Shown: positions 1-64,000 of the stretch, piece by piece
How positions within the stretch are numbered: position 1 is the first letter of the stretch
Layout of the letters: every line of letters begins with the position of its first letter
Source: Pontibacter sp. G13
GTDB lineage: Bacteria > Bacteroidota > Bacteroidia > J057
Direction of reading: 5' to 3'
DNA: 64,000 nucleotides
Assembly (NCBI RefSeq): GCF_031851795.1
Contig: NZ_CP134696.1
Span: 434,001-498,000 of the forward strand
Made by a program: the position numbers and the translations under genes
The notes under the pieces: model-generated
The model's input: only the letters and a program-made list of their open reading frames with translations
The model's database searches: none
Told to the model about the DNA's origin: nothing

Positions 1-1054
1 GTGCGTATCGAATGTCGGTGTAGGCGCCTTCCAGATCTCCACGTTCTACCTTGACGAGGCCTCTAAGGCTTAAGGTTGAGGGGTCGGCAGGCCTGAGATC
101 CAGAGCTGCATCCGTATCTGACAGAGCGTCCTCCCAATTGCCCAATTGAGCATGAAGTCTCGCTCGGAGATACAACCATTCGGGTAGCACTTCTTCGTCT
201 AATGCCTGCGAGACATCCTCCAAAGCGGCGTAGTAATCCCCTTCCATCTCAAAAGCCTTTACCCGAACAATGCGGTCCTGGGGATCGAGCTGATCGGCAG
301 ATTCCAGTCTTTCCAAGGCATAGAGGACACCTTGCGCATCTTTCACCCCTTCGTAGGCTTCAGCCAAGATCCTCAATTCTCCGGGTTCCAAAGGCGCTTG
401 TTCGTCAGCCTTTTCCAGCATATCGATCACCCAACCATAAGCTTCAGACGCACGGTTGTTGTCTTCGAGAAACGTGGCGGATTTGCCCGTCATGAGCAAA
501 TCTTCGGGATCGTTGATCTGGCGACGTCGAAGCTCGGCCATGAGTTCCATCACCTCGACATGCCGATTGGCATCTTGGAAGATCTGGGCGGCTTTTCGCC
601 AGACTGTCACCGAAAATTCAAGGTGCTTGATGGAATGTGTCAGATCTAGCGCAGCCATTTCATACTGGCCGTCCTTGTGGTAGGCCAGCGATCGTGAATA
701 GAGGATAGGATTGGGATTGCGGGTCATATCCACCCCGCGATTGTATTCCGTGATGGCTTCCTTGTAGTTCCCCAACGCATGCAATGCCATTCCTCGGCAA
801 TGATGCCAGTCGCTTGATACTTTGCCTTTCGTAAGCTCCCAAATATCGTCCAGCGCTTCTAGACAATGGTTGTACTCATCTGCATAGTATCTCGCCCACG
901 CTTCCATTTCCAACAGCACAAGATGGTCCGGCCGCATTTCCAAAGCTTCCTCCAAGAATGGAATCGCCTTGGCATGCTGCAAGGTCGCGAAGTAATACCG
1001 CGCACGATCCTCCAAAAAAATGAGCCGAACTTGTTCCTTGAGTCGCGAGAACAT
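1..1054 (-). CDS. TPR-repeat protein, C-terminus cut by window edge
   Basis: An uninterrupted minus-strand frame of 351 codons runs from an ATG at 1054 to the left edge, so the C-terminus lies outside. The product starts MFSRLKEQVRLIFLED and is a succession of about 34-residue helical units with TPR-type spacing of small and aromatic residues (for example GNYKEAITEYNRGVDM, LGNWEDALSDTDAALDLRP). There is no signal peptide or membrane segment, so it is probably a cytoplasmic scaffold. Binding partner and function cannot be told from sequence. The next gene to the right is on the same strand but is separated by a strong terminator, so this gene has its own promoter between about 1055 and 1180. 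Confidence 0.85.
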   Translation of the reverse strand, partial: MFSRLKEQVRLIFLEDRARYYFATLQHAKAIPFLEEALEMRPDHLVLLEMEAWARYYADEYNHCLEALDDIWELTKGKVSSDWHHCRGMALHALGNYKEAITEYNRGVDMTRNPNPILYSRSLAYHKDGQYEMAALDLTHSIKHLEFSVTVWRKAAQIFQDANRHVEVMELMAELRRRQINDPEDLLMTGKSATFLEDNNRASEAYGWVIDMLEKADEQAPLEPGELRILAEAYEGVKDAQGVLYALERLESADQLDPQDRIVRVKAFEMEGDYYAALEDVSQALDEEVLPEWLYLRARLHAQLGNWEDALSDTDAALDLRPADPSTLSLRGLVKVERGDLEGAYTDIRYA

Positions 1055-1186
1055 ACCAAAAGGTTTTACCTATCCAATTTAGCGGGTAGAATTTCAAGGT
1101 ACAAACGCAGAAATGGGAATAAAGATCGAATTGGGCTTGAAGATTTCTTCGGATGGTCGGCAGGAAAGACCCACCGATCTACTCGG

Positions 1187-1234
1187 CAAAAACCCCAACC
1201 GCCCGCGCAACCTACTGATAGGTCGTGCGAGCGG
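1187..1234 (-). terminator. Intrinsic terminator after the 640-aa T9SS protein gene
   Basis: Positions 1199-1214 and 1219-1234 form a 16-pair stem with one mismatch and a 4-nt loop. On the minus strand it is followed by a T-rich tract (GGTTGGGGTTTTTG). It lies just past the stop of the gene at 1257-3179. Confidence 0.8.
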
Positions 1235-1256
1235 TGGCATCTAGCTCATGGTTCGT

Positions 1257-3179
1257 TTATTTCTTTTCGAAGTATTCGCCCATTACTTGTCCGGAAATGG
1301 ACACTTGCAGGAAATAGCGGCCTGCAGGAAGCTGCGCAACCGGGATCTGGATTTGGGTCACTCCTGTTGTGCTATGATGAAGCACCTCTCTACCTGCGGG
1401 ATCGAACAAGCTGATTTCGGTCTCGGATTCAGTGGGGAGCTCTGCGAGATGCATGGTTTTGACTACGGGATTGGGAAACAGGGTGATCCCCATTTTGCCC
1501 AAATCGGGAAGCATCTGCGAAGGTGATGGAGCCTGATCTTTGAGGTCGCCCTGAAATACATTTCCAGCAGGTTGGGCTGGCTTGGAAGCGGTCCTTCCCG
1601 CACAAGTCACCGCCAAGGGAATATCAAATACCAGATCGCTCGGTGAATCCGGCGTCTGATTTTCGTCGATCCACCAGATTCCCGTGATGTTGTCATCACC
1701 GAATGTATTGGGATCTTGTGGCACATTTCGCGTTTTGAAGGTCACCGTGCTTTGGCCAGTAGCCCAAAGGGTATCGCAAGCAGGCCCCCACCATTGCGCC
1801 AGAACAAAAGGAACATCCTTGACATTGGGATTGCTCACCACCCAAGAGAGTGAGTCATTGGAGGGATTGTAGCAGGTGTAATCCAAATCCAATCGCTGTA
1901 CGTTGCCGGGCATGGAGTAAAAGACTGTATCGGAGTTTCTTCCGGCGACATACCCCAGCTCCGAGTGATGGACCGCCTCCACCCAATAGGCATACGTCTG
2001 TCCAAAGCCATCCACGGTATCTATGAAGGCGGTGACATTGGCACACAAACTGGCAATGGGGATTGGCGCATGGTTGCCAAGTTGGCGATACACCACAAAA
2101 CTGTCTTCATCCGAAACATCGAGCCAAGTCAATTTCGGCAAAAACAACTGGCTTCCGTCCACGGTAAGGTCGGGAGGGGTAATCGCATCGATGGGATTCG
2201 AAAGGGCGACCCAGTTACCTCCTGACACCGTGTACCCCTTTGGAGGGAAATGTTCGTCCTCCACGATGATGGATTGGGCAGTGGTATAGGTAACCCGGCT
2301 TGTGCTTTCGAACAAGTCCGATTCTGGGCTCCAGACAATCGAAGGATCAAGGGAAGGCAAAGTGGCTTCCAGATCCCATATCAATCCATTTTTTCGAAAG
2401 ATCTTGATGGCATTGGGAAATTCAAATGTATCCGGCAACAATTTAGGCCCAATTAAGGACACCGTAGCTACCATCCCATCTGGCGAAAGCGTACTCACCA
2501 TTTCCTCTTCTACAAAGGTAATGTCGAAGTCGAATACAATTCTCCCAAGCCTTTGGACACTCAGAAACGAACCATCGGAGGCAATCTGATTCACGAGAAT
2601 ATCTGTCGTATCTTGACTGGAAAAAGGATTGAGCACTGATCGAATGGACTCGGTCAGGTGAACGGACTCTGCACTTCGAGGAGCTTGTCCACCTTTGTAC
2701 AATCCTACGAATAACCAATTTCCGCTCGCCGAACGTCGATATAGATATTCGTAGTTGTAGGTCGTAAAAAAGAGGAAGTCTCCCCCTTGGCTAGAAACAT
2801 CTTCGATACGCTGAAATTCGACCCACGCCAAATCCCCATTTAAAGAAACATTCCCTCCAAAACTTTTGATTTCCTCCGTGCAGATATTATTCCCGGAGCC
2901 AAAATTACACCAGACATAGTAGTCGGCATCGTTTTCGGGGGAAGCGGTAGGATCGCCATCCGCAAGCGTCAAGGTCTGTATGAGGTTCCATTGACTCGAA
3001 CCACGTTCATAGATGTAGGCCTCACCGCCTCCGGGAGCATCAGTATCGCCGAGGATCGCGAATGGACCTCCATCTTCACTACAGAGGGCATCCAATGGGA
3101 GCGAGCTTACAGGTGATTGAGCAAGGAGCAAAGAAGTACCAGCCAACAGGCCGACAAGGAGGGTAAAGATCTGTTTCAT
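1257..3179 (-). CDS. Secreted protein with T9SS type A sorting domain
   Basis: 640 residues. Residues 1-20 are a clear signal peptide (MKQIFTLLVGLLAGTSLLLA). Residues about 30-330 are beta-rich with FG-GAP/integrin-like phrases (AILGDTDAPGGGEAYIYE), suggesting a propeller-like fold. Residues about 340-430 look like a fibronectin III domain (LTWLDVSDEDSFVVYRQLG, TYAYWVEAVHH). The last ~70 residues are a T9SS type A C-terminal sorting domain: LFPNPVVKTMHL, LFDPAGREVLHH, LPAGRYFLQVSISG, ending EYFEKK. It should pass the inner membrane by Sec and the outer membrane by T9SS, and end on the cell surface or outside. Function unknown; there is no recognisable catalytic motif. It stands alone between terminator-flanked neighbours. 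Confidence 0.85.
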   Translation of the reverse strand: MKQIFTLLVGLLAGTSLLLAQSPVSSLPLDALCSEDGGPFAILGDTDAPGGGEAYIYERGSSQWNLIQTLTLADGDPTASPENDADYYVWCNFGSGNNICTEEIKSFGGNVSLNGDLAWVEFQRIEDVSSQGGDFLFFTTYNYEYLYRRSASGNWLFVGLYKGGQAPRSAESVHLTESIRSVLNPFSSQDTTDILVNQIASDGSFLSVQRLGRIVFDFDITFVEEEMVSTLSPDGMVATVSLIGPKLLPDTFEFPNAIKIFRKNGLIWDLEATLPSLDPSIVWSPESDLFESTSRVTYTTAQSIIVEDEHFPPKGYTVSGGNWVALSNPIDAITPPDLTVDGSQLFLPKLTWLDVSDEDSFVVYRQLGNHAPIPIASLCANVTAFIDTVDGFGQTYAYWVEAVHHSELGYVAGRNSDTVFYSMPGNVQRLDLDYTCYNPSNDSLSWVVSNPNVKDVPFVLAQWWGPACDTLWATGQSTVTFKTRNVPQDPNTFGDDNITGIWWIDENQTPDSPSDLVFDIPLAVTCAGRTASKPAQPAGNVFQGDLKDQAPSPSQMLPDLGKMGITLFPNPVVKTMHLAELPTESETEISLFDPAGREVLHHSTTGVTQIQIPVAQLPAGRYFLQVSISGQVMGEYFEKK

Positions 3180-3537
3180 ACCAATGGAATAAATTGCGAA
3201 TAGTAGTCTACTGGGAATCCATCATCACTCACCAACAGCGTCTTTGAGCAGGGTTTGCAACGCCCCAATCTCTGGCAACACGGTTTGACCTAATGATGAA
3301 TTATCATAATTTCCCAAGAAGACTTGGCTATGAAAAGAAGTTGTGGCATTCCTTGATATGACAATAGTCTCCAAATATTATGGCTAGAAGAAATCTATGC
3401 TTTGCCAGAGACTCAGTCGGCAGAGAGGTTTTGGCTCCTGACAATGAAGCTGTTATTTGAAATTATCTGATACAATATTTATTAGAACAGGGAAAGTGTA
3501 ATGTTGGTGAATCGGTGCCTTTGGTTCGCAATTTCCC
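3180..3537. other. Intergenic region without recognisable gene
   Basis: About 360 AT-richer bases between two minus-strand genes. It should carry the promoter of the 640-aa secreted protein near 3180-3300. No convincing small ORF, RNA gene or strong hairpin was seen. Confidence 0.5.
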
Positions 3538-4176
3538 TCAAGCAGGCTCTTTCAGCCGCATCCAATCGGGGACCTGAAGATCCCAATAAATCGCACTTGC
3601 TCGGATCAGGAAAGCCAAGGTGACACACCCGAATGCAATCCCCACTTGTTGGTCCGGAAAGAAGGTGAATAGCACCAGATACAACACCACCCCCAAGGTG
3701 AGCGGTACGGCATACAGCTCTTTCTTCATCAGCAGGGTGGGACTTCCTGCCAAGACATCGCGGATCAATCCTCCCCCAATGGCTGTGAGGAGCCCCAAGA
3801 AGACAGGCCCCACTGGCATCGCGAATTTCAGGTCGATGCATTTGTCCGCGCCTTGAATCACAAACATGGACACCCCAATAGCATCGAGGTACAGCATGAG
3901 CCGATAGACGTATTTTTGGGCGACCAATCGGTTGGCATAAAAGGTAATGACACTCGTGATGAGCGCCACCCAAATGTAATTGAGATCATTGGCCCAGAAT
4001 ACAGGTTCATTGAGGATCACGTCCCGCATGGTTCCTCCACCGATAGCTGTAATGATCCCCATCACACAGGCCCCGAATAGGTCGATTCCCTTGGGAATCA
4101 CAGCCAGTACTGCCGTCGCAGCGAAGGCCACCGTACCGGCCATTCCTAAATAATAGATAAAGTCAACCGAGTGCAT
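3538..4176 (-). CDS. TRIC/UPF0126 (YicG-like) membrane channel protein
   Basis: 212 residues, nearly all hydrophobic, with about seven membrane segments. Two homologous halves each carry the glycine-rich signature of the bacterial trimeric intracellular cation channel family: GIITAIGGGTMRDV near residue 42 and GLLTAIGGGLIRDVL near residue 128. Family members are cation (K+) channels in the inner membrane; the bacterial role is not settled. Length is normal for the family (about 200-215). The start ATG at 4176 gives MHSVDFIYYLGMAGTVAF, directly leading into the first membrane helix. No operon partner: the upstream gene is separated by an inverted repeat at 4211-4243. Confidence 0.88.
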   Translation of the reverse strand: MHSVDFIYYLGMAGTVAFAATAVLAVIPKGIDLFGACVMGIITAIGGGTMRDVILNEPVFWANDLNYIWVALITSVITFYANRLVAQKYVYRLMLYLDAIGVSMFVIQGADKCIDLKFAMPVGPVFLGLLTAIGGGLIRDVLAGSPTLLMKKELYAVPLTLGVVLYLVLFTFFPDQQVGIAFGCVTLAFLIRASAIYWDLQVPDWMRLKEPA

Positions 4177-4210
4177 TTCGCCAGATTAAGGTTGGTTGGG
4201 TACAGATGAG

Positions 4211-4243
4211 GCCAACGGGGAACCCAGTCAGTTCCCCGTTGGC
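4211..4243. terminator. Perfect 13-bp inverted repeat, likely terminator
   Basis: GCCAACGGGGAAC (4211-4223) is perfectly complementary to 4231-4243, with a 7-nt loop. It sits just after the stop of the C45-like gene (minus strand) and before the TRIC gene. The T-rich flank (ATATTTT) is on the plus-strand side, so the terminator assignment for the minus strand rests on position rather than on a U-tract. Confidence 0.6.
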
Positions 4244-4270
4244 ATATTTTAAACTTCTCTAGAAGAGGAC

Positions 4271-5470
4271 TCACGCAGTCCCTGTACTTGGCGCACCCGG
4301 GATCTGGTCAGCATCTGATTTCCAAAGTGCGTTGAGATCAAATCCCGTCCAATCCGCGAAGATCTCCGGAGATGGAATCTTCAACCATACATGCAATTTT
4401 TGATAGTCCACCACCATCTGGTAGTTGGTGAGGTCGGCATCTTGCATAGTAGGCTTGGTACATCCGCCTGGTACTGCAAAGCTCCCATCAGGGTTGAACA
4501 GACGCAGGTCCATCAATTCGCGTACTTTTGCCGCGTCCATTTTGCCATTGTTCTCCGCAAGACGGTCTGTCATATTCTTGTGACGGCGCAGGGAGTTACT
4601 GACGGTTTCACGCTTGCCCAATCCCCAGTTTTTGTCGAAGAATGAGTTCACGACCGTAAAGGAATCTCCTTCTGGGTATCTCACTCGGTTACCGCCTAGG
4701 GAAGAACATTCCATCGATCCTGCACCGTTTCGATCGCCCAAAGAGAGGATCAGGGAAGTGCTGTTTTGGGTTCCATTCATCCGAGCAACAACCGCCGAAA
4801 GGGAATCGCATTCACTCAAGATGTCCGTCAGCAAATTCAAGATGGAGGGGCGCTCCAAAAATACCAGCGATCCTCCCATGCTTGTGCCATCGTGGACATC
4901 CAGATACACCCCATGCTCATTCACGGCAGTAAAGGCGCAATACATTCCCGGCCATCCGGCTGTGGCAAATTTATAGGAACCATCGGTTGGGTTCCGGACA
5001 GTCAGGATAGTTTCAAACTTATTGAATTCATCGCTCCAGTCCATGTTCCGCCCAGAGTACATACCGCCATCGACGGAGTGGCTGGCCCAGCTCATGATGG
5101 TCGTACAACCCGCAAAAGAATGGAGCTTGGATTGATAGATTCCAAACTCCATGATTTGATCGAGCATACAGACCTTTTCGCGAGACCATCCAGATCCCTT
5201 GGCCACTCCGTCATAGAATTGCTTGTTGCGAGTGGAACAAGTAGAGTATGCACGATTGGCCCACACCTGAACTTGCTCCTGAGATAATGCTCCCGAATTG
5301 ATGGCAGGTTGGACGATCAGGTTATATGCGGACTGCATACGGTCTTCCAACATGGCTCCGTATTGTGCACCCATTTCTTCGTTGGAACCAGATAGATTGG
5401 CAACCAAGAATCCATTTGACTCCAGAAGCTTACCACTTCCGTGTTCCTTGAGAACTTTGAAATCGTTCAT
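4271..5470 (-). CDS. C45-family (acyl-CoA:6-APA acyltransferase-like) Ntn hydrolase
   Basis: 399 residues. The segment around residues 117-145 (LHSFAGCTTIMSWASHS, then GRNMDW) matches the N-terminal-nucleophile region of peptidase family C45. In that family a Gly-Cys bond self-cleaves, leaving the Cys (here C122) as catalytic nucleophile, and the downstream R-N-x-D completes the site. Relatives hydrolyse or transfer acyl groups on amides (isopenicillin N acyltransferase, carcinine hydrolase, phospholipase B-like proteins). The substrate here is not predictable. No signal peptide is visible, so it is probably cytoplasmic, unlike many secreted relatives. It is a single-gene unit with an AT-rich upstream region. 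Confidence 0.75.
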   Translation of the reverse strand: MNDFKVLKEHGSGKLLESNGFLVANLSGSNEEMGAQYGAMLEDRMQSAYNLIVQPAINSGALSQEQVQVWANRAYSTCSTRNKQFYDGVAKGSGWSREKVCMLDQIMEFGIYQSKLHSFAGCTTIMSWASHSVDGGMYSGRNMDWSDEFNKFETILTVRNPTDGSYKFATAGWPGMYCAFTAVNEHGVYLDVHDGTSMGGSLVFLERPSILNLLTDILSECDSLSAVVARMNGTQNSTSLILSLGDRNGAGSMECSSLGGNRVRYPEGDSFTVVNSFFDKNWGLGKRETVSNSLRRHKNMTDRLAENNGKMDAAKVRELMDLRLFNPDGSFAVPGGCTKPTMQDADLTNYQMVVDYQKLHVWLKIPSPEIFADWTGFDLNALWKSDADQIPGAPSTGTA

Positions 5471-5637
5471 GCTAAAATGGTTGAGAAAAATATTATCGTT
5501 ACCTCAACTTCAACATGAACATTCCATTTTGGTTTTATCAGCTTTATCAAAACAAATCACCTTTTCAGGGGATCTGTCTATCAGAATGGTCTCGACGAAA
5601 TGCTGTCAAAAACCGACACTCAAGGACATGGGAAGGC

Positions 5638-6249
5638 TTAGAATTCATAGCCGATAAACAGCCAGATATTGTTGTCTAGTCGGTTGTCGCTGACAATGGC
5701 GTTTCCCATTGGGGTTTCTTCAATGGGGTTTAGCGGAGTCCTAAAAGGAATGGACACCCTGTAATACAGACCCTTAACGCGAAAAAGGTCTATTTCCTGA
5801 AAGCTGATGGCTGCACCTATCGTGGCAGATCGGTTGGAGAGTTCGGAATCCAATTTTGTGTGGGTATAGGAATTCCGGTAGTATCCAACCGATGGCCCGA
5901 GATACAGACCCTTTTTCCAGATCAGGAAATCGTAAAATACCTCAAACCCCAAGAATCGTCCTTCAACTCCTTCGCCCTTGACTGCTCCAGCAAATCCCGA
6001 TGAGAGATGGCCCTCTGTCAGCCAGACATTCATGTGCGTTAGACGCAATTGATGCCTATTGGGGAATCTCAGACCGACTTCCCCAGAAATGGATTGCATG
6101 GAATTGAATAAAGCCTCACCGACTTCCAAAGCCACAAAAGGACGGGGTTTCAGGAAGTCTGAATGGATCGAGTCTTGTGCCAATCCAAATGAAGCCTGCA
6201 GTAGCAGCATCACGATGAATGAGAGCGTTCTTAGCATGCACAGAATCAT
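5638..6249 (-). CDS. Predicted outer-membrane beta-barrel type protein
   Basis: 203 residues. An N-terminal signal peptide ends near SFGLAQ (residue ~25). A start at the second Met (6237, MLRTLSFIVML) would give a more standard n-region. The mature part alternates polar and aromatic residues in short strands (LRFPNRHQLRLTHMNVWL, GLYLGPSVGYYRNSYTH, GLYYRVSIPFR) and ends in an aromatic residue (WLFIGYEF), as in small outer-membrane barrels. No named family recognised. A Crp/Fnr-type regulator gene lies immediately upstream on the same strand, 61 bp away, so the two could be cotranscribed. Confidence 0.6.
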   Translation of the reverse strand: MILCMLRTLSFIVMLLLQASFGLAQDSIHSDFLKPRPFVALEVGEALFNSMQSISGEVGLRFPNRHQLRLTHMNVWLTEGHLSSGFAGAVKGEGVEGRFLGFEVFYDFLIWKKGLYLGPSVGYYRNSYTHTKLDSELSNRSATIGAAISFQEIDLFRVKGLYYRVSIPFRTPLNPIEETPMGNAIVSDNRLDNNIWLFIGYEF

Positions 6250-6309
6250 TATGTGTAATCGAGCACGAAAGTATCAGTTCCGCTGGCCGAAAAAGTTACC
6301 CTCGGATAA

Positions 6310-6888
6310 CTAATTTCCCTCGGAGATTCTTTTTCGGATTCTGCTGAGACTTTGGGTGGTGATACCCAAATAGGAGGCGATATGCTTTTGGGGAATGCGA
6401 TGGAGGATTTCCGGCTGTTGGGTCATCAAATCTATATAGCGCTCTTCAGGGCTTTTGGTCATCAAGTCGATCTGGTGGCTTTGCTTTTGGGCATTGTCTC
6501 TTGCTTCGCCAACCATGAACAGTAATTTCCCCATTTCTGTCTGCTGGAGTTTCTCGATGTTTTCCTTCGAAAGTCGCAAAACCGTGCAAGGTTCCAGTGC
6601 CACAATTTCCAGCGGAGAGGGCTCCCCGGTGGTGAGGGAATAGTCATCGGCAAAAAAGCTATTCTCCAGAAAAAGATTCAGACAGGCTAAGCTATTCTTT
6701 TTCCAGACGAATGTCCCAACCGCTCCCTCCAAAAGGAAATAGCCATGAAGCTCAATCTCATGGGCGCGTTTGATGACGTCGTTTTTGGGGTAATGAACCT
6801 GCTTGCAGAGACTCGCAAAGTACGTCCAAGCCTCCAGTGGGGCTTCGTAATAAGGGTCAAATGCGTGCTTCAGTTGCTGGGCAATCAT
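6310..6888 (-). CDS. Crp/Fnr-family transcriptional regulator
   Basis: 192 residues from ATG 6888 (an upstream in-frame TTG at 6903 is less likely). Residues about 25-120 form a cyclic-nucleotide-binding-like beta-roll (ELHGYFLLEGAVGTFVWK, ENSFFADDYSLTTGEPSPL, ALEPCTVLRLSKENIEKL). The C-terminal part carries SPEERYIDLMTQQPEI and a helix-turn-helix, PQKHIASYLGITTQSLSRIR. This is the short Bacteroidota type of Crp/Fnr protein. The ligand is unknown: no Fe-S cysteine cluster is present, so it is not an oxygen sensor of the FNR type. It is followed at 61 bp by the outer-membrane-like gene, a possible target. Confidence 0.85.
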   Translation of the reverse strand: MIAQQLKHAFDPYYEAPLEAWTYFASLCKQVHYPKNDVIKRAHEIELHGYFLLEGAVGTFVWKKNSLACLNLFLENSFFADDYSLTTGEPSPLEIVALEPCTVLRLSKENIEKLQQTEMGKLLFMVGEARDNAQKQSHQIDLMTKSPEERYIDLMTQQPEILHRIPQKHIASYLGITTQSLSRIRKRISEGN

Positions 6889-7026
6889 GGAACAGGGAGT
6901 CAATCAAATGAACTTTTTCAATGCTGGCATCGGGGGTTGATGGCCAAACAGGATTTGTAAAAACTTTCCACGGTAGATCCTGAAAGATGAGCGTTTTTTG
7001 GCAAAACTGGATGCATTTGTTCGCAA

Positions 7027-7755
7027 TTATTTAGAGATCCAATCGATGGCCAGTCCGAGTACCAATGCCGCGATGGAAAAGGTCAAGAATCCCAGTAGAT
7101 AGGCGAAAATACCTTTGGCATAGTTCCAGAATCGGGATTTGTCAAAAAATCTCGCAATGGCCCATCCTGCATACAGCATCCCGAAGATTCCACCTATTTG
7201 CAACACCTTCCAAGACGTGAGTGATTCGAGCAATCCGAAAGCCGTGTACATCAACATGCCCATCCCCATAATGAAACACAGGAGGATCAGAATCTCGAAA
7301 TAGTTGTAGGCATATTTCCGAAAAAACAGCTTGATCCACCAGGCGATGAAAATGGCCATGAGAAGATTCGCGTATCCATAGTTCTTCTGAATCCAAGCGA
7401 ATATGGCTATAGTGGCCGATTCTTCCGTTCCGCTGAAGCTCATGTACCCATCCTCAAAATGCAGGATTTGTTGCAAGAGCGAATAAATCAGGGAAGCAGT
7501 GATGAGGAAAATGATCGGCTTGACGAGGCGGTTCCGGTCATGGTGCATAAAATGGTGAATATTGGCACCCGGCCTCAGCAGCAATTCCCAGATGGTAAAG
7601 AGGATTCCTTTGTCAAAGTTCACAATGCTCCGGAATTCAGACATCACATATCGTCCATCAATGCGCTCCAGAGATTTGGGTTTGCCACAATGGGCGCAGA
7701 AATTCCCCGTGATCGGTTTTTCGCAGTGATAGCAGCTAATGGCAGGTTGAGACAT
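7027..7755 (-). CDS. DUF3667-family membrane protein
   Basis: 242 residues. The N-terminus has a zinc-ribbon-like pair CYHC...CAHCG (residues 8-22). This is followed by the family hallmark VNFDKGILFTIWELLLRPG near residue 44 and by four to five hydrophobic helices from residue ~75 onward. This order, ribbon then conserved amphipathic segment then membrane domain, is characteristic of DUF3667, a Bacteroidota family of unknown function in the inner membrane. Single gene; the neighbours give no functional hint. Confidence 0.85.
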   Translation of the reverse strand: MSQPAISCYHCEKPITGNFCAHCGKPKSLERIDGRYVMSEFRSIVNFDKGILFTIWELLLRPGANIHHFMHHDRNRLVKPIIFLITASLIYSLLQQILHFEDGYMSFSGTEESATIAIFAWIQKNYGYANLLMAIFIAWWIKLFFRKYAYNYFEILILLCFIMGMGMLMYTAFGLLESLTSWKVLQIGGIFGMLYAGWAIARFFDKSRFWNYAKGIFAYLLGFLTFSIAALVLGLAIDWISK

Positions 7756-7876
7756 TCATCGGTGATTAGGTAGGATGGCCACATCTCTCTAGGGCAGTGG
7801 ACTGCGCAATATGCTGAATTTCTCCCAAATATTTTATGCGACCGGAATGTATTTAGGCCCTAAAATGAATCCGAAC

Positions 7877-7916
7877 AAAAAAAATCCCCACCCACGATTT
7901 CCTCGTCGGCAGGGGT
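7877..7916 (-). terminator. Terminator of the cobW-merC operon
   Basis: Read on the minus strand, CCCC (7915-7912), CC and ACGA pair with TCGT, GG and GGGG (7889-7886) around a GGAAA loop. An uninterrupted run of eight T follows (7884-7877). It lies 64 bp past the MerC stop. Confidence 0.75.
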
Positions 7917-7979
7917 CCAGGAAGGCATTTGAGTGTGGTCTGAATTTGCCTTCGAAAAGTTAGTTACACACATTAATCG

Positions 7980-8429
7980 TTAAGCAGACGGATGCGCTGG
8001 TGTCGCACAGCAAGCATCATCTTCACATTGGCAATACTTCCGATTGTAGAGATGAAGCGCGACCAGACTGACAGCCGGGGCATATATCCATGCTTCTGCT
8101 AGATGCAAAAGCTCCATTTTTTCATTGAGGATGATGAAAGTCAAAAACGCCCAACTTGCCCAAAGGGCGATCTTCACCCATTGCTTGGAACTCCTCTTTA
8201 CCGCCCAATAGATCGCCACCGCAGACACAACCAGCAGGGTAAGATCTATCCATCCCCACCATTCGGGAGAAGCTCCATGATGATGGTGGTGATGATCGTG
8301 ATGGGCTGCACCCGCTTGGGCGGCAAATAGAAATGGAGTCGCTACACAATGGATGAGACAAAGTCCACTGGCCAGCGCTCCGAATATGTCGGATGAACTT
8401 TTTTTTGAATCTAATTGAGTACTTATCAT
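7980..8429 (-). CDS. MerC-domain membrane protein
   Basis: 149 residues from ATG 8429. An alternative TTG start at 8447 would overlap the cobW stop by 4 nt. Residues about 16-30 contain the MerC motif GLCLIHCVATPF, with Cys and His-Cys at the start of the first membrane helix, and there are about four helices in all. A His-rich loop (AHHDHHHHHHG) and a C-terminal tail with CQCEDDACC are likely metal ligands. MerC proteins were first known as mercury importers. In Bacteroidota they often sit next to COG0523 GTPases and Zur-type repressors, suggesting a role in zinc handling. Here it directly follows cobW in one operon and shares its promoter region with three Fur-type operators. Confidence 0.85.
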   Translation of the reverse strand: MISTQLDSKKSSSDIFGALASGLCLIHCVATPFLFAAQAGAAHHDHHHHHHGASPEWWGWIDLTLLVVSAVAIYWAVKRSSKQWVKIALWASWAFLTFIILNEKMELLHLAEAWIYAPAVSLVALHLYNRKYCQCEDDACCATPAHPSA

Positions 8430-8443
8430 GCTGGAAGTTTTGG

Positions 8444-9466
8444 TCAATGGATAGCGCTGCTTTTACTGATACATCTTGCGAGGAGCTTTTCTAGCCCTTC
8501 GCGTTTCAAATCTTTTCCGATGAAGACCATCACAGTCTTTCTGGGCTCTCCTTGGGGCCACTCGCCTCTCGGCTCGATATCCAATCGTTTGCCGACAGAT
8601 TGTACCACGTACTGCTCATCAGAACCTTCTACCCAAGCAAGTCCCTTCATCCTGTACAGTCCCTTGGACTGAATCAGCAAGTACAAGTAGAGGTTGCGAT
8701 CTAGCATTGCCTTGTCAAAAGGCTGGTCTAGAAAAAAGGTCAGAGACACGATTTCCTCAGTATGCTTGTGATGATGATGAGCATGTGGTTTGGAGATCGG
8801 AAAACTGGTCTCTTGCTCCGATGGGGAATGACTATGGGTATGATGGAAGATTTCGTCCAGCGGTGATTGGCCATCCGGATTTAGCTGAATCACCGGAAAC
8901 GCATCCCGATTCCCTCTCTGTACCGTTGCCAAGGGATTGATCTGTCTCAGCTTTCCTTCCAATTCTTGCAGATAGCCCTCACTCACCAAGTCAGTCTTAT
9001 TGATCAGAAGCACATCGCTGTATGCCACCTGATTTTTGGCTTCCTCAGTTTCCGCCAGATGGGTTTCGATCAGTTCGGCATCTACCAAGCAGATAACGCC
9101 CTTCACCGGAAAATGCTTTTTGACCAGTGGATGTGCCACAAACGGCTCAGCCAATCCTGTAGGATCTGCAACCCCCGTAGCCTCAATGATGATCTCATCG
9201 AAATCGTCTCTTCGATCGAATAGATCATTCAGAATATCATACAGGTTGTCATTGAGGGTGCAGCACAGACAACCGTTGTTCATTTCCACAATGGTCTCAT
9301 CAGGACGAACCACCAAATCTCCGTCAATCCCCTGCTCTCCGAATTCGTTCTCGATGATGGCATATCGTTTCCCCTCATTCTGCTTCAGCAAGTGATTGAG
9401 GAAGGTGGTTTTGCCAGCGCCGAGAAAGCCTGTGAGAATGGTGACGGGTTTCTGAAAATGACTCAT
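8444..9466 (-). CDS. CobW/COG0523 G3E GTPase, probable zinc metallochaperone
   Basis: 340 residues. The start at ATG 9466 is preferred over longer in-frame starts because MSHFQKPVTILTGFLG begins right before the P-loop and AGGATTACAG lies just upstream. Motifs: Walker A GFLGAGKTT (13-21), the metal-binding CxCC motif CLCC (66-69), EATGVADP and the guanine-specificity NKTD. A His-rich linker (KPHAHHHHKH) precedes the C-terminal CobW_C domain. COG0523 proteins hydrolyse GTP to hand metal to client enzymes; those under Zur control act in zinc starvation. The divergent Fur/Zur-type regulator and its operators, plus the downstream MerC, support zinc rather than cobalt. Confidence 0.9.
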   Translation of the reverse strand: MSHFQKPVTILTGFLGAGKTTFLNHLLKQNEGKRYAIIENEFGEQGIDGDLVVRPDETIVEMNNGCLCCTLNDNLYDILNDLFDRRDDFDEIIIEATGVADPTGLAEPFVAHPLVKKHFPVKGVICLVDAELIETHLAETEEAKNQVAYSDVLLINKTDLVSEGYLQELEGKLRQINPLATVQRGNRDAFPVIQLNPDGQSPLDEIFHHTHSHSPSEQETSFPISKPHAHHHHKHTEEIVSLTFFLDQPFDKAMLDRNLYLYLLIQSKGLYRMKGLAWVEGSDEQYVVQSVGKRLDIEPRGEWPQGEPRKTVMVFIGKDLKREGLEKLLARCISKSSAIH

Positions 9467-9576
9467 CTGTAATCCTGAATTTCGATTAGGTATCCCTTTT
9501 GTTGAATGTTGAGACCGTTGCACCTTGGAGGATTTGCTTATTTCGGGCTCGATAAGCCACCAAAGCAAACCAAATG

Positions 9577-9629
9577 TGCAACATTGTTGCAAACATAAGC
9601 AACATTATTGCATTTGCAATCTTGTTGCA
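9577..9629. promoter_or_regulatory. Three tandem 7-1-7 palindromes, Fur/Zur-type operators
   Basis: TGCAACATTGTTGCA (9577-9591) is a perfect 7-1-7 inverted repeat. AGCAACATTATTGCA (9598-9612) and TGCAATCTTGTTGCA (9615-9629) are imperfect copies. Starts are 21 and 17 bp apart, close to two helical turns, so dimers could bind side by side. They fill the divergent promoter between the cobW-merC operon and the Fur-family gene. The 7-1-7 form is the classic Fur-family operator layout. Confidence 0.8.
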
Positions 9630-9642
9630 ATACTTTTATGGA

Positions 9643-10029
9643 ATGGGAATCATCAGGAAAACCAGATCCGTCCAGGTTGTCCTCGAAATATTCGAGCAGA
9701 CACAGGAGGCTATTTCGGGAGTGGACCTTGTGGAAGGGCTTCGGGCAGAAATGAACAAGACCACGGTGTACCGCATTCTTCAAAGGCTGGAAGACCATTC
9801 CATTCTACATTCCTTCATGGGGCGGGATGGCAGAAAATGGTATGCCAAATGCCGGAAAAAGATTCCAAATTCGCCAAGCAAACCTCACCCTCACTTTCAA
9901 TGCAGAAAGTGCGGCAAGGTGGAGTGCTTGCATGTGGAGATTGACATTCCAGTCCTTCCCAAACACAAGGTTGATTACGCTGAGTTTTTACTGTATGGGC
10001 ACTGTGAAGAATGCGAACCCTGTAGCTGA
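9643..10029 (+). CDS. Fur-family transcriptional repressor, Zur-like
   Basis: 128 residues from ATG 9643. An upstream start at 9574 would place the coding region over its own operators and add a non-homologous hydrophobic stretch, so it is rejected. Helix-turn-helix with recognition segment MNKTTVYRILQRLE (37-50). HPHFQCRKCG (82-91) and HCEECEPC (120-127) supply the four cysteines of the structural zinc site and the His ligands of the sensory site. With metal bound it should repress both itself and the divergent cobW-merC operon through the three palindromes at 9577-9629. The zinc assignment comes from the COG0523 partner; iron or manganese cannot be strictly excluded. Confidence 0.85.
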   Translation: MGIIRKTRSVQVVLEIFEQTQEAISGVDLVEGLRAEMNKTTVYRILQRLEDHSILHSFMGRDGRKWYAKCRKKIPNSPSKPHPHFQCRKCGKVECLHVEIDIPVLPKHKVDYAEFLLYGHCEECEPCS

Positions 10030-10254
10030 CTAACCGCCAAGGTGAGCGATTTCTTCTTGGATTGCTGTTTGCTGATTCCCCTATTTCCCCTTCTCTTCCT
10101 TCTTTCTCGACAAGCAAATGATCAAAGGTCCTGGGCATAATCCCTGAAAATAGGGTTGGGAAACAAGCTCCTTTCCGTTCTGTCAACCGAACATGCATGT
10201 ACCACGGAACTGGCCTTCTTCTATCTACCCATATCATTTCAAATCTTGAGGCTG

Positions 10255-11220
10255 CTACTTACCTCCTGCCGAAATCACAGCATGGTCTACCAAATAATCG
10301 ACTAGTCTGAGGATACTATAGGTGATATCGTTTTCGATTTCCGTGTGGCCGTTGATCATTCCCCGCAATTTATCTCCTTCGGTTTCCGTCAACCTTTTCT
10401 TGTTGATGGCCAATATATTCATGGTTTCGTCATAAAGGGGCTTCTCCAAAGTGCCTTCCTGGTGATCGATATATGCATACAGGCGATTGATTGTTTCCAT
10501 CAGCTTCCCATTGGCAATTTCCTCTTTGAGTACCTTGCCGGACAATGGGAGATCCTTCCATCCGTTGGGCGATGAAACTCCCTGAATGACCGCTGGCTGT
10601 TTCAGGCGATCATACATGAGCTCTATTTGGTAGCGGAGGGCTTTGGAATATTCTTTAGAGCCTGAAATCATCAGGCTGGCATTCGCTAAATTCACCTTTT
10701 CTCCTGCGCCCATCTGAGTCGGATTGGCCACCAGCAGGAACGTTTTGCTGTAACGGGTTCCGGGGTCGATCAATACCACTGACATGATGTGATCTCCCAG
10801 TTTATTGTCCACCATCAATAGGTTGAATTGCTTGGGAAAGGAAGTCTTTAGCTGGCCCAGCATCTCCATCCATCCCTGATCATGCGGCCGTGAAGTTTGG
10901 TACCTGAGCCAGTGAATATGGGGCTTGGCCTGAAGCACATCGCGAATATCATTGATCAAGGATTGGGCGACATCATAGCGTTGACTCATCCCCGTATGAA
11001 AGCCTTCTGCATATTGAATGACCTCCTTGCGAGATTTCTTGATCGCCTTGAGAAACTGGCGGTAAAAGTCCTCGTCGTTGGATTCACTTCTGGAAAATTC
11101 CCGAATGGAGATTTTGGGATCATTGTTCCTTTTGGAAATCAGGTAAATGATCAGCGTGGAAAGGAGGCTCAATCCAAACCCCATCAAGATTCCGAACCAA
11201 GTTTCAAAGCTGATTCCCAT
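10255..11220 (-). CDS. Membrane-anchored protein of unknown function
   Basis: 321 residues. One N-terminal membrane helix (residues ~7-28, ILMGFGLSLLSTLIIYLIS) is followed by a soluble, mostly cytoplasmic domain with alternating helices and strands (QFLKAIKKSRKEVIQYAEGF, PHIHWLRYQT, QFNLLMVDNK, IMSVVLIDPG). The alpha/beta pattern and phrases such as SRKEVIQYAEG are loosely reminiscent of phospholipase-D-like or nucleotidyl-sensor domains, but no HKD or other catalytic motif is present. Not recognised. The start overlaps the end of the upstream GGCT-like gene by 17 nt, so the two are translationally linked. Confidence 0.7.
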   Translation of the reverse strand: MGISFETWFGILMGFGLSLLSTLIIYLISKRNNDPKISIREFSRSESNDEDFYRQFLKAIKKSRKEVIQYAEGFHTGMSQRYDVAQSLINDIRDVLQAKPHIHWLRYQTSRPHDQGWMEMLGQLKTSFPKQFNLLMVDNKLGDHIMSVVLIDPGTRYSKTFLLVANPTQMGAGEKVNLANASLMISGSKEYSKALRYQIELMYDRLKQPAVIQGVSSPNGWKDLPLSGKVLKEEIANGKLMETINRLYAYIDHQEGTLEKPLYDETMNILAINKKRLTETEGDKLRGMINGHTEIENDITYSILRLVDYLVDHAVISAGGK

Positions 11221-11812
11221 GGTATTCGCTTGTTTTTTTCATCCAATGGTCAAGAGTGGTCGTTCCGTCAAACAGGTAGGTGGAGGTCAGGAACATATAT
11301 CCAAAATTCTCGGAGATGGCATTCGCCCCTTCCAAACAAACCTGTAGATAGGTCGGATGTGGAAAAATGTCCGAAGCTCCATCGGCAAAAGACAATACAA
11401 ACACCCGATCCATGATTCTACGACGAGTATCCCAGTCAGTACAGACGATCTCGTGCAGCTCGTAATTGACCTCGCGGTTTCGGAGGTTTTCCAAGTCCGA
11501 AAGCGGAATTGCTTTGATCAGGCCATTGATTTGGGAAGAAGCGTCAGCCGCGGGAATCGCATTCAGGGCCGCAGTCGCATCGGGCGCGTGTGGATCTCCA
11601 TACCGCTCGTAGGCATGCGCACCCATCGGATAATTGAACACCCGCTTGAATCCATACCCAATAGCAGGATACATACCTCCACCTTCGCTTAGCGTCACCG
11701 CGGAAGAATAGGCATTCATCAGACTCCCATAGCTGAAGAGGTTCAGCACGCCCCCCGATTTTTCCACCAAATACTCCTCCAGCCCATTCCAAGGATAAGG
11801 AAACACCATCAT
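11204..11812 (-). CDS. Gamma-glutamylcyclotransferase-like (AIG2/GGCT) protein
   Basis: 202 residues. The YGSLMN motif in LFSYGSLMNAYSS (residues ~25-37) is the substrate-loop signature of the GGCT/AIG2 fold. LSDLENLRNREVNYELHEI near residue 110 matches the family's acidic-residue region. Relatives release 5-oxoproline from gamma-glutamyl amines or glutathione, but many GGCT-fold proteins have other substrates. No signal peptide, so cytoplasmic. It is the first gene of a two-gene unit with the membrane-anchored protein at 10255-11220, whose start it overlaps. Confidence 0.75.
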   Translation of the reverse strand: MMVFPYPWNGLEEYLVEKSGGVLNLFSYGSLMNAYSSAVTLSEGGGMYPAIGYGFKRVFNYPMGAHAYERYGDPHAPDATAALNAIPAADASSQINGLIKAIPLSDLENLRNREVNYELHEIVCTDWDTRRRIMDRVFVLSFADGASDIFPHPTYLQVCLEGANAISENFGYMFLTSTYLFDGTTTLDHWMKKTSEYHGNQL

Positions 11813-12202
11813 CCGATCATATTAATAATCAACAGAAACTAGCATTTTACAGTTCCTCAAAATGAGGATTTGCGTGGGAATTTCAAAATAGCAAACGGAA
11901 GGTCCTCCATTGCTGGACGTTCCTTCCGTTTACCGTTTCCTATCTAAACCTCACCTTTTCACTCCACCAGATCCTCCACAACCTCAGCAGGGAGCAGTTG
12001 CCCGGTAATCCATGCTTGGTCCACTCCGCCCTTGTTGCCGATGAAGACTTGGGTAATCATTGGGGAAGGATTTCAAGAAGCCGGGTTGAGCGAAAACCTC
12101 TGACCCGATGCATGGCGCCTCCGCAATTCTCCCCTTTATCCTTCTTTGTCAAGCAACTCTCCAAAATAAAAAACACCCACCTCAAACATTTCACTAGGCA
12201 AC
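11813..12202. other. Intergenic stretch, no convincing gene
   Basis: Contains an inverted repeat (AAACGGAAGG near 11892 with its complement CCTTCCGTTT near 11921). A 33-codon minus-strand frame (12060-11959, starting MITQVFIGNKGG) has no visible support and may be chance or a gene remnant. Confidence 0.4.
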
Positions 12203-12236
12203 AAAAAAAACAGCAAGTCCCTTCCGGAACCCGCTG
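12203..12236 (-). terminator. Terminator of the lemA-TPM-TPM operon
   Basis: On the minus strand, 12236-12226 and 12221-12211 form an 11-pair stem (G-T wobbles allowed) around a GGAA loop. Eight T follow directly (12210-12203). Confidence 0.85.
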
Positions 12237-12285
12237 CCTATTCTTTACTTATTCGGTGAAGAGGTTATCTACCTCGCAGGCCATT

Positions 12286-13152
12286 TTACCAGCCGCCTGT
12301 GGCACCTCCACCACCAAAATCACCGCCACCGAAGCCGCCGAAACTACCGCCGCCACCGAAGCCGCCGCCGCCAAATCCACCGCCGCTTCCGCCGCCCCAG
12401 TTGGAGCTGCCGCCACCAGTCGGGAATCCCCACCAGTACCAGCCACCGTGTGAATAGCCGCCGCCGCGTCTTCCACGTCCGTTGCGATAGTCGTCGTCAT
12501 CGTCATTTCCGCCGCCTCTTCTGCTCATGAAGAAGAATACCGCAATGAAAAGGATGAGCATGATCAGCATTCCGCCTCCACCGCCATCTCCTTGGCGCTC
12601 TTGCTGGTAGTAGCGTTTTCCAGTGGCTTCATCAAATTCTCCTTGGCCCGCTTGCGTCAGGATTGACACTGCCTGTGCGATCCCAGTGTACCAATCTCCC
12701 CGACGGAAGGCGGGTTTCATCTCCTTCTCGATAATCTGGAATGCGAGTGCATCCGGGATCACCGGCTCTAGTCCGTAGCCTACCTCGATCCGGATCTGCT
12801 TGGTGTTGGGGAAAATCGCCACCAAAACCCCATTGGAGTTCTTCTCGCCGCCTATCCCCCATGCACGGGCCACCTCATTGGTGTAAGTTTCGGGCGTCTC
12901 GTCATCGGGAAGATTGATGGTGAGCACCGAGATCTCATTGGAGGTACGCTCGGCGTTTTCCGTGAGGAATTGCTCCAATCTCAAGGTCTGATCCGTACTC
13001 AGCAGTTCCGCGTAGTCATTGACAAATCCACGGGCCTTGGGGAGATCCTGCGCCCATCCAAACATCGGAAGGAGCATGAGGATCATCAAGCTATATCTTT
13101 TGAACAGCGATCCGGAGTTCACGGGTTTTCGCTGCCTGTTTTGATCAACCAT
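12286..13152 (-). CDS. TPM-domain protein with glycine-rich C-terminus
   Basis: About 288 residues from ATG 13152, which overlaps the stop of the upstream TPM gene by 8 nt (a start at 13176 is also open). A hydrophobic segment ending MLLPMFGWAQ is a signal peptide or anchor. Then comes a TPM domain: KARGFVNDYAELLS, SNEISVLTINLP, RAWGIGGEKNSNGVLV, IRIEVGYGLEPVIPD. A second membrane helix (MLIMLILFIAVFFF) precedes a Gly-rich tail (GGGFGGGGFGGGGSF, ending GATGGW). This is the classic layout of Bacteroidota/YgcG-type TPM proteins, thought to act with LemA at the membrane in envelope or stress functions. Confidence 0.88.
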   Translation of the reverse strand: MVDQNRQRKPVNSGSLFKRYSLMILMLLPMFGWAQDLPKARGFVNDYAELLSTDQTLRLEQFLTENAERTSNEISVLTINLPDDETPETYTNEVARAWGIGGEKNSNGVLVAIFPNTKQIRIEVGYGLEPVIPDALAFQIIEKEMKPAFRRGDWYTGIAQAVSILTQAGQGEFDEATGKRYYQQERQGDGGGGGMLIMLILFIAVFFFMSRRGGGNDDDDDYRNGRGRRGGGYSHGGWYWWGFPTGGGSSNWGGGSGGGFGGGGFGGGGSFGGFGGGDFGGGGATGGW

Positions 13153-13603
13153 AGGAAATTTCATCAGGTAATTCATTCACATCGTCTTTCTCCCAAGGGA
13201 ACCACTTTTGCAGTTGCTCCCCCACCGCCTCGATTCCCGCGATCAGTCCTTCGGCATACTTGTGATCCTTGAACTGGGTTTTCATGTTATCTGCGATCCC
13301 CACCCAAAAATCTGCAGGAACGGCATCATCAATTCCTTGATCGCCCAAGATGGCAAACCGGTGATCTTCTACCGCCAAATAGAACAGCACACCATTTCGC
13401 CGCTCGGTTTGGTCCATGTTCAATTGATGGAAGACCTGCTTGGCTCGGAGATATTCGCCTGTACCCTTGGAGGAGCGCTCCAAATGCACACGGATCTCTC
13501 CAGATGTCTTGCGTTCCGCCCGCTGGATCGCTTCGACAATCTGCTGGTCTTGCTTGTCGGAGAAAAAATTCTCCAAAGTCGTTTTCTTTTGGAATAGGCC
13601 CAT
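13145..13603 (-). CDS. Short TPM-domain protein, no signal peptide
   Basis: 152 residues covering a single TPM domain: IVEAIQRAERKTSGEIRVHL, RNGVLFYLAVEDHRFAILGD, AEGLIAGIEAVGEQL. It has no signal peptide or membrane segment, unlike its downstream paralogue, so it should be cytoplasmic. It is the middle gene of the lemA-TPM-TPM operon: 69 bp after lemA, and its stop overlaps the start of the next TPM gene, implying translational coupling. TPM domains have weak phosphatase-like activity in plants; the bacterial role is unsettled. Confidence 0.85.
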   Translation of the reverse strand: MGLFQKKTTLENFFSDKQDQQIVEAIQRAERKTSGEIRVHLERSSKGTGEYLRAKQVFHQLNMDQTERRNGVLFYLAVEDHRFAILGDQGIDDAVPADFWVGIADNMKTQFKDHKYAEGLIAGIEAVGEQLQKWFPWEKDDVNELPDEISYG

Positions 13604-13672
13604 GGCTGAGGGTAAAAAGCCAGAATCGTAGCTACCGAACGGCAGATCCGATTCTGGCCGAGGTGATGGTTA

Positions 13673-14275
13673 CTAGTTGTTGAAATCCACCTTGGGGGCG
13701 GTTTCAGCTCCAGACTGCGCCTTGAAATAGGCTACATCGTCGAAGTTAAAGAAGCCCGCATAGATGTTGTTGGGAAACTTGCGGATGAACTTGTTGTAAT
13801 CCTGCGCAGCTTCGTTGAATTTCTTGCGCTCGACAGCGATTCTGTTCTCTGAGCCTTCCAGTTCCACGATGAGTTGCTGAAACTGGGTATTGGCCTTCAG
13901 CTCGGGGTAATTTTCAGATACCACCATGAGACGATTGAGGGCTCCGGTCAATTCGCCTTGGGCATCATTGAACTTCTGGAGCAATTCAGGATTCTCGAGG
14001 ACTTCCTTGTCCACGGTCATCTGGCCTACTCGTGCACGTGCGGAGGTAACTTCGGTCAGGGTTCCTGCCTCGAAATTGGCGTATCCCTTGACGGTTTCCA
14101 CGATATTGGGGATCAGGTCCATCCGACGCTGATAGACGTTTTCGACCTGGGCCCATTGGGCTTCCACCTGCTCCTCTTTATCCACCATGCTGTTGTAGGC
14201 ATTTTTACCGCCCACAAAGCCACACCCGCCAACCAGCAGGATCAAACCGAGGAAAATCCAAAAAAACTTTTGCAT
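13673..14275 (-). CDS. lemA: LemA-family protein
   Basis: 200 residues. One N-terminal membrane helix (FFWIFLGLILLVGGCGFVGG, residues 4-23). Then the conserved LemA helical domain: NSMVDKEEQVEAQWAQVEN, YQRRMDLIPNIVETVKGYA, ENRIAVERKKFNEAAQDYN. LemA proteins are single-pass membrane proteins with a helical bundle, regularly in an operon with TPM proteins as here. The motif LVGGC could also be read as a lipobox. First gene of the operon; its promoter lies in 14276-14420. Confidence 0.93.
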   Translation of the reverse strand: MQKFFWIFLGLILLVGGCGFVGGKNAYNSMVDKEEQVEAQWAQVENVYQRRMDLIPNIVETVKGYANFEAGTLTEVTSARARVGQMTVDKEVLENPELLQKFNDAQGELTGALNRLMVVSENYPELKANTQFQQLIVELEGSENRIAVERKKFNEAAQDYNKFIRKFPNNIYAGFFNFDDVAYFKAQSGAETAPKVDFNN

Positions 14276-14414
14276 GATCTTGTTTTCGCGATTGAAAGCA
14301 CCGGAAGGTTCTTTCCGGTTGCATATTCATCCCAACCACATTTCTGTGAAGGGGTTTAAATGAGCCTCCCTTGCACATTGGGTTGGAAATGATATACGAA
14401 TACTCGATTGTCAA

Positions 14415-14471
14415 CAAACAAAAGTCCAAGGACCGACACACCGCCAAACTGGCAGGATCGGTCCTTGGACT
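14415..14471 (-). terminator. Terminator after rlmD
   Basis: AGTCCAAGGACCGA (14423-14436) is perfectly complementary to 14458-14471, a 14-bp stem with a 21-nt loop. On the minus strand it is followed by TTTTGTTTGTT. It lies 45 bp past the rlmD stop. Confidence 0.8.
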
Positions 14472-14515
14472 GTGGATTTCTTCCGGCGAAAGCCGCCATT
14501 TTGGCTGAAAACTGC

Positions 14516-15976
14516 TTACTCCTTCGGCGCTGGCGGCGGGAGTGGCGTGTCGCGACGCTTGAGTAGTACGACGTTTTCCACGTGGCCTGTATGTGGGAAC
14601 ATATCTACCGGACGCATCTTTTCCACCGAATAGAAGCGGTCCATCATTTCCAAATCCCGCGCTTGGGTGGCCGGCTTACAGCTCACATAGATCACATAGT
14701 CCGGAGATACCTTCAAGATCTGGCGGACCACCTTGGGGTCCATGCCTTGTCTTGGCGGATCTGCGATCACTACAGCTGGATGGCCTTCTCGCTGTGTCAA
14801 TTCATCCGTGAGGATCTTCTTCATGTCCCCCGCAAAGAACTTGAACTTATCTTCGGGCAAGCCATTGGCCTTGACGTTTTCACTGGCATCGGCCACGGCA
14901 GATTCGACATATTCGATACCGACGATCTTGCGCGCATATTCAGAAACGAAAATCCCGATACTTCCCGTTCCGGAGTACAAGTCATAGATCGTCTCGTGAA
15001 TGCCGCCGGATTTCGCCAAGGTCTCCTTCAGAAAATCACGCACCACGCCATAGAGCGCTTCGGCTTGCTTGGGATTGGTCTGGAAGAACGATACCGGACG
15101 CACGCGGAATTCGTAGTTTTCGAGCTTTTCCGTCAAATACTCTTTACCTCGCCAGATCTTGTATGGCAAGTCATTGTAGGAGCTATTGAGTTTTTCACTG
15201 TGAATCCAGATGAAATGGTCGATCTCCGGAAATTTCTCCGCCAGATTGCCGAAAATCCCGTCAATCATCTCCTGATCGTCTTTGGCAACGACGAGAATCA
15301 TCATCAATTCTCCCGTAGCAATCGAGCTGCGGAAGGTCACAGAACGCATGATTCCCGTATGCTCGCGATGATCGTAATACTCGATCTCCTGCTCGCGGGT
15401 GTATCGCTGAAGTTCGTTGCGAATGTCATTGACAATGGGCAGCTGGAGCATGCATTCCTCGATAGGAAGCACCTTATCGAAGAATCCCGGGGCATGGAAT
15501 CCGAGCACCCGATGGTCGATTTCGTCGCGACGAGGCATGTCCTCCTTGGTCAAATACGCCTTGTTGGCAAAGGAAAACTCCAGTTTGTTTCGGTAGAAAA
15601 ATGGCTCATCCACGCCGAGAATGGGCAGATGTTCAGCCACTTCCACTTTTCCGATCCGCTCGATGGTGTCACGGACCTGCTTTTCCTTGTATGCGAGTTG
15701 CCCCTCGTAGGTCATGTGCTGCCATTTGCAACCACCGCAGTTTTCGAAGTGCTTGCATTGCGCTTCTGTCCGGTAGGGAGAAGGCTGCTTCATCACCTCA
15801 ATTCGGCCGAGGGGAGATTTTTTATGCTTTCTGAAAACGTGAATATCCGCCACATCGCCGGGCACACCGCCTTCCACAAAGATCACCTGACCTTCATGCC
15901 TCGCCACTGCCCGACCGTCTGAGGCCGCATCGATCAATTCCATTTCCGCCGTAAACGGCTTGATTCTTCTTGCCAT
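14516..15976 (-). CDS. rlmD: 23S rRNA (uracil-C5)-methyltransferase, RlmD/RumA family
   Basis: 486 residues. An N-terminal TRAM domain (residues ~10-65, ASDGRAVARHEGQVIFVEGG) binds RNA. CKHFENCGGCKW (C74, C80, C83) with a later Cys (IEECML) forms the [4Fe-4S] site typical of RlmD and absent from TrmA. The SAM-binding motif is DLYSGTGSIGIF near residue 335. The catalytic nucleophile is in YVSCKPATQARDL near residue 440, followed by the DMFPHTGHVENVVLLKR motif that contains the general-base Glu. It methylates a uridine (U1939 in E. coli numbering) of 23S rRNA using SAM. RlmCD-type dual specificity cannot be excluded. Monocistronic, divergent from the lamin-tail gene. Confidence 0.92.
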   Translation of the reverse strand: MARRIKPFTAEMELIDAASDGRAVARHEGQVIFVEGGVPGDVADIHVFRKHKKSPLGRIEVMKQPSPYRTEAQCKHFENCGGCKWQHMTYEGQLAYKEKQVRDTIERIGKVEVAEHLPILGVDEPFFYRNKLEFSFANKAYLTKEDMPRRDEIDHRVLGFHAPGFFDKVLPIEECMLQLPIVNDIRNELQRYTREQEIEYYDHREHTGIMRSVTFRSSIATGELMMILVVAKDDQEMIDGIFGNLAEKFPEIDHFIWIHSEKLNSSYNDLPYKIWRGKEYLTEKLENYEFRVRPVSFFQTNPKQAEALYGVVRDFLKETLAKSGGIHETIYDLYSGTGSIGIFVSEYARKIVGIEYVESAVADASENVKANGLPEDKFKFFAGDMKKILTDELTQREGHPAVVIADPPRQGMDPKVVRQILKVSPDYVIYVSCKPATQARDLEMMDRFYSVEKMRPVDMFPHTGHVENVVLLKRRDTPLPPPAPKE

Positions 15977-16143
15977 TCCGCAAAATTAATACGCTCTCTC
16001 AGATCCACCAAGCATAAACATTGGACAGATGGAAATGCATGACATTTTCCGTGATAGGGTGAGTCTCTGCATTTTTCCCGGCGGGCTGCCGAAATTTTCG
16101 TAGTTTCCAATCTCCCTGAACCGCTTGGTGCATCTGTCGCGAT

Positions 16144-18708
16144 ATGCGCCCCATTCTCTTCTATATACTTTTCCTGATTCCTTGCTTGGCTCGGAGTCAA
16201 TGGTCGGATGACTTTTCGGATGGAAATCTTCACCAAAACCCACCTTGGAGGGGAGATACCGCTTTTTTCCACGTCAATCCCTCCCTACAACTACAAAGTC
16301 AAGGCAGGCCGGAAACCGAATCATTGCTGATTTACACGCCGTTGGATATGCGAACCAACATGCATTGGAGCGGCCAGATCCAAACAGATTTTTCCGCCAG
16401 TGCCAGCAACCAGATTCGCATTCACCTTTGGATGGATCATCCCGACCCCGATTCAGCACTATTCGACCTATGGCTTGAGCTCGGAGAATCTGGAAGCGAA
16501 GACGCGCCTAAATTGAACGTCCGTTCGGAAAATCAAATTTCCAGCCTTCTACAAGGAGCCATTAGCTCGGCAGCTGATCCCTTGGACTTGGGGTATCAGG
16601 TGATTTGGGATTCGACTGGCTTGCTGCGAATGGGATTGTTGCATGCAGATTCGAGCGAATGGGCCTGGCATGCGCAATCGGGGTATGCATTTCCGACCGG
16701 GCTAGGGGTATTTGCCATTGAATTTCGGCATACCGCTTCTCGTGCCAATGGGTTGACGATCGATGATCTAGCAGCAGGTTCTCCGATTCAGGACACCCTT
16801 CCTCCTGCGATTAGGGAGATCATTCCGCTAGATTCCCATCAATTGGAACTGGTCTTTGACGAATGGATCATGGCGCCCCAAACGCTCTCCATCAACCGAT
16901 CTAGCGATGGACAGGCAGCTGAATGGATTCACCCCCTCCCTGATCACTTGGTAGCCACTTGGCCTACTGGATTCACCGTTGGGGCAATGGACACCCTGAC
17001 CCTGGAGGGAATTTTGGATAGCTCTGAAAATGATGCTTCGATCGCTTTTCCCTTTCAATGGGAATGGGCAATTCGCGCTCAACCGGGCATGGTCAATCTT
17101 CGGGAAATCCTGCCCGATCCCATTCCGAGTCGTGGCCTACCTGCATTTGAGTTCATCGAAATCGGCAATGAGACTCATCATTGGATCGATCTCACTGGAA
17201 TATCCGTCACGATTGGCAGCCGAACTGCCGACCTCGCTCCTACTCTGCTAGCTCCTCACCATGTGATGGTATTGTGTCCCTTGGAAGCTGTATCTGAATT
17301 TGACGGAAGGGAACAGGTCATGGGATTGGCAGAATGGCCTTCACTGACCAATTCCGGCGCAACCATTTCACTGAAAGATGCTCACGGAGAATTGCTGGAC
17401 CGCTTGAGCTATGATTCAGAATGGTTCGATGGGGAGGAAATGGACGGCAGGAGCCTTGAACGTGTGTATGCTTCCCTTCCCGGTTGTCAAGGCTCAGATC
17501 ACTGGATGGTCAGCGAAGAATTTCAAGGAGGCTCGCCGGGAGAATTGGGCGCTTATTTGGGTACGAATATGCGCGGTCAAGATCCGCAAATCGAAGCGCT
17601 GCTCATCCCCAGTCCTCAACAAATTGACATCCAGTGGACCCAACCTGTTTTAGCCAGTGACCAGTCTGCGAATTGGGCGATTTTTCCAAATGAGCCTGCT
17701 CCCCAATCCGTCTCATGGAGTTCTGATCTAAAGAATTATTCCCTTAGGCTAGAAAGTCCATTGGAATCCCATCATTGGTACACCCTTGAATTGGATAGCC
17801 TACAAACCTGCGAGGGAGCCTTTCTTGCTTTGTCAACCTCACTTGCGATTCCCAAAACGCCCGTGCAGGGGGAGGTCTGGATCAATGAATTGCTATTTGA
17901 TCCGGTATCGGGTGGTGCAGATTTCGTGGAGCTCCAAACGACCGCTGAGTGGCCGCTGGATGGAGGGGCATTGTACGTTGCAGGAATCGATTCCAACGAC
18001 CTTCCGGTCAGGCTGCTTCCAGATGGATATCTACTCATGCCACATGCCTACCCCTGTTTTTCAGAGGACGCGGCTCACATTCGAAGGCAGTATCTTCCTC
18101 CGGGGAATTCTTCGATCATCGAGGTACCAAACCTCCCCCCTTTCCCAGATGATGCAGGCATTTGTCAGTTACTCAATTCCTCGGGTATCGTATTGGATTC
18201 GATGAGCTACGAAGCGGACCAGCACCTAGCCGTGATTCACGATTCGGAGGGGGTTGCCCTGGAACGAATTTCCGTTTCCATCCCCAGTTCACACACAGAC
18301 AATTGGCACAGCGCAGCTTCGACCCATCATTTTGGGACACCGGGATATGAAAACTCCCAGCAATTTCGGCAGCCTGTCATTCGCCAGAAATTGACTGTCG
18401 CTCCCAAGATTTTCACGCCCGATGGAGACGGTGTGGATGATTGGGTGTCGATCTCTTTGGCTGATGCATCTCATGGTCATTGGGCCAGAGTTCGAATCTT
18501 CGATCTAGGAGGAAGGGTTATTCGAAGGATTTCGGAGGGAGATTTGCTGGGTCCAGATGGCATTACCTATCTGTGGAATGGCCGAGACGATCGCGGAAGA
18601 TTAGTGACCATGGGACCGTATGTGGTTCTGTGGGAAGCCATGAATGTCCACACGGGTGGCCGTCGTCAGTATCGCGGAATGTGTATTTTGGGTAAGGACA
18701 TGCGTTAG
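16144..18708 (+). CDS. Secreted lamin-tail-domain protein with FlgD/gliding-type C-terminus
   Basis: 854 residues. Signal peptide MRPILFYILFLIPCLARSQ. Residues ~20-220 are a concanavalin-like beta region. Two lamin-tail-like domains follow, near residues 315-430 (VNLREILPDPIPSRGLPAFEF, then IEIGNETHHWIDLTGISV) and 575-720 (GEVWINELLFDPVSGGADF). The C-terminal ~100 residues start FTPDGDGVDDWVSI and include IFDLGGRVIRR and YLWNGRDDRGRL, a FlgD-Ig/CHU_C-like domain that can serve as a T9SS type B sorting signal. It is probably exported and surface-bound; function unknown. Divergent from rlmD with a 167-bp shared promoter region. Confidence 0.85.
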   Translation: MRPILFYILFLIPCLARSQWSDDFSDGNLHQNPPWRGDTAFFHVNPSLQLQSQGRPETESLLIYTPLDMRTNMHWSGQIQTDFSASASNQIRIHLWMDHPDPDSALFDLWLELGESGSEDAPKLNVRSENQISSLLQGAISSAADPLDLGYQVIWDSTGLLRMGLLHADSSEWAWHAQSGYAFPTGLGVFAIEFRHTASRANGLTIDDLAAGSPIQDTLPPAIREIIPLDSHQLELVFDEWIMAPQTLSINRSSDGQAAEWIHPLPDHLVATWPTGFTVGAMDTLTLEGILDSSENDASIAFPFQWEWAIRAQPGMVNLREILPDPIPSRGLPAFEFIEIGNETHHWIDLTGISVTIGSRTADLAPTLLAPHHVMVLCPLEAVSEFDGREQVMGLAEWPSLTNSGATISLKDAHGELLDRLSYDSEWFDGEEMDGRSLERVYASLPGCQGSDHWMVSEEFQGGSPGELGAYLGTNMRGQDPQIEALLIPSPQQIDIQWTQPVLASDQSANWAIFPNEPAPQSVSWSSDLKNYSLRLESPLESHHWYTLELDSLQTCEGAFLALSTSLAIPKTPVQGEVWINELLFDPVSGGADFVELQTTAEWPLDGGALYVAGIDSNDLPVRLLPDGYLLMPHAYPCFSEDAAHIRRQYLPPGNSSIIEVPNLPPFPDDAGICQLLNSSGIVLDSMSYEADQHLAVIHDSEGVALERISVSIPSSHTDNWHSAASTHHFGTPGYENSQQFRQPVIRQKLTVAPKIFTPDGDGVDDWVSISLADASHGHWARVRIFDLGGRVIRRISEGDLLGPDGITYLWNGRDDRGRLVTMGPYVVLWEAMNVHTGGRRQYRGMCILGKDMR

Positions 18709-18759
18709 CCCTTCTCAGAAATATCCATAGGTACTCTTGAGCGAGATCTACGACTCAAG

Positions 18760-18797
18760 GAAAAAGGTCCCGACAGAGTACTACTCCATCAGGACCT
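18760..18797 (-). terminator. Terminator after the DUF350 gene
   Basis: AGGTCC (18765-18770) plus GA pairs with TC and GGACCT (18792-18797). On the minus strand a run of T follows (TTTTTCC). It lies between convergent genes, so it may serve both. Confidence 0.6.
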
Positions 18798-18822
18798 ATC
18801 GATGATTTTTTCGAGAATTATC

Positions 18823-19680
18823 TTATAGCATGGCGTAGAGCACGCATGAGAAGCTGATGGAAACGACCATTTCCAGCAATCCCGCCCCTAAGTTCTGATC
18901 GTTGGCAATCTCAGTATGGAGGTCGGATTTGCGGAGAATCAGTTTGTCGAATACCAATCTAGTAACCGCCAAGAACACGAATACGATCAACACATCCAGT
19001 CCGAATTCCGTCAAGTCCGTCGACCAATCCACAAAGTCACCAGACACTGCACGATTCAGGATGATTCCGATGGAAATCAATCCACCTGCAAATCCCAATC
19101 CTGCGGCCGTGTTGTCTCGCTCAATCTCGTCATGCACAGAATATGGGCTGAGTTTCACATACAACCATGCAAAGGCAATCAGGCAAACTTGACCCAAAGC
19201 ATAGAATACCAATGCGGACCACCATGCACCTTCTCCGGACATGGAACCACCGATGACCAATGCAGAGGCGACATACACAGCACCCTCCACGACACCAGTT
19301 CCGGGGTTTTGGTCTTTGACGATCTCTTTATCCACGGAAAATTTGTAGAGGATTGCCTTGGCATTGATCCAGCGGGAAAGTTGAAGCAGCAAAATTCCGG
19401 CAATGGAATACAGGACATCCAACATCCACTCAGTGGCAAACTCGCCCGTGGCACTTGTAGTACCCGCAGCAGCACCCAAAAAGATGATGGTGATCGCCAG
19501 GAAGTATCCAGCGGCACTCACCGATACAGCGACATTGTCGTAATGGGTCAGTTGCTGGTCCAGGTCATAGCTGGAAAACTTGTCCTTCAGGAACTTACTG
19601 AAAAAGAAAAGCCCCACATAGGTGAACAGGTATGCAGCGTTTTCCAGAAATGGGGTGGACTGGAATGATAGGATGTCCAT
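18823..19680 (-). CDS. DUF350 (UPF0719) duplicated membrane protein
   Basis: 285 residues with about eight membrane helices arranged as two similar halves. Each half begins with a short motif before a glycine/alanine-rich helix: NVAVSVSAAGYFLAITIIFLG near residue 49 and NTAAGLGFAGGLISIGIIL near residue 190. Helices with D-x-N-x-G-x-G phrases (DQNPGTGVVEGAVYVAS, DQNLGAGLLEMVVSIS) close each half. This duplicated DUF350 arrangement is seen in inner-membrane proteins of unknown function, often near polyamine- or ATP-grasp-related genes; no such partner is present here. Single gene, convergent with the lamin-tail gene. Confidence 0.85.
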   Translation of the reverse strand: MDILSFQSTPFLENAAYLFTYVGLFFFSKFLKDKFSSYDLDQQLTHYDNVAVSVSAAGYFLAITIIFLGAAAGTTSATGEFATEWMLDVLYSIAGILLLQLSRWINAKAILYKFSVDKEIVKDQNPGTGVVEGAVYVASALVIGGSMSGEGAWWSALVFYALGQVCLIAFAWLYVKLSPYSVHDEIERDNTAAGLGFAGGLISIGIILNRAVSGDFVDWSTDLTEFGLDVLIVFVFLAVTRLVFDKLILRKSDLHTEIANDQNLGAGLLEMVVSISFSCVLYAML

Positions 19681-19818
19681 GGTATTGGGTCTTAGCAGTC
19701 AAAACTTATCGCTGCAAATATGCGAAATTTGGGCAGAATGGAAAATTTCGATCTCCCCATAAGCAAAATACCAGCCCGCGATCGAAACGGACTGGCACTT
19801 GGTAATTACGTAGGTAGA

Positions 19819-20832
19819 CTAAATTCGTATTCCGGCGGTGAATCCGGGATAAACGGTCACCTGGGTTCTGCGGTGTAATTCGTCTAGAAAAAATTGTTCG
19901 GGATTGGGTTGGATCAAGGCACTGGAGCCATTCAGCAGATCGTCGATCAGGACATTGACCGAACCTCCGCCATATAGTTCCCAGCCATCAAAACATAGCG
20001 TAAGGCCTCCATTCAGTCGATTGAGCATCAAGATATGCTCACTCCACCTACTGCCTTCCTGCACCGAATAGGCAATCGCTTCCACATGGGCTTTCCACCT
20101 TCTTTTGAGGGGGATCAAGGTACCAATTCCATACCCGGGCGCCCAAGCATATTCCCCTTCACGCCAAGTCGTGGCAATGGCCAAGATGTTGTAGAATCGT
20201 TCGGTTCCCATCTTGAAGGCCAGCATACCACGGAAAGATTCGGAGGTACCGATTTCCCAGCGGCGATACCCCTCCTCGACCCAGCTGATCAAGCCGATGG
20301 AAGCGCCTCTGTCGACTGACTTGGCATAGTTAAATAGGCCGAGCTGTAATCCACGGACTCTCCGCGCGACATTGACCACGCCGGCCATCTGAATCCCGTC
20401 GACATCTCCAAAATTAAGGTTGGCAACTCCCGACATCTGCATCCCCCGAAAACGGCCTCGTTGTACATTGGCCACACCCGCCATTTGGATGCCATTGGAA
20501 GAATTGCCGACGGCGTTGAGCACTCCGGCCATCTGGATACCGGTCACTCCATCGCCCACGACGTTGACGACTCCGGCAAATTGCATCCCGTAGACATCAT
20601 GCCGTACGACATTGGCCACGCCTCCAAACTCCATTCCACGGACCCCACCATGATATCCGGCAATCGCGTTGAAGGACATGGCGTGGGCATACTGACCAGC
20701 ATGGAATCCACTGGTTCCCAAGGGATAGAAAAAACTGATCTGAATCGGGCGAGTGGGCAGGTGATGTTGCCCAAAGAGCGGCGAAAAGCCAACCGTCCAC
20801 GCCACGAGGATGACAAGGTAAAGGGATTTCAT
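19819..20832 (-). CDS. LA_2272-family surface repeat protein
   Basis: 337 residues with a signal peptide ending near LFGQ. Residues ~55-180 are about eight tandem ~18-residue repeats built on GxQ(M/F)AGVxNV (GMQFAGVVNVVGDGVTGIQM, GIQMAGVANVQRGRFRG, GLQLGLFNYAKSVDRG). This beta-solenoid-like pattern defines the LA_2272 surface repeat family, known from Leptospira and Bacteroidota. The C-terminal ~150 residues alternate like an outer-membrane barrel and end in GFTAGIRI. Likely surface-exposed; function unknown. Confidence 0.85.
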   Translation of the reverse strand: MKSLYLVILVAWTVGFSPLFGQHHLPTRPIQISFFYPLGTSGFHAGQYAHAMSFNAIAGYHGGVRGMEFGGVANVVRHDVYGMQFAGVVNVVGDGVTGIQMAGVLNAVGNSSNGIQMAGVANVQRGRFRGMQMSGVANLNFGDVDGIQMAGVVNVARRVRGLQLGLFNYAKSVDRGASIGLISWVEEGYRRWEIGTSESFRGMLAFKMGTERFYNILAIATTWREGEYAWAPGYGIGTLIPLKRRWKAHVEAIAYSVQEGSRWSEHILMLNRLNGGLTLCFDGWELYGGGSVNVLIDDLLNGSSALIQPNPEQFFLDELHRRTQVTVYPGFTAGIRI

Positions 20833-20970
20833 GAGGTAAGTCTAGCGAAAGGTGAGAGGAAGGATCAGATACAGACAGTTGAAGCTATCGGTATGACAAC
20901 CTAGGAATTTTCGAGGTTGCATCCCTTTCGAATACATGTGGGAATCTTGCAAAATCTAACGGTGATCACA

Positions 20971-21136
20971 GGTGCGGCTGGCTTGCAGGGGCGTGAAGTC
21001 TCTGGCGGGTGAGGCGTAGCCGAAGTCCCGGAGCCAGAAGCGGAGGGACCGAGCGACCAGCGAGCCCAGAAGAGACTGACCCAGCGACAAGAATCTCTGG
21101 ATGAAATGGCTACCAAGCACGCTGGGGCACGCCCAA
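20971..21136 (+). repeat. Copy 1 of a dispersed GC-rich repeat
   Basis: Non-coding element sharing blocks with 29398-29589 (inverted) and 37450-37660: GTGCGGCTGGCT, GGCGTGAAGT, GAAGTCCCGG, AGCGGAGGGACCGAGCG, GACCCAGCG and the end block GGGGCACGCCCAA. The order of blocks is the same in all copies. Confidence 0.65.
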
Positions 21137-21249
21137 ATCATCCCTCACCCATGACGAGGATCCCTCAAAAAATGGAAGTAGGATCTCAGGAGGCACCGGT
21201 ACGAAAAAGTATTGGGCCCACAAGAGGCCCCACAACCATGAATCGAGTT

Positions 21250-21290
21250 CTGATAAAATGATAGAGGGGCCATAAAAGCCCCCCTTATCA
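21250..21290 (-). terminator. Terminator after smpB
   Basis: TGATA (21259-21263) and GGGGC (21266-21270) pair with GCCCC and TATCA (to 21290), around a loop of about seven A/T bases. On the minus strand it is followed by TTTTATC. It starts directly at the smpB stop. Confidence 0.7.
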
Positions 21291-21752
21291 TCAATAATCT
21301 TTCATTTGGCGATCGATCTCGCGTTTGGTGTCTTTGGCTTTGAGGTCGTCTCGTTTGTCATGGACCTTTTTGCCTTTGGCGAGTCCAAGGTCGAGCTTGG
21401 CCAGATTTCGGTCATTGAAGTAGATCTTGAGCGGGACGAGGGTGTAGCCTTTCTGTTCGAGGCCTTTGCGGATTTTCTCGATCTCACGCTTTTTCATGAG
21501 GAGTTTGCGGAGGCGCGCAGGCTCGTGGTTGTTGTAGCTGCCTTTGTCATATTCGGAGATGTTCATGTTTTTGATGAATGCCTCTCCCTTTTCGACATAG
21601 CAGTATGCCTCCTGCAAGCTGGCGTTTCCTGCCCGCAGCGATTTCACTTCGGTACCCGTCAAGACCAGTCCCGCAGTGAAGGTGTCTTCAATGTGGTATT
21701 CGTGTCGTGCTTTCCGATTTGAGATAACGGTTGTGTTCCTTCCTTTTTCCAT
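21291..21752 (-). CDS. smpB: SsrA-binding protein SmpB
   Basis: 153 residues, the normal length. Hallmarks: NRKARHEYHIEDTFTAGLVL, TGTEVKSLRAGNASL, SEYDKGSYNNHEPARLRKLL and the basic C-terminal tail (LAKGKKVHDKRDDLKAKDTK). It binds tmRNA and brings it to stalled ribosomes for trans-translation. The start ATG 21752 lies one base after the stop of the hotdog-thioesterase gene, so the two are cotranscribed. No tmRNA gene was seen nearby. Confidence 0.97.
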   Translation of the reverse strand: MEKGRNTTVISNRKARHEYHIEDTFTAGLVLTGTEVKSLRAGNASLQEAYCYVEKGEAFIKNMNISEYDKGSYNNHEPARLRKLLMKKREIEKIRKGLEQKGYTLVPLKIYFNDRNLAKLDLGLAKGKKVHDKRDDLKAKDTKREIDRQMKDY

Positions 21753-21753
21753 T

Positions 21754-22158
21754 TCAGCCCATTTGACTTTTCAGCTCCGCAATATACGTATCGAATCGTT
21801 CCTTGATCACGATTTTTTGAACTTGGGTTCCCTTTGCGACCAATCTGTCTCGAACTTTGGCTTCCCAGCTACAGGTAATCGTCCGCTTGACAATCGACTC
21901 GATGGTGGCGGTGATCAGGACTTCACTCCCCAAGACCGCCGGAGAAACGTGCTCGATGGTCAGTGCCGCGCCTACGCCCTCTTCTCCGGGCTCCTTCATA
22001 TCGAGTACAAAAAGCCGGCATGCCCACTCCGCATCCTTGCCCAAGGCGAAGGTACTGTAGACCGGATGGACCAATCCTGCATCGAATCTGGCGAGTTTTT
22101 CATCGGTCACTGCCACTTTCAAATGCTTTTGGTCACCTTTTTCAAATAAATTTTTCAT
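21754..22158 (-). CDS. Hotdog-fold thioesterase (FlK-like)
   Basis: 134 residues with the single hotdog layout: HPVYSTFALGKDAEWACRL near residue 31, a central helix, then GVGAALTIEHVSPAVLGSEV and VLITATIESIVKRTITCSW. The set Thr, Glu and His (YST, AEW, EHVSP) matches fluoroacetyl-CoA-thioesterase-like proteins. The physiological substrate is probably an acyl-CoA; it cannot be named. It lies immediately upstream of smpB (1 nt) in an operon, an association that looks positional rather than functional. Confidence 0.8.
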   Translation of the reverse strand: MKNLFEKGDQKHLKVAVTDEKLARFDAGLVHPVYSTFALGKDAEWACRLFVLDMKEPGEEGVGAALTIEHVSPAVLGSEVLITATIESIVKRTITCSWEAKVRDRLVAKGTQVQKIVIKERFDTYIAELKSQMG

Positions 22159-22289
22159 CGGTTTCGGTTACCGCAACATTAACAAAAATTCATAAGTACC
22201 CCAATTTCGTTGATTTGTCTAGGATTATCGTGATTTGGCAGAACAATCCCCACGATTGGGGAACAAAGGTATTACAGACCCGTTACGCA

Positions 22290-22317
22290 GGAAACTTTGG
22301 AATTACCCAAAGTTTCC
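22290..22317. promoter_or_regulatory. Perfect 11-6-11 palindrome, candidate TetR operator
   Basis: GGAAACTTTGG (22290-22300) and its exact complement CCAAAGTTTCC (22307-22317) flank AATTAC. It lies 60 bp upstream of the TetR-family start, between divergent transcription units, so it cannot be a terminator for either. It fits autoregulation of the efflux operon. Confidence 0.6.
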
Positions 22318-22376
22318 ATAGGTTTGCCGCCGAGTTAAGATAATGGTGAGAAGCACCTATTGTACCGCTTTTATTT

Positions 22377-23033
22377 ATGTCAAATATTCCCCCATATCAA
22401 CAACCAGAGTCCTCTGAATCCATTCCGGTCAAGCAACGCATCTTGGAGTATGCGGCCAGCTTGTTTATGCGGTTTGGGGTTCGGCGGGTGACGATGGACG
22501 ATATTGCCAAGGATCTGGGGATTTCCAAGAAGACCATATACCAGTATTTCAAGAACAAGGCCGCCATTTTGACGGAAGCATCGATGGCTCACTTCGCAGA
22601 GCAGCGGACCCAATGTTCCTTGATTACCGATGCCTCTAGCAACTCGATTGAGGAGTTGGTGAAAATTTTCCGGTGGTCCTTGAAGACCATTACCCGGATT
22701 CCGGTAGGGGTCATCTATGACCTTCGAAAGTATCACCCAGAAGTCTGGGGATTGCTCAACGATTTCAAGTTCCACTTCGTCAACGGTGCCCTGATCAAGG
22801 CATTGACGAAAGGACAGGAAGATGGATTGATCCGAGCGGAATTAAATCCACAGATCTTGGCAAAATTGCGAATTGGTCAGATAGACACGAGTCTGGACGC
22901 ACACTTGTTTCCCGACGACGTCTATGATCAAATCGAAGTACAAACGCACATGTTCGAGGTATTTATCCGCGGCATTGTGACCGAGAAAGGCTTAACACTT
23001 TTTGAAGAATACATGCAGGAGCAAGATGCTTAG
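22377..23033 (+). CDS. TetR/AcrR-family regulator of the efflux operon
   Basis: 218 residues. The N-terminal helix-turn-helix is standard: KQRILEYAASLFMRFGVRRV, then TMDDIAKDLGISKKTIYQYF (residues ~20-58). The rest is an all-helical ligand domain that shows no family-specific motif. It is the first gene of an operon with TolC, adaptor and RND pump genes (47, 28 and 26 bp gaps), the usual place for the repressor that senses pump substrates. A perfect palindrome at 22290-22317 is the candidate binding site. Confidence 0.92.
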   Translation: MSNIPPYQQPESSESIPVKQRILEYAASLFMRFGVRRVTMDDIAKDLGISKKTIYQYFKNKAAILTEASMAHFAEQRTQCSLITDASSNSIEELVKIFRWSLKTITRIPVGVIYDLRKYHPEVWGLLNDFKFHFVNGALIKALTKGQEDGLIRAELNPQILAKLRIGQIDTSLDAHLFPDDVYDQIEVQTHMFEVFIRGIVTEKGLTLFEEYMQEQDA

Positions 23034-23080
23034 CCCTGCCTATTACTCGCATTGGATTGCAAGTATTACCGATTCAACAC

Positions 23081-24457
23081 ATGCTAATGTTCAACATAGG
23101 ACGATCGTTGCGGCTGGCGGTGATCCTCATTGTGGGAATAACCGCATCCGTCGGGGCCAGGGCCCAGGACGTGATGCAGTTCTCGCTGGAGGAGGCCATT
23201 CAGTACGCCCTTAGTAACAATTATGAACTCAAGAGCACGCGCTTCGAGGAGTACAAAGCTCGTGCGCAGGCCAATGAGATCCTCTCCGCGGGATATCCGC
23301 AGATCAACGCCAAGGGGGACATGACCTACTATGTCAAGATCCCGACAAGCTTGATTCCTGCTGCTGCATTCGGAGGAACGGCCGAAGATCCACCGATTGA
23401 GGTACAATTTGGCCAGCCGTGGAACATCACGGGTGGATTCGAAGCTAGCCAGTTGATTTTCGATGGCACGTTCTTCATTGGGATCAAAGGATCACGCGTT
23501 TTCGTGGAATTGTCAGAGCTTGAAACCAATCGCTCTGAGGAAGATGCAGCGCTGACAGTCAGCAAGGCCTACCTGCAAGTGTTGATCACGCAGGAAAACC
23601 TCAAGTTGCTGGACGCCAACATCGAGCGCCTTCAGAAGTTGTATGCGGAGACTACTGCACTCAACGAGGCGGGTTTTGCGGAGAAAATTGACGTGGATCG
23701 CCTCAAGATCAACTTGACCAACTTGGAATTGGAGCGTGCCAATGGTGCTCGTCTGGCCCAGACCTCTCTGGACCTGCTCAAGTTCCAGATGGGGATTGAT
23801 ATCCATCAGGCCGTGTTGCTGACTGAATCACTGGAAGACTATGCAGCCATTCCGGACAATTTGGTTGAGGTTCCCTATGTTGATCCAACCACGAGAATCG
23901 AATACTCGGTACTTGAGACCAATCGCAAGCTTCAACTGATCAACAAAAAGCGCTTTCAGGCTGGATACTGGCCAACGATTTACGGGTTTGGCGCTTACCA
24001 GTGGAACGCACAGCGTAATGAATTCAACTTTTTTGATGGCAAACAGCCCTGGTTTCCTGTCGGTACTGTGGGGTTGAATGTAAGCATCCCGATCTTCGAT
24101 GGTTTCCGCAAGAAGTCTCAGGTGGATCAAGTGCGATACACCCTCAACCAGATCGACACCCAGATGGAAATGCTGGAGCAATCCATCCAGTTGGAAGTCA
24201 AGAATACGCACGCCAACATGATCGTCGCCTACAACAATCTCCAATCCCTCAAGCGAAATCGCGATCTCGCTCAGGAGGTGTTCGATGTAGCTGACACAAA
24301 ATATAAGGAAGGTGTGGGTTCCAGTTTGGAACTCAACGATGCAGAGAGTGCCCTGAAGGAAGCGGACACCAATTACCTCCGGGCTCAATTTGAGTATTTG
24401 CTTTCACGCCTAGAACTCTCTAAAGCTCGTGGTGAATTTGCACGCTATCACCGTTAA
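23081..24457 (+). CDS. TolC-family outer-membrane efflux protein
   Basis: 458 residues from ATG 23081 (a second ATG is at 23087, a TTG at 23057). Signal peptide ends near GARAQ. The start of the mature protein, FSLEEAIQYALSNNYELKS, is the TolC/OEP signature. Two repeated helical OEP halves follow, with IDVDRLKINLTNLELERANG in the first and YKEGVGSSLELNDAESALKE in the second; the beta-barrel portions lie between (FGAYQWNAQRNEF). It forms the trimeric outer-membrane channel for the adaptor and RND pump encoded next. Confidence 0.93.
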   Translation: MLMFNIGRSLRLAVILIVGITASVGARAQDVMQFSLEEAIQYALSNNYELKSTRFEEYKARAQANEILSAGYPQINAKGDMTYYVKIPTSLIPAAAFGGTAEDPPIEVQFGQPWNITGGFEASQLIFDGTFFIGIKGSRVFVELSELETNRSEEDAALTVSKAYLQVLITQENLKLLDANIERLQKLYAETTALNEAGFAEKIDVDRLKINLTNLELERANGARLAQTSLDLLKFQMGIDIHQAVLLTESLEDYAAIPDNLVEVPYVDPTTRIEYSVLETNRKLQLINKKRFQAGYWPTIYGFGAYQWNAQRNEFNFFDGKQPWFPVGTVGLNVSIPIFDGFRKKSQVDQVRYTLNQIDTQMEMLEQSIQLEVKNTHANMIVAYNNLQSLKRNRDLAQEVFDVADTKYKEGVGSSLELNDAESALKEADTNYLRAQFEYLLSRLELSKARGEFARYHR

Positions 24458-24485
24458 TTCCGACAACACCAAAGACAGAACCCTC

Positions 24486-25646
24486 ATGTTCAAGATAAAA
24501 TATACCCTTCCCATGGTAGCCCTAGCTGCCATTTTGGTTGCCTGCGGTGGCCAAGAACCCAAGAGCCTCGACCAGAAGAAGGCGGCGCTCCAAGCAAAAA
24601 AATCTCAGTTGATCGCCCTCAATGCAGAGATCAACAAGCTTCAGGCTGAAATCATCGAGATGGACCCAGAAGCGAAAATGGAAGCCCGCAAGGCTCCTGT
24701 TTCCGTGATGGAAGTGAAAGCGGAAGATTTCCAGCACTACGTGGACGTACAAGGCCGTGTAGAAGCTGATCAGGCAATCACCGTTTCCCCACAAACTTCT
24801 GGACGAATCACCAAGATCTTTGTCAAGGAAGGTCAAAACGTGAGAAAAGGTCAAGTCCTCGCTCAATTGGATGACGCGATCATGCAGGCGTCCATGGCCG
24901 AGTTGGAGACTTCTTTGGAGCTTGCCACCATCATGTTTGACAAGCAGCAACGCCTCTGGGATCAGGAGATCGGTACCGAGGTGCAGTATCTTCAAGCCAA
25001 GAACCAGAAGGAGGCACTTGAGCGCAAGCTCGGCACGCTTCAGGAGCAATTGGCCCTCAACAAGATCACTTCCCCCATCAATGGAACTGTGGACGTAATC
25101 ACCCCAAAATTGGGCGAATTGGTCTCTCCGGGCATGCCAGCCTTCAACATCGTCAATATCTCCAAACTGTCCCTCAAGGCAGATTTGTCGGAATCCTACG
25201 TGGCCTACATCAAAAAAGGCGACAAGGTGAAGGTTGACTTCCCAAACTTGAATACGACCCTCGACGCCAAGGTATCCGTGGTGGGATTATCCATCAACCC
25301 CATCTCCCGCACCTTCAAGGTTGAGGTAGCACTTCCATACAACAAATTGGTGAAGCCCAATATGTACGGCCGCCTCGCCATCAACGACCGGACCTTTGAA
25401 AATGCCTTGGCTGTGCCTTCCAATTTGGTACAGACTTCCGAGGTAGGACCATTCGTGTACGTCGCTGAAAAGGAATCCGACAAGTGGTTTGCGCGCCGCG
25501 TGAGCATCGAAACCGGATTGAGCTACGGAGGCATGGTGCAAGTAACCGAAGGACTCCAAGATGGTTCTAAACTGATCACGGCTGGATACAAGGATCTGTC
25601 TGACGGACAGGAAGTATCCTTCTCTACAGAATTGGCAGGTAACTAA
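24486..25646 (+). CDS. RND efflux periplasmic adaptor lipoprotein
   Basis: 386 residues from ATG 24486. Longer in-frame starts lie inside the TolC gene. Signal sequence with lipobox LVAC (ILVACGGQEP), so it is lipid-anchored. A coiled-coil stretch follows (QLIALNAEINKLQAEI). Then come the lipoyl-like halves (VDVQGRVEADQAITVSPQTS and ITSPINGTVDVITPKLGE) flanking a helical hairpin, and beta-barrel and membrane-proximal domains (FVYVAEKESDKWFARRVS). It bridges the RND pump and TolC in the periplasm. Confidence 0.93.
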   Translation: MFKIKYTLPMVALAAILVACGGQEPKSLDQKKAALQAKKSQLIALNAEINKLQAEIIEMDPEAKMEARKAPVSVMEVKAEDFQHYVDVQGRVEADQAITVSPQTSGRITKIFVKEGQNVRKGQVLAQLDDAIMQASMAELETSLELATIMFDKQQRLWDQEIGTEVQYLQAKNQKEALERKLGTLQEQLALNKITSPINGTVDVITPKLGELVSPGMPAFNIVNISKLSLKADLSESYVAYIKKGDKVKVDFPNLNTTLDAKVSVVGLSINPISRTFKVEVALPYNKLVKPNMYGRLAINDRTFENALAVPSNLVQTSEVGPFVYVAEKESDKWFARRVSIETGLSYGGMVQVTEGLQDGSKLITAGYKDLSDGQEVSFSTELAGN

Positions 25647-25672
25647 TGTAGGACCCAACCCACATCTTTGAG

Positions 25673-28600
25673 ATGAGTAACAACAAATTCAAGGAATTTC
25701 CCATATCCAGTTGGGCGATCGACAACCGGATCACCATCTTGATCCTGACGTTTTTCATCATGGTGGGCGGTCTGTTGACCTTCCAGTCCCTCCCCAAGGA
25801 AAACTTCCCGGAAATCGCCTTTCCAGTCATCTACGTTTCGACCCCATATCCCGGTACTTCTGCCGAAGATATCGAGAACTTGGTCACCCGTAAAATCGAG
25901 AAGGAACTCAACGGGATCGAGGGCATCAAGGAGATCAACTCCACCTCTGTACAGGACTTCTCCTCGATCTTCGTGGAATTCGATACGGATGTAGACCTAG
26001 AGGAAGCCAAGCAGGATGTCAAGGACGCCGTGGACAAATCCAAAGGAGAATTGCCCACAGACCTGCCCAACGATCCTCAGGTCATCGACATCAACCTCTC
26101 CGAAATCCCCATCATCTTCCTGCAGCTTACAGGCCCTTTCGACAATGTGACCCTCAAGCGCTACGCGGAAGAAGTGAAGGACGAATTGGAAAAGCGCAAG
26201 GAAATCCTACGGGTCGATATCGTCGGTGCCCCTGAGCGTGAAATCCAAATCGACGTGGACCTCTACCGTATGGAGGCCGCTTCTGTAACGCTCGGCAATA
26301 TCGAGCAGGCCGTCGCTGGTGAAAACGTGATCATTTCCGGCGGTGAGCTGGATGTGAACTCCTCCAAAGTTGCCGTTCGGGTCGTAGGTGAATTCAACTC
26401 CGTCGATGAAATCGGCAATTTGGTGGTTCGCTCTAGCCGAGGAAATATCGTCTACCTCCGCGATGTCGCCAATATCGTGGATGGATTCGCAGATAATGAC
26501 TCTTACGCACGCCTGAACGGGAATCCTGTGATGACCCTCAACGTCATCAAAAAAGCAGGTGAGAACCTCGTAGATGCCGTAGATAACATCAAGTTGTCCA
26601 TGTCCGAATTGCAAGAAAAGCGATTCCCGGCCAACTTGGACATCATCTACTCTGCTGACCAGTCCATCCGTACCCGTGGTACTTTGAACGAATTGATCAA
26701 CACCATCATCATCGGTTTCATCTTGGTGACGTTGGTATTGATGTTCTTCATGGGGGTTCGCGACTCCTTGTTCGTTGGACTTGCTGTACCGCTTTCCTCT
26801 GCGATTGCCTTCCTGACGCTTCCTGCGCTCGGATTTACGATGAACATGATCGTCCTCTTCTCCTTCATCCTTGCGATGGGGATCGTGGTGGACAACGCGA
26901 TTGTCGTAATCGAGAACACCTATCGGATCTTCAACGAAGAAAACTTGTCCATCAACAAAGCAGCCAAGAAAGCTGCTGGCGAAGTGATTGCTCCGGTATT
27001 CTCCGGAACGTTGACCACGGTATGTCCATTCTTGCCATTGTTGTTCTGGCCGGGTACAGTTGGTGAATTCATGGGATTCCTTCCTGTGGTATTGATCATC
27101 ACGTTGTTTGCTTCCCTGTTCGTCGCTTATGTGATCAACCCCGTATTTGCGGTGACCTTTATGAAGCGCGAGGAAGAAGGTACAGACTTCAACTACCGTA
27201 AGACTTGGATTGGTGCAGGTATGATCACCTCTTTGGGAGTTCTCTCTCACTTGGCGAGTGCGCATGGATTCGGAAACTTCATGATCTTCATCGGTCTGTT
27301 CCTGATTTTCAATGCCTATGTACTTCGCCACGCGATCAGCTGGTTCCAGAACAAGGCGTTGGTTTCCATCAAGAACACCTATCGCAAGACCTTGGCATTC
27401 TCCGTCGATCACCCTTGGGTGGTATGGCTTGGCACCACTGCCACCATCATCCTGACGGTTGTGTTGATTGGAGCTTCCAACATGAAGTTCATCCAGTTCC
27501 CACAATCTGATCCAAACTTCATTTACGTATACACGGAGCTTCCGACGGGAACCGATATTGCCGTTACGGACTCCATCACTCGAATTTTGGAGAAACGTGT
27601 GGTCGAGGTGATCGGAGAGGAAAACCCTGCGGTCAACTCCATGATCACCAACGTGGCAATCGGCGCAGGTGATGCCAACTCATTCGACTCCAATACCTCC
27701 AAGCCCAACAAATCCAAGATTACCGTGGAATTTGTGGAAATGAAGGAACGTGGAGGAGTATCGACCCGTGAGTTGCTAGATGCCGTACGAGACAAAATGG
27801 GCAATGTCGCTGGTGCCAAAATCACCGTTGAGCAAGAGGCCTCTGGTCCTCCAACATCTGCCCCGATCGAAATCTTGGTTACTTCCGAGGATTTCGGCGA
27901 CCTGATGAATGTCTCTGAAGACATGCTCATCTACCTGGATTCCCTGAATATCCCCGGAATCGAAAAATTCAAATGGGATGTAGACTACAAGCGTCCTGAG
28001 TTGCTGGTCAATATCAACCGCCAAAAAGCTTCCGAGCTTGGGTTGAGCTCTGGACAAATTGGTCAAGCCATTCGTACCGCCCTGTTTGGTAAGGATATCT
28101 CCAAGTTCCGCGACAACGAGGATGAGTACGACATTATGTTGCGCCTCGACGAGAGCTATCGCTCGGATATCTCCAGCTTGCTCAACATGAACATTGGCTT
28201 CATGGACCAAGCGACCGGAGGCTTTAAGTCTGTGCCGATTTCAGCTGTGGCCAACTTCGAATATTCTTCTTCTTACGGTGGCGTGAATCGTACCGATCTG
28301 GAGAAGTCAGTCAAGATCACCTCCAACATCCTCTCCGATGCCAACGTCAACGACATCAGCGCCGAGGTGGAATACTGGGTGAATCAATTCGCCGATCAGG
28401 GCCGCATTGAAAAGTCTGTCAATGTGGAAGTGGGTGGACAATCCAAAGACCAAGCCGAGGAAGGTGCTTTCTTGGGCAAGGCATTCGGAATTGCGTTCCT
28501 GCTGATCTTCCTGATCCTCGTGACCCAGTTCAACTCCCTCAGTAACGTATTGATCCTCATGACTCAGGTATTCTTGAGTATCATCGGGGTATTCCTCGCC

Positions 28601-29155
28601 CATGCATTGTTGGGGATGGAATTCTCAGTCGTATTGTCTGGTATGGGAATCGTGGTACTGGCGGGGATTGTGGTGAACAACGGGATCATCCTGTTGGACT
28701 ACATCAACGTCCTCCGCAAGAAAGGATACGACCTGCGTGAAGCTGTTATCGAAGGTGGAGCGACTCGTTTCTCTCCGGTCATCCTGACGGCATCCTCCAC
28801 CGTGCTGGGGCTTGTGCCATTGGCATTCTCCATCAACGTCAACTTTGGAACGCTCTTGAGCGATCTCGATCCCCAGTTGTTCATCGGGGGTGATTCTGCA
28901 GCCTTCTGGGAGCCATTCTCCTGGTCCATCATCTTCGGACTGTCCTTTGCAACCATTGTAACGCTGGTATTTGTACCGGTGCTCTACTTCGTCGTGAAGC
29001 GTGCAGAAGCCCGATTTGGATTGGATATGGTGAAACGGGATGTGGAAGAACAAGCACTCGACGCAGCCGAGGAGCCAATGCCCGAGCATGTTTCCATGAA
29101 CGGACATTCAGAAACCACTGAAGAAACCGACCCGGAAGAGGTCGCGATCAAATAA
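25673..29155 (+). CDS. RND-family efflux transporter permease (AcrB type)
   Basis: 1,160 residues, twelve membrane helices in two halves with large periplasmic porter loops. The N-terminal SSWAIDNRITILILTFFIM and FPEIAFPVIYVSTPYPGTSA are family-typical. Helix 4 has FILAMGIVVDNAIVVIENTY, with the Asp that carries protons in RND pumps. The second half ends in VLAGIVVNNGIILLDYINVL. An extra ~20 residues in the loop SDLDPQLFIGGDSAAFWEPF before the last helices resemble the HAE1/MMPL-like Bacteroidota pumps. Substrate cannot be predicted. Last gene of the TetR-TolC-adaptor-pump operon; a terminator follows at 29178. Confidence 0.93.
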   Translation: MSNNKFKEFPISSWAIDNRITILILTFFIMVGGLLTFQSLPKENFPEIAFPVIYVSTPYPGTSAEDIENLVTRKIEKELNGIEGIKEINSTSVQDFSSIFVEFDTDVDLEEAKQDVKDAVDKSKGELPTDLPNDPQVIDINLSEIPIIFLQLTGPFDNVTLKRYAEEVKDELEKRKEILRVDIVGAPEREIQIDVDLYRMEAASVTLGNIEQAVAGENVIISGGELDVNSSKVAVRVVGEFNSVDEIGNLVVRSSRGNIVYLRDVANIVDGFADNDSYARLNGNPVMTLNVIKKAGENLVDAVDNIKLSMSELQEKRFPANLDIIYSADQSIRTRGTLNELINTIIIGFILVTLVLMFFMGVRDSLFVGLAVPLSSAIAFLTLPALGFTMNMIVLFSFILAMGIVVDNAIVVIENTYRIFNEENLSINKAAKKAAGEVIAPVFSGTLTTVCPFLPLLFWPGTVGEFMGFLPVVLIITLFASLFVAYVINPVFAVTFMKREEEGTDFNYRKTWIGAGMITSLGVLSHLASAHGFGNFMIFIGLFLIFNAYVLRHAISWFQNKALVSIKNTYRKTLAFSVDHPWVVWLGTTATIILTVVLIGASNMKFIQFPQSDPNFIYVYTELPTGTDIAVTDSITRILEKRVVEVIGEENPAVNSMITNVAIGAGDANSFDSNTSKPNKSKITVEFVEMKERGGVSTRELLDAVRDKMGNVAGAKITVEQEASGPPTSAPIEILVTSEDFGDLMNVSEDMLIYLDSLNIPGIEKFKWDVDYKRPELLVNINRQKASELGLSSGQIGQAIRTALFGKDISKFRDNEDEYDIMLRLDESYRSDISSLLNMNIGFMDQATGGFKSVPISAVANFEYSSSYGGVNRTDLEKSVKITSNILSDANVNDISAEVEYWVNQFADQGRIEKSVNVEVGGQSKDQAEEGAFLGKAFGIAFLLIFLILVTQFNSLSNVLILMTQVFLSIIGVFLAHALLGMEFSVVLSGMGIVVLAGIVVNNGIILLDYINVLRKKGYDLREAVIEGGATRFSPVILTASSTVLGLVPLAFSINVNFGTLLSDLDPQLFIGGDSAAFWEPFSWSIIFGLSFATIVTLVFVPVLYFVVKRAEARFGLDMVKRDVEEQALDAAEEPMPEHVSMNGHSETTEETDPEEVAIK

Positions 29156-29177
29156 ATTTGCTGACATTTTCTGACCG

Positions 29178-29210
29178 AGGGGCTGTTCGAAAGGGCAGCC
29201 CCTTTTTCTT
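29178..29210 (+). terminator. Terminator of the RND efflux operon
   Basis: AGGGGCTG (29178-29185) pairs with CAGCCCCT (29196-29203), loop of 10 nt, followed by TTTTTCTTT. Confidence 0.88.
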
Positions 29211-29397
29211 TGGCATGTGGGACCTATGGGCCGGAGTAGTTTGGGTTTTGAAAAGCCTTTGCGTGGTTCAGAGGTGGTGTCCCAGCGAAAGTCAGCATTG
29301 TATACCCTACCCTTCATAGGCAAAGGGTCAGCCCCTGAACTTGGGGTAAGTCTCAAGTTCATCCAAGACCACACATCGGGGTTTCTTATCTCATCAA

Positions 29398-29589
29398 TTG
29401 GGCGTGTCCCGGCGTGTTGGCCATACAGAGGTCGCTCGGGATGATAAGCGCCGGGTCAGTCCCTGCCGTACTCGCTGGCGCTCGGTCTGGAATCTGGGGG
29501 CGATAGATCGCCACCCCCAGATCCCAGACTCCGCCTAAGGGCGGCTACTCTAGGCACTTCACGCCACACCAGCCAGCCGCACGCCTATA
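29398..29589 (-). repeat. Copy 2 (inverted) of the dispersed GC-rich repeat
   Basis: Read on the minus strand it shows the same ordered blocks as 20971-21136: GTGCGGCTGGCT, GGCGTGAAGT, GACCGAGCGCCAGCGAG, GACTGACCCGGCG and a final GGGACACGCCCAA. It ends 23 bp before the 170-bp tandem array. Confidence 0.65.
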
Positions 29590-29611
29590 TTGAAGCCCTC
29601 ACAAAACCCTA

Positions 29612-31592
29612 TCATCCTGAACGCACATTGCCCTGCCAAGTGAGATGGAGGGCGATTCAGGATCTGCCGGAAGGCCGAGCATACATCCTACCCGAGATTC
29701 TGAATAAATCCCCTCCGCATAGGCAAGCCCTACAGATTTTTCAGAATGACACGTGGAGGGGGCTGGTTCAACCCAAAATGTCATCCTGAACGCACATTGC
29801 CCTGCCAAGTGAGACGGCGGGCGATTCAGGATCTGCCAGAAGGCCGAGCATACATCCTACCCGAGATTCTGAATAAATCCCCTCCGCATAGGCAAGCCCT
29901 ACAGATTTTTCAGAATGACACGTGGAGGGGGCTGGTTCAACCCAAAATGTCATCCTGAACGCACATAAGCCCTGGCAAGTGAGACGGCGGGCGATTCAGG
30001 ATCTGCCAGAAGGCCGAGCATACATCCTACCCGAGATTCTGAATAAATCCCCTCCGCATAGGTCTACCCTACAGATTTTTCAGAATGACACGTGGAGGGG
30101 GGCTGGTTCAACTCAAAAAGGTCATCCTGAACGCACATTGCCCTGCCAAGTGAGATGGAGGGCGATTCAGGATCTGCCAGAAGGCCGAGCATACATCCTA
30201 CCCGAGATTCTGAATAAATCTCCTCCGCATAGGCCTATCCTACAGATTTTTCAGAATGACACGTGGAGGGGGGCTGGTTCAACTCAAAAAGGTCATCCTG
30301 AACGCACATTGCCCTGCCAAGTGAGATGGAGGGCGATTCAGGATCTGCCGGAAGGCCGAGCATACATCCTACCCGAGATTCTGAATAAATCCCCTCCGCA
30401 TAGGCAAGCCCTACAGATTTTTCAGAATGACACGTGGAGGGGGCTGGTTCAACCCAAAAAGGTCATCCTGAACGCACATAAGCCCTGCCTAGTGAGACGG
30501 CGGGCGATTCAGGATCTGCCAGAAGGCCGAGCATACATCCTACCCGAGATTCTGAATAAATCCCCTCCGCATAGGCAAGCCCTACAGATTTTTCAGAATG
30601 ACACGTGGAGGGGGGCTGGTTCAACTCAAAAAGGTCATCCTGAACGCACATTGCCCTGCCAAGTGAGATGGAGGGCGATTCAGGATCTGCCAGAAGGCCG
30701 AGCATACATCCTACCCGAGATTCTGAATAAATCCCCTCCGCATAGGCAAGCCCTACAGATTTTTCAGAATGACACGTGGAGGGGGGCTGGTTCAACTCAA
30801 AAAGGTCATCCTGAACGCACATTGCCCTGCCAAGTGAGATGGAGGGCGATTCAGGATCTGCCGGAAGGCCGAGCATACATCCTACCCGAGATTCTGAATA
30901 AATCCCCTCCGCATAGGCAAGCCCTACAGATTTTTCAGAATGACACGTGGAGGGGGGCTGGTTCAACTCAAAAAGGTCATCCTGAACGCACATTGCCCTG
31001 CCAAGTGAGATGGAGGGCGATTCAGGATCTGCCGGAAGGCCGAGCATACATCCTACCCGAGATTCTGAATAAATCCCCTCCGCATAGGCAAGCCCTACAG
31101 ATTTTTCAGAATGACACGTGGAGGGGGCTGGTTCAACCCAAAAAGGTCATCCTGAACGCACATAAGCCCTGCCTAGTGAGACGGCGGGCGATTCAGGATC
31201 TTCCGGAAGGCCGAGCATACATCCTATCCGAGATTCTGAATAAATCCCCTCCGCATAGGCCTACCCTACAGATTTTTCAGAATGACACGTGGAGGGGGGC
31301 TGGTTCAACCCAAAATGTCATCCTGAACGCACATTGCCCTGCCAAGTGAGACGGCGGGCGATTCAGGATCTGCCGGAAGGCCGAGCATACATCCTATCCG
31401 AGATTCTGAATAAATCCCCTCCGCATAGGTCTACCCTACAGATTTTTCAGAATGACACGTGGAGGGGGGCTGGTTCAACTCAAAAAGGTCATCCTGATCG
31501 CACATAAGCCTGACAAGTGAGATGGAGGGCGATTCAGGATCTGCCGGAAGGCCGAGCATACATCCTTCCCGAGATTCTGAATAAATCCCCTC
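29612..31592. repeat. Tandem array of twelve ~170-bp units
   Basis: Units start TCATCCTGAACGCA at 29612, 29781, 29950, 30122, 30293, 30463, 30635, 30806, 30977, 31147, 31318 and 31489 (the last is TCATCCTGATCGCA and partial, ~104 bp). Periods are 169-172 bp; differences come from G-run (GGAGGGGG or one G more) and A-run length changes. Each unit holds ATCCTGAA...TTCAGGAT (a hairpin), then ATTCTGAA, CCCCTCC, TTCAGAAT and GGAGGGG in interleaved order. Units at 30293 and 30977 are identical, and the starts of the units after them also match, indicating a four-unit duplication. The 30-40 bp between units and spacer-like variation needed for CRISPR are absent. Long reading frames across it arise because 171 is divisible by three. 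Confidence 0.92.
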
Positions 31593-31666
31593 CCAACCAA
31601 AAAGGGACCGCGAATGCAGTCCCTTGTATAGAATAAATCGTGTGTGTTCGGAAAAATATAATTGAG

Positions 31667-33220
31667 TTATTGCTTGATCAGGCGGATGATGCCTTGGTGT
31701 CCGAGATCGTCCTGTACTCGAAGGAGGTACATTCCGGAAGCGATCTGGCTCATGTCGATGGTCTGGTCAAACCCTGGCGTCAAGGTTCCAGACATCAGGG
31801 AGGCTCCAGCCTGATTGATCAATTCGTAAGAAATCGGGGTTTCGGATTCCACGGTCACGCGATCCTGTACGGGATTCGGGTAGCTCTTGATGGAGGAAAG
31901 CCACTCGTGATCGATGGAAGTAGTGGTGGTTGGAATGGTCGGCTTGGCGGTCTTGGAGACCCACATGTCGGCCGCGCCATAGGTAATGTTGCCAGAAAGT
32001 GTCGGAGAGTAGGTTTCTCCAGCGAAGAAGAATCCACCAGCAGGCGTGAAGGTCATCGCGTGAATCGCGTCATTGTCAGAACCTCCCATGGTCATTTCCC
32101 AAACGAGATTGCCCTGCAAATCTACCTGCGCAAGCCATCCATCACCTTTCCCGAGGTTCTGTCCCACATCTCCATCGTTGGAAAAGGACTGTCCTGCGTA
32201 GCTGATGAATCCGGATGCGTCCATCTCGATATCGTAGATGGTCTCGCTGTCGCTACCGCCAATTGCGGATTCCCATTCGAGGTCACCGTACTTGTCGACT
32301 TTGACAATCCATGCGTCGTTCTCGCCGTGATGTCCAGTGACATCGCCATTGGAAGAGTAAGTACTTCCTGCGATCAGGCAACCTCCGTCCCGGGCAGTTT
32401 CCACATCGTAGGCCCAATCTGTGCCACTACCGCCAAAGGTGTTGGACCATTCCAGGGTACCTTGGGCGCTGACTTTCAGTACCCAGAAGTCCCAGAATCC
32501 TTGATTCAAGCCGACTGCGCCATTGGACGAGCGAGAAGCTCCTGCGATGAATACACCGCCATCTGTAGCGAGGGAAATGCCTTCGGCAAAATCGTCTTCG
32601 GAACCTCCGAAAGTGTGTTGCCAAACGATACTTCCTGTGGAGTCTAGACGTACTACCCAGACGTCGGATTTTCCTGCATTGGAAGTGATATCGCCATCTG
32701 TAGAAGCTGTGTGCCCAGCTAGAATCAAGCCGCCATCTGCGAGGGTGACTGCCCCTGCGCGACATTCATCTGTACCGGAACCACCAAGGCTCTTCTGCCA
32801 GTGGATATTTCCTGCGGCGCCCATTTTGACGACCCAAATATCCTTCCCCCCCTTGGGGTTGGTGATATCGCCACCTTGGGAGGAAGAAGTCCCGGAGACT
32901 ACGTAACTCCCGTCTTTCATTTGAGCGATGGAGGAAGCATAATCAGCTGCCTCTCCGCCCAAGGATCGCTGCCAGGCCAAATTCCCGGTTGCGTCCACGC
33001 GTACTACCCAGAAGTCGAAACTTCCCAAATGGGCAGCTACATCAATATCCCGCGACACGGTAGTGCCTGCGATTAGATAGGCCTGGTTTCCAGCGGGAAT
33101 GACTTGTCTGGCATAATCGGCACCCGTGCCGCCCAGATGTTGTCCCCACTCAACCTGTGACTGGCCCGATCCGTGATGCCAATAAAGCAAGGTCAAAAGA
33201 ATGACACTAATGTGTCTCAT
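31667..33220 (-). CDS. Secreted repeat (propeller-like) protein with T9SS type A sorting domain
   Basis: 517 residues from ATG 33220 (upstream in-frame codons lack a signal sequence). Signal peptide MRHISVILLTLLYWHHGSGQ. Seven ~60-residue repeats follow, each with a core like WVVRLDSTGSIVWQHTFGGS, a DxAxG stretch and a D-G-G(x)IxAG strand, then (S/T)xxGD(I/V). This is the pattern of the SBBP/delta-60 beta-propeller type. The C-terminal ~75 residues are a T9SS type A domain: SYPNPVQDRVTVES, LINQAGASLMSG, IASGMYLLRVQDDLG, ending IRLIKQ. Probably cell-surface or secreted. The repeats differ enough in sequence that the array is old, in contrast to the giant protein at 55 kb. Confidence 0.88.
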   Translation of the reverse strand: MRHISVILLTLLYWHHGSGQSQVEWGQHLGGTGADYARQVIPAGNQAYLIAGTTVSRDIDVAAHLGSFDFWVVRVDATGNLAWQRSLGGEAADYASSIAQMKDGSYVVSGTSSSQGGDITNPKGGKDIWVVKMGAAGNIHWQKSLGGSGTDECRAGAVTLADGGLILAGHTASTDGDITSNAGKSDVWVVRLDSTGSIVWQHTFGGSEDDFAEGISLATDGGVFIAGASRSSNGAVGLNQGFWDFWVLKVSAQGTLEWSNTFGGSGTDWAYDVETARDGGCLIAGSTYSSNGDVTGHHGENDAWIVKVDKYGDLEWESAIGGSDSETIYDIEMDASGFISYAGQSFSNDGDVGQNLGKGDGWLAQVDLQGNLVWEMTMGGSDNDAIHAMTFTPAGGFFFAGETYSPTLSGNITYGAADMWVSKTAKPTIPTTTTSIDHEWLSSIKSYPNPVQDRVTVESETPISYELINQAGASLMSGTLTPGFDQTIDMSQIASGMYLLRVQDDLGHQGIIRLIKQ

Positions 33221-33664
33221 AATATATGCAACTCTGTGTGTGAATGGTGAAGGGTACAATGACCGATGTTCCATAATCCCAGTCAAACCGGTATTGTGCC
33301 TTCGGGTGGGGTTATACCCCGTATGTAAGATCGTGCAGCAAAAGAAACAAAAAGCGTACCACCAATTTTCATCCGGGTAAAGGGTTTCATCAACGGTAAC
33401 ATACTGTTTGCGCAATAGTTTTATCAGAATGCCCTCTATTTTTGATTATTCGCGTATTTGGGCAATATAAAATGGTTGCGAAGCCGAAATTATTTTTCCA
33501 TTTGCGCGATGTAAGAAAAAGTGTCGCGATGTAACATTTCCTAAAGGGTGGACACATTTGACTAAAAACGAATACAGCCGCCCAGATTTCTTACAAATCC
33601 TAACGGCCGTAGACACTATTGGACAGAATCGGTGGCAGCATCTCCTGACCAAGCTGGGATACAA
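33221..33664. other. Intergenic region, promoter side of the propeller gene
   Basis: About 440 bases with no convincing gene. A 72-codon minus-strand frame at 33446-33664 has basic, low-complexity translation and runs towards a terminator, so it is not annotated. Confidence 0.4.
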
Positions 33665-33699
33665 ACAGAAAAGCCGGCAGGAGTAGACCCACCGGCTTT
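33665..33699 (-). terminator. Terminator after the first M36 peptidase gene
   Basis: AAAGCCGG (33670-33677) pairs with CCGGCTTT (33692-33699). On the minus strand TTTTCTGTTTG follows. Confidence 0.75.
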
Positions 33700-33723
33700 G
33701 GAAAACAGCTGCTAGCGCTATTG

Positions 33724-36700
33724 CTATTCGATCAGCAGTTTCTCGCGGTATATACCTTCCGCGTTTCTGACTTCCAGGAGATAGACGCCAGGGGCAAGAT
33801 CTCCCAAGGAAATTTCATGTTTCTGCCCGGCCAACAGAGAATTGGCATAGGCTTGCTGTCCGATCAGGTTGAATAATTCAATGGAAAGTTCCCCGTGCTC
33901 AACTCCTGTCAAGTCCAGGCTGAGGTTGCCATGAGTCGGGTTCGGATATACCTGAATGTCCAATCGAGCCAATTTGGGTGTCAAAGCGGTAGCCCCTCCT
34001 GTTCCTTCGAAGATCTGGGTGCCGATCGGTGTGGTTCCAAAGAAGATATCTCCTTGGCCTGAAGTACCGCGGACCGTGTTGTAGACGATCACCTCGCGAC
34101 CGACATTCACATCATCGACAAACCAACCTGTAGCACCTCCATTGTCATCGGACTGGAATCGGAATCGGATGAATACCGTCTGTCCGGCCCAATCACTCAG
34201 ATTCACCTTGCTTCGGATGTAGCCGTTGCTATTTCCGGAGAATGCTCGGCGGCCTCCTACAGCTTGGTTCAAAGCCAAGGAATCCGTGTAGCCATTCTCG
34301 ATGAAGTAATCACCCAAGTCCGTCCAAGTAGCGGAGAATGCATCGCGAATCTCTACGAATCCTCCATCAAATCCCGCTTCCGTATCGAAGGAATGCCAGA
34401 AGGTGAACTGCTGGTTGGAGTCCAATTGGATGGGCGGCAATTCGAGGGATTGGTCGTTGAAAGTGGTGGTGTTGGCCACTGAGAATGCATTGGTTCCAGA
34501 ACGGGGATTGGTCTGATCCAATTTCCAGGTATTCAGCCCCAAGGTAGAATTGAGGACATAAGGCAAGGTCGGATCTTCGAATCCATCTTGGAGTGCAATG
34601 GAAGTGAAAGGATGCGCGCTGTCCACAACCACTTGGAAGGAGCAGAGGGCTTCTTCACCAGCATTGACATTGGCGATCTGGATAAATACCACACTGTCTG
34701 CAGCAGCAGCTCCACAATCAGAAGAACCTTGAACGAAGGTCAAGTTCGGTGCGAGGGTATCCAACAAGAAGAGTCCGGTCGCAGGAATTTCCTTCTGGTT
34801 GCCGATGTTGATGAAATAGGTCAAAGTATCTCCGGGCTCAGCTACTTGAGGCTCTACCGTCTTGGAGATGGTCACGATTGGACGGCATTGCTCCGGCAAA
34901 TCGAACGCCTCCACCCCATCGGAACGGTCGTCAGGATTGCCCTGATCAGCAGAAAGTCCCAATCCACGACGTGCAAACACCTTCCAGATGAGACATTGGT
35001 TTTCGCCGCCATTGTTGATTTGGTCAGCCAACAAGATGGCATCGCGGACATCGACAAATCCGGGGCCACAAGGCTGGAGTTTCATTCCATCCATCACCAA
35101 TTGAATGGCGATGTTGTTCCCCCCGGTACCAAAGTAAACATCCGGATCATAGCCGTACTGATCGACCAACGCCCAGTACAAGTCCCACGCCATGGAACAG
35201 AATACAGAGCCCACTCCGTGAGGTACGGACAAGGTCTTGATATATTCATAGGTGACGGGGTTGATATTCATATCTGTGCTGTAAGGATATGGGCGAATAC
35301 CTCCACCGGTGATCGGTTGCCCAAACGCGAAGGTTCCGATGCCACGTGCAGTAGCGCCTTGGTCGCCCGGTTCGTGCGTCATGATCAGGGAGAAGAAATC
35401 ACTCCATCCTTCGCCAACCTGCTCCTCGTTGGAGAGACAGCCGGCGGCCGATGGTCCACCAGTCAGACGATTGGAGATCCCGTGTCCATATTCATGGGCA
35501 ACTACCCCGTTGTCTACATTTGAGTCGCGGCCATTTGGAATGGAAGGCGCCTGGATGGTCACATTTACGCCCAAGATGATCTGTTGCTTGATCGCAATCC
35601 CATCATTTTGGGCAATCATCAATGAGGGGATCGTCACGATGCTGGAAGTTCCGGGCATCGGGAAGGCAAAGTTGTTGTTATTGATTACGATCACAGCAAT
35701 GGCGCCTGCTGCCTGAGCTGCCTCCACTTTTTCCACGAAACTACATCCACCTCGGTCAATCACCGCAATTTTGCCAACCAAAGAGCTTTGATTGGTGATG
35801 GAATCACAGCCTTCAGTCGTACCGTTGATATCTTGGACCAGGGCCAAATCTCCAGTCAAAGGCGTAGTTGGGAGCGGAGGACCAAAGCTAGCGGCTGCAG
35901 CATTGTAGAACCCAGCCAACATGCTGGGGGTATTGACGCGAAGTGGGCCAGATCCCGTGCTGTTGGTCCAGATATACATCTGCATCCGAGGGTTGCTACC
36001 ATCTGGTGGGGTGGCAAAGTTCGCATTGTTGAACCCGCTACCATCGAATCCCTCAGCATTCACCGGGTCTCCACCGGTTCCTTCACCGTTGTAGTTGGTT
36101 TCCTGAAAGTTCCCGGCAGCCTCGTCAAACCCGTAGTGATAGGTAACATCGTGCATGAAGTTATTCCACACGAAGAGATTGGTGATCGCCGCATCCCGGT
36201 TGGAGTCCGGATTGAGGGTCTGGTCAAATGGAAAATCAAACGTCAAGGAAGCACCTCCATCAGGGCTGTATCCCGGTGCATTGTCGTTGTTCCAGTCATC
36301 GTAGGCGTACACATTGTTGCCGCGCGTAATGGTGTATTCGGGGCCTACATTTCCGTCGGTATCGTGCCATCCAAAAGGAGAGGCCACCATATCGTCAGGA
36401 TCATTCATGAGGGTGCGGCCGCCATGGTTGGGGCTTTCCACTCCCACGGGATAAGCTCGGTATGCTCCAGCCAAAGCCCCCATCGGGGACAGGACGTGGT
36501 GGTGATGCGCATGGGTACAAGTCATCTCCATTTGTCCTTCAGCATTGAAGGATGATTCGAATTGGCATTTCGTTACCCAGTTTTCCCGAGCCAAGATGGT
36601 TCCATCGGTTGCATCCACCCAGAGATCCCACCAGTTGTCGGCACTCAATTCGTAAATCTGGAAGTTCCAAGCCAAACGAGCCTCGATAGCGGAAACTTTA

Positions 36701-37197
36701 TGGTAATTCAACTCCACGCTGATGGGATTGAGAGAAACCCCAGTTCCGTCGAATTCCTGCTTGAGCGTTGCGCCTTGTACTTGCCCTGGGAAAGCGGACG
36801 GCGTTTGCGCATCGATCCCGAGCGCAATCATGGCCGCAGCAATCGCCTGCTGCTGGCTGATGGAAGGCTGCGTGAGGTTCACTCGGTTCTTCACATTGGC
36901 GATGAAGGAGTGATGGATGGACATCACCTGTCCACGGAGGATATTGGCATTAAGTCGAGCTCCGTGCACAGGAATTCCCTGATGCGACTGAACGGCATAT
37001 ACGTGCTGGACCCCATTGTGGGTGGTCACGTATTCGTCGGTCAGTTGGAGGTTTTCAATATCTTCAGGCGTCAACCCCATTTGCTTGACTCGCTTGGTTG
37101 CGTAGTCCTGCACGAGGGAAATTGCGGATTGGCCCCAAACGAGGTTGGGGAGGGCCAGACAGAACCCTAATACCATCCGGATCATCATCGGTCGCAT
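33724..37197 (-). CDS. Secreted M36 (fungalysin) metallopeptidase, T9SS
   Basis: 1,157 residues from ATG 37197. Signal peptide ends near LVWGQ. An FTP-like propeptide (residues ~30-200, GIPVHGARLNANILRGQVMS) keeps the enzyme inactive until cleaved. The M36 catalytic domain has the zinc motif HEYGH (H568) and the third ligand in EGWSDFF about 30 residues on. A PA domain is inserted before it (GKIAVIDRGGCSFVEKVEAA). After it come a DUF11-like domain (VEPQVAEPGDTLTYFINIGN), a MAM/jelly-roll-like domain (FWHSFDTEAGFDGGFVEI) and a T9SS type A sorting domain (VYPNPTHGNLSLDLTG ... LAPGVYLLEV). It should be an extracellular protease. A close paralogue lies next upstream at 37729-41193. Confidence 0.93.
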   Translation of the reverse strand: MRPMMIRMVLGFCLALPNLVWGQSAISLVQDYATKRVKQMGLTPEDIENLQLTDEYVTTHNGVQHVYAVQSHQGIPVHGARLNANILRGQVMSIHHSFIANVKNRVNLTQPSISQQQAIAAAMIALGIDAQTPSAFPGQVQGATLKQEFDGTGVSLNPISVELNYHKVSAIEARLAWNFQIYELSADNWWDLWVDATDGTILARENWVTKCQFESSFNAEGQMEMTCTHAHHHHVLSPMGALAGAYRAYPVGVESPNHGGRTLMNDPDDMVASPFGWHDTDGNVGPEYTITRGNNVYAYDDWNNDNAPGYSPDGGASLTFDFPFDQTLNPDSNRDAAITNLFVWNNFMHDVTYHYGFDEAAGNFQETNYNGEGTGGDPVNAEGFDGSGFNNANFATPPDGSNPRMQMYIWTNSTGSGPLRVNTPSMLAGFYNAAAASFGPPLPTTPLTGDLALVQDINGTTEGCDSITNQSSLVGKIAVIDRGGCSFVEKVEAAQAAGAIAVIVINNNNFAFPMPGTSSIVTIPSLMIAQNDGIAIKQQIILGVNVTIQAPSIPNGRDSNVDNGVVAHEYGHGISNRLTGGPSAAGCLSNEEQVGEGWSDFFSLIMTHEPGDQGATARGIGTFAFGQPITGGGIRPYPYSTDMNINPVTYEYIKTLSVPHGVGSVFCSMAWDLYWALVDQYGYDPDVYFGTGGNNIAIQLVMDGMKLQPCGPGFVDVRDAILLADQINNGGENQCLIWKVFARRGLGLSADQGNPDDRSDGVEAFDLPEQCRPIVTISKTVEPQVAEPGDTLTYFINIGNQKEIPATGLFLLDTLAPNLTFVQGSSDCGAAAADSVVFIQIANVNAGEEALCSFQVVVDSAHPFTSIALQDGFEDPTLPYVLNSTLGLNTWKLDQTNPRSGTNAFSVANTTTFNDQSLELPPIQLDSNQQFTFWHSFDTEAGFDGGFVEIRDAFSATWTDLGDYFIENGYTDSLALNQAVGGRRAFSGNSNGYIRSKVNLSDWAGQTVFIRFRFQSDDNGGATGWFVDDVNVGREVIVYNTVRGTSGQGDIFFGTTPIGTQIFEGTGGATALTPKLARLDIQVYPNPTHGNLSLDLTGVEHGELSIELFNLIGQQAYANSLLAGQKHEISLGDLAPGVYLLEVRNAEGIYREKLLIE

Positions 37198-37449
37198 AAA
37201 GGAAGCGTTAATTTTTGTTGAGGGGTCTAGCGACACAATGAGCGGAGCTTCAACAGTTCTCATCTTATGTTGATAGGAAAGCCAAAAAATGCCCAAAGTC
37301 GTAGAGTCAGTCTAGACCATAAATTCCAAATAGGTCAAATTCTCTCAGGAATCAGGATATATTTTTTGCCTTGCGTTACCCAGTTTTAGTTGGTGAATAC
37401 TGTCAGGCGTCATTCCGAGTGGTTCAATCTGGGATCTCAAGTGGGATGG

Positions 37450-37660
37450 CCTGCCGCGGGGTGAGGGGACTGGAAGGTGAGGCTCCGCCGAAGTCCCGAA
37501 GCGACATATTGGGGAATACTCTGATTTGACCTACCAGCATTCAGCTTTTGGACTCCACAGAAAGCGGAGGGACCGAGTCTTCGACGAGCCTGAAAGGTCC
37601 CGACCCGGCGCACATTTTGCCAAGCGAGGCCCTCCTATCCGGTCGCCGGGGCACCCCCAA
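37450..37660 (+). repeat. Copy 3 of the dispersed GC-rich repeat
   Basis: Shares CCGAAGTCCCG, AAGCGGAGGGACCGAG, CGACGAGCC, CCCGACCCGGCG and the end block GCCGGGGCACCCCCAA with the copies at 20971 and 29398. It carries about 50 extra bases between the first two blocks. It lies between the two M36 peptidase genes. Confidence 0.6.
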
Positions 37661-37661
37661 A

Positions 37662-37700
37662 CAAAAATCCTCCCCAATCCGATGATCAGACTGGGGAGGA
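37662..37700 (-). terminator. Terminator after the second M36 peptidase gene
   Basis: TCCTCCCCA (37668-37676) is complementary to TGGGGAGGA (37692-37700), loop of 15 nt. TTTTTGTTTG follows on the minus strand. Confidence 0.8.
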
Positions 37701-37728
37701 AATATGATGAGATCGAATCCACTAGGAT

Positions 37729-40700
37729 CTATTCTATGATCACTTTCTGGTTGTAGGCTCCAGACTCGGAAGTCAATTCCAGCAGGTACACCCCTGCAGG
37801 CAGATCCTCGACTGACAGCTCATGGATGGACTGCCCAACAGGCAACTCTCGCGCTTTCAGGGTCTGCCCCATGAGGTTGTAGAGCTTCAGGGAAAGGGTC
37901 TCGTCGGAAACTTCCGTCATTTCCAATACCAGACGGTCATGGGCAGGAATCGGATAAATGGAAATTCCCAGATCCAATTCGGTGTCGATGGTCGTGGTAA
38001 CAGTGGTATCTCCTTGCAAGACCAATGTCCCTTCTGGCGTGGTGGCTACCAGATCCTTGACGGTAGATGAAGTGGCGTAAGCGGTATTGAAAATGGTCAC
38101 CTCATCCCCCATTCGGATGTTGTCTACCCACCAACCTTGGTCGGAGGTATTGTCATCTGACATGAAGCGGAAACGGATATACAAGAATACCCCTGCAAAA
38201 TCGGAAAGATCAGCCTTGGTCTCGATGTACCCTTGGCTATTTCCGGAGAATGCAGGACGGCCACCGATGGAGGGATTATTGATCCCGAGGGAGTCATTGT
38301 ATCCATTCTGGATGAAATAGGTCTTGAGGTCGATCCAGTTGGCTTGGAAGGCATCACGGATCTCCACGACACCGCCATCCCAACCGGCTTCCGTCGCATA
38401 GGAGTGGTGGAAGGAAAGGACCACGTTGGAATCCACCAAGACCGGAGGAAGCTCCAAGAACTGATCGTTGTCCGCACCTACGTTGGGCACGAAGAAGGCA
38501 TTGTCGCCCTCGTAAGCATTGGCGGTATCGATGCTCCAGCCGTCGGTTCCAATCAATCCAAACTGGGTGTATGCAACCGTCAGATCTTCGAATCCATCGG
38601 AAAAACTAATGGTCGAATACCCAAGGCTATCAGTCACAACCGCTTGGAAAGAACAGAGGGACTCCGTGCCGGCAGTTACGGTACCAATGCTCATGGTGAC
38701 CACCTGTCCAATGGCGATGGCATTGCAATCTCCAGAACCGGGAACAAACGTCAGACCGGGGGAGAGGGTATCGAATACCACTACATTGTTCACATCGGTA
38801 GGCTGGTTGTTGTCGAAGCTGATGAAGTAGGTAACGGTATCTCCCACCTGAGCCTGAAGCGGCTCAACAGTCTTGGACATCAAGAGGACTTCTTGGCATA
38901 CTGGCGGAAGGTCAAATGCCTCTACCCCATCGCCGCGATCATCTGTACTTCCCTGAACGGCAGAGTATCCCAAACCACGACGGGCGAACACTTCCCAGAT
39001 CAGACATTCGTTGGCACCGCCATTGTTGATTTGATCGGCAAGAATGATCGCATCGCGCATATCCACGAATCCGGGGCTACAGGGTTGGAGTTTCATTCCA
39101 TCCATCACCAATTGGATGGCTGTATTGTTACCGCCTGTACCGTAGTAAATGTCTGGATCATATCCATACTCATCCGTCAAGGCCCAGTAGAGATCCCAGA
39201 TCATAGAACAGAAGACAGAACCGACTCCGTGGGGTACAGAAAGCACCTTGATATCGTCGTAGGTAACGGGGTTGATGGACATATTGGTGGAATACGGATA
39301 TGGACGAATGCCTCCGCTGTTGACTCCTCCTCCGTTGGCGAAGTTGCCGATCCCACGGGAGGTACTTCCCTGATCACCGGGTTCGTGCGTCATGATCAAG
39401 GAGAAGAAGTCACTCCATCCTTCTCCCGCCTGTTCTTCATTGGTAAGGCATCCAGCAGCAGCAGGGCCTCCAGTCAGGCGATTGGAGATTCCGTGGCCGT
39501 ATTCGTGAGCGACGATCCCGTTGTCAACGTTGGAATCCAATCCGTTTGGCAGACCGCCATCTTGGATGGTTCCATTGAGGCCGAGTCCCACATTTTGGCG
39601 GAAAGTCAAGCCATCGCTTTGGGACACCATGATGGAAGGAATGGTAATCTGATTGCTACTTCCTCCCATCGTGAAGGTTCCTCCTGCTTGGTTGTTGATG
39701 ATGATGACCGCAACTGCGCCGGCATTTTGGGCATTCAACACCTTGTCTACAAAGAGACATCCTCCCCGATCAATCAGGGCAATTTTCCCTGCGACACTGG
39801 TGGGGTTGGCCACGACATCACATACCGTAGGGGAACCATTGATATCCAGCACCTCCACAATATCGGCAGTGATCGGGGTAGTCGGGAGTCCAGGACCAAA
39901 AGAAGCTCCTGAAACACTATAGGTACCCGCAATTCCGGCTGGGGTGTTGATGGTCAATGCATCTCCTCCTGCAGAGGCATTCCATAGGTACATCTGCATC
40001 CGTGGATTGGAGCCATCTGGAGGCGTGGCGAAGTTGGCGTTGTTGAATCCGCTCCCATCAAATCCTTCCGCATTCACCGGGTCGCTCCCTGCACCAGAAC
40101 CTGTGTAGTTGGTCTCCTGAAAGTTACCCGCAGCTTCGTCAAACCCATAATGGTACAATACGTCATGCATGAAGTTGTTCCAAACAAACAAGTTGGTCAG
40201 GGCTCCATTTCTGTTGCTGTCAGTACTGTTGCTGATATCATACGGGAAGTCGAAAATCAATCCTGCACCACCATCTGGGCTATATCCCGGAGCGTTGTTG
40301 TTGTCCCAATCTTCGTAGGCATATACATTGTTTCCACGTGTGATGGTGTATTCAGCGCCCGGTTGACCATCGGTGTCATGCCATCCAAATGGAGAAGCCA
40401 CCATATCATCTGGATCAACCAGAAGGGTTCGGTTACCGTGGATCGGGCTTTCAACCCCTATCGGAAAGGCACGATAGTTACCGGCCATGATGCCTTGTGG
40501 GGCAGCAAAACCGACAGAACCATCGTGACGATGTGTGTGAGGTCCAGAAGGATGATCAAATTGGCAGTGGTTGACCCAATTGACGCGTTCAACGATCTGT
40601 CCTTGCTCGACTCCAACCCAGAAATCGAACCAGTCAGAGCCATCTAGCTTGAGAATCTGGAAATTCCAACAAAGAATCACTTCTTGATTGGAAACCTTGT

Positions 40701-41193
40701 GGAATTCCAATTTTACATGAATGTCGTTGCGGGAAATTTCTCGGGCCAGGCACACCATTTCCTCAAGATTTCCAGAGACGGACTGTGCGGGGACGGGGGC
40801 CACCTCGGTGATTCCCATGGAAGAGGAAGCTTTTCTAATTGCTTCTATCTGATCCACAGATCGAGGGGTCATAGAGGCTTTGGTCCGGATGTTTGGGACC
40901 AGGGTTTGATGTAGGCTAATCACCTGACCGTCTAGGATATGCGCACTGATATTGGCACCGTTGACGGGAATTCCTTGGAAGGTCTGTTCAGCATACACAT
41001 GAACAACCCCATTGTGGCTAGAGGTGTATTCATCCGTTACTTGAAGTGCTTGTACATCTTCGGGGGTGAGTCCATAAGACTTGGCTCTTTTCCCTAGATA
41101 ATCTTGGACGAGTTGGAGGTTGGATTGTGCCATGCCGAGCATGGGACATAGTAGGAGAGATACCCACACAATCCGTAGAAGGGTTGGTTGCAT
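37729..41193 (-). CDS. Second secreted M36 (fungalysin) metallopeptidase, T9SS
   Basis: 1,154 residues from ATG 41193. Same architecture as its neighbour: signal peptide ending GMAQ, propeptide, PA insert (GKIALIDRGGCLFVDKVLNA), zinc motif HEYGH (H563) with EGWSDFF, DUF11-like domain, jelly-roll domain and T9SS type A domain (IYPIPAHDRLVLEMTE ... LPAGVYLLEL). Catalytic regions of the two are near identical (NRLTGGPAAAGCLTNEEQ versus GGPSAAGCLSNEEQ), while propeptides and sorting domains differ more. This indicates a tandem duplication with purifying selection on the active site. Each gene has its own terminator, so they are separate transcripts. Confidence 0.93.
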   Translation of the reverse strand: MQPTLLRIVWVSLLLCPMLGMAQSNLQLVQDYLGKRAKSYGLTPEDVQALQVTDEYTSSHNGVVHVYAEQTFQGIPVNGANISAHILDGQVISLHQTLVPNIRTKASMTPRSVDQIEAIRKASSSMGITEVAPVPAQSVSGNLEEMVCLAREISRNDIHVKLEFHKVSNQEVILCWNFQILKLDGSDWFDFWVGVEQGQIVERVNWVNHCQFDHPSGPHTHRHDGSVGFAAPQGIMAGNYRAFPIGVESPIHGNRTLLVDPDDMVASPFGWHDTDGQPGAEYTITRGNNVYAYEDWDNNNAPGYSPDGGAGLIFDFPYDISNSTDSNRNGALTNLFVWNNFMHDVLYHYGFDEAAGNFQETNYTGSGAGSDPVNAEGFDGSGFNNANFATPPDGSNPRMQMYLWNASAGGDALTINTPAGIAGTYSVSGASFGPGLPTTPITADIVEVLDINGSPTVCDVVANPTSVAGKIALIDRGGCLFVDKVLNAQNAGAVAVIIINNQAGGTFTMGGSSNQITIPSIMVSQSDGLTFRQNVGLGLNGTIQDGGLPNGLDSNVDNGIVAHEYGHGISNRLTGGPAAAGCLTNEEQAGEGWSDFFSLIMTHEPGDQGSTSRGIGNFANGGGVNSGGIRPYPYSTNMSINPVTYDDIKVLSVPHGVGSVFCSMIWDLYWALTDEYGYDPDIYYGTGGNNTAIQLVMDGMKLQPCSPGFVDMRDAIILADQINNGGANECLIWEVFARRGLGYSAVQGSTDDRGDGVEAFDLPPVCQEVLLMSKTVEPLQAQVGDTVTYFISFDNNQPTDVNNVVVFDTLSPGLTFVPGSGDCNAIAIGQVVTMSIGTVTAGTESLCSFQAVVTDSLGYSTISFSDGFEDLTVAYTQFGLIGTDGWSIDTANAYEGDNAFFVPNVGADNDQFLELPPVLVDSNVVLSFHHSYATEAGWDGGVVEIRDAFQANWIDLKTYFIQNGYNDSLGINNPSIGGRPAFSGNSQGYIETKADLSDFAGVFLYIRFRFMSDDNTSDQGWWVDNIRMGDEVTIFNTAYATSSTVKDLVATTPEGTLVLQGDTTVTTTIDTELDLGISIYPIPAHDRLVLEMTEVSDETLSLKLYNLMGQTLKARELPVGQSIHELSVEDLPAGVYLLELTSESGAYNQKVIIE

Positions 41194-41544
41194 AAATAAA
41201 AGCGTCAGGTTAAAAAAATCTCGTGAAGGTGAAATACATTCCCTGAAGGAGAAATCATGATTGTGCAAGTAATCGTAGCATTCGAATGTGGAATCTTCAA
41301 TAGATGTAAAGAAGATGCCCCTTCAAAAAACCACGACTACCAACTTCCAAATTGAAAATATTCTCGGTAGATCCCCTGATATTTTTTCTTGTTGAATTAC
41401 CCACTAATCGGGTCCTTGTTTCGAGAATGCAACTATAGACCCATCAATCATTATCAATCTATCAACGAAAACGTCATTTTGGCGACACATTATCAGGGCT
41501 TCAGGGGATATAGTCCATTTTTTTCAGAAAAAATGTGACGAGGA

Positions 41545-41576
41545 TTTGGAAAAGAACTGGATAAGTCATTGCTTTG
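41545..41576 (+). promoter_or_regulatory. Candidate Bacteroidota-type promoter of the sulfur cluster
   Basis: TTTG (41545-41548) and TTGCTTTG (41569-41576), 20 bp apart, resemble the Bacteroidota -33 (TTTG) and -7 (TAnnTTTG) elements with one mismatch. Transcription would start about 20-25 bp before the SAM riboswitch. The preceding 350 bp (41194-41544) show no gene. Confidence 0.35.
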
Positions 41577-41604
41577 AGACATCATTCACGGATCCTCGTG
41601 ACTT

Positions 41605-41705
41605 GATTTATGAAGAATGAGGCGAGAGAACAGGCTCAATGACCCTCATGGCAACCTGCCGCCGGCAACGGTGCCAAATCCTGCCCGAATTGGGAAAGAT
41701 AAATT
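41605..41705 (+). promoter_or_regulatory. SAM-I riboswitch (S-box) aptamer
   Basis: All conserved SAM-I elements appear in order. P1 ATTTAT (41606-41611) pairs with ATAAAT (41699-41704). GAAGAATGAGG opens P2, closed by CCTCATGGCAACC. Between them lies GAGAGAACAGGCTCAATGAC, the Bacteroidota form of the GAGGGA/GGCCC core and K-turn/pseudoknot region. P3 is TGCC/GGCA, then GGTGCCAAATCC and P4 ending GGGAAAGATAA. It should bind S-adenosylmethionine and control the downstream sulfur genes. No intrinsic terminator follows; instead a cysteine-rich leader frame begins 16 nt after P1, so its output may act on that frame's translation or on Rho. Confidence 0.9.
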
Positions 41706-41719
41706 AACGACACATCGTC

Positions 41720-41842
41720 ATGAGCAAAAACGTCCACGAATTCCCCCTCCCCGCCGCGCAGTCTAGCGCTACTTTTTCCACTTACATGTTTACTACCATT
41801 GGCACGGCCAACACGATTTGTTGTTGCTGTTGTTGTTGCTAG
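41720..41842 (+). CDS. Leader peptide ending in seven consecutive cysteines
   Basis: A 40-codon frame starts ATG 41720 (MSKNVHEFPLPAAQ). Its last seven codons, 41819-41839, are TGT TGT TGC TGT TGT TGT TGC, directly before the TAG stop at 41840-41842. An internal ATG at 41786 would give an 18-residue version. Placed between a SAM-I aptamer and cysH, it looks like a cysteine sensor: ribosomes should pause on the Cys run when charged Cys-tRNA is short. Downstream, a hairpin at 41871-41894 (TCAGGGTG with CAC-A-CCTGA) and a C-rich, G-poor stretch (about 41909-41932) are candidate output elements, for example for Rho. There is no U-tailed terminator, so the mechanism is open. Confidence 0.7.
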   Translation: MSKNVHEFPLPAAQSSATFSTYMFTTIGTANTICCCCCCC

Positions 41843-42001
41843 TTGGTTGGGTCCAAATTCCATGATCGTATCAGGGTGCCCATGTCACACCTGAGTCTAT
41901 CTGCGTAATTGCCCTACCCTCCCCCACTTTTCCGAGGCACGACCTCTAGGAGAAGTACAGCCCCATATTCGATTTCTACCAAACTCAAATATTACTCACC
42001 C

Positions 42002-42763
42002 ATGGAATCTCATTCCATTGACTACCTCCGAACCTCAACAGCGGACCTTTCTTGGGAAGACCGCCTAGAATGGCTCAGCAGAGAATTTCCGGGCAAGGTC
42101 TGCTTTTCACTGGGATTCGGAAAAGAGGGCATGGTCATCGCAGACGCCATTTTCCGGAAGAACCTTCCGATCCGTGTATTCACCATCGATACCGGACGGC
42201 TTTTTCCGGAGACATACGAGCTGATGGATCTGGTCCGCGCTCGCTACAAGACCCAATTCGAAGTGTACTTTCCGGAAAGCCGTGATGTTGAGCAATATGT
42301 TCGCCAGCATGGGGTAAATGGCTTTTACGAATCTGTGGAAAATCGTCTGAGCTGCTGCGAGATCAGGAAGAAACGACCATTGAAAAGGGCTTTGGAGGGC
42401 GCTGAGATCTGGATTACCGGATTGCGCAAGACCCAGTCTGACTTCAGAAGTCAATTTGAGGAATTCGAATGGAATGAATATCACGGGCTTTTCAAATTCA
42501 ACCCCCTGATCAACTGGTCCAAAGAGGAGGTCGATGAATATCTGGAAACGCACCGCGTTCCGACCAATCGCCTCCACAAATCGGGATTCCCCAGCATAGG
42601 ATGTGCGCCATGTACTCGCGCCATTGTCAAGGGAGAATCGGAACGGGATGGCAGATGGTGGTGGGAAACTTCCCACAAGGAATGTGGCCTTCATTTGGAC
42701 ATCACCCGAGAGGTGAAACAATCCACCTCCACGCCAATCACAAGAATTGTCAAAACCGCATAG
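42002..42763 (+). CDS. cysH: Assimilatory adenylyl-sulfate reductase, Fe-S type CysH
   Basis: 253 residues from ATG 42002, the Met that precedes the conserved part. It has the PAPS-reductase fold with VCFSLGFGKEG (33-43) as PP-loop variant. Cysteine pairs CC (118-119) and CAPC (201-204) bind the [4Fe-4S] cluster that marks the APS-using (bacterial/plant) type, not the cluster-free E. coli PAPS reductase. KECGLH (226-231) holds the catalytic Cys228. It reduces activated sulfate to sulfite with thioredoxin. First structural gene of the sulfur cluster, 159 bp after the poly-Cys leader stop. Sulfate-activating genes (cysD/N) are not in the window. Confidence 0.93.
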   Translation: MESHSIDYLRTSTADLSWEDRLEWLSREFPGKVCFSLGFGKEGMVIADAIFRKNLPIRVFTIDTGRLFPETYELMDLVRARYKTQFEVYFPESRDVEQYVRQHGVNGFYESVENRLSCCEIRKKRPLKRALEGAEIWITGLRKTQSDFRSQFEEFEWNEYHGLFKFNPLINWSKEEVDEYLETHRVPTNRLHKSGFPSIGCAPCTRAIVKGESERDGRWWWETSHKECGLHLDITREVKQSTSTPITRIVKTA

Positions 42764-42779
42764 CGGATAATTTCACAGC

Positions 42780-43196
42780 ATGAAGATTCATTTGAAACGC
42801 ATCAACGACGCCGTCCACTTCGAAGCTACCAACGAGGCCGGGAATACCCTCTCGATCGATGGGTCTCCCAAAGTAGGCGGCCAGAATCTGGGGTTTCGCC
42901 CGATGGAGTCCTTGATTGCGGGCCTTGCAGGCTGTAGCAGCATTGACATCTGCTCCATTTTGTCCAAACAACGTCAAGTGGTCGAGAACTTCGAAGTCGA
43001 TGTCCAAGCGGAAAGAGATCCAGATCATGTTCCTTCACTTTTCACCGATATACACCTACATGTAAAATTGACGGGCGATCTCGACCCCAACAAAGTAGAA
43101 CGAGCCGTCAATCTCTCTTTGGAGAAATACTGTTCTGTAGCCCGGATTTTGGAGAAAACCGCCAAAATCACTTGGAGCCACGAAATCATCCACTAA
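42780..43196 (+). CDS. OsmC/Ohr-family peroxiredoxin-like protein
   Basis: 138 residues. The OsmC fold is shown by LIAGLAGCSSIDICSIL (C52, C58) and LEKYCSVARILEKTAK (C118). C52 and C118 are the two conserved redox cysteines that reduce organic hydroperoxides in OsmC/Ohr proteins. Cytoplasmic. It lies 16 bp after cysH and 25 bp before the MetZ-like gene, clearly within the sulfur operon. A role in handling reactive sulfur or persulfide intermediates is an inference from this position; family members otherwise serve peroxide defence. Confidence 0.9.
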   Translation: MKIHLKRINDAVHFEATNEAGNTLSIDGSPKVGGQNLGFRPMESLIAGLAGCSSIDICSILSKQRQVVENFEVDVQAERDPDHVPSLFTDIHLHVKLTGDLDPNKVERAVNLSLEKYCSVARILEKTAKITWSHEIIH

Positions 43197-43221
43197 TCCA
43201 CCTTCCTTAACACAAACCAAG

Positions 43222-44412
43222 ATGTCCAACAACCCGAAATTCGAAACGCAAGCAATCCGGACCCAATCTGAACGCACCGGAAATCGAGAGCATACCGCTC
43301 CTCTTTACCTGACTTCTTCTTTTCTATTTGACGATGCGGAACAGATGCGCGCTATGTTTGCGGATGAGATTCCGGGCAATCTTTACAGTCGATTCTCCAA
43401 TCCCAACACTACCGAACTCATAGACAAAGTCTGCCTATTGGAAGGCGCAGAATCAGGATATGCCACGGCTACGGGAATGGCGGCAGTTTTCACTACGTTG
43501 GCGGCCCTTTGCAGCAGCGGCGACCATATTTTGGCCTGTCGCTCCGTATTCGGCTCCACACACACCGTACTTACCAAACTACTTCCCAAGTGGAATATCA
43601 CGCATAGCTATGTAGATATCCACGAAACTGACAGTTGGGCAGCGTCCATCCAGCCCAACACCAAATTGTTGTTTGTGGAAACTCCCTCCAACCCTGCCGT
43701 GGATATCCTGGATCTGGAATGGCTCGGAAAATTTGCCGACGAACATGGATTGATTCTGATCGTGGACAATTGCTTTGCCACTCCTTACCTGCAGCAACCG
43801 ATCAAATTCGGTGCACACTTGGTGCTTCACAGCGCCACAAAATACATGGACGGTCAAGGCCGAGTGCTAGGAGGTCTCGTTGTGGGAAAGGAAGAATTGG
43901 TGGACGAAGTGAGATTATTCGCTCGCCACTCAGGGCCTGCACTTTCGCCCTTCAATGCATGGATCTTGAGCAAGAGTATTGAGACATTGGCCCTCCGTAT
44001 GGACCGCCATTGCAGCAATGCCCTCGCATTGGCGGAAAGGCTGGAATCCCATCCAGACGTGGAATTGGTGAAGTATCCCTTCCTTCCAAGCCACCCGCAG
44101 TATGAAGTCGCCAAGAAGCAAATGCGCCAAGGGGGCGGAATCGTCAGTATCGTGGTAAATGGAGGCGTCGATCGCGGCCGAGAATTCCTGAATCAAGTCA
44201 AGGTAGCATCCTTGACCGCCAATCTGGGAGATAGCCGTACCATCGTGACTCACCCTGCTTCCACTACCCATGCCAAGTTGACGGACGACCAAAGAGCCGA
44301 GGTGGGAATCTTACCCGGACTCATCCGAATCTCTGTGGGATTGGAACATGTAGATGACATCATTGCAGATATCGAGCAGGCATTGGCCGCCTCCAAACCC
44401 ATCTTGGCCTAA
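43222..44412 (+). CDS. metZ: PLP-dependent O-succinylhomoserine sulfhydrylase-like enzyme
   Basis: 396 residues of the Cys/Met metabolism PLP family. The Schiff-base lysine is K207 in LVLHSATKYMDGQGRVLGG; the GQGR sequence after it is typical of MetZ-type sulfhydrylases rather than MetB. Other family marks are YSRFSNPNTTELIDKVCLLE (PLP phosphate region), VETPSNPAVDILDL and VDNCFATPYLQ. It probably makes homocysteine from O-succinyl- (or O-acetyl-) homoserine and sulfide, thereby consuming the product of the sulfite reductase encoded downstream. Cystathionine gamma-synthase is the main alternative. A Cys-codon attenuator separates it from the next gene. Confidence 0.88.
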   Translation: MSNNPKFETQAIRTQSERTGNREHTAPLYLTSSFLFDDAEQMRAMFADEIPGNLYSRFSNPNTTELIDKVCLLEGAESGYATATGMAAVFTTLAALCSSGDHILACRSVFGSTHTVLTKLLPKWNITHSYVDIHETDSWAASIQPNTKLLFVETPSNPAVDILDLEWLGKFADEHGLILIVDNCFATPYLQQPIKFGAHLVLHSATKYMDGQGRVLGGLVVGKEELVDEVRLFARHSGPALSPFNAWILSKSIETLALRMDRHCSNALALAERLESHPDVELVKYPFLPSHPQYEVAKKQMRQGGGIVSIVVNGGVDRGREFLNQVKVASLTANLGDSRTIVTHPASTTHAKLTDDQRAEVGILPGLIRISVGLEHVDDIIADIEQALAASKPILA

Positions 44413-44428
44413 TCATGCGAAAGCGCCT

Positions 44429-44518
44429 ATGAAGAATTGGAGACAGACATATATGTGTTGTTGCAAAACGACTTGGTTGAGGATTTCTCGGAAAAGCCTC
44501 TCCTCAACCCGAACCTAA
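44429..44518 (+). CDS. Attenuator leader peptide with Cys-Cys-Cys run
   Basis: A 29-codon frame starts ATG 44429, 16 bp after the metZ stop, and ends TAA 44516-44518. It begins MKNWRQTYMCCCKTTW. Codons 10-12 (44456-44464) are TGT TGT TGC. An internal ATG at 44453 would start directly before the Cys codons (MCCC). The Cys run lies 10 nt before the first strand of the pause hairpin, the spacing needed for a stalled ribosome to cover that strand. The peptide itself has no expected function; its translation is the sensor for the attenuator at 44475-44576. Confidence 0.85.
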   Translation: MKNWRQTYMCCCKTTWLRISRKSLSSTRT

Positions 44519-44576
44519 ATTTGTGTTAAGGTGCGTTTACAGGGGGCTTTTCCGGATACGGAGAAGCCCTTTTTTT
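44475..44576 (+). terminator. Cysteine-responsive transcription attenuator
   Basis: Four RNA segments give mutually exclusive folds. 1:2 is GGTTGAGGA (44475-44483) with TCCTCAACC (44501-44509). 2:3 is CGGAAAAGCC (44489-44498) with GGCTTTTCCG (44545-44554), extendable to 13 pairs with G-U. 3:4 is GGGCTTTTCCG (44544-44554) with CGGAGAAGCCC (44559-44569), 11 pairs around GATA, followed by seven U (44570-44576). This is the trp/his-type arrangement. With Cys-tRNA scarce, the ribosome stalls at 44456-44464 and covers segment 1, so 2:3 forms and transcription goes on. With Cys plentiful, 3:4 terminates. It controls the sulfite reductase, siroheme and ferredoxin genes. Confidence 0.88.
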
Positions 44577-44670
44577 GAAGCATCAAGCACTTGTCAAACT
44601 ACTTTCAAACGGAATTACCCGATATACTCAAGCGCCTAACTACTTCGTTCCCAACCAACTCAAACTGATC

Positions 44671-46776
44671 ATGCAAAGCTTCAGAACAGAAATTGAAAAC
44701 CCCATTGTCCAAAGGGACATTATAGAGCTAGAGCGGAAGATCCGCGAGTTCAAGGAAGGCAAACTCGACGAGGAGAAATTCCGGAGTCTGCGCCTAGCAC
44801 GAGGCGTATATGGCCAACGCCAACCTGGCGTACAGATGATTCGGATCAAACTTCCTTACGGAAAAATGACCGTACGCCAGCTTCGGAGAATTAGTGATGT
44901 GGCAGACGAATATTCCAACGGAAATCTCCATGCCACTACCCGTCAGGATATCCAGATCCACTACGTATCCCTTGACCGCACGCCTGAACTTTGGGCGGAG
45001 CTCGAAAAGGATGAAGTGACGCTTCGCGAGGCATGTGGAAATACCGTGCGCAACGTCACCGCGTCGCCATTGGCCGGAATCGATGCAGAGGAGCCATTTG
45101 ATGTAACTCCCTATGCGCATGCTTTCTTTGCCTACTTCCTCCGGAATCCAGTCTGCCAGGAAATGGGACGAAAATTCAAGGTTTCCTTTTCCTCCAGCCC
45201 TCGCGATACCGCTTTTTCCTTCATGCACGACTTGGGCTTTATCCCCAAAGTGCGGGTAGAAAATGGCCAAGAAGTGCGAGGATTTAAAGTCTTGCTGGGA
45301 GGAGGATTGGGGGCGCAGCCTGCATTGGCACATGTCGTCCATGAATTTCTTCCCACGGATGAATTGATTCCTTTTTCTGAGAGCGTCATCCGGATATTTG
45401 ACCGCCATGGAGAGCGCTCCAAGCGTTTCAAGGCCCGCATGAAATTCCTCGTGAAGAAAATTGGGGTGGACGAACTTTTACGCCTGGCTACCGAGGAGCG
45501 AAAAGCGCTTCCTCATCAGACCTATCCGATCGATGCGGAATCCGTCGATGCGCCACAGCTTCCTGAATTCCAGAAGGCACCGAATGTAGTAATTGAGGAC
45601 CAGCAGGCATTTGAGTTGTGGATGTCCACGAATGTAAAGCCACAAAAGCAGCCGGGGTATTTTGCGATTCAGATCCCCTTGCAGCTTGGCAATATCGACA
45701 CCCAACGTGCACGACAATTGGCTGATCTGGTGGAGGGGTTTGCTGGTGATGATATTCGCGTGACCCCTACTCAAGGGTTGATCCTGCGCTATGCTGTAGA
45801 GGAACACCTTCCCTATCTTTTCCAAGAGTTGTCCAAGTTGGGTCTGGCTGATCCGGGATTCGGAAGTATTGCAGATATCACAGCTTGCCCAGGAACGGAT
45901 ACTTGTAATCTGGCCATTTCCTCCAGTACAGGAATTTCCGTGGCATTGGAGCAGGTCATTCGCAGCGAATACCCTGAACTCCTTCATAATCTCGATCTAT
46001 CTATCAAGATCAGCGGTTGCATGAATGCCTGCGGTCAACACTCAATCGCGGCCATAGGATTTCACGGATCGACCATCAAATCTGGCGATGCCGTGGCTCC
46101 AGCGCTCCAAATCTTGCTGGGAGGAGGAGTACTAGGAGATGGAGAAGCAGCAGTCGCCCAAAAGGTGATCAAGATCCCCACCAAGCGAGGACCAGCCGCT
46201 CTTCGAGTGATTTTGGATGACTACGAAGCGAACGCGCTAGAAGGAGAATATTACGCCCACTATTTCGAGCGTCAAGGGAAAGCCTATTTCTATACCCTCT
46301 TGAAGGAATTGGGCAACAGCAAAAACCTCACGCAGGATGATTATCTCGACTGGGGCCATGAAATTGCTTTTGAACCGGCGATTGGTGTGGGTGAATGTGC
46401 AGGAGTCGTGATTGACTTGGTAGCCACCTTACTGTTCGAGACCCAGGAAAAAATCGATTTGGCACATGAAGCTCTGCAATATGGCTCCTTTTCTGATGCG
46501 ATCTACCATGCATACTCCGCATTTGTGAATGGTGCCAAAGCCATTCTCATTCGCGAAGGCCTAGAAAACAATACGCATGCAGGAATCATCTCAGGTTTTC
46601 AGGAGCATATTGTAGCTACCGGAAAACTGAAGCTTGCCAGTGCATTCCCGACCTTGGTATATGCCATCAAGGAAAATGAACCCTCTGAATCCTTTGCGCA
46701 AGCATACCTCGCATCCTCCGAAGCATTCTTGAAACAACTGGTTGAATTGCACCAAACGCCTAAATCCCATGCGTAA
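44671..46776 (+). CDS. Siroheme sulfite (nitrite) reductase with C-terminal HEPN domain
   Basis: 701 residues from ATG 44671. The longer frame begins inside the attenuator U-tract and is rejected. Two NIR/SIR half-repeats: ferredoxin-like domains at ~50-115 (MIRIKLPYGKMTVRQLRRIS) and ~345-410, with heme-binding halves after each. The coupled siroheme-[4Fe-4S] centre is C406 and C412 (ACPGTDTCNLA) plus C450 and C454 (SGCMNACGQH). It reduces sulfite to sulfide with six electrons, probably from the ferredoxin at 48141. Residues ~590-700 (LAHEALQYGSFSDAIYHAYS) form a HEPN-like helical domain fused to the enzyme. Sulfite rather than nitrite is inferred from cysH, metZ and the Cys attenuator. Confidence 0.9.
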   Translation: MQSFRTEIENPIVQRDIIELERKIREFKEGKLDEEKFRSLRLARGVYGQRQPGVQMIRIKLPYGKMTVRQLRRISDVADEYSNGNLHATTRQDIQIHYVSLDRTPELWAELEKDEVTLREACGNTVRNVTASPLAGIDAEEPFDVTPYAHAFFAYFLRNPVCQEMGRKFKVSFSSSPRDTAFSFMHDLGFIPKVRVENGQEVRGFKVLLGGGLGAQPALAHVVHEFLPTDELIPFSESVIRIFDRHGERSKRFKARMKFLVKKIGVDELLRLATEERKALPHQTYPIDAESVDAPQLPEFQKAPNVVIEDQQAFELWMSTNVKPQKQPGYFAIQIPLQLGNIDTQRARQLADLVEGFAGDDIRVTPTQGLILRYAVEEHLPYLFQELSKLGLADPGFGSIADITACPGTDTCNLAISSSTGISVALEQVIRSEYPELLHNLDLSIKISGCMNACGQHSIAAIGFHGSTIKSGDAVAPALQILLGGGVLGDGEAAVAQKVIKIPTKRGPAALRVILDDYEANALEGEYYAHYFERQGKAYFYTLLKELGNSKNLTQDDYLDWGHEIAFEPAIGVGECAGVVIDLVATLLFETQEKIDLAHEALQYGSFSDAIYHAYSAFVNGAKAILIREGLENNTHAGIISGFQEHIVATGKLKLASAFPTLVYAIKENEPSESFAQAYLASSEAFLKQLVELHQTPKSHA

Positions 46777-47538
46777 ACTTTCCACCACTCCCAAAGTAAG
46801 TCTGGTTGGAGCAGGACCGGGAGATCCTGACTTGATCAGCGTCAAAGGTCTCAAGGCGATCCAACAGGCCGATGTCATTCTCCACGACGCATTGGCGAAT
46901 GACCTATTGCTGGAAGAAGCCAAACCCGAAGCAATCCTCATCTCTGTTGGAAAACGGGCAGGTAAGCACAGATATAGCCAGGCCGAAATTCAGCATTTGA
47001 TGTTGCAGCATGCACTTCAACACGGACACGTAGTTCGCCTCAAGGGAGGAGATCCATTCATTTTTGGACGTGGATACGAGGAACTTTCCTACCTCACTGC
47101 CTTCGATGTGGAGACTGAGGTGATTCCCGGAATCTCTAGTCTTTCGGCTGTCCCCGGTACCAATGGAATCCCACTTACGGCGAGAGGTGTCAACGAAAGT
47201 TTCTGGGCGATCACAGCCACCACTTCATCAGGAGCCTTGTCTGGGGATGTCTATCTTGCAGCTCGAAGTACAGCCACGGTCGTCATCTTTATGGGCATGC
47301 GGAAGCTTGGCGAGATCGTCGAGATCTTCAAGCGCCTAGGCAAGTCCCAAACTCCCATCGCTGTGATTCAGTCGGGTACACTCCCCGAGGAGAATCGGGC
47401 AATTGGAACGATCGACACCATCGAAGCTTTGGTCAAACGAAAACAACTGGGTACCCCAGCACTGATTGTGATTGGAGAAGTAGTAAAGCTACACCCTGAT
47501 CTCTCTCACGAATCAGTGGTAGAATACGGATTAACATC

Positions 47539-47554
<16 letters not shown>
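46769..47554 (+). CDS. cobA: Uroporphyrinogen-III C-methyltransferase (SUMT)
   Basis: 261 residues from ATG 46769, overlapping the sulfite reductase stop by 8 nt. SUMT signatures: VSLVGAGPGDPDLISVKGLK, RLKGGDPFIFGRGYEE and VIPGISSLSAVPG. It methylates uroporphyrinogen III at C2 and C7 with SAM to give precorrin-2, the siroheme precursor. The overlap gives translational coupling with the siroheme enzyme it supplies. It corresponds to the C-terminal half of E. coli CysG; the other half is the next gene. Confidence 0.94.
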
Positions 47555-48491
<937 letters not shown>

Positions 48492-48510
48492 CCGTGCTTG
48501 TTTCATGGAG

Positions 48511-48541
48511 CCGCGCACTCATCCGGGTGCGCGGTTATTTT
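48511..48541 (+). terminator. Terminator of the sulfur operon
   Basis: CCGCGCAC (48511-48518) pairs with GTGCGCGG (48527-48534), then TTATTTT. Confidence 0.88.
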
Positions 48542-48695
48542 GTATCCAAGCCCACAGAAACTGACTATCCGTGGTTACCTGTAGATAAAGACAGAATATG
48601 GGTACTTGCAGACGACGATTGATCCTAACCCAGATTCAAACGAAAAATGGGGTACCCGGCACTGGATACCCCAAGTTCTATTCGATCAAACGATC

Positions 48696-49526
48696 TTACT
48701 CCTGAGGAGAATTGAGGCGAAACATCACCCCAATGTTGATTCCCAAGCTGCTAAATGGCGTTGCTTCAGTCAAAGCATCTCGGGGTTGATCCAAATTTAC
48801 ATTGGGATTGGTCTCAATATTGTCGTCTGGGCTGATTTCGCTTTTGTAGTCGATCTCCCTCTGAAAGGTATTCAAACCGGGGAGCACATCCTGTCCATTG
48901 ATGCTCAATTCCTGCACCTCGGCCTTATTCCGAAAGATGTTGAGGTTGATCAACTGAATTTCGGCAATCAGGGAAATATGCTCCGAGGTTGCAACGGCAA
49001 CTCCCAATCCACCATGGAATCCGACCGAAAACCCACCATTGATCTTAAGTTCTGTAAGGGTTTCCACTCCAGAGGTAATTACTTGAGATTTCCCCAAGGT
49101 CCGACCTGTTACCGGGAAAACGAGCCCTACTCGACTATACAATCGGGTCCGCTCACCTCCTGTAGAAATGATTAGTGCTGGCACCAATTGAAACTTATTG
49201 GCTTGACTGGTCAAGTTCACCAGCTCATCTCCCACCTCCGTGCGAGAGACTTGCACTTCCTCTCCAAATAGGAACGAGCCACCGAGCATCACTCCCAGAT
49301 GTCGATTGAACATATATCCTACTACGAGATCGGCATACAGACCTTTCCCAAGGGTAGTGTTGTTATTTTCGAGGTTTCCGTTGATGTTATTGGAACCCAG
49401 TGGGGGACTGAATGCGCCCCATGCATATCCAACAGCCGGCGTGATGAACCAAGTCTGAGCGTTAAGTTGATTCAAGGATGAAAGGAGCAAGCATAAGCAA
49501 ATCAGGTGAATACCAAATTTGGGCAT
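48696..49526 (-). CDS. Secreted outer-membrane beta-barrel type protein
   Basis: 276 residues with a signal peptide (MPKFGIHLICLCLLLSSLNQ, cleavage after NAQ). The mature chain has alternating amphipathic strands joined by glycine turns (ADLVVGYMFNRHLGVMLGGS, KFQLVPALIISTGGERTRLY, GGFSVGFHGGLGVAVATSEH) and ends with SSLGINIGVMFRLNSPQE. This is consistent with an eight-to-ten-strand OmpA/OmpW-type barrel. No named family. Convergent with the sulfur operon. Confidence 0.7.
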   Translation of the reverse strand: MPKFGIHLICLCLLLSSLNQLNAQTWFITPAVGYAWGAFSPPLGSNNINGNLENNNTTLGKGLYADLVVGYMFNRHLGVMLGGSFLFGEEVQVSRTEVGDELVNLTSQANKFQLVPALIISTGGERTRLYSRVGLVFPVTGRTLGKSQVITSGVETLTELKINGGFSVGFHGGLGVAVATSEHISLIAEIQLINLNIFRNKAEVQELSINGQDVLPGLNTFQREIDYKSEISPDDNIETNPNVNLDQPRDALTEATPFSSLGINIGVMFRLNSPQE

Positions 49527-49748
49527 GGTGTTGAAAAATCTATTCGTTAAATATTATCCAGAATAATAATACCTTGAATAGAAATCATTTCATGGACAAT
49601 CTGCCGAAAGTATGAACATGTCCAAGATGATGTGTGAATCCGACTGATTCAAGAAATCATATCAGGCTTTTCTCATGAAGGATCTACTCCCCATTGGATT
49701 GAACAAATCCAATTTCGAATGAGTTTTTAACGGAAAATAGCCTATTCC

Positions 49749-50312
49749 ATGAAATCTCTACTGAACACGAGTCTTTCCTTGATGATTTTCTGTCTAGCGG
49801 TAGTCTTCATGACTAGCTGTACAGGATATACGGTCTCTACAGATATAGACAAGCAAGCTGATTTCACTCAGTTCCGGACCTATAAATTTCGATCTATCGA
49901 CTCCAATGTCAAAAACGGGGCATTCACAGATATCAGCCAAAGACGAATTTTGGATGCCATTCGCTCTGAAATGAATTCCCGAGGGTATAAAGAAGTCGAA
50001 TCTGGAGAGGATCTGGACATCGTAGTGTTTGTTGCAGTTCAAAATAAGACAGAGGTATCTACGACCCCCTATCCTACCCCAGGGTATTACTATGGCCCTT
50101 TTTGGTACAATGGATGGTACACCTATGACACCAATGTATACAACTATCAGGAGGGAACACTATTCATTGACCTCGTAGATTCTGGAAAGCAGCAACTGGT
50201 TTGGCAAGGGACTGCTACGAAGGCCATAGACAAAAAGGACCGGAGCGAAGAGAAAATTGACAAAATCGTGGGAGCGATCTACTCCAAATACCCACATACC
50301 GCGGGTAATTAA
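49749..50312 (+). CDS. DUF4136-family lipoprotein
   Basis: 187 residues. The lipobox MTSC (C24) after a hydrophobic stretch marks a lipoprotein. DUF4136 features are VSTDIDKQADFTQFRTYKF at the mature N-terminus, RRILDAIRSEMNSRGYKEVE, DLDIVVFVAVQNKTEV, a Tyr/Pro-rich loop (YPTPGYYYGPFWYNGWYTY) and LFIDLVDSGKQQLVWQGTAT. Function of the family is unknown; it is usually attached to the outer membrane facing the periplasm. Confidence 0.92.
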   Translation: MKSLLNTSLSLMIFCLAVVFMTSCTGYTVSTDIDKQADFTQFRTYKFRSIDSNVKNGAFTDISQRRILDAIRSEMNSRGYKEVESGEDLDIVVFVAVQNKTEVSTTPYPTPGYYYGPFWYNGWYTYDTNVYNYQEGTLFIDLVDSGKQQLVWQGTATKAIDKKDRSEEKIDKIVGAIYSKYPHTAGN

Positions 50313-50331
50313 ATCCACGATATACTACAAC

Positions 50332-50363
50332 AAAGGGCCTCAATCATGCGATTGAGGCCCTTT
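50332..50363. terminator. Bidirectional terminator between convergent genes
   Basis: AAAGGGCCTCAATC (50332-50345) and its exact complement (50350-50363) with loop ATGC form a 14-bp stem. The A/T ends on both sides serve both strands. Confidence 0.88.
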
Positions 50364-50382
50364 AGTATGAGGATTAGTATGC

Positions 50383-51327
50383 TTAGGCCTTGACCAGCAT
50401 GGCTCCATAAGAGTAGCCACCGCCAAACACAGCCAATACAATCAGGTCTCCAGGCTTGAATTTATCCTGTGTCTCTGAGAATCCGATTGCACATCCAGCA
50501 CAACCCGTATTTCCCAAGTACTGAATGTTGGATACTACCTGTTCTTCGGTGAGTTCCAATTGCCCAGCGACGTTTTGGGAGATTCGATTATTCGCCTGAT
50601 GAGGAATAAAATAGTTGAGATCGGATACCTTGTATCCATTTTTCTCAATGATTTCGCGGGTGGTCTCGCTCATGTATTGGCAAGCATTGATGAATACATC
50701 CCGTCCATGTGGCATGATAATCCCGCCGTCCCATGGCTTGAGTTGTACTCCCTCAGTGCCTTTGCCTGTACAGGCTGCTCCTCCAGTGATGATTTCCTCT
50801 ACCTTCAGATCGCGATCAGTCTGGCGTTCTTTGCTCACGAAAATCGCAGCAGCGCCGTCTCCCCACAAATGGCCTGCAACCTTGTCGGTCTCGTTGGCAT
50901 AAGCGGTATTGTGCTCTGATACGATTACCAAGGCATGTTTGGCTTTTCCCATCGCAAAGTATCCTTCCACGATTTCCATGGCGTTCAAGGTGGAAGAACA
51001 AGCGGAAGAAATAGAAACTGCTGGAATATTGTTTACCCCCAATTCGGCCTGTACAATGTGTGCAAGCGTCGAAACTGTATCGTAGGGGGAGTAGGTCGCC
51101 CCGACGATCAAGTCCAGTTCTTCCAGAGGAAAAGGCAAATTGGGAAGTGCCTTGCGAACTGCTTCGACGGCCATGGTATTGGTATTCTCATCCGGCCCAG
51201 CTTTTCTGCGCTCCTTGATTCCGGTTCTGGCCTCGATCCATTCGTCAGTGATACCATTTACGGGTTCGAAATACGAATTCGGTACCACCGTTGAAGGTAG
51301 ATAATGGGATAAGGTATTGATGTACAT
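50383..51327 (-). CDS. 3-oxoacyl-ACP synthase III (FabH-like)
   Basis: 314 residues with the ketosynthase III triad: C110 in SISSACSSTLNAM, H244 in FIPHQANNRIS and N274 in YLGNTGCAGCAIG. The N-terminus (INTLSHYLPSTVVPN, WIEARTGIKERR) and the final glycine loop (LAVFGGGYSYGAMLVKA) are KAS III-like. It would condense an acyl-CoA with malonyl-ACP to start fatty-acid chains. The asparagine neighbourhood (GNTGCAG instead of GNTSAAS) differs from the housekeeping FabH, so a specialised acyl-starter or secondary-metabolism role is possible. Isolated from other fab genes. Confidence 0.9.
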   Translation of the reverse strand: MYINTLSHYLPSTVVPNSYFEPVNGITDEWIEARTGIKERRKAGPDENTNTMAVEAVRKALPNLPFPLEELDLIVGATYSPYDTVSTLAHIVQAELGVNNIPAVSISSACSSTLNAMEIVEGYFAMGKAKHALVIVSEHNTAYANETDKVAGHLWGDGAAAIFVSKERQTDRDLKVEEIITGGAACTGKGTEGVQLKPWDGGIIMPHGRDVFINACQYMSETTREIIEKNGYKVSDLNYFIPHQANNRISQNVAGQLELTEEQVVSNIQYLGNTGCAGCAIGFSETQDKFKPGDLIVLAVFGGGYSYGAMLVKA

Positions 51328-51608
51328 GTCGTTAGCCGTTATGATTACACGGGCTTTTGTCGTTCTGACGGCTAACTTACCAAAATGAGCGCAAAAAATC
51401 TGTATTCAGCCAATGGAATATTCCGGATGTTTAATATCCCAGAAATAGGCCTATGTGCCTAATTTGCATGATTTTGCATCGAATCTCCTTGGGATACCCA
51501 GAGCAGAAAGCACTCGACTGCTTCGAGACAGCGACTTTTTGTCTTTCTCCAAATATCCCATGTTGGATTGATCTTGAGGGCATTGTAAATGCGAATATTC
51601 GCCCCTAG

Positions 51609-51983
51609 CTAAGATCCTTTATGGAACTCGATCAATTCGAAACGATTCCCGAATGGATCATAAAAAAAGAAACGTTCACGGTCCGGAAACTTACTGGTGT
51701 CTTTGGTGCGCACGCCATTTTCTTCCAATTGCCTTCTAGTATCTGCAAGCTGTCCGATCCGGAAGGCGGGATGCCGTGGAGACACCTTGAAAGGGTCTTC
51801 TTCTAGCAAATGGATCTCATAGGGACCGAATTGGAACCAAGCCCCCGGGCGATGTAACAAAGCCTCAGGCCTAGGTTTTTCAGGCAATCCCAGGGATTCT
51901 GTGTAAAATTCAATCGCTTGCTGGGTACTTCCCGGAGGAATGGGAAGCTGTACATGGTCAAAATCGTCAATCTTCCAATTCAT
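51609..51983 (-). CDS. VOC (glyoxalase/bleomycin-resistance) superfamily protein
   Basis: 124 residues with two beta-alpha-beta-beta-beta halves: DHVQLPIPPGSTQQAIEFYT at the start and HPAFRIGQLADTRRQLEENG in the second half, ending FFYDPFGNRFELIEFHKG. The metal ligands expected are H10 and E in FELIEF. Function ranges from dioxygenase to drug binding and cannot be specified. Its start overlaps the upstream lipoprotein gene end by 17 nt, so they share a transcript. Confidence 0.9.
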   Translation of the reverse strand: MNWKIDDFDHVQLPIPPGSTQQAIEFYTESLGLPEKPRPEALLHRPGAWFQFGPYEIHLLEEDPFKVSPRHPAFRIGQLADTRRQLEENGVRTKDTSKFPDRERFFFYDPFGNRFELIEFHKGS

Positions 51984-52407
51984 CTGTAGCCGCTATTTCT
52001 CTAAACTCATGGCCCGAAATATCTTCGAACTCATCATAAAAATACACATTGACCATGCTGTATTCGGAGGAATCCGAAATACTGGTCATCAACACCTCTA
52101 TTACCCGCCTTTCTATGTACGCTTGATTGAGGGTGTCTTCGTGATAAAGCTGGCTATTGCCAATCACCAAATTGAGATCATCCACCCAAGTTTCGTATTC
52201 GTCAGACCAGCCCTCTTCCTCGTATAGACTTACATAATCTGCCTTCAATCCTTCCATATAGGCCTGAAATCGGGCTTTCTTACCATAGCCCATAGAAACC
52301 GCCTCATCAATGTACAGATCTTCTGCATCAAGCCCCGTATTGTGGTCACATCCAACGGAGAGGATCAATATTGGAATAAGGACGAATGCTAGCATTGAGT
52401 TTTTCAT
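51967..52407 (-). CDS. Small lipoprotein of unknown function
   Basis: 146 residues from ATG 52407 (the open frame extends upstream without a signal sequence). The lipobox LSVGC follows a hydrophobic stretch (LAFVLIPILILSVGC). The mature part is acidic and helical (YIDEAVSMGYGKKARFQAYM, YVSLYEEEGWSDEYETWVDD) and ends in an acidic tail (AATDELED). No family recognised. It overlaps the VOC gene by 17 nt. Confidence 0.75.
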   Translation of the reverse strand: MKNSMLAFVLIPILILSVGCDHNTGLDAEDLYIDEAVSMGYGKKARFQAYMEGLKADYVSLYEEEGWSDEYETWVDDLNLVIGNSQLYHEDTLNQAYIERRVIEVLMTSISDSSEYSMVNVYFYDEFEDISGHEFREIAATDELED

Positions 52408-52472
52408 GGGGATGGAGTTCTTAATTGGATCCAAAGTTACCAATTCTCGTCCAAACCTAATTCGAAGAAACG

Positions 52473-52504
52473 AAAAAAGGGAAGGCCGAAACCTTCCCTT
52501 TTTT
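52473..52504. terminator. Bidirectional terminator
   Basis: AAAAAAGGGAAGG (52473-52485) pairs with CCTTCCCTTTTTT (52492-52504), loop CCGAAA. It separates the mini sorting-domain gene from the lipoprotein gene. Confidence 0.88.
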
Positions 52505-52523
52505 GATGCAAGTTGCTCGTCGA

Positions 52524-52856
52524 TCAATCCATTTTCATCAACTTGAAAGCCTGTGTTTGTTCATGTTGGTGAACCTTCACCAAGTACAATCCCCGAGGCA
52601 ACTCCAGCCCAGCCTGGCAAATGACCTCATGTTGTTGGTGATATCGGTACAAGGTGACAGGTAGACGTTCGCCTGATACAGTGAAGATTTCAACATCCAG
52701 ATCCTTGTCCGTAGAACGAAAGGTAAAGCCTTTGTCCAGAATAGAAACTTTGCTGACTGAGGTATTCGCAGTATCCGCCTTGAGAACGGTCCATCCTACG
52801 AATGGGGCAACGACTAAGATGACGAGCAAGAAAAACAGTGGTAAACTGGAATTCAT
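52524..52856 (-). CDS. Miniature protein: membrane segment plus T9SS-like sorting domain
   Basis: 110 residues from ATG 52856. A signal/anchor helix (LPLFFLLVILVVAPFVGW, residues 5-22) is followed by a single ~75-residue domain with the beta pattern of a T9SS type A CTD: DLDVEIFTVSGERLPVTLYR, GLELPRGLYLVKVHQ and ending FKLMKMD. There is no passenger between. It could be a free sorting-domain protein, a decayed T9SS substrate or an envelope protein using the fold for another purpose. It is flanked by terminators, so transcribed alone. Confidence 0.65.
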   Translation of the reverse strand: MNSSLPLFFLLVILVVAPFVGWTVLKADTANTSVSKVSILDKGFTFRSTDKDLDVEIFTVSGERLPVTLYRYHQQHEVICQAGLELPRGLYLVKVHQHEQTQAFKLMKMD

Positions 52857-53109
52857 GATAAAAGCTAGGTTCTCAACTGCAGGGCAGTTGTAGGGTTGAA
52901 TGCCAAGGGAAAGGTTCTGGGCTTCCCTCGTACGCCTAGCAATAATCAAATACTGGGCCAACCGTGTCGGCAGACAGAATAATTGTGTATGATCAGTTAG
53001 TTATCGTTACAGGAAATGACGAAAAACAAGACTAAATCGCACCGCAAATCATCAAATGACCTGTTTGGATCATGATTTAGGACCAATTGAACGTGTAAGG
53101 TTTTTCGCA

Positions 53110-53146
53110 AAAAGTAAAGCGGGAAGATGCAAACATCTTCCCGCTT
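53110..53146 (-). terminator. Terminator after the NifU-family gene
   Basis: AAGCGGGAAGATG (53117-53129) and its exact complement (53134-53146), loop CAAA. TTTACTTTTTG follows on the minus strand. Confidence 0.88.
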
Positions 53147-53167
53147 CATTATTTCGGATCGTTAAAA

Positions 53168-53722
53168 CTATACGGCTTCGACTGATTTTACTTGAGGGAC
53201 CATTCTGGTCATCAATCCTTCGATGCCTTGCTTGAGCGTAATCGTCGAAGATGGACAGCCAGAGCAAGACCCTTGTAGGCGTAGCTTCAAGATCCCATCT
53301 CCTTCGTCAAATCCTTCGAAGATGATATCTCCACCATCCATGGCAACTGCCGGGCGCACATGGCTTTCGAGCAGTTCCTTGATTTTTTTGGTGGTCTCAT
53401 CGTCATTGCTTTCCTCTTCTTCTGCCTCTTCTACGAAGGCACCTTCCAAAATTGGCTGGTTGCTGGCAAAATAGGCCTTCAGAAAATCCTTCACAGTAGG
53501 AATGATCTCTTCCCACTGGAAGTCAGAACTTTTGGTAATGGTGATGAAACGATCACCGATGAATACCCCCTCCACAAACCGGAAGTCGAAGAGTTTCTTC
53601 GCAATCGGGGCATCTGCTGTATGGCTAACATCCGGGAAATCCGCGCTTCCCGATTTCATGAGGGTGCGTTCCACCACGAACTTCAAGGATGCTGGATTTG
53701 GCGTGATTTCCGTGTAAATCAT
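53168..53722 (-). CDS. NifU-family Fe-S carrier/scaffold (Nfu type)
   Basis: 184 residues with two domains. The Nfu N-terminal domain (residues 1-85) shows TEITPNPASLKFVVERTL and DFRFVEGVFIGDRFITITK. After an acidic linker (EEAEEEESNDDE), the NifU C-terminal domain (110-184) has RPAVAMDGGDIIFEGF and the cluster motif CSGCPSST (C153, C156). Nfu proteins carry [4Fe-4S] clusters to target enzymes. Single gene with its own terminator. The sulfur operon upstream encodes several Fe-S proteins, but there is no direct link. Confidence 0.93.
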   Translation of the reverse strand: MIYTEITPNPASLKFVVERTLMKSGSADFPDVSHTADAPIAKKLFDFRFVEGVFIGDRFITITKSSDFQWEEIIPTVKDFLKAYFASNQPILEGAFVEEAEEEESNDDETTKKIKELLESHVRPAVAMDGGDIIFEGFDEGDGILKLRLQGSCSGCPSSTITLKQGIEGLMTRMVPQVKSVEAV

Positions 53723-53903
53723 GTCAATCTATATTGTTGTCTGCGCAATTTACGGTTTTCCTCCCGCATTGACGAATCTTCTTATGCAAAGGAGGTTAGG
53801 TTGGACGTTCATACGGCCCAATAGGCAAAAAGGTCCTTTTATCGCGAATTTGGATACAGATTTGGGCCAAATCAGCCTTATCCACCCCAATCTATACGCC
53901 CAT

Positions 53904-53941
53904 AAAAAACCGGAATCGTCCCTTCAGCGACGATTCCGGTT
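53904..53941 (-). terminator. Terminator after the 155-aa secreted protein gene
   Basis: AACCGGAATCGTC (53908-53920) is complementary to 53929-53941. TTTTTTA follows on the minus strand. It ends the three-gene unit that starts with the giant repeat gene. Confidence 0.85.
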
Positions 53942-53967
53942 ATTCATCATAAACTAGTCAAGCGCCC

Positions 53968-54435
53968 CTACTGGGAGGCAGAAAGGGCATAGACGATAGA
54001 GAGCTGTTGATTTTGATCATTTTCCCAGACCACAAACGCGATGTTGATGGTACCTTCTGCGAGATCTTCATCTCCTTCCACCACCACTTGTACTTTTCGC
54101 TTCTTGCCCGGAAGGATATTTCCAACTCGTACAATAGAGGGCAAAACAAGCCCCGGAAGATCGTTTAGCTCCTTGGGTTTCACGACCACCCCTTTGGCTG
54201 GATATTCACCTTGGTTTTGAATGGTAAATGAAATAACAGCTCCTTCCCCAGGATTCAGTTCATTATCCTCATTGTCGTCAAAGAAGGTGAGATCCTCAAG
54301 AATGACCAGTGCAGGATATCCAAAATCAAGGGTGATAGAGTCCGAGACAGCAACCACCTCCTGTGCACTCGCCTTTCCGCAAAAGAGCAGCACCAAAAAA
54401 AACAAGGGAGAAAAACGAAGATTCATTCGAAACAT
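53968..54435 (-). CDS. Secreted single-Ig-like (CARDB/DUF11-type) protein
   Basis: 155 residues. Signal peptide ends GKASAQ. The rest is one beta-sandwich domain of the CARDB/NEW3 type: LTFFDDNEDNELNPGEGAVI, SFTIQNQGEYPAKGVVV, VGNILPGKKRKVQVVVEGD, TINIAFVVWENDQNQ. Such domains are usually parts of large surface proteins; here one stands alone. It lies 30 bp after the T9SS protein gene at 54466 in the unit headed by the giant repeat protein, which suggests a partner role on the surface. Confidence 0.75.
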   Translation of the reverse strand: MFRMNLRFSPLFFLVLLFCGKASAQEVVAVSDSITLDFGYPALVILEDLTFFDDNEDNELNPGEGAVISFTIQNQGEYPAKGVVVKPKELNDLPGLVLPSIVRVGNILPGKKRKVQVVVEGDEDLAEGTINIAFVVWENDQNQQLSIVYALSASQ

Positions 54436-54465
54436 GGGTTCAATCTACAAAAGTTTGACAGGGGG

Positions 54466-54990
54466 TCAATGGATCTTCTCGATCTTGACACTACGGACCA
54501 GTTCCCGGTTTTCATCCAAAAAGGCCACGATATAGACCCCATCGGCAAGGTTGGTCAGATCCAATTGGCGCTTTTCCGTTCCGACGAATCGGAACTTTTG
54601 TCTGGAAATTGGCACTTGCCTACCTGCCAAGTCCATTACCACCAGCTCCACAACCACTGCCTTATCAGAATTCAATTCGATGAAAATTTTATCTGGGGTG
54701 GGATTGGGATAGGCTTCAAACCTCACAAGTGATACGAGCGCATGCTCCGTAGAAGTCATGATCAGCGCTCCCTGTTGAAACCCTTGGGAGAAATCCACCT
54801 GCTGCCCTGCCAGATTAGAATTTGAAAGGGTCTCGGTGACCAACTGGCCAATGGTGTAGGAAAGCGAATAATCTCCAAACTCGCGATACGCGCCGCCTGA
54901 GGCTACGACCTCACGTTCAATTTCGTAATTCTGCCCGATCACAGGAAAGGCAGAAACCGCCATGACAAGTCCAAGTATCAATCGTTTCAT
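54466..54990 (-). CDS. Small secreted protein with T9SS type A sorting domain
   Basis: 174 residues. Signal peptide ends FPVIGQ. A short N-terminal domain with the Bacteroidota phrase YSLSYTIGQLVTETLSNSN and FSQGFQQG is followed directly by a T9SS type A domain: AYPNPTPDKIFIELNSD, VMDLAGRQVPISRQ, LADGVYIVAFLDENREL, ending VKIEKIH. This SxTIGQ...QGFQQ module is common in Bacteroidota next to giant tail-fiber-type proteins, as here (47 bp after the giant gene). It is probably surface-attached. Confidence 0.88.
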   Translation of the reverse strand: MKRLILGLVMAVSAFPVIGQNYEIEREVVASGGAYREFGDYSLSYTIGQLVTETLSNSNLAGQQVDFSQGFQQGALIMTSTEHALVSLVRFEAYPNPTPDKIFIELNSDKAVVVELVVMDLAGRQVPISRQKFRFVGTEKRQLDLTNLADGVYIVAFLDENRELVRSVKIEKIH

Positions 54991-55005
54991 GGGCTATACA
55001 TTGAT

Positions 55006-55029
55006 GGGCCGCCGGCAATCCGACGGCCC
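55006..55029. terminator. GC-rich hairpin after the giant gene
   Basis: A 10-pair stem (GGGCCGCCGG side at 55006-55015) with a 4-nt loop, located 9 bp past the giant gene stop. No U-tract follows on the minus strand, so it may be an mRNA-stabilising or attenuating hairpin, letting part of transcription reach the next genes. Confidence 0.5.
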
Positions 55030-55037
55030 AGTTTCTT

Positions 55038-58000
55038 TTATCGATTCAACTGATTTTCCAATGCTTCGAGGCGACGAGCCAAATCCTCTATGAGGGATTG
55101 TTGCTGCTCGATCTGCTCGGCTTGCTGTTCGATGACCTCCTGCTGCTCTTGCATGCCTTTTACCATGACCGGGATAATCTCTGTATAGCGAAGCCCGTAG
55201 CGCTCCATTTCCACCCGGATCATTTCTCCAGTCACAGGATCTTTGACCAACTTGTGCGAAGCGACTACCTCTGGCATGACCTGCATCATCTCCTGAGCGA
55301 TGAAGCCCAAGCGGTTCCCATCATTTGGGCGGTCCATCCATTGGTACGAAACTGGACGCAAAGACATGATCGCATCTAGTCCGTAGGCAATCGGCTGAAT
55401 ATCCTTCTTGGCTCTCAAGTCAGAGGTATTGATGGTTGGGTTCACTGCGAAAAGCTGCGTCCAACGATTCGTTGTACTACCCAGACTGATGGAATTGTCC
55501 AGATCAGGGATGAAGTCTGTATTGATCATCAATTGGGCATTTTCCAAAGAATCCGCAGTCCATTCAGTGCCATTATATGCAAGCACTTCGCCGGCATCGG
55601 GGGTAGTCATCGAGATGTCCACACCCTGAATGGCTTCTACTGAAATCGCATTGTAAGTACCGGACACATCTCCAGAAAAAGCTGTGCCTGTAGTCAAGTC
55701 ATCTGAAGCATCGGTATCGCCTGTGTTCGTGATGGTAGTACCAGTGACATCGATTCCGGTTCCGGCAGTGTAAACCGTTGAGGAATCAGAAGCGGCTTCC
55801 CATGCAGTACCATTCCATTTCAAGACCTCATCCGTTGCTGGCGTGGTCGTCGCCACATCAAAGCCTTGAATGGCTTCTACCACCGTACTGTTGTAATTCC
55901 CGGTAACATCTCCTGAGAAGGTAGTACCCGTGGTCAAGTCATCTGAAGCATCGGTATCGCCTGTGTTCGTGATGGTAGTACCTGTGACATCGATTCCGGT
56001 TCCGGCGGTGTAAACCGTTGAAGAATCAGAAGCAGCTTCCCATGCAGTACCATTCCACTTCAAGACTTCATCCGTAGCTGGCGTGGTCGTCGCCACATAA
56101 AAGCCTTGAATCGCTTCCACAACTGTACTGTTGTAATTCCCGGTAACATCTCCTGAGAAGGTAGTACCTGTAGTCAAGTCATCTGAAGCATCGGTATCGC
56201 CTGTGTTCGTGATGGTAGTACCTGTGACATCGATTCCGGTTCCGGCGGTGTAAACCGTTGAAGAATCAGAAGCGGCTTCCCATGCAGTACCATTCCATTT
56301 CAAGACCTCATCCGTAGCTGGCGTGGTCGTCGCCACATCAAAGCCTTGAATCGCTTCCACAACTGTACTGTTGTAATTCCCAGTAACATCTCCTGAGAAG
56401 GTAGTACCCGTGGTCAGGTCATCTGAAGCATCGGTATCGCCTGTATTCGTGATGGTAGTACCTGTGACATCGATTCCGGTTCCGGCGGTGTAAACCGTTG
56501 AGGAATCAGAAGCGGCTTCCCATGCAGTACCATTCCACTTCAAGACTTCATCCGTAGTTGGCGTGGTCGTCGCCACATCAAAGCCTTGAATCGCTTCTAC
56601 AACTGTACTGTTATAATTTCCGGTAACATCTCCTGAGAAGGTAGTACCCGTGGTCAAGTCATCTGAAGCATCGGTATCGCCTGTGTTCGTGATGGTAGTA
56701 CCTGTGACATCGATTCCGGTTCCGGCGGTGTAAACCGTTGAGGAATCAGATGCGGCTTCCCATGCAGTACCATTCCACTTCAAGACCTCATCCGTAGCTG
56801 GCGTGGTCGTCGCTACATCAAAGCCTTGAATCGCTTCTACAACTGTACTGTTGTAATTCCCAGTAACATCTCCTGAGAAGGTAGTACCCGTGGTCAAGTC
56901 ATCTGAAGCATCGGTATCGCCTGTATTCGTGATGGTAGTGCCTGTGACATCGATTCCCGTTCCGGCGGTGTATTCCACAGAAGAATCGGCAGCTGGCTCC
57001 CAAGCTGTACCATTCCATTTCAAAACCTGATCAGTTGATGGAGCGGTCGTTGCCACATCAAAGCCCTGAATGGCCTCTACGACTGTACTGTTGTAATTCC
57101 CAGTAACATCACCAGAGAATGTTGTCGAAGTCGTCAAATCATCAGAAGCATCCGTGTCACCTATATTGACAATGGTATTTCCAGAAACCGCAATACCTGC
57201 ACCTCCAGTGTAAGGGTTCACAGGAATATTCACTGAGTTTCCATCGGAAATAGTCAAGACCGTTCCCGTGTAGGAAAGTGTCTGGAGTTCATTCGAATCA
57301 TCAGTATCACCGTCTTCTACATCATCGTCCCCTGGTGCCCACTGCGTTCCATTCCACTTCAAAACTTGATTCGAAGCAGGGGTAGTCGTTGCTACATCAA
57401 AGCCTTGGATCGCTTCAACCACCGTACTATTGTAATTCCCGGTAACATCTCCAGAGAAGGTAGTGCCAGTCGTCAAGTCATCGGAGGCATCGGTATCACC
57501 CGTATTCGTGATCACTGTTCCAGTCACATCAATACCTGTACCGGCTGAATACTCAGTATTGGCGTCTGTTGAAGGCTCCCATTCGGAACCATTCCACTTC
57601 AAGACTTCATCAGAAGTAGGAGTGGTATTTGCCACATCGAAGCCTTGGATCGCCTCTACAACCGTGTTGTTGTAAGTACCGTCTACATCGCCGGAGAAGG
57701 TCGTGGAGGTTGTCAGGTCATCCGAAGCATCGGTATCGCCCGTGTTCGTGATCACCGTCCCGCTCACGTCGATTCCCGTTCCGGCTGTGTATGCTGCGGA
57801 AGAATCCGAAGCTGGCTCCCAGGCGGTGCCGTTCCATTTTAACACCTCGTCTGCGGCAGGGGTCGTAGTCGCCACGTCGAAGCCTTGGATCGCCTCTACA
57901 ACCGTGTTGTTGTAGGTGCCGTCCACATCGCCGGAGAAGGTCGTGGAGGTTGTCAGGTCATCCGAAGCATCCGTATCGCCCGTGTTCGTGATCACTCCTC

Positions 58001-61000
58001 CTGTCACGTCGATTCCCGTTCCGGCTGTGTATTCGGTGGAAGAATCCGCAGCTGGCTCCCAGGCGGTGCCGTTCCATTTCAATACCTCATCCGTCGAAGG
58101 GGTCGTAGTCGCCACATCGAAGCCTTGGATCGCCTCTACAACCGTGTTGTTGTAGGTGCCGTCCACATCGCCGGAGAAGGTCGTGGAGGTCGTCAGGTCA
58201 TCCGAAGCATCGGTATCGCCCGTGTTCGTGATCACCGTCCCGCTCACGTCAATTCCCGTTCCGGCTGTGTATGCTGCGGAAGAATCCGAAGCTGGCTCCC
58301 AGGCGGTGCCGTTCCATTTCAATACCTCATCCGTAGAAGGGGTCGTAGACGCCACATCGAAGCCTTGGATCGCCTCTACAACCGTGTTGTTGTAGGTGCC
58401 GTCCACATCGCCGGAGAAGGTCGTGGAGGTCGTCAGGTCATCCGAAGCATCCGTATCGCCCGTGTTCGTGATCACCGTCCCGGTCACGTCAATTCCCGTT
58501 CCGGCTGTGTATGCTGCGGAAGAATCCGAAGCTGGCTCCCAGGCGGTGCCGTTCCATTTCAATACCTCATCCGTCGAAGGGGTCGTAGTCGCCACATCGA
58601 AGCCTTGGATCGCCTCTACAACCGTGTTGTTGTAGGTGCCGTCCACATCGCCGGAGAAGGTCGTGGAGGTCGTCAGGTCATCCGAAGCATCGGTATCGCC
58701 CGTGTTCGTGATCACCGTCCCGGTCACGTCAATTCCCGTTCCGGCTGTGTATTCGGCGGAAGAATCCGAAGCTGGCTCCCAGGCGGTGCCGTTCCATTTC
58801 AATACCTCATCCGTCGAAGGGGTCGTAGTCGCCACATCGAAGCCTTGGATCGCCTCTACAACCGTGTTGTTGTAAGTACCGTCCACATCGCCGGAGAAGA
58901 TCGTGGAGGTCGTCAGGTCATCCGAAGCATCGGTATCGCCCGTGTTCGTGATCACCGTCCCGGTCACGTCAATTCCCGTTCCGGCTGTGTATTCGGCGGA
59001 AGAATCCGAAGCTGGCTCCCAGGCGGTGCCGTTCCATTTCAATACCTCATCCGTCGAAGGGGTCGTAGTCGCCACGTCGAAGCCTTGGATCGCCTCTACA
59101 ACCGTGTTGTTGTAAGTACCGTCCACATCGCCGGAGAAGGTCGTGGAGGTTGTCAGGTCATCCGAAGCATCCGTATCGCCCGTGTTCGTGATCACCGTCC
59201 CGGTCACGTCAATTCCCGTTCCGGCTGTGTATTCGGCGGAAGAATCCGAAGCTGGCTCCCAGGCGGTGCCGTTCCATTTCAATACCTCATCCGTCGAAGG
59301 GGTCGTAGTCGCCACGTCGAAGCCTTGGATCGCCTCTACAACCGTGTTGTTGTAGGTACCGTCCACATCGCCGGAGAAGGTCGTGGAGGTTGTCAGGTCA
59401 TCCGAAGCATCCGTATCGCCCGTGTTCGTGATCACCGTACCGGTCACGTCGATTCCCGTTCCGGCCGTGTATTCGGAGGAAGAATCCGCAGCTGGCTCCC
59501 AGGCGGTGCCGTTCCATTTCAATACCTCATCCGTCGAAGGGGTCGTAGTCGCCACGTCGAAGCCTTGGATCGCCTCTACAACCGTGTTGTTGTAAGTGCC
59601 GTCCACATCGCCGGAGAAAGTCGTGGAGGTTGTCAGGTCATCCGAAGCATCGGTATCGCCCGTGTTCGTGATCACCGTCCCGGTCACGTCGATTCCCGTT
59701 CCGGCTGTGTATTCGGCGGAAGAATCCGAAGCTGGCTCCCAGGCGGTGCCGTTCCATTTCAATACCTCATCCGTAGAAGGGGTCGTAGTCGCCACATCGA
59801 AGCCTTGGATCGCCTCTACAACCGTGTTGTTGTAAGTACCGTCCACATCGCCAGAGAAAGTCGTGAAGGTTGTCAGGTCATCCGAAGCATCGGTATCGCC
59901 CGTGTTCGTGATCACCGTCCCGGTCACGTCGATTCCTGTTCCGGCCGTGTATTCGGCGGAAGAATCCGCAGCTGGCTCCCAGGCGGTGCCGTTCCATTTC
60001 AATACCTCGTCCGTCGAAGGAGTCGTAGTCGCCACATCGAAGCCTTGGATCGCCTCTACAACCGTGTTGTTGTAAGTACCGTCCACATCGCCGGAGAAGG
60101 TCGTGGAGGTCGTCAGGTCATCCGAAGCATCCGTATCGCCCGTGTTCGTGATCACTCCTCCTGTCAAGTCGATTCCAGCACCTGCAGTATAGGCAGGGTT
60201 ATTCTCATTGCTAGGTTCCCAAGCCCCAGTAGTATTATTGTATTTCAACACTTGACCATCCAATGGAGATGGAGCATCCAAGGTATTCCCTTGGAGTTCT
60301 GAAACAGTCAAGTTTGAGAATGTACCACTCAAGTCGCCTCCAGCAAGATCCGTGATCAACACATCATTGGTACTGTCGCGGTCGCCCGTGTTGATGAACT
60401 CCGTGCCGTTGAGGTCGAGGCCTGCTCCGGCGGTATATTCTGTGTTGTTGTCAACTGCGGGTTGCCATTGGCCCGAGGCGCCATCGTATTTCAAGATCTC
60501 GCCCGCCGCAGGGGTCGCTGCATTCAATTCAATTCCTTGAAGCTCGGAGACTTGGAGGTTCGAGAATACACCACTCAAGTCGCCTCCAGCAAGATCCGTG
60601 ATCAGCACATCATTGGTGCTGTCGCGGTCACCCGTATTGATGAATTCCGTGCCGTTGAGGTCGAGGCCTGCTCCGGCGGTATATTCCGTGTTGTTGTCAA
60701 CTGCGGGTTGCCATTGGCCCGAGGCGCCATCGTATTTCAAGATCTCGCCTGCTGCGGGCGTCGCTGCGTTCAACTCATTCCCCTGAAGCTCCGAGACTGT
60801 CAGGTTCGAGAATACGCCGCTCAAGTCGCCGCCTGCCTGATCCGTGATCAACACATCATTGGTACTGTCGCGGTCGCCCGTATTAATGAACTCCGTGCCG
60901 TTGAGGTCCAGACCTGCTCCGGCAGTGTATTCTGTGTTGTTGTCAACTGCGGGTTGCCATTGGCCCGAGGCGCCATCGTATTTCAAGATCTCGCCTGCTG

Positions 61001-64000
61001 CGGGTGCGGCCGCGTTCAACTCATTCCCCTGAAGCTCCGAGACTGTCAGGTTCGAGAAGACGCCGCTCAAGTCGCCGCCTGCCTGATCCGTAATCAATAC
61101 ATCATTGGTGCTGTCGCGGTCGCCCGTATTGATGAACTCCGTGCCGTTGAGGTCGAGGCCTGCTCCGGCAGTGTATTCCGTGTTGTTGTCAACTGCGGGT
61201 TGCCATTGGCCCGAGGCGCCATCGTATTTCAAGATCTCGCCTGCTGCGGGCGTCGCTGCGTTCAACTCATTCCCCTGAAGCTCCGAGACTGTCAGGTTCG
61301 AGAATACGCCGCTCAAGTCGCCGCCTGCCTGATCCGTGATCAACACATCATTGGTACTGTCGCGGTCGCCCGTATTAATGAACTCCGTGCCGTTGAGGTC
61401 CAGACCTGCTCCGGCAGTGTATTCTGTGTTGTTGTCAACTGCGGGTTGCCATTGGCCCGAGGCGCCATCGTATTTCAAGATCTCGCCTGCTGCGGGTGCG
61501 GCCGCGTTCAACTCATTCCCCTGAAGCTCCGAGACTGTCAGGTTCGAGAATACACCACTCAAGTCGCCTCCAGCAAGATCCGTGATCAGCACATCATTGG
61601 TGCTGTCGCGGTCGCCCGTATTGATGAACTCCGTGCCGTTGAGGTCGAGGCCTGCTCCGGCAGTGTATTCTGTGTTGTTGTCAACTGCGGGTTGCCATTG
61701 ACCAGAGGCGCCATCGTATTTCAAGATCTCGCCTGCTGCGGGCGTCGCTGCGTTCAACTCATTCCCCTGAAGCTCCGAGACTGTCAGGTTCGAGAATACA
61801 CCGCTCAAATCGCCGCCTGCCTGATCCGTAATCAACACATCATTGGTACTGTCGCGGTCGCCCGTGTTGATGAACTCCGTGCCGTTGAGGTCGAGGCCTG
61901 CTCCGGCAGTGTATTCTGTGTTGTTGTCAACTGCGGGTTGCCATTGACCAGAGGCGCCATCGTATTTCAAGATCTCGCCTGCTGCGGGCGTCGCTGCGTT
62001 CAACTCATTCCCCTGAAGCTCCGAGACTGTCAGGTTCGAAAATACGCCGCTCAAGTCGCCGCCTGCCTGATCCGTAATCAACACATCATTGGTACTGTCG
62101 CGGTCGCCCGTGTTGATGAACTCCGTGCCGTTGAGGTCGAGGCCTGCTCCGGCAGTGTATTCTGTGTTGTTGTCAACTGCGGGTTGCCATTGACCAGAGG
62201 CGCCATCGTATTTCAAGATCTCGCCTGCTGCGGGCGTCGCTGCGTTCAACTCATTCCCCTGAAGCTCCGAGACTGTCAGGTTCGAGAAGACGCCGCTCAA
62301 GTCGCCGCCTGCCTGATCCGTAATCAACACATCATTGGTACTGTCGCGGTCGCCCGTGTTGATGAACTCCGTGCCGTTGAGGTCGAGGCCTGCTCCGGCA
62401 GTGTATTCTGTGTTGTTGTCAACTGCGGGTTGCCATTGACCAGAGGCGCCATCGTATTTCAAGATCTCGCCCGCCGCAGGGGTCGCTGCGTTCAACTCAT
62501 TCCCCTGAAGCTCCGAGACTGTCAGGTTCGAGAAGACACCACTCAAGTCGCCGCCTGCCTGATCCGTAATCAACACATCATTGGTACTGTCGCGGTCGCC
62601 CGTATTGATGAACTCCGTACCGTTGAGGTTGAGGCCTGCTCCGGCAGTGTATTCTGTATTTTCGTCTGGTGCCGGCTCCCAGATTTGGGTCGATCCGTCG
62701 AACTTCAAGATATTCCCATTTCCAGGGGCTGCTGCATCTACAGCTCGCCCTTGGATGCTTTTGATAGCCAAGTTGGAGAAAGTTCCAGTAAGATCTCCAC
62801 CTGCCTGATCCGAGATCAGCACATCGTCGGAATCATCCAAGTCACCCGTATTGGCAAGGGTTCTGATCCCGCCGGGCAAGTAGGTAATTTCAATTCCGTC
62901 TCCTTCGATCATCGAGGGAAGTTCGACATTTCCGCCTTCAGTCAATTTGACGGTGTCTCGCACAGTCGGGTCATTGGAATAGGCAATGGACAAAGATTGA
63001 ATCTCATTGACTGGATCTGCATCGGCATCATCTACCAGATCAGAGGAGACACTCCATTGGCCAGAATTGAATTTCAGAATTTCACCTGCAGAAGGGGCTT
63101 GAGTAGAAAGGGGAATCCCTTGAATTGCATCCACATTGATGTTATCCAATGGTCCTGAAATATCTCCTCCTGCAGATACCGCCACCCATTGTGTGCCATC
63201 GAATTGGTACAACTGACCATTGACTGGTGCAGCCAAAGCAATAGGACGACCTCTCAATTTGATGACGTTGGGTGCCAGCAAATTCCCTGTCAGGTCACCT
63301 CCTACAGTTTGAGTTGGCAGAATTCCCTCGTTTACGATGGTATCTCCAGAAAAGGAAATTCCCTCACCAGCGTTGAGGGTCACAATTCCTCCGCCGGTAG
63401 GGTTAAAGTTTCCACCATCTGACAAATTCAGCTGGATCTTTCCATTGAGGGTGGATTTGGAAAGAACCTGTAGTTCGTTGGAAGGGTCCGCATCACTATC
63501 CTCAATCTCATCGGGTACTACCTGCCATTGTGGGGGAGAAGCGCCCAAATCAAATTTCAGCACGTATCCGTCTCCGGGGAATGGTCCGGGTGAATTGATG
63601 AGATGTCCCAACAAACCGATCACCTCAAAACCCGACTGGTAGGAATTTGAAATATCTCCTGTAAAGGGAGTCGTATGGGTCAAATCATTCGTCGAATCGG
63701 TGTCGCCAATATTGGCGATCGTACCTCCAGAAATAGAAATTCCCGGACCGGGGCTATATGTATTGTTGGGCAAAGTGACTGAACTACCGAGAATCCCGTT
63801 TTCAAGTAGCCTAAGCGTATCTCCCACGAGTTGGAGCCCATAAGAATTGACGGAATCGTCATAGGGAATCCAGGCGCCATTGATCCATTTCAGGACTTGT
63901 CCCTGGGAGGCTCCCAATTGCGGAATTCCAGGGCCATTGGCCAAGGAATCCGGCTTGGCTACCCAAGCCTGTTCGATTGCGTCCCATTTCAACACATCAT
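55038..64000 (-). CDS. Giant repeat adhesin-like protein with S74 chaperone end, 5' end outside
   Basis: At least 2,985 residues; the frame is open through the right edge (in-frame D-V-L-K-W at 63998-63984 continues the repeat pattern), so the N-terminus is missing. From N to C: degenerate repeats, ten ~82-residue repeats (YTAGAGLDLNGTEFINTG, LSGVFSNLTVSELQGNEL), nineteen ~80-residue repeats (YTAGTGIDVTGTVITNTG, VVEAIQGFDVATTTPSTD, VLKWNGTAWEPA), then a peptidase-S74 chaperone. The latter has the self-cleavage motif NTSDLRAKKDI, GLDAIMSLRPVSYQWMD, LGFIAQEMMQVMPEVV and a final coiled coil (EQQAEQIEQQQSLIEDLARR). S74 domains trimerise phage tail fibers and then cut themselves off. Probably a trimeric surface fiber. 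No T9SS domain is seen. Confidence 0.92.
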   Translation of the reverse strand, partial: DVLKWDAIEQAWVAKPDSLANGPGIPQLGASQGQVLKWINGAWIPYDDSVNSYGLQLVGDTLRLLENGILGSSVTLPNNTYSPGPGISISGGTIANIGDTDSTNDLTHTTPFTGDISNSYQSGFEVIGLLGHLINSPGPFPGDGYVLKFDLGASPPQWQVVPDEIEDSDADPSNELQVLSKSTLNGKIQLNLSDGGNFNPTGGGIVTLNAGEGISFSGDTIVNEGILPTQTVGGDLTGNLLAPNVIKLRGRPIALAAPVNGQLYQFDGTQWVAVSAGGDISGPLDNINVDAIQGIPLSTQAPSAGEILKFNSGQWSVSSDLVDDADADPVNEIQSLSIAYSNDPTVRDTVKLTEGGNVELPSMIEGDGIEITYLPGGIRTLANTGDLDDSDDVLISDQAGGDLTGTFSNLAIKSIQGRAVDAAAPGNGNILKFDGSTQIWEPAPDENTEYTAGAGLNLNGTEFINTGDRDSTNDVLITDQAGGDLSGVFSNLTVSELQGNELNAATPAAGEILKYDGASGQWQPAVDNNTEYTAGAGLDLNGTEFINTGDRDSTNDVLITDQAGGDLSGVFSNLTVSELQGNELNAATPAAGEILKYDGASGQWQPAVDNNTEYTAGAGLDLNGTEFINTGDRDSTNDVLITDQAGGDLSGVFSNLTVSELQGNELNAATPAAGEILKYDGASGQWQPAVDNNTEYTAGAGLDLNGTEFINTGDRDSTNDVLITDQAGGDLSGVFSNLTVSELQGNELNAATPAAGEILKYDGASGQWQPAVDNNTEYTAGAGLDLNGTEFINTGDRDSTNDVLITDLAGGDLSGVFSNLTVSELQGNELNAAAPAAGEILKYDGASGQWQPAVDNNTEYTAGAGLDLNGTEFINTGDRDSTNDVLITDQAGGDLSGVFSNLTVSELQGNELNAATPAAGEILKYDGASGQWQPAVDNNTEYTAGAGLDLNGTEFINTGDRDSTNDVLITDQAGGDLSGVFSNLTVSELQGNELNAAAPAAGEILKYDGASGQWQPAVDNNTEYTAGAGLDLNGTEFINTGDRDSTNDVLITDQAGGDLSGVFSNLTVSELQGNELNAATPAAGEILKYDGASGQWQPAVDNNTEYTAGAGLDLNGTEFINTGDRDSTNDVLITDLAGGDLSGVFSNLQVSELQGIELNAATPAAGEILKYDGASGQWQPAVDNNTEYTAGAGLDLNGTEFINTGDRDSTNDVLITDLAGGDLSGTFSNLTVSELQGNTLDAPSPLDGQVLKYNNTTGAWEPSNENNPAYTAGAGIDLTGGVITNTGDTDASDDLTTSTTFSGDVDGTYNNTVVEAIQGFDVATTTPSTDEVLKWNGTAWEPAADSSAEYTAGTGIDVTGTVITNTGDTDASDDLTTFTTFSGDVDGTYNNTVVEAIQGFDVATTTPSTDEVLKWNGTAWEPASDSSAEYTAGTGIDVTGTVITNTGDTDASDDLTTSTTFSGDVDGTYNNTVVEAIQGFDVATTTPSTDEVLKWNGTAWEPAADSSSEYTAGTGIDVTGTVITNTGDTDASDDLTTSTTFSGDVDGTYNNTVVEAIQGFDVATTTPSTDEVLKWNGTAWEPASDSSAEYTAGTGIDVTGTVITNTGDTDASDDLTTSTTFSGDVDGTYNNTVVEAIQGFDVATTTPSTDEVLKWNGTAWEPASDSSAEYTAGTGIDVTGTVITNTGDTDASDDLTTSTIFSGDVDGTYNNTVVEAIQGFDVATTTPSTDEVLKWNGTAWEPASDSSAEYTAGTGIDVTGTVITNTGDTDASDDLTTSTTFSGDVDGTYNNTVVEAIQGFDVATTTPSTDEVLKWNGTAWEPASDSSAAYTAGTGIDVTGTVITNTGDTDASDDLTTSTTFSGDVDGTYNNTVVEAIQGFDVASTTPSTDEVLKWNGTAWEPASDSSAAYTAGTGIDVSGTVITNTGDTDASDDLTTSTTFSGDVDGTYNNTVVEAIQGFDVATTTPSTDEVLKWNGTAWEPAADSSTEYTAGTGIDVTGGVITNTGDTDASDDLTTSTTFSGDVDGTYNNTVVEAIQGFDVATTTPAADEVLKWNGTAWEPASDSSAAYTAGTGIDVSGTVITNTGDTDASDDLTTSTTFSGDVDGTYNNTVVEAIQGFDVANTTPTSDEVLKWNGSEWEPSTDANTEYSAGTGIDVTGTVITNTGDTDASDDLTTGTTFSGDVTGNYNSTVVEAIQGFDVATTTPASNQVLKWNGTQWAPGDDDVEDGDTDDSNELQTLSYTGTVLTISDGNSVNIPVNPYTGGAGIAVSGNTIVNIGDTDASDDLTTSTTFSGDVTGNYNSTVVEAIQGFDVATTAPSTDQVLKWNGTAWEPAADSSVEYTAGTGIDVTGTTITNTGDTDASDDLTTGTTFSGDVTGNYNSTVVEAIQGFDVATTTPATDEVLKWNGTAWEAASDSSTVYTAGTGIDVTGTTITNTGDTDASDDLTTGTTFSGDVTGNYNSTVVEAIQGFDVATTTPTTDEVLKWNGTAWEAASDSSTVYTAGTGIDVTGTTITNTGDTDASDDLTTGTTFSGDVTGNYNSTVVEAIQGFDVATTTPATDEVLKWNGTAWEAASDSSTVYTAGTGIDVTGTTITNTGDTDASDDLTTGTTFSGDVTGNYNSTVVEAIQGFYVATTTPATDEVLKWNGTAWEAASDSSTVYTAGTGIDVTGTTITNTGDTDASDDLTTGTTFSGDVTGNYNSTVVEAIQGFDVATTTPATDEVLKWNGTAWEAASDSSTVYTAGTGIDVTGTTITNTGDTDASDDLTTGTAFSGDVSGTYNAISVEAIQGVDISMTTPDAGEVLAYNGTEWTADSLENAQLMINTDFIPDLDNSISLGSTTNRWTQLFAVNPTINTSDLRAKKDIQPIAYGLDAIMSLRPVSYQWMDRPNDGNRLGFIAQEMMQVMPEVVASHKLVKDPVTGEMIRVEMERYGLRYTEIIPVMVKGMQEQQEVIEQQAEQIEQQQSLIEDLARRLEALENQLNR
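55600..60170. repeat. Tandem 240-bp coding repeats, nineteen units
   Basis: The block encoding GDTDASDDLTT recurs near 55698, 55938, 56178, 56418, 56658, 56898, 57138, 57478, 57718 and then every 240 bp to 60118. One interval is 340 bp and holds an extra segment (57150-57350). The units in 57700-60120 are near identical in DNA, those in 55690-56950 form a second, slightly different homogeneous group. Confidence 0.92.
60290..62640. repeat. Tandem 246-bp coding repeats, ten units
   Basis: The block encoding DRDSTNDVLITD recurs near 60360, 60606, 60852, 61098, 61344, 61590, 61836, 62082, 62328 and 62574, spacing 246 bp exactly; a degenerate relative is near 62820. Variant markers (QAGG versus LAGG, AATP versus AAAP) recur in a pattern consistent with duplication of two-unit (492-bp) blocks. 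Confidence 0.92.

Follow-up and report, generated by a model that had tools for sequence, protein, structure and literature searches.

The segment at positions 44429-44576 of the window, which is the whole 64,000-nucleotide stretch of Pontibacter sp. G13 DNA that was analysed, is best read as a cysteine-responsive, ribosome-mediated transcription attenuator in a sulfate-assimilation operon, a reading to which we assign a probability of roughly 85% from the sequence and its comparison with relatives. Under such control, sulfite reductase (SiR) would probably be made only when cysteine is short. The element has the following parts:

44429-44518, forward strand: Cys leader ORF, MKNWRQTYMCCCKTTWLRISRKSLSSTRT plus stop, with the ATG at 44429, the TAA at 44516-44518 and 29 sense codons.
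44456-44464, forward strand: the sensor, three adjacent Cys codons (TGT TGT TGC).
44475-44509, forward strand: 1:2 hairpin with arms 44475-44483 and 44501-44509, segment 2 in its loop; its role is doubtful.
44489-44498, forward strand: segment 2, the 5' half of the antiterminator, a 10-nt perfect complement (duplex z -3.95).
44544-44576, forward strand: intrinsic terminator, an 11-pair stem (44544-44569) and seven T, with segment 3 at 44545-44554.

The coordinates, ORF, Cys codons, pairings and terminator given in the first-pass annotation were all confirmed on the sequence. Segments 2 and 3 (44489-44498 with 44545-44554) form 10 perfect pairs, a match reached in 0 of 2000 dinucleotide shuffles, and the best 2:3 duplex of the window comprised 12 pairs (z -3.95; 0 of 200 shuffles). 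This pairing excludes the 3:4 terminator helix (44544-44554 with 44559-44569, 11 pairs including one U-G, then seven T), as expected of the antiterminator in a leader-peptide attenuator. Other features of this type were likewise present in sequence and folding: a short ORF in which codons for the product amino acid follow one another, an intrinsic terminator ahead of a structural gene and, as the stall site demands, a segment 2 beginning 24 nt 3' of the last Cys codon. The 1:2 pairing (44475-44483 with 44501-44509) has nine perfect pairs, and a perfect stem of equal length arose in 8 of 1000 dinucleotide shuffles of 44466-44543. Folding of 44413-44580 gave z -3.04, with 1 of 200 shuffles equally good; 44466-44543 alone showed no folding beyond that of shuffles (z -0.73). 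The 44544-44569 hairpin was not listed by a generic terminator scan, probably because its stem runs into the T run in the minimum free energy fold, and it is listed by the terminator scans made for this analysis. A known Rfam leader family was rejected, since nothing at the attenuator matched at the gathering score and mir-296 and U7 (E up to 10) lay far under threshold.

The genes surrounding the element are these:

42002-42763, forward strand: cysH (phosphoadenylyl-sulfate reductase).
42780-44412, forward strand: osmC-like gene and metZ (O-succinylhomoserine sulfhydrylase-like).
44671-46776, forward strand: sulfite reductase (NirA/SiR-like hemoprotein), the first gene 3' of the attenuator.
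46769-48491, forward strand: uroporphyrinogen-III C-methyltransferase, CysG-N-like siroheme synthase and 4Fe-4S ferredoxin, closely spaced.

The SiR gene product reached none of the NCBIfam cut-offs, and sulfite rather than nitrite is taken as its substrate because of the neighbouring genes. The shared strand and the spacing point to a single operon of the SiR, siroheme and ferredoxin genes. The metZ stop lies at 44412 and the leader ATG 16 nt farther on, with no TAnnTTTG, which we take to be the Bacteroidota -7 box, within 60 nt upstream of that ATG. The attenuator therefore most likely lies within an operon made up of cysH, osmC-like, metZ, SiR, uroporphyrinogen-III methyltransferase, siroheme synthase and ferredoxin genes, and its leader would rely on upstream read-through. 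Between the terminator and SiR, a scan for sigma-70-type promoters, whose consensus is not that of Bacteroidota, listed none.

We infer that the leader is translated, that ribosomes stall on it and that transcription terminates in vivo in response to cysteine. When charged Cys-tRNA is scarce, the leader ribosome would stall at 44456-44464, leaving segment 2 (44489-44498), just ahead of the stall, free to pair with segment 3 (44545-44554) as it emerges. With 2:3 formed, the 3:4 terminator could not form and the polymerase would enter the SiR, siroheme and ferredoxin genes. With ample cysteine, the ribosome would pass over segment 2 during the synthesis of segment 3, so that the terminator would form and transcription would stop near 44576.

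The arrangement recurs ahead of SiR in relatives. In the class sample, 396 genomes were searched for SiR, 109 had a match and 94 long-match loci were read with their upstream DNA. Under a strict rule (at least three Cys in four codons, in a short ORF ending no more than 130 nt upstream of an intrinsic terminator), Cys leaders were found at 26 of the 46 class-sample loci with a terminator within 500 nt, versus 0.6 expected from shuffles; at the same loci, runs of other residues numbered 5 for Met (0.05 expected), 5 for Thr (1.1) and 4 for Val (0.7). In the named set, the strict count was 4 of 25 versus 0.05 expected. A looser rule (CC anywhere, or three Cys in six codons), the strict rule alone being calibrated by shuffles, gave a Cys leader with terminator at 38 of the 94 class-sample loci, in 15 of 25 families, and detected no such pair at the other 56; 11 of these 38 loci carried tandem double leaders. 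Two tandem Cys leaders, each with its own terminator, were seen ahead of SiR in L006, L148, L132, L009, L005 and others. Among the best 80 of 588 named loci, 12 had a leader-terminator pair, and the named carriers include Christiangramia aestuarii, Mucilaginibacter pankratovii, M. aquatilis, Pedobacter rhizosphaerae, Rhodocytophaga aerolata and Chitinophaga sp. When 307 terminators from 95 sources were considered on both strands, all 13 strict hits lay upstream of SiR and on its strand, 12 of them distinct because L001 duplicates the window.

Family f47, whose leaders resemble those of Pedobacter and Mucilaginibacter and which is therefore probably Sphingobacteriaceae, had SiR in 108 of 121 genomes. 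Eighty-five of its loci were read, and a leader was present in 36, clustered in few genera, by the loosest rule (from two Cys in six codons); two of these hits (G469, G458) start with TTG, and G469 is regarded as spurious. A -7 box lay within 60 nt upstream of the ATG in 39 of 63 leaders versus 36 of 611 control ATGs. Two side observations were made near SiR: a further short Cys-run ORF, MKKFLIKYKYEYCCCCRMCRM, directly 3' of the gene in L112 (about position 3659, plus strand), and an RNase P RNA gene upstream of it in three f18 genomes (L142, L144, L145).

This recurrence bears on whether the hairpin is an ordinary terminator of the cysH-osmC-metZ transcript, with SiR driven by its own promoter and the Cys codons and complementarity accidental. 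Its position after metZ would suit that idea, as would the lack of a hairpin in G004 (63% SiR identity), the closest relative whose region upstream of SiR is intact; there metZ abuts SiR and no attenuator is present. Independent families, however, repeat the Cys leader, terminator and antiterminator before SiR, which makes an accident very improbable. No other genome of those sampled carries a homologue of the window attenuator, and a homologous alignment of it was therefore given up. Within the window's own family (13 genomes in the sample), SiR was matched in G000, G001 and G004 only, the match in G001 beginning at a contig end. The check on relatives set out in the first-pass annotation came out only half in favour of an attenuator, the adverse case being G004, which keeps the genes and lacks the whole element.

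The antiterminator of the proposed attenuator was then sought across 63 leader-terminator pairs at 51 loci (49 from the class sample, 12 named and 2 of L005). Four of 67 rows (L016, L019, the first of L046 and the first of L044) had been dropped before this test for odd spacing or hairpin, and L016, L019 and L046 turned out to have C-terminal poly-Cys leaders. The duplex between the terminator 5' arm and the RNA downstream of a ribosome halted on the last Cys codon had a mean z of -1.79, and it was matched by no more than 10 of 200 shuffles in 27 of the 63 pairs (0 of 200 in the window); the pairs are not independent tests, because many rows are related, and the enrichment was absent in some rows, especially in f47. 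Segment 2 began a median of 16 nt 3' of the last Cys codon in the 63 leaders. It started within 10 nt of the assumed edge of the stalled ribosome in 92% of cases versus 34% in shuffles, and a ribosome at the stop codon would cover at least half of it in 83% (52 of 63) versus 58%.

When eight f47 sequences were aligned, the Cys-Cys codons were invariant and the other residues of the peptide drifted. One 2:3 pair is G-C in six and A-U in two of them, and its segment-3 base is also compensated in 3:4, so that the search for compensatory changes yielded one change compensated in both helices in this family; with two sequences added, the counts became seven and three. The covariation score was reached by 14 of 500 and 61 of 500 shuffles, which makes the controls modest, L084 is misaligned in 3:4, and the change may represent one or two events. 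The central claim of the first-pass annotation, a Cys-codon attenuator controlling SiR, is strongly supported by the 26 of 46 loci versus 0.6, by an enriched and well-placed antiterminator and by this compensatory change.

The same alignment is relevant to what the leaders sense. Met stands next to Cys more often than any other residue (64 of the 123 non-Cys residues directly preceding a Cys and 46 of the 120 directly following one) and flanks the Cys run in about half of the leaders, Met runs are in excess as given above, and in the window an ATG at 44453 stands directly 5' of the Cys run, all of which would agree with joint sensing of Cys and Met in place of cysteine alone. However, translation may alternatively start at some of the Met codons that precede Cys, and Cys-Cys is the invariant part of the f47 alignment; we consider joint sensing possible and rather unlikely. 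That the ORFs encode functional micropeptides for metal or redox purposes, with regulation secondary, might be argued from their dense Cys runs and, in some, their length of 35-54 residues. Yet the peptides vary outside the Cys core even inside one family, and it is the Cys codons, the position of the stop, the terminator and the pairing that are constrained, so that we find a micropeptide function scarcely credible and retain the cysteine attenuator.

In the trp- and his-type attenuators of Proteobacteria, codons for the regulated amino acid are combined with mutually exclusive 2:3 and 3:4 helices, and the element shares both features. The trp-like layout claimed in the first-pass annotation held for the pairings themselves; segment 2 of the 2:3 helix, however, lies in the 1:2 loop and not, as in trp, in one of the arms. 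Nor was a trp-like role of the 1:2 hairpin borne out. Predicted P(1:2) in the window was 0.00-0.06 and 2:3 was favoured with or without a stalled ribosome, so that 1:2 as a general anti-antiterminator was rejected, being disfavoured in every window state modelled. The earlier interpretation as a whole is thus supported in part, in its Cys-attenuator core and not in the function given to 1:2.

Ribosome masking was modelled as the other possible basis of the off state. Across the 63 leaders, the mean predicted P(2:3) before segment 4 exists was 0.44 when no ribosome was present, 0.61 when one was stalled at the last Cys and 0.10 when one stood at the stop codon. In 45 of the 63, a ribosome in this last position blocked 2:3 (difference above 0.3). 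Masking the RNA up to the edge of the stalled ribosome raised P(2:3) by more than 0.3 in only 14, which likewise tells against a trp-like role of 1:2. In these models, the blocking agent in relatives is more likely a ribosome at the leader stop codon. The window behaves otherwise: its segment 2 lies 16-27 nt 5' of the stop and so escapes masking by a ribosome placed there, and P(2:3) was 0.93-0.99 without a ribosome, with one stalled at Cys or with one at the stop (0.97-0.98 in the stop state), and dropped to 0 when the ribosome stood 5 or 9 codons ahead of the stop. The off state in the window would therefore need a ribosome that crosses segment 2 during segment 3 synthesis, or features outside the model. 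Since 2:3 is predicted without a ribosome before segment 4 exists, the untranslated default might be read-through. The full RNA formed the terminator in every case at equilibrium (P 0.99-1.0), so the switch must be kinetic. The element would thus differ from the trp/his type in having no general 1:2 anti-antiterminator, in its amino acid (Cys) and phylum (Bacteroidota), and in a segment 2 placed in or beside the leader ORF, where the ribosome at the stop masks it in most relatives.

As a positive control, hisG was matched in 29 of 60 genomes; of the 29 loci read, 27 had a terminator-like hairpin, and a His-run leader was present in 21 of these 27, including the window's own genome. Leader-peptide attenuation hence looks common in Bacteroidota, and ribosome-mediated attenuation is, on this sequence evidence, probably common there. 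In the window's own genome, the His-run leader before hisG (L247) contains ...VHHVHHHFHHSS and its hairpin is weak (-7.8 kcal/mol).

No strict terminator-linked Cys leader was found before cysH (30 loci read from 43 genomes matched, 10 with a terminator) or before cysK/cbs-family genes (30 loci read, 11 with a terminator), so such leaders were rejected as a device of cysteine genes generally. Poly-Cys leaders are nevertheless present upstream of cysH, without a terminator of this kind, in the window, G004, G304, G122 and three f10 genomes. The f10 cysH loci suggest a translational variant. Their leaders (L184, L185, L186) are poly-Cys with no SAM aptamer at gathering score, and the Cys codons of L184 and L186 are complementary to the start region of cysH, AACAGCAACAAAAATG, those of L185 only in part. 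Sequestering of the next gene's start by poly-Cys codons, as in mycobacteria, was set aside there with z of only -0.5 to -1.1; in 13 other leaders tested, the best complement fell at the start codon in L019 alone (z -1.72).

The head of the operon, at 41605-41842, contains a second arrangement:

41605-41705, forward strand: SAM-I riboswitch aptamer (RF00162), 69.5 bits versus a gathering score of 44.4.
41720-41842, forward strand: second leader ORF, MSKNVHEFPLPAAQSSATFSTYMFTTIGTANTICCCCCCC plus TAG, of 40 codons, at +15 after the aptamer, with seven terminal Cys codons at 41819-41839.

The aptamer P1 is formed by about 41603-41611 and 41699-41707, and control of the whole operon is probably exerted by the riboswitch together with the seven-Cys leader. 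The head is matched in G004, the relative without the inner attenuator, where a SAM aptamer and a leader with seven terminal Cys precede cysH. The composite also stands before SiR in three Pontibacter loci and one Botryobacter locus and before cysH in G304, and all eight recognised SAM aptamers before cysH or SiR in the loci read are accompanied by a poly-Cys ORF.

An RF00162 search of the class covered 149 genomes, 107 with a match, and DNA was read 3' of 90 aptamers, 29 among the best-scoring and 61 hand-chosen, so that the set is not random. A short ORF starting no more than 80 nt after the aptamer with at least three Cys in six codons was present at 14 of the 90; with at least four Cys in six, the count was 13 versus 0.0 expected in shuffles. 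In G122 (L397), the poly-Cys ORF MKKTTTFPSKTTVANAFKFAAACCCCQKFAACCCKC lies before cysH at +113, beyond the 80-nt rule, and the counts keep 14 of 90. This locus presents the SAM aptamer, a T-run hairpin and then the poly-Cys ORF, and its riboswitch may have its own terminator.

With ten aptamers from sulfur-gene loci added, 21 of 100 had a poly-Cys leader. The downstream gene was classed by sequence motif in 92 of the 100 (48 metH, 10 metY-like, 8 other PLP enzymes and 26 other), and one each of metY, osmC-like, cysH and metH was confirmed by family models, the fragments scoring under curated cut-offs except for Pfam OsmC and PAPS_reduct. The leader occurred after the aptamer at none of 48 metH and none of 8 other PLP enzymes, at 8 of 10 metY-like genes and at 6 of 26 others (three cysH, one SiR, one osmC-like and one unassigned); for seven leaders no gene was classed within 700 nt, three of them being the Pontibacter loci before SiR. 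The leader ATG lay at +3 to +20 after the aptamer in 20 of 21. No terminator-like hairpin followed within 170 nt of the leader stop in 17 of 20 composite leaders. Their last Cys falls no more than three codons from the stop, their median length is 38 codons versus 24 in the terminator type, and they are C-rich and G-poor (C-G 0.135, n=20, versus 0.036, n=59; p 0.0006, with rows related). The recurrence, the excess over shuffles, the absence at metH, the lack of a hairpin and the bias of C over G support the composite as real. No SAM aptamer was found at 19 leader-bearing SiR-side loci and the leader-free L129, nor at 20 leader-free loci; the SAM aptamer and the intrinsic Cys leader as alternatives to each other were dropped, since leader-free loci equally lack the aptamer.

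In tnaC, a stalled ribosome shields the RNA from Rho. With SAM bound, leader translation would be shut off, P1 ending a few bases 5' of the leader start codon; with SAM low, the C-rich, G-poor leader would be translated, and scarce Cys-tRNA would cause a stall at its end that shields the RNA from Rho. The separate Cys attenuator, with its intrinsic terminator, would gate the sulfite reductase part a second time. Control of leader translation by SAM is proposed because the ribosome-binding region of SAM-I riboswitches is frequently within P1, as described in PMC2258182. By analogy, we infer SAM-gated translation coupled to a Rho step, and the later step under poly-Cys stalling is probably Rho-dependent. 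A two-input device for Bacteroidota sulfur assimilation, on only when SAM and cysteine are both low, is put forward tentatively, at somewhat less than even odds.

The composite leaders also bear on whether control acts mainly through translation or Rho and not through an intrinsic terminator. The 17 of 20 leaders free of a hairpin, their C-rich, G-poor ORFs and the mycobacterial poly-Cys leaders described as translational (PMC13236596) all lean that way, but the terminator at 44429-44576 is strong and paired with an antiterminator, so we regard such control as improbable and keep to transcription attenuation.

Among known systems, the uORFC-8-2 motif before cysS of Rhodobacterales, for which ribosome-mediated transcription attenuation by Cys-tRNA has been proposed (PMC8632094), resembles the element in its conserved leader ORF, tandem Cys codons and U run, a likeness in description; unlike here, it belongs to Alphaproteobacteria and cysS and has its Cys codons in the first stem. 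The mycobacterial poly-Cys leaderless ORFs (Canestrari 2020) are also short, cysteine-responsive Cys-codon ORFs before cysteine-biosynthesis genes (PMC9094748, PMC13236596), but they are described as acting by translation attenuation, whereas an intrinsic terminator and an antiterminator are found here. The operon-head aptamer exceeds the threshold of the SAM-I family RF00162, and its first downstream ORF is the poly-Cys leader and not the regulated gene. In the SAM-II riboswitch of Sinorhizobium metA, a SAM aptamer is similarly followed by a first AUG and, ahead of the AUG actually used, by a terminator; it differs in being SAM-II and in having in-frame AUGs of one gene, with no amino-acid-specific leader mentioned in the passages that describe it (PMC9373788).

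A 2010 survey stated that leader peptides were known only from Proteobacteria and Actinobacteria and added Firmicutes (PMC2965389). Within Bacteroidota, short ORFs reminiscent of leader peptides were noted in B. thetaiotaomicron (PMC7366714), and leader-peptide attenuation was proposed before amino-acid operons of Flavobacterium psychrophilum, with hisG and pheA elements conserved in the family; the main text of that study mentions no sulfite, and cysteine only for a protease (PMC9723704). Among the matches listed from the open-licence literature there was no Bacteroidota cysteine attenuator, although Lopatovskaya 2010 (cited in PMC4833913) may list Bacteroidetes attenuators, nor any SAM riboswitch coupled to a poly-Cys leader. 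The remark in the first-pass annotation that it was aware of no cysteine attenuator of this type in the phylum therefore stands within that literature; leader-peptide attenuation in general has already been proposed there, in Flavobacterium (PMC9723704).

The observations are best explained by a widespread type of Bacteroidota attenuator, undescribed within the literature searched. A phylum with little known amino-acid control at the mRNA level thereby gains a widespread and testable cysteine sensor, and simple reporters could be used to test how ribosome and polymerase are linked in Bacteroidota. In the SAM aptamer joined to a poly-Cys leader, a riboswitch and a stalling ribosome would together form a natural gate for two metabolites.
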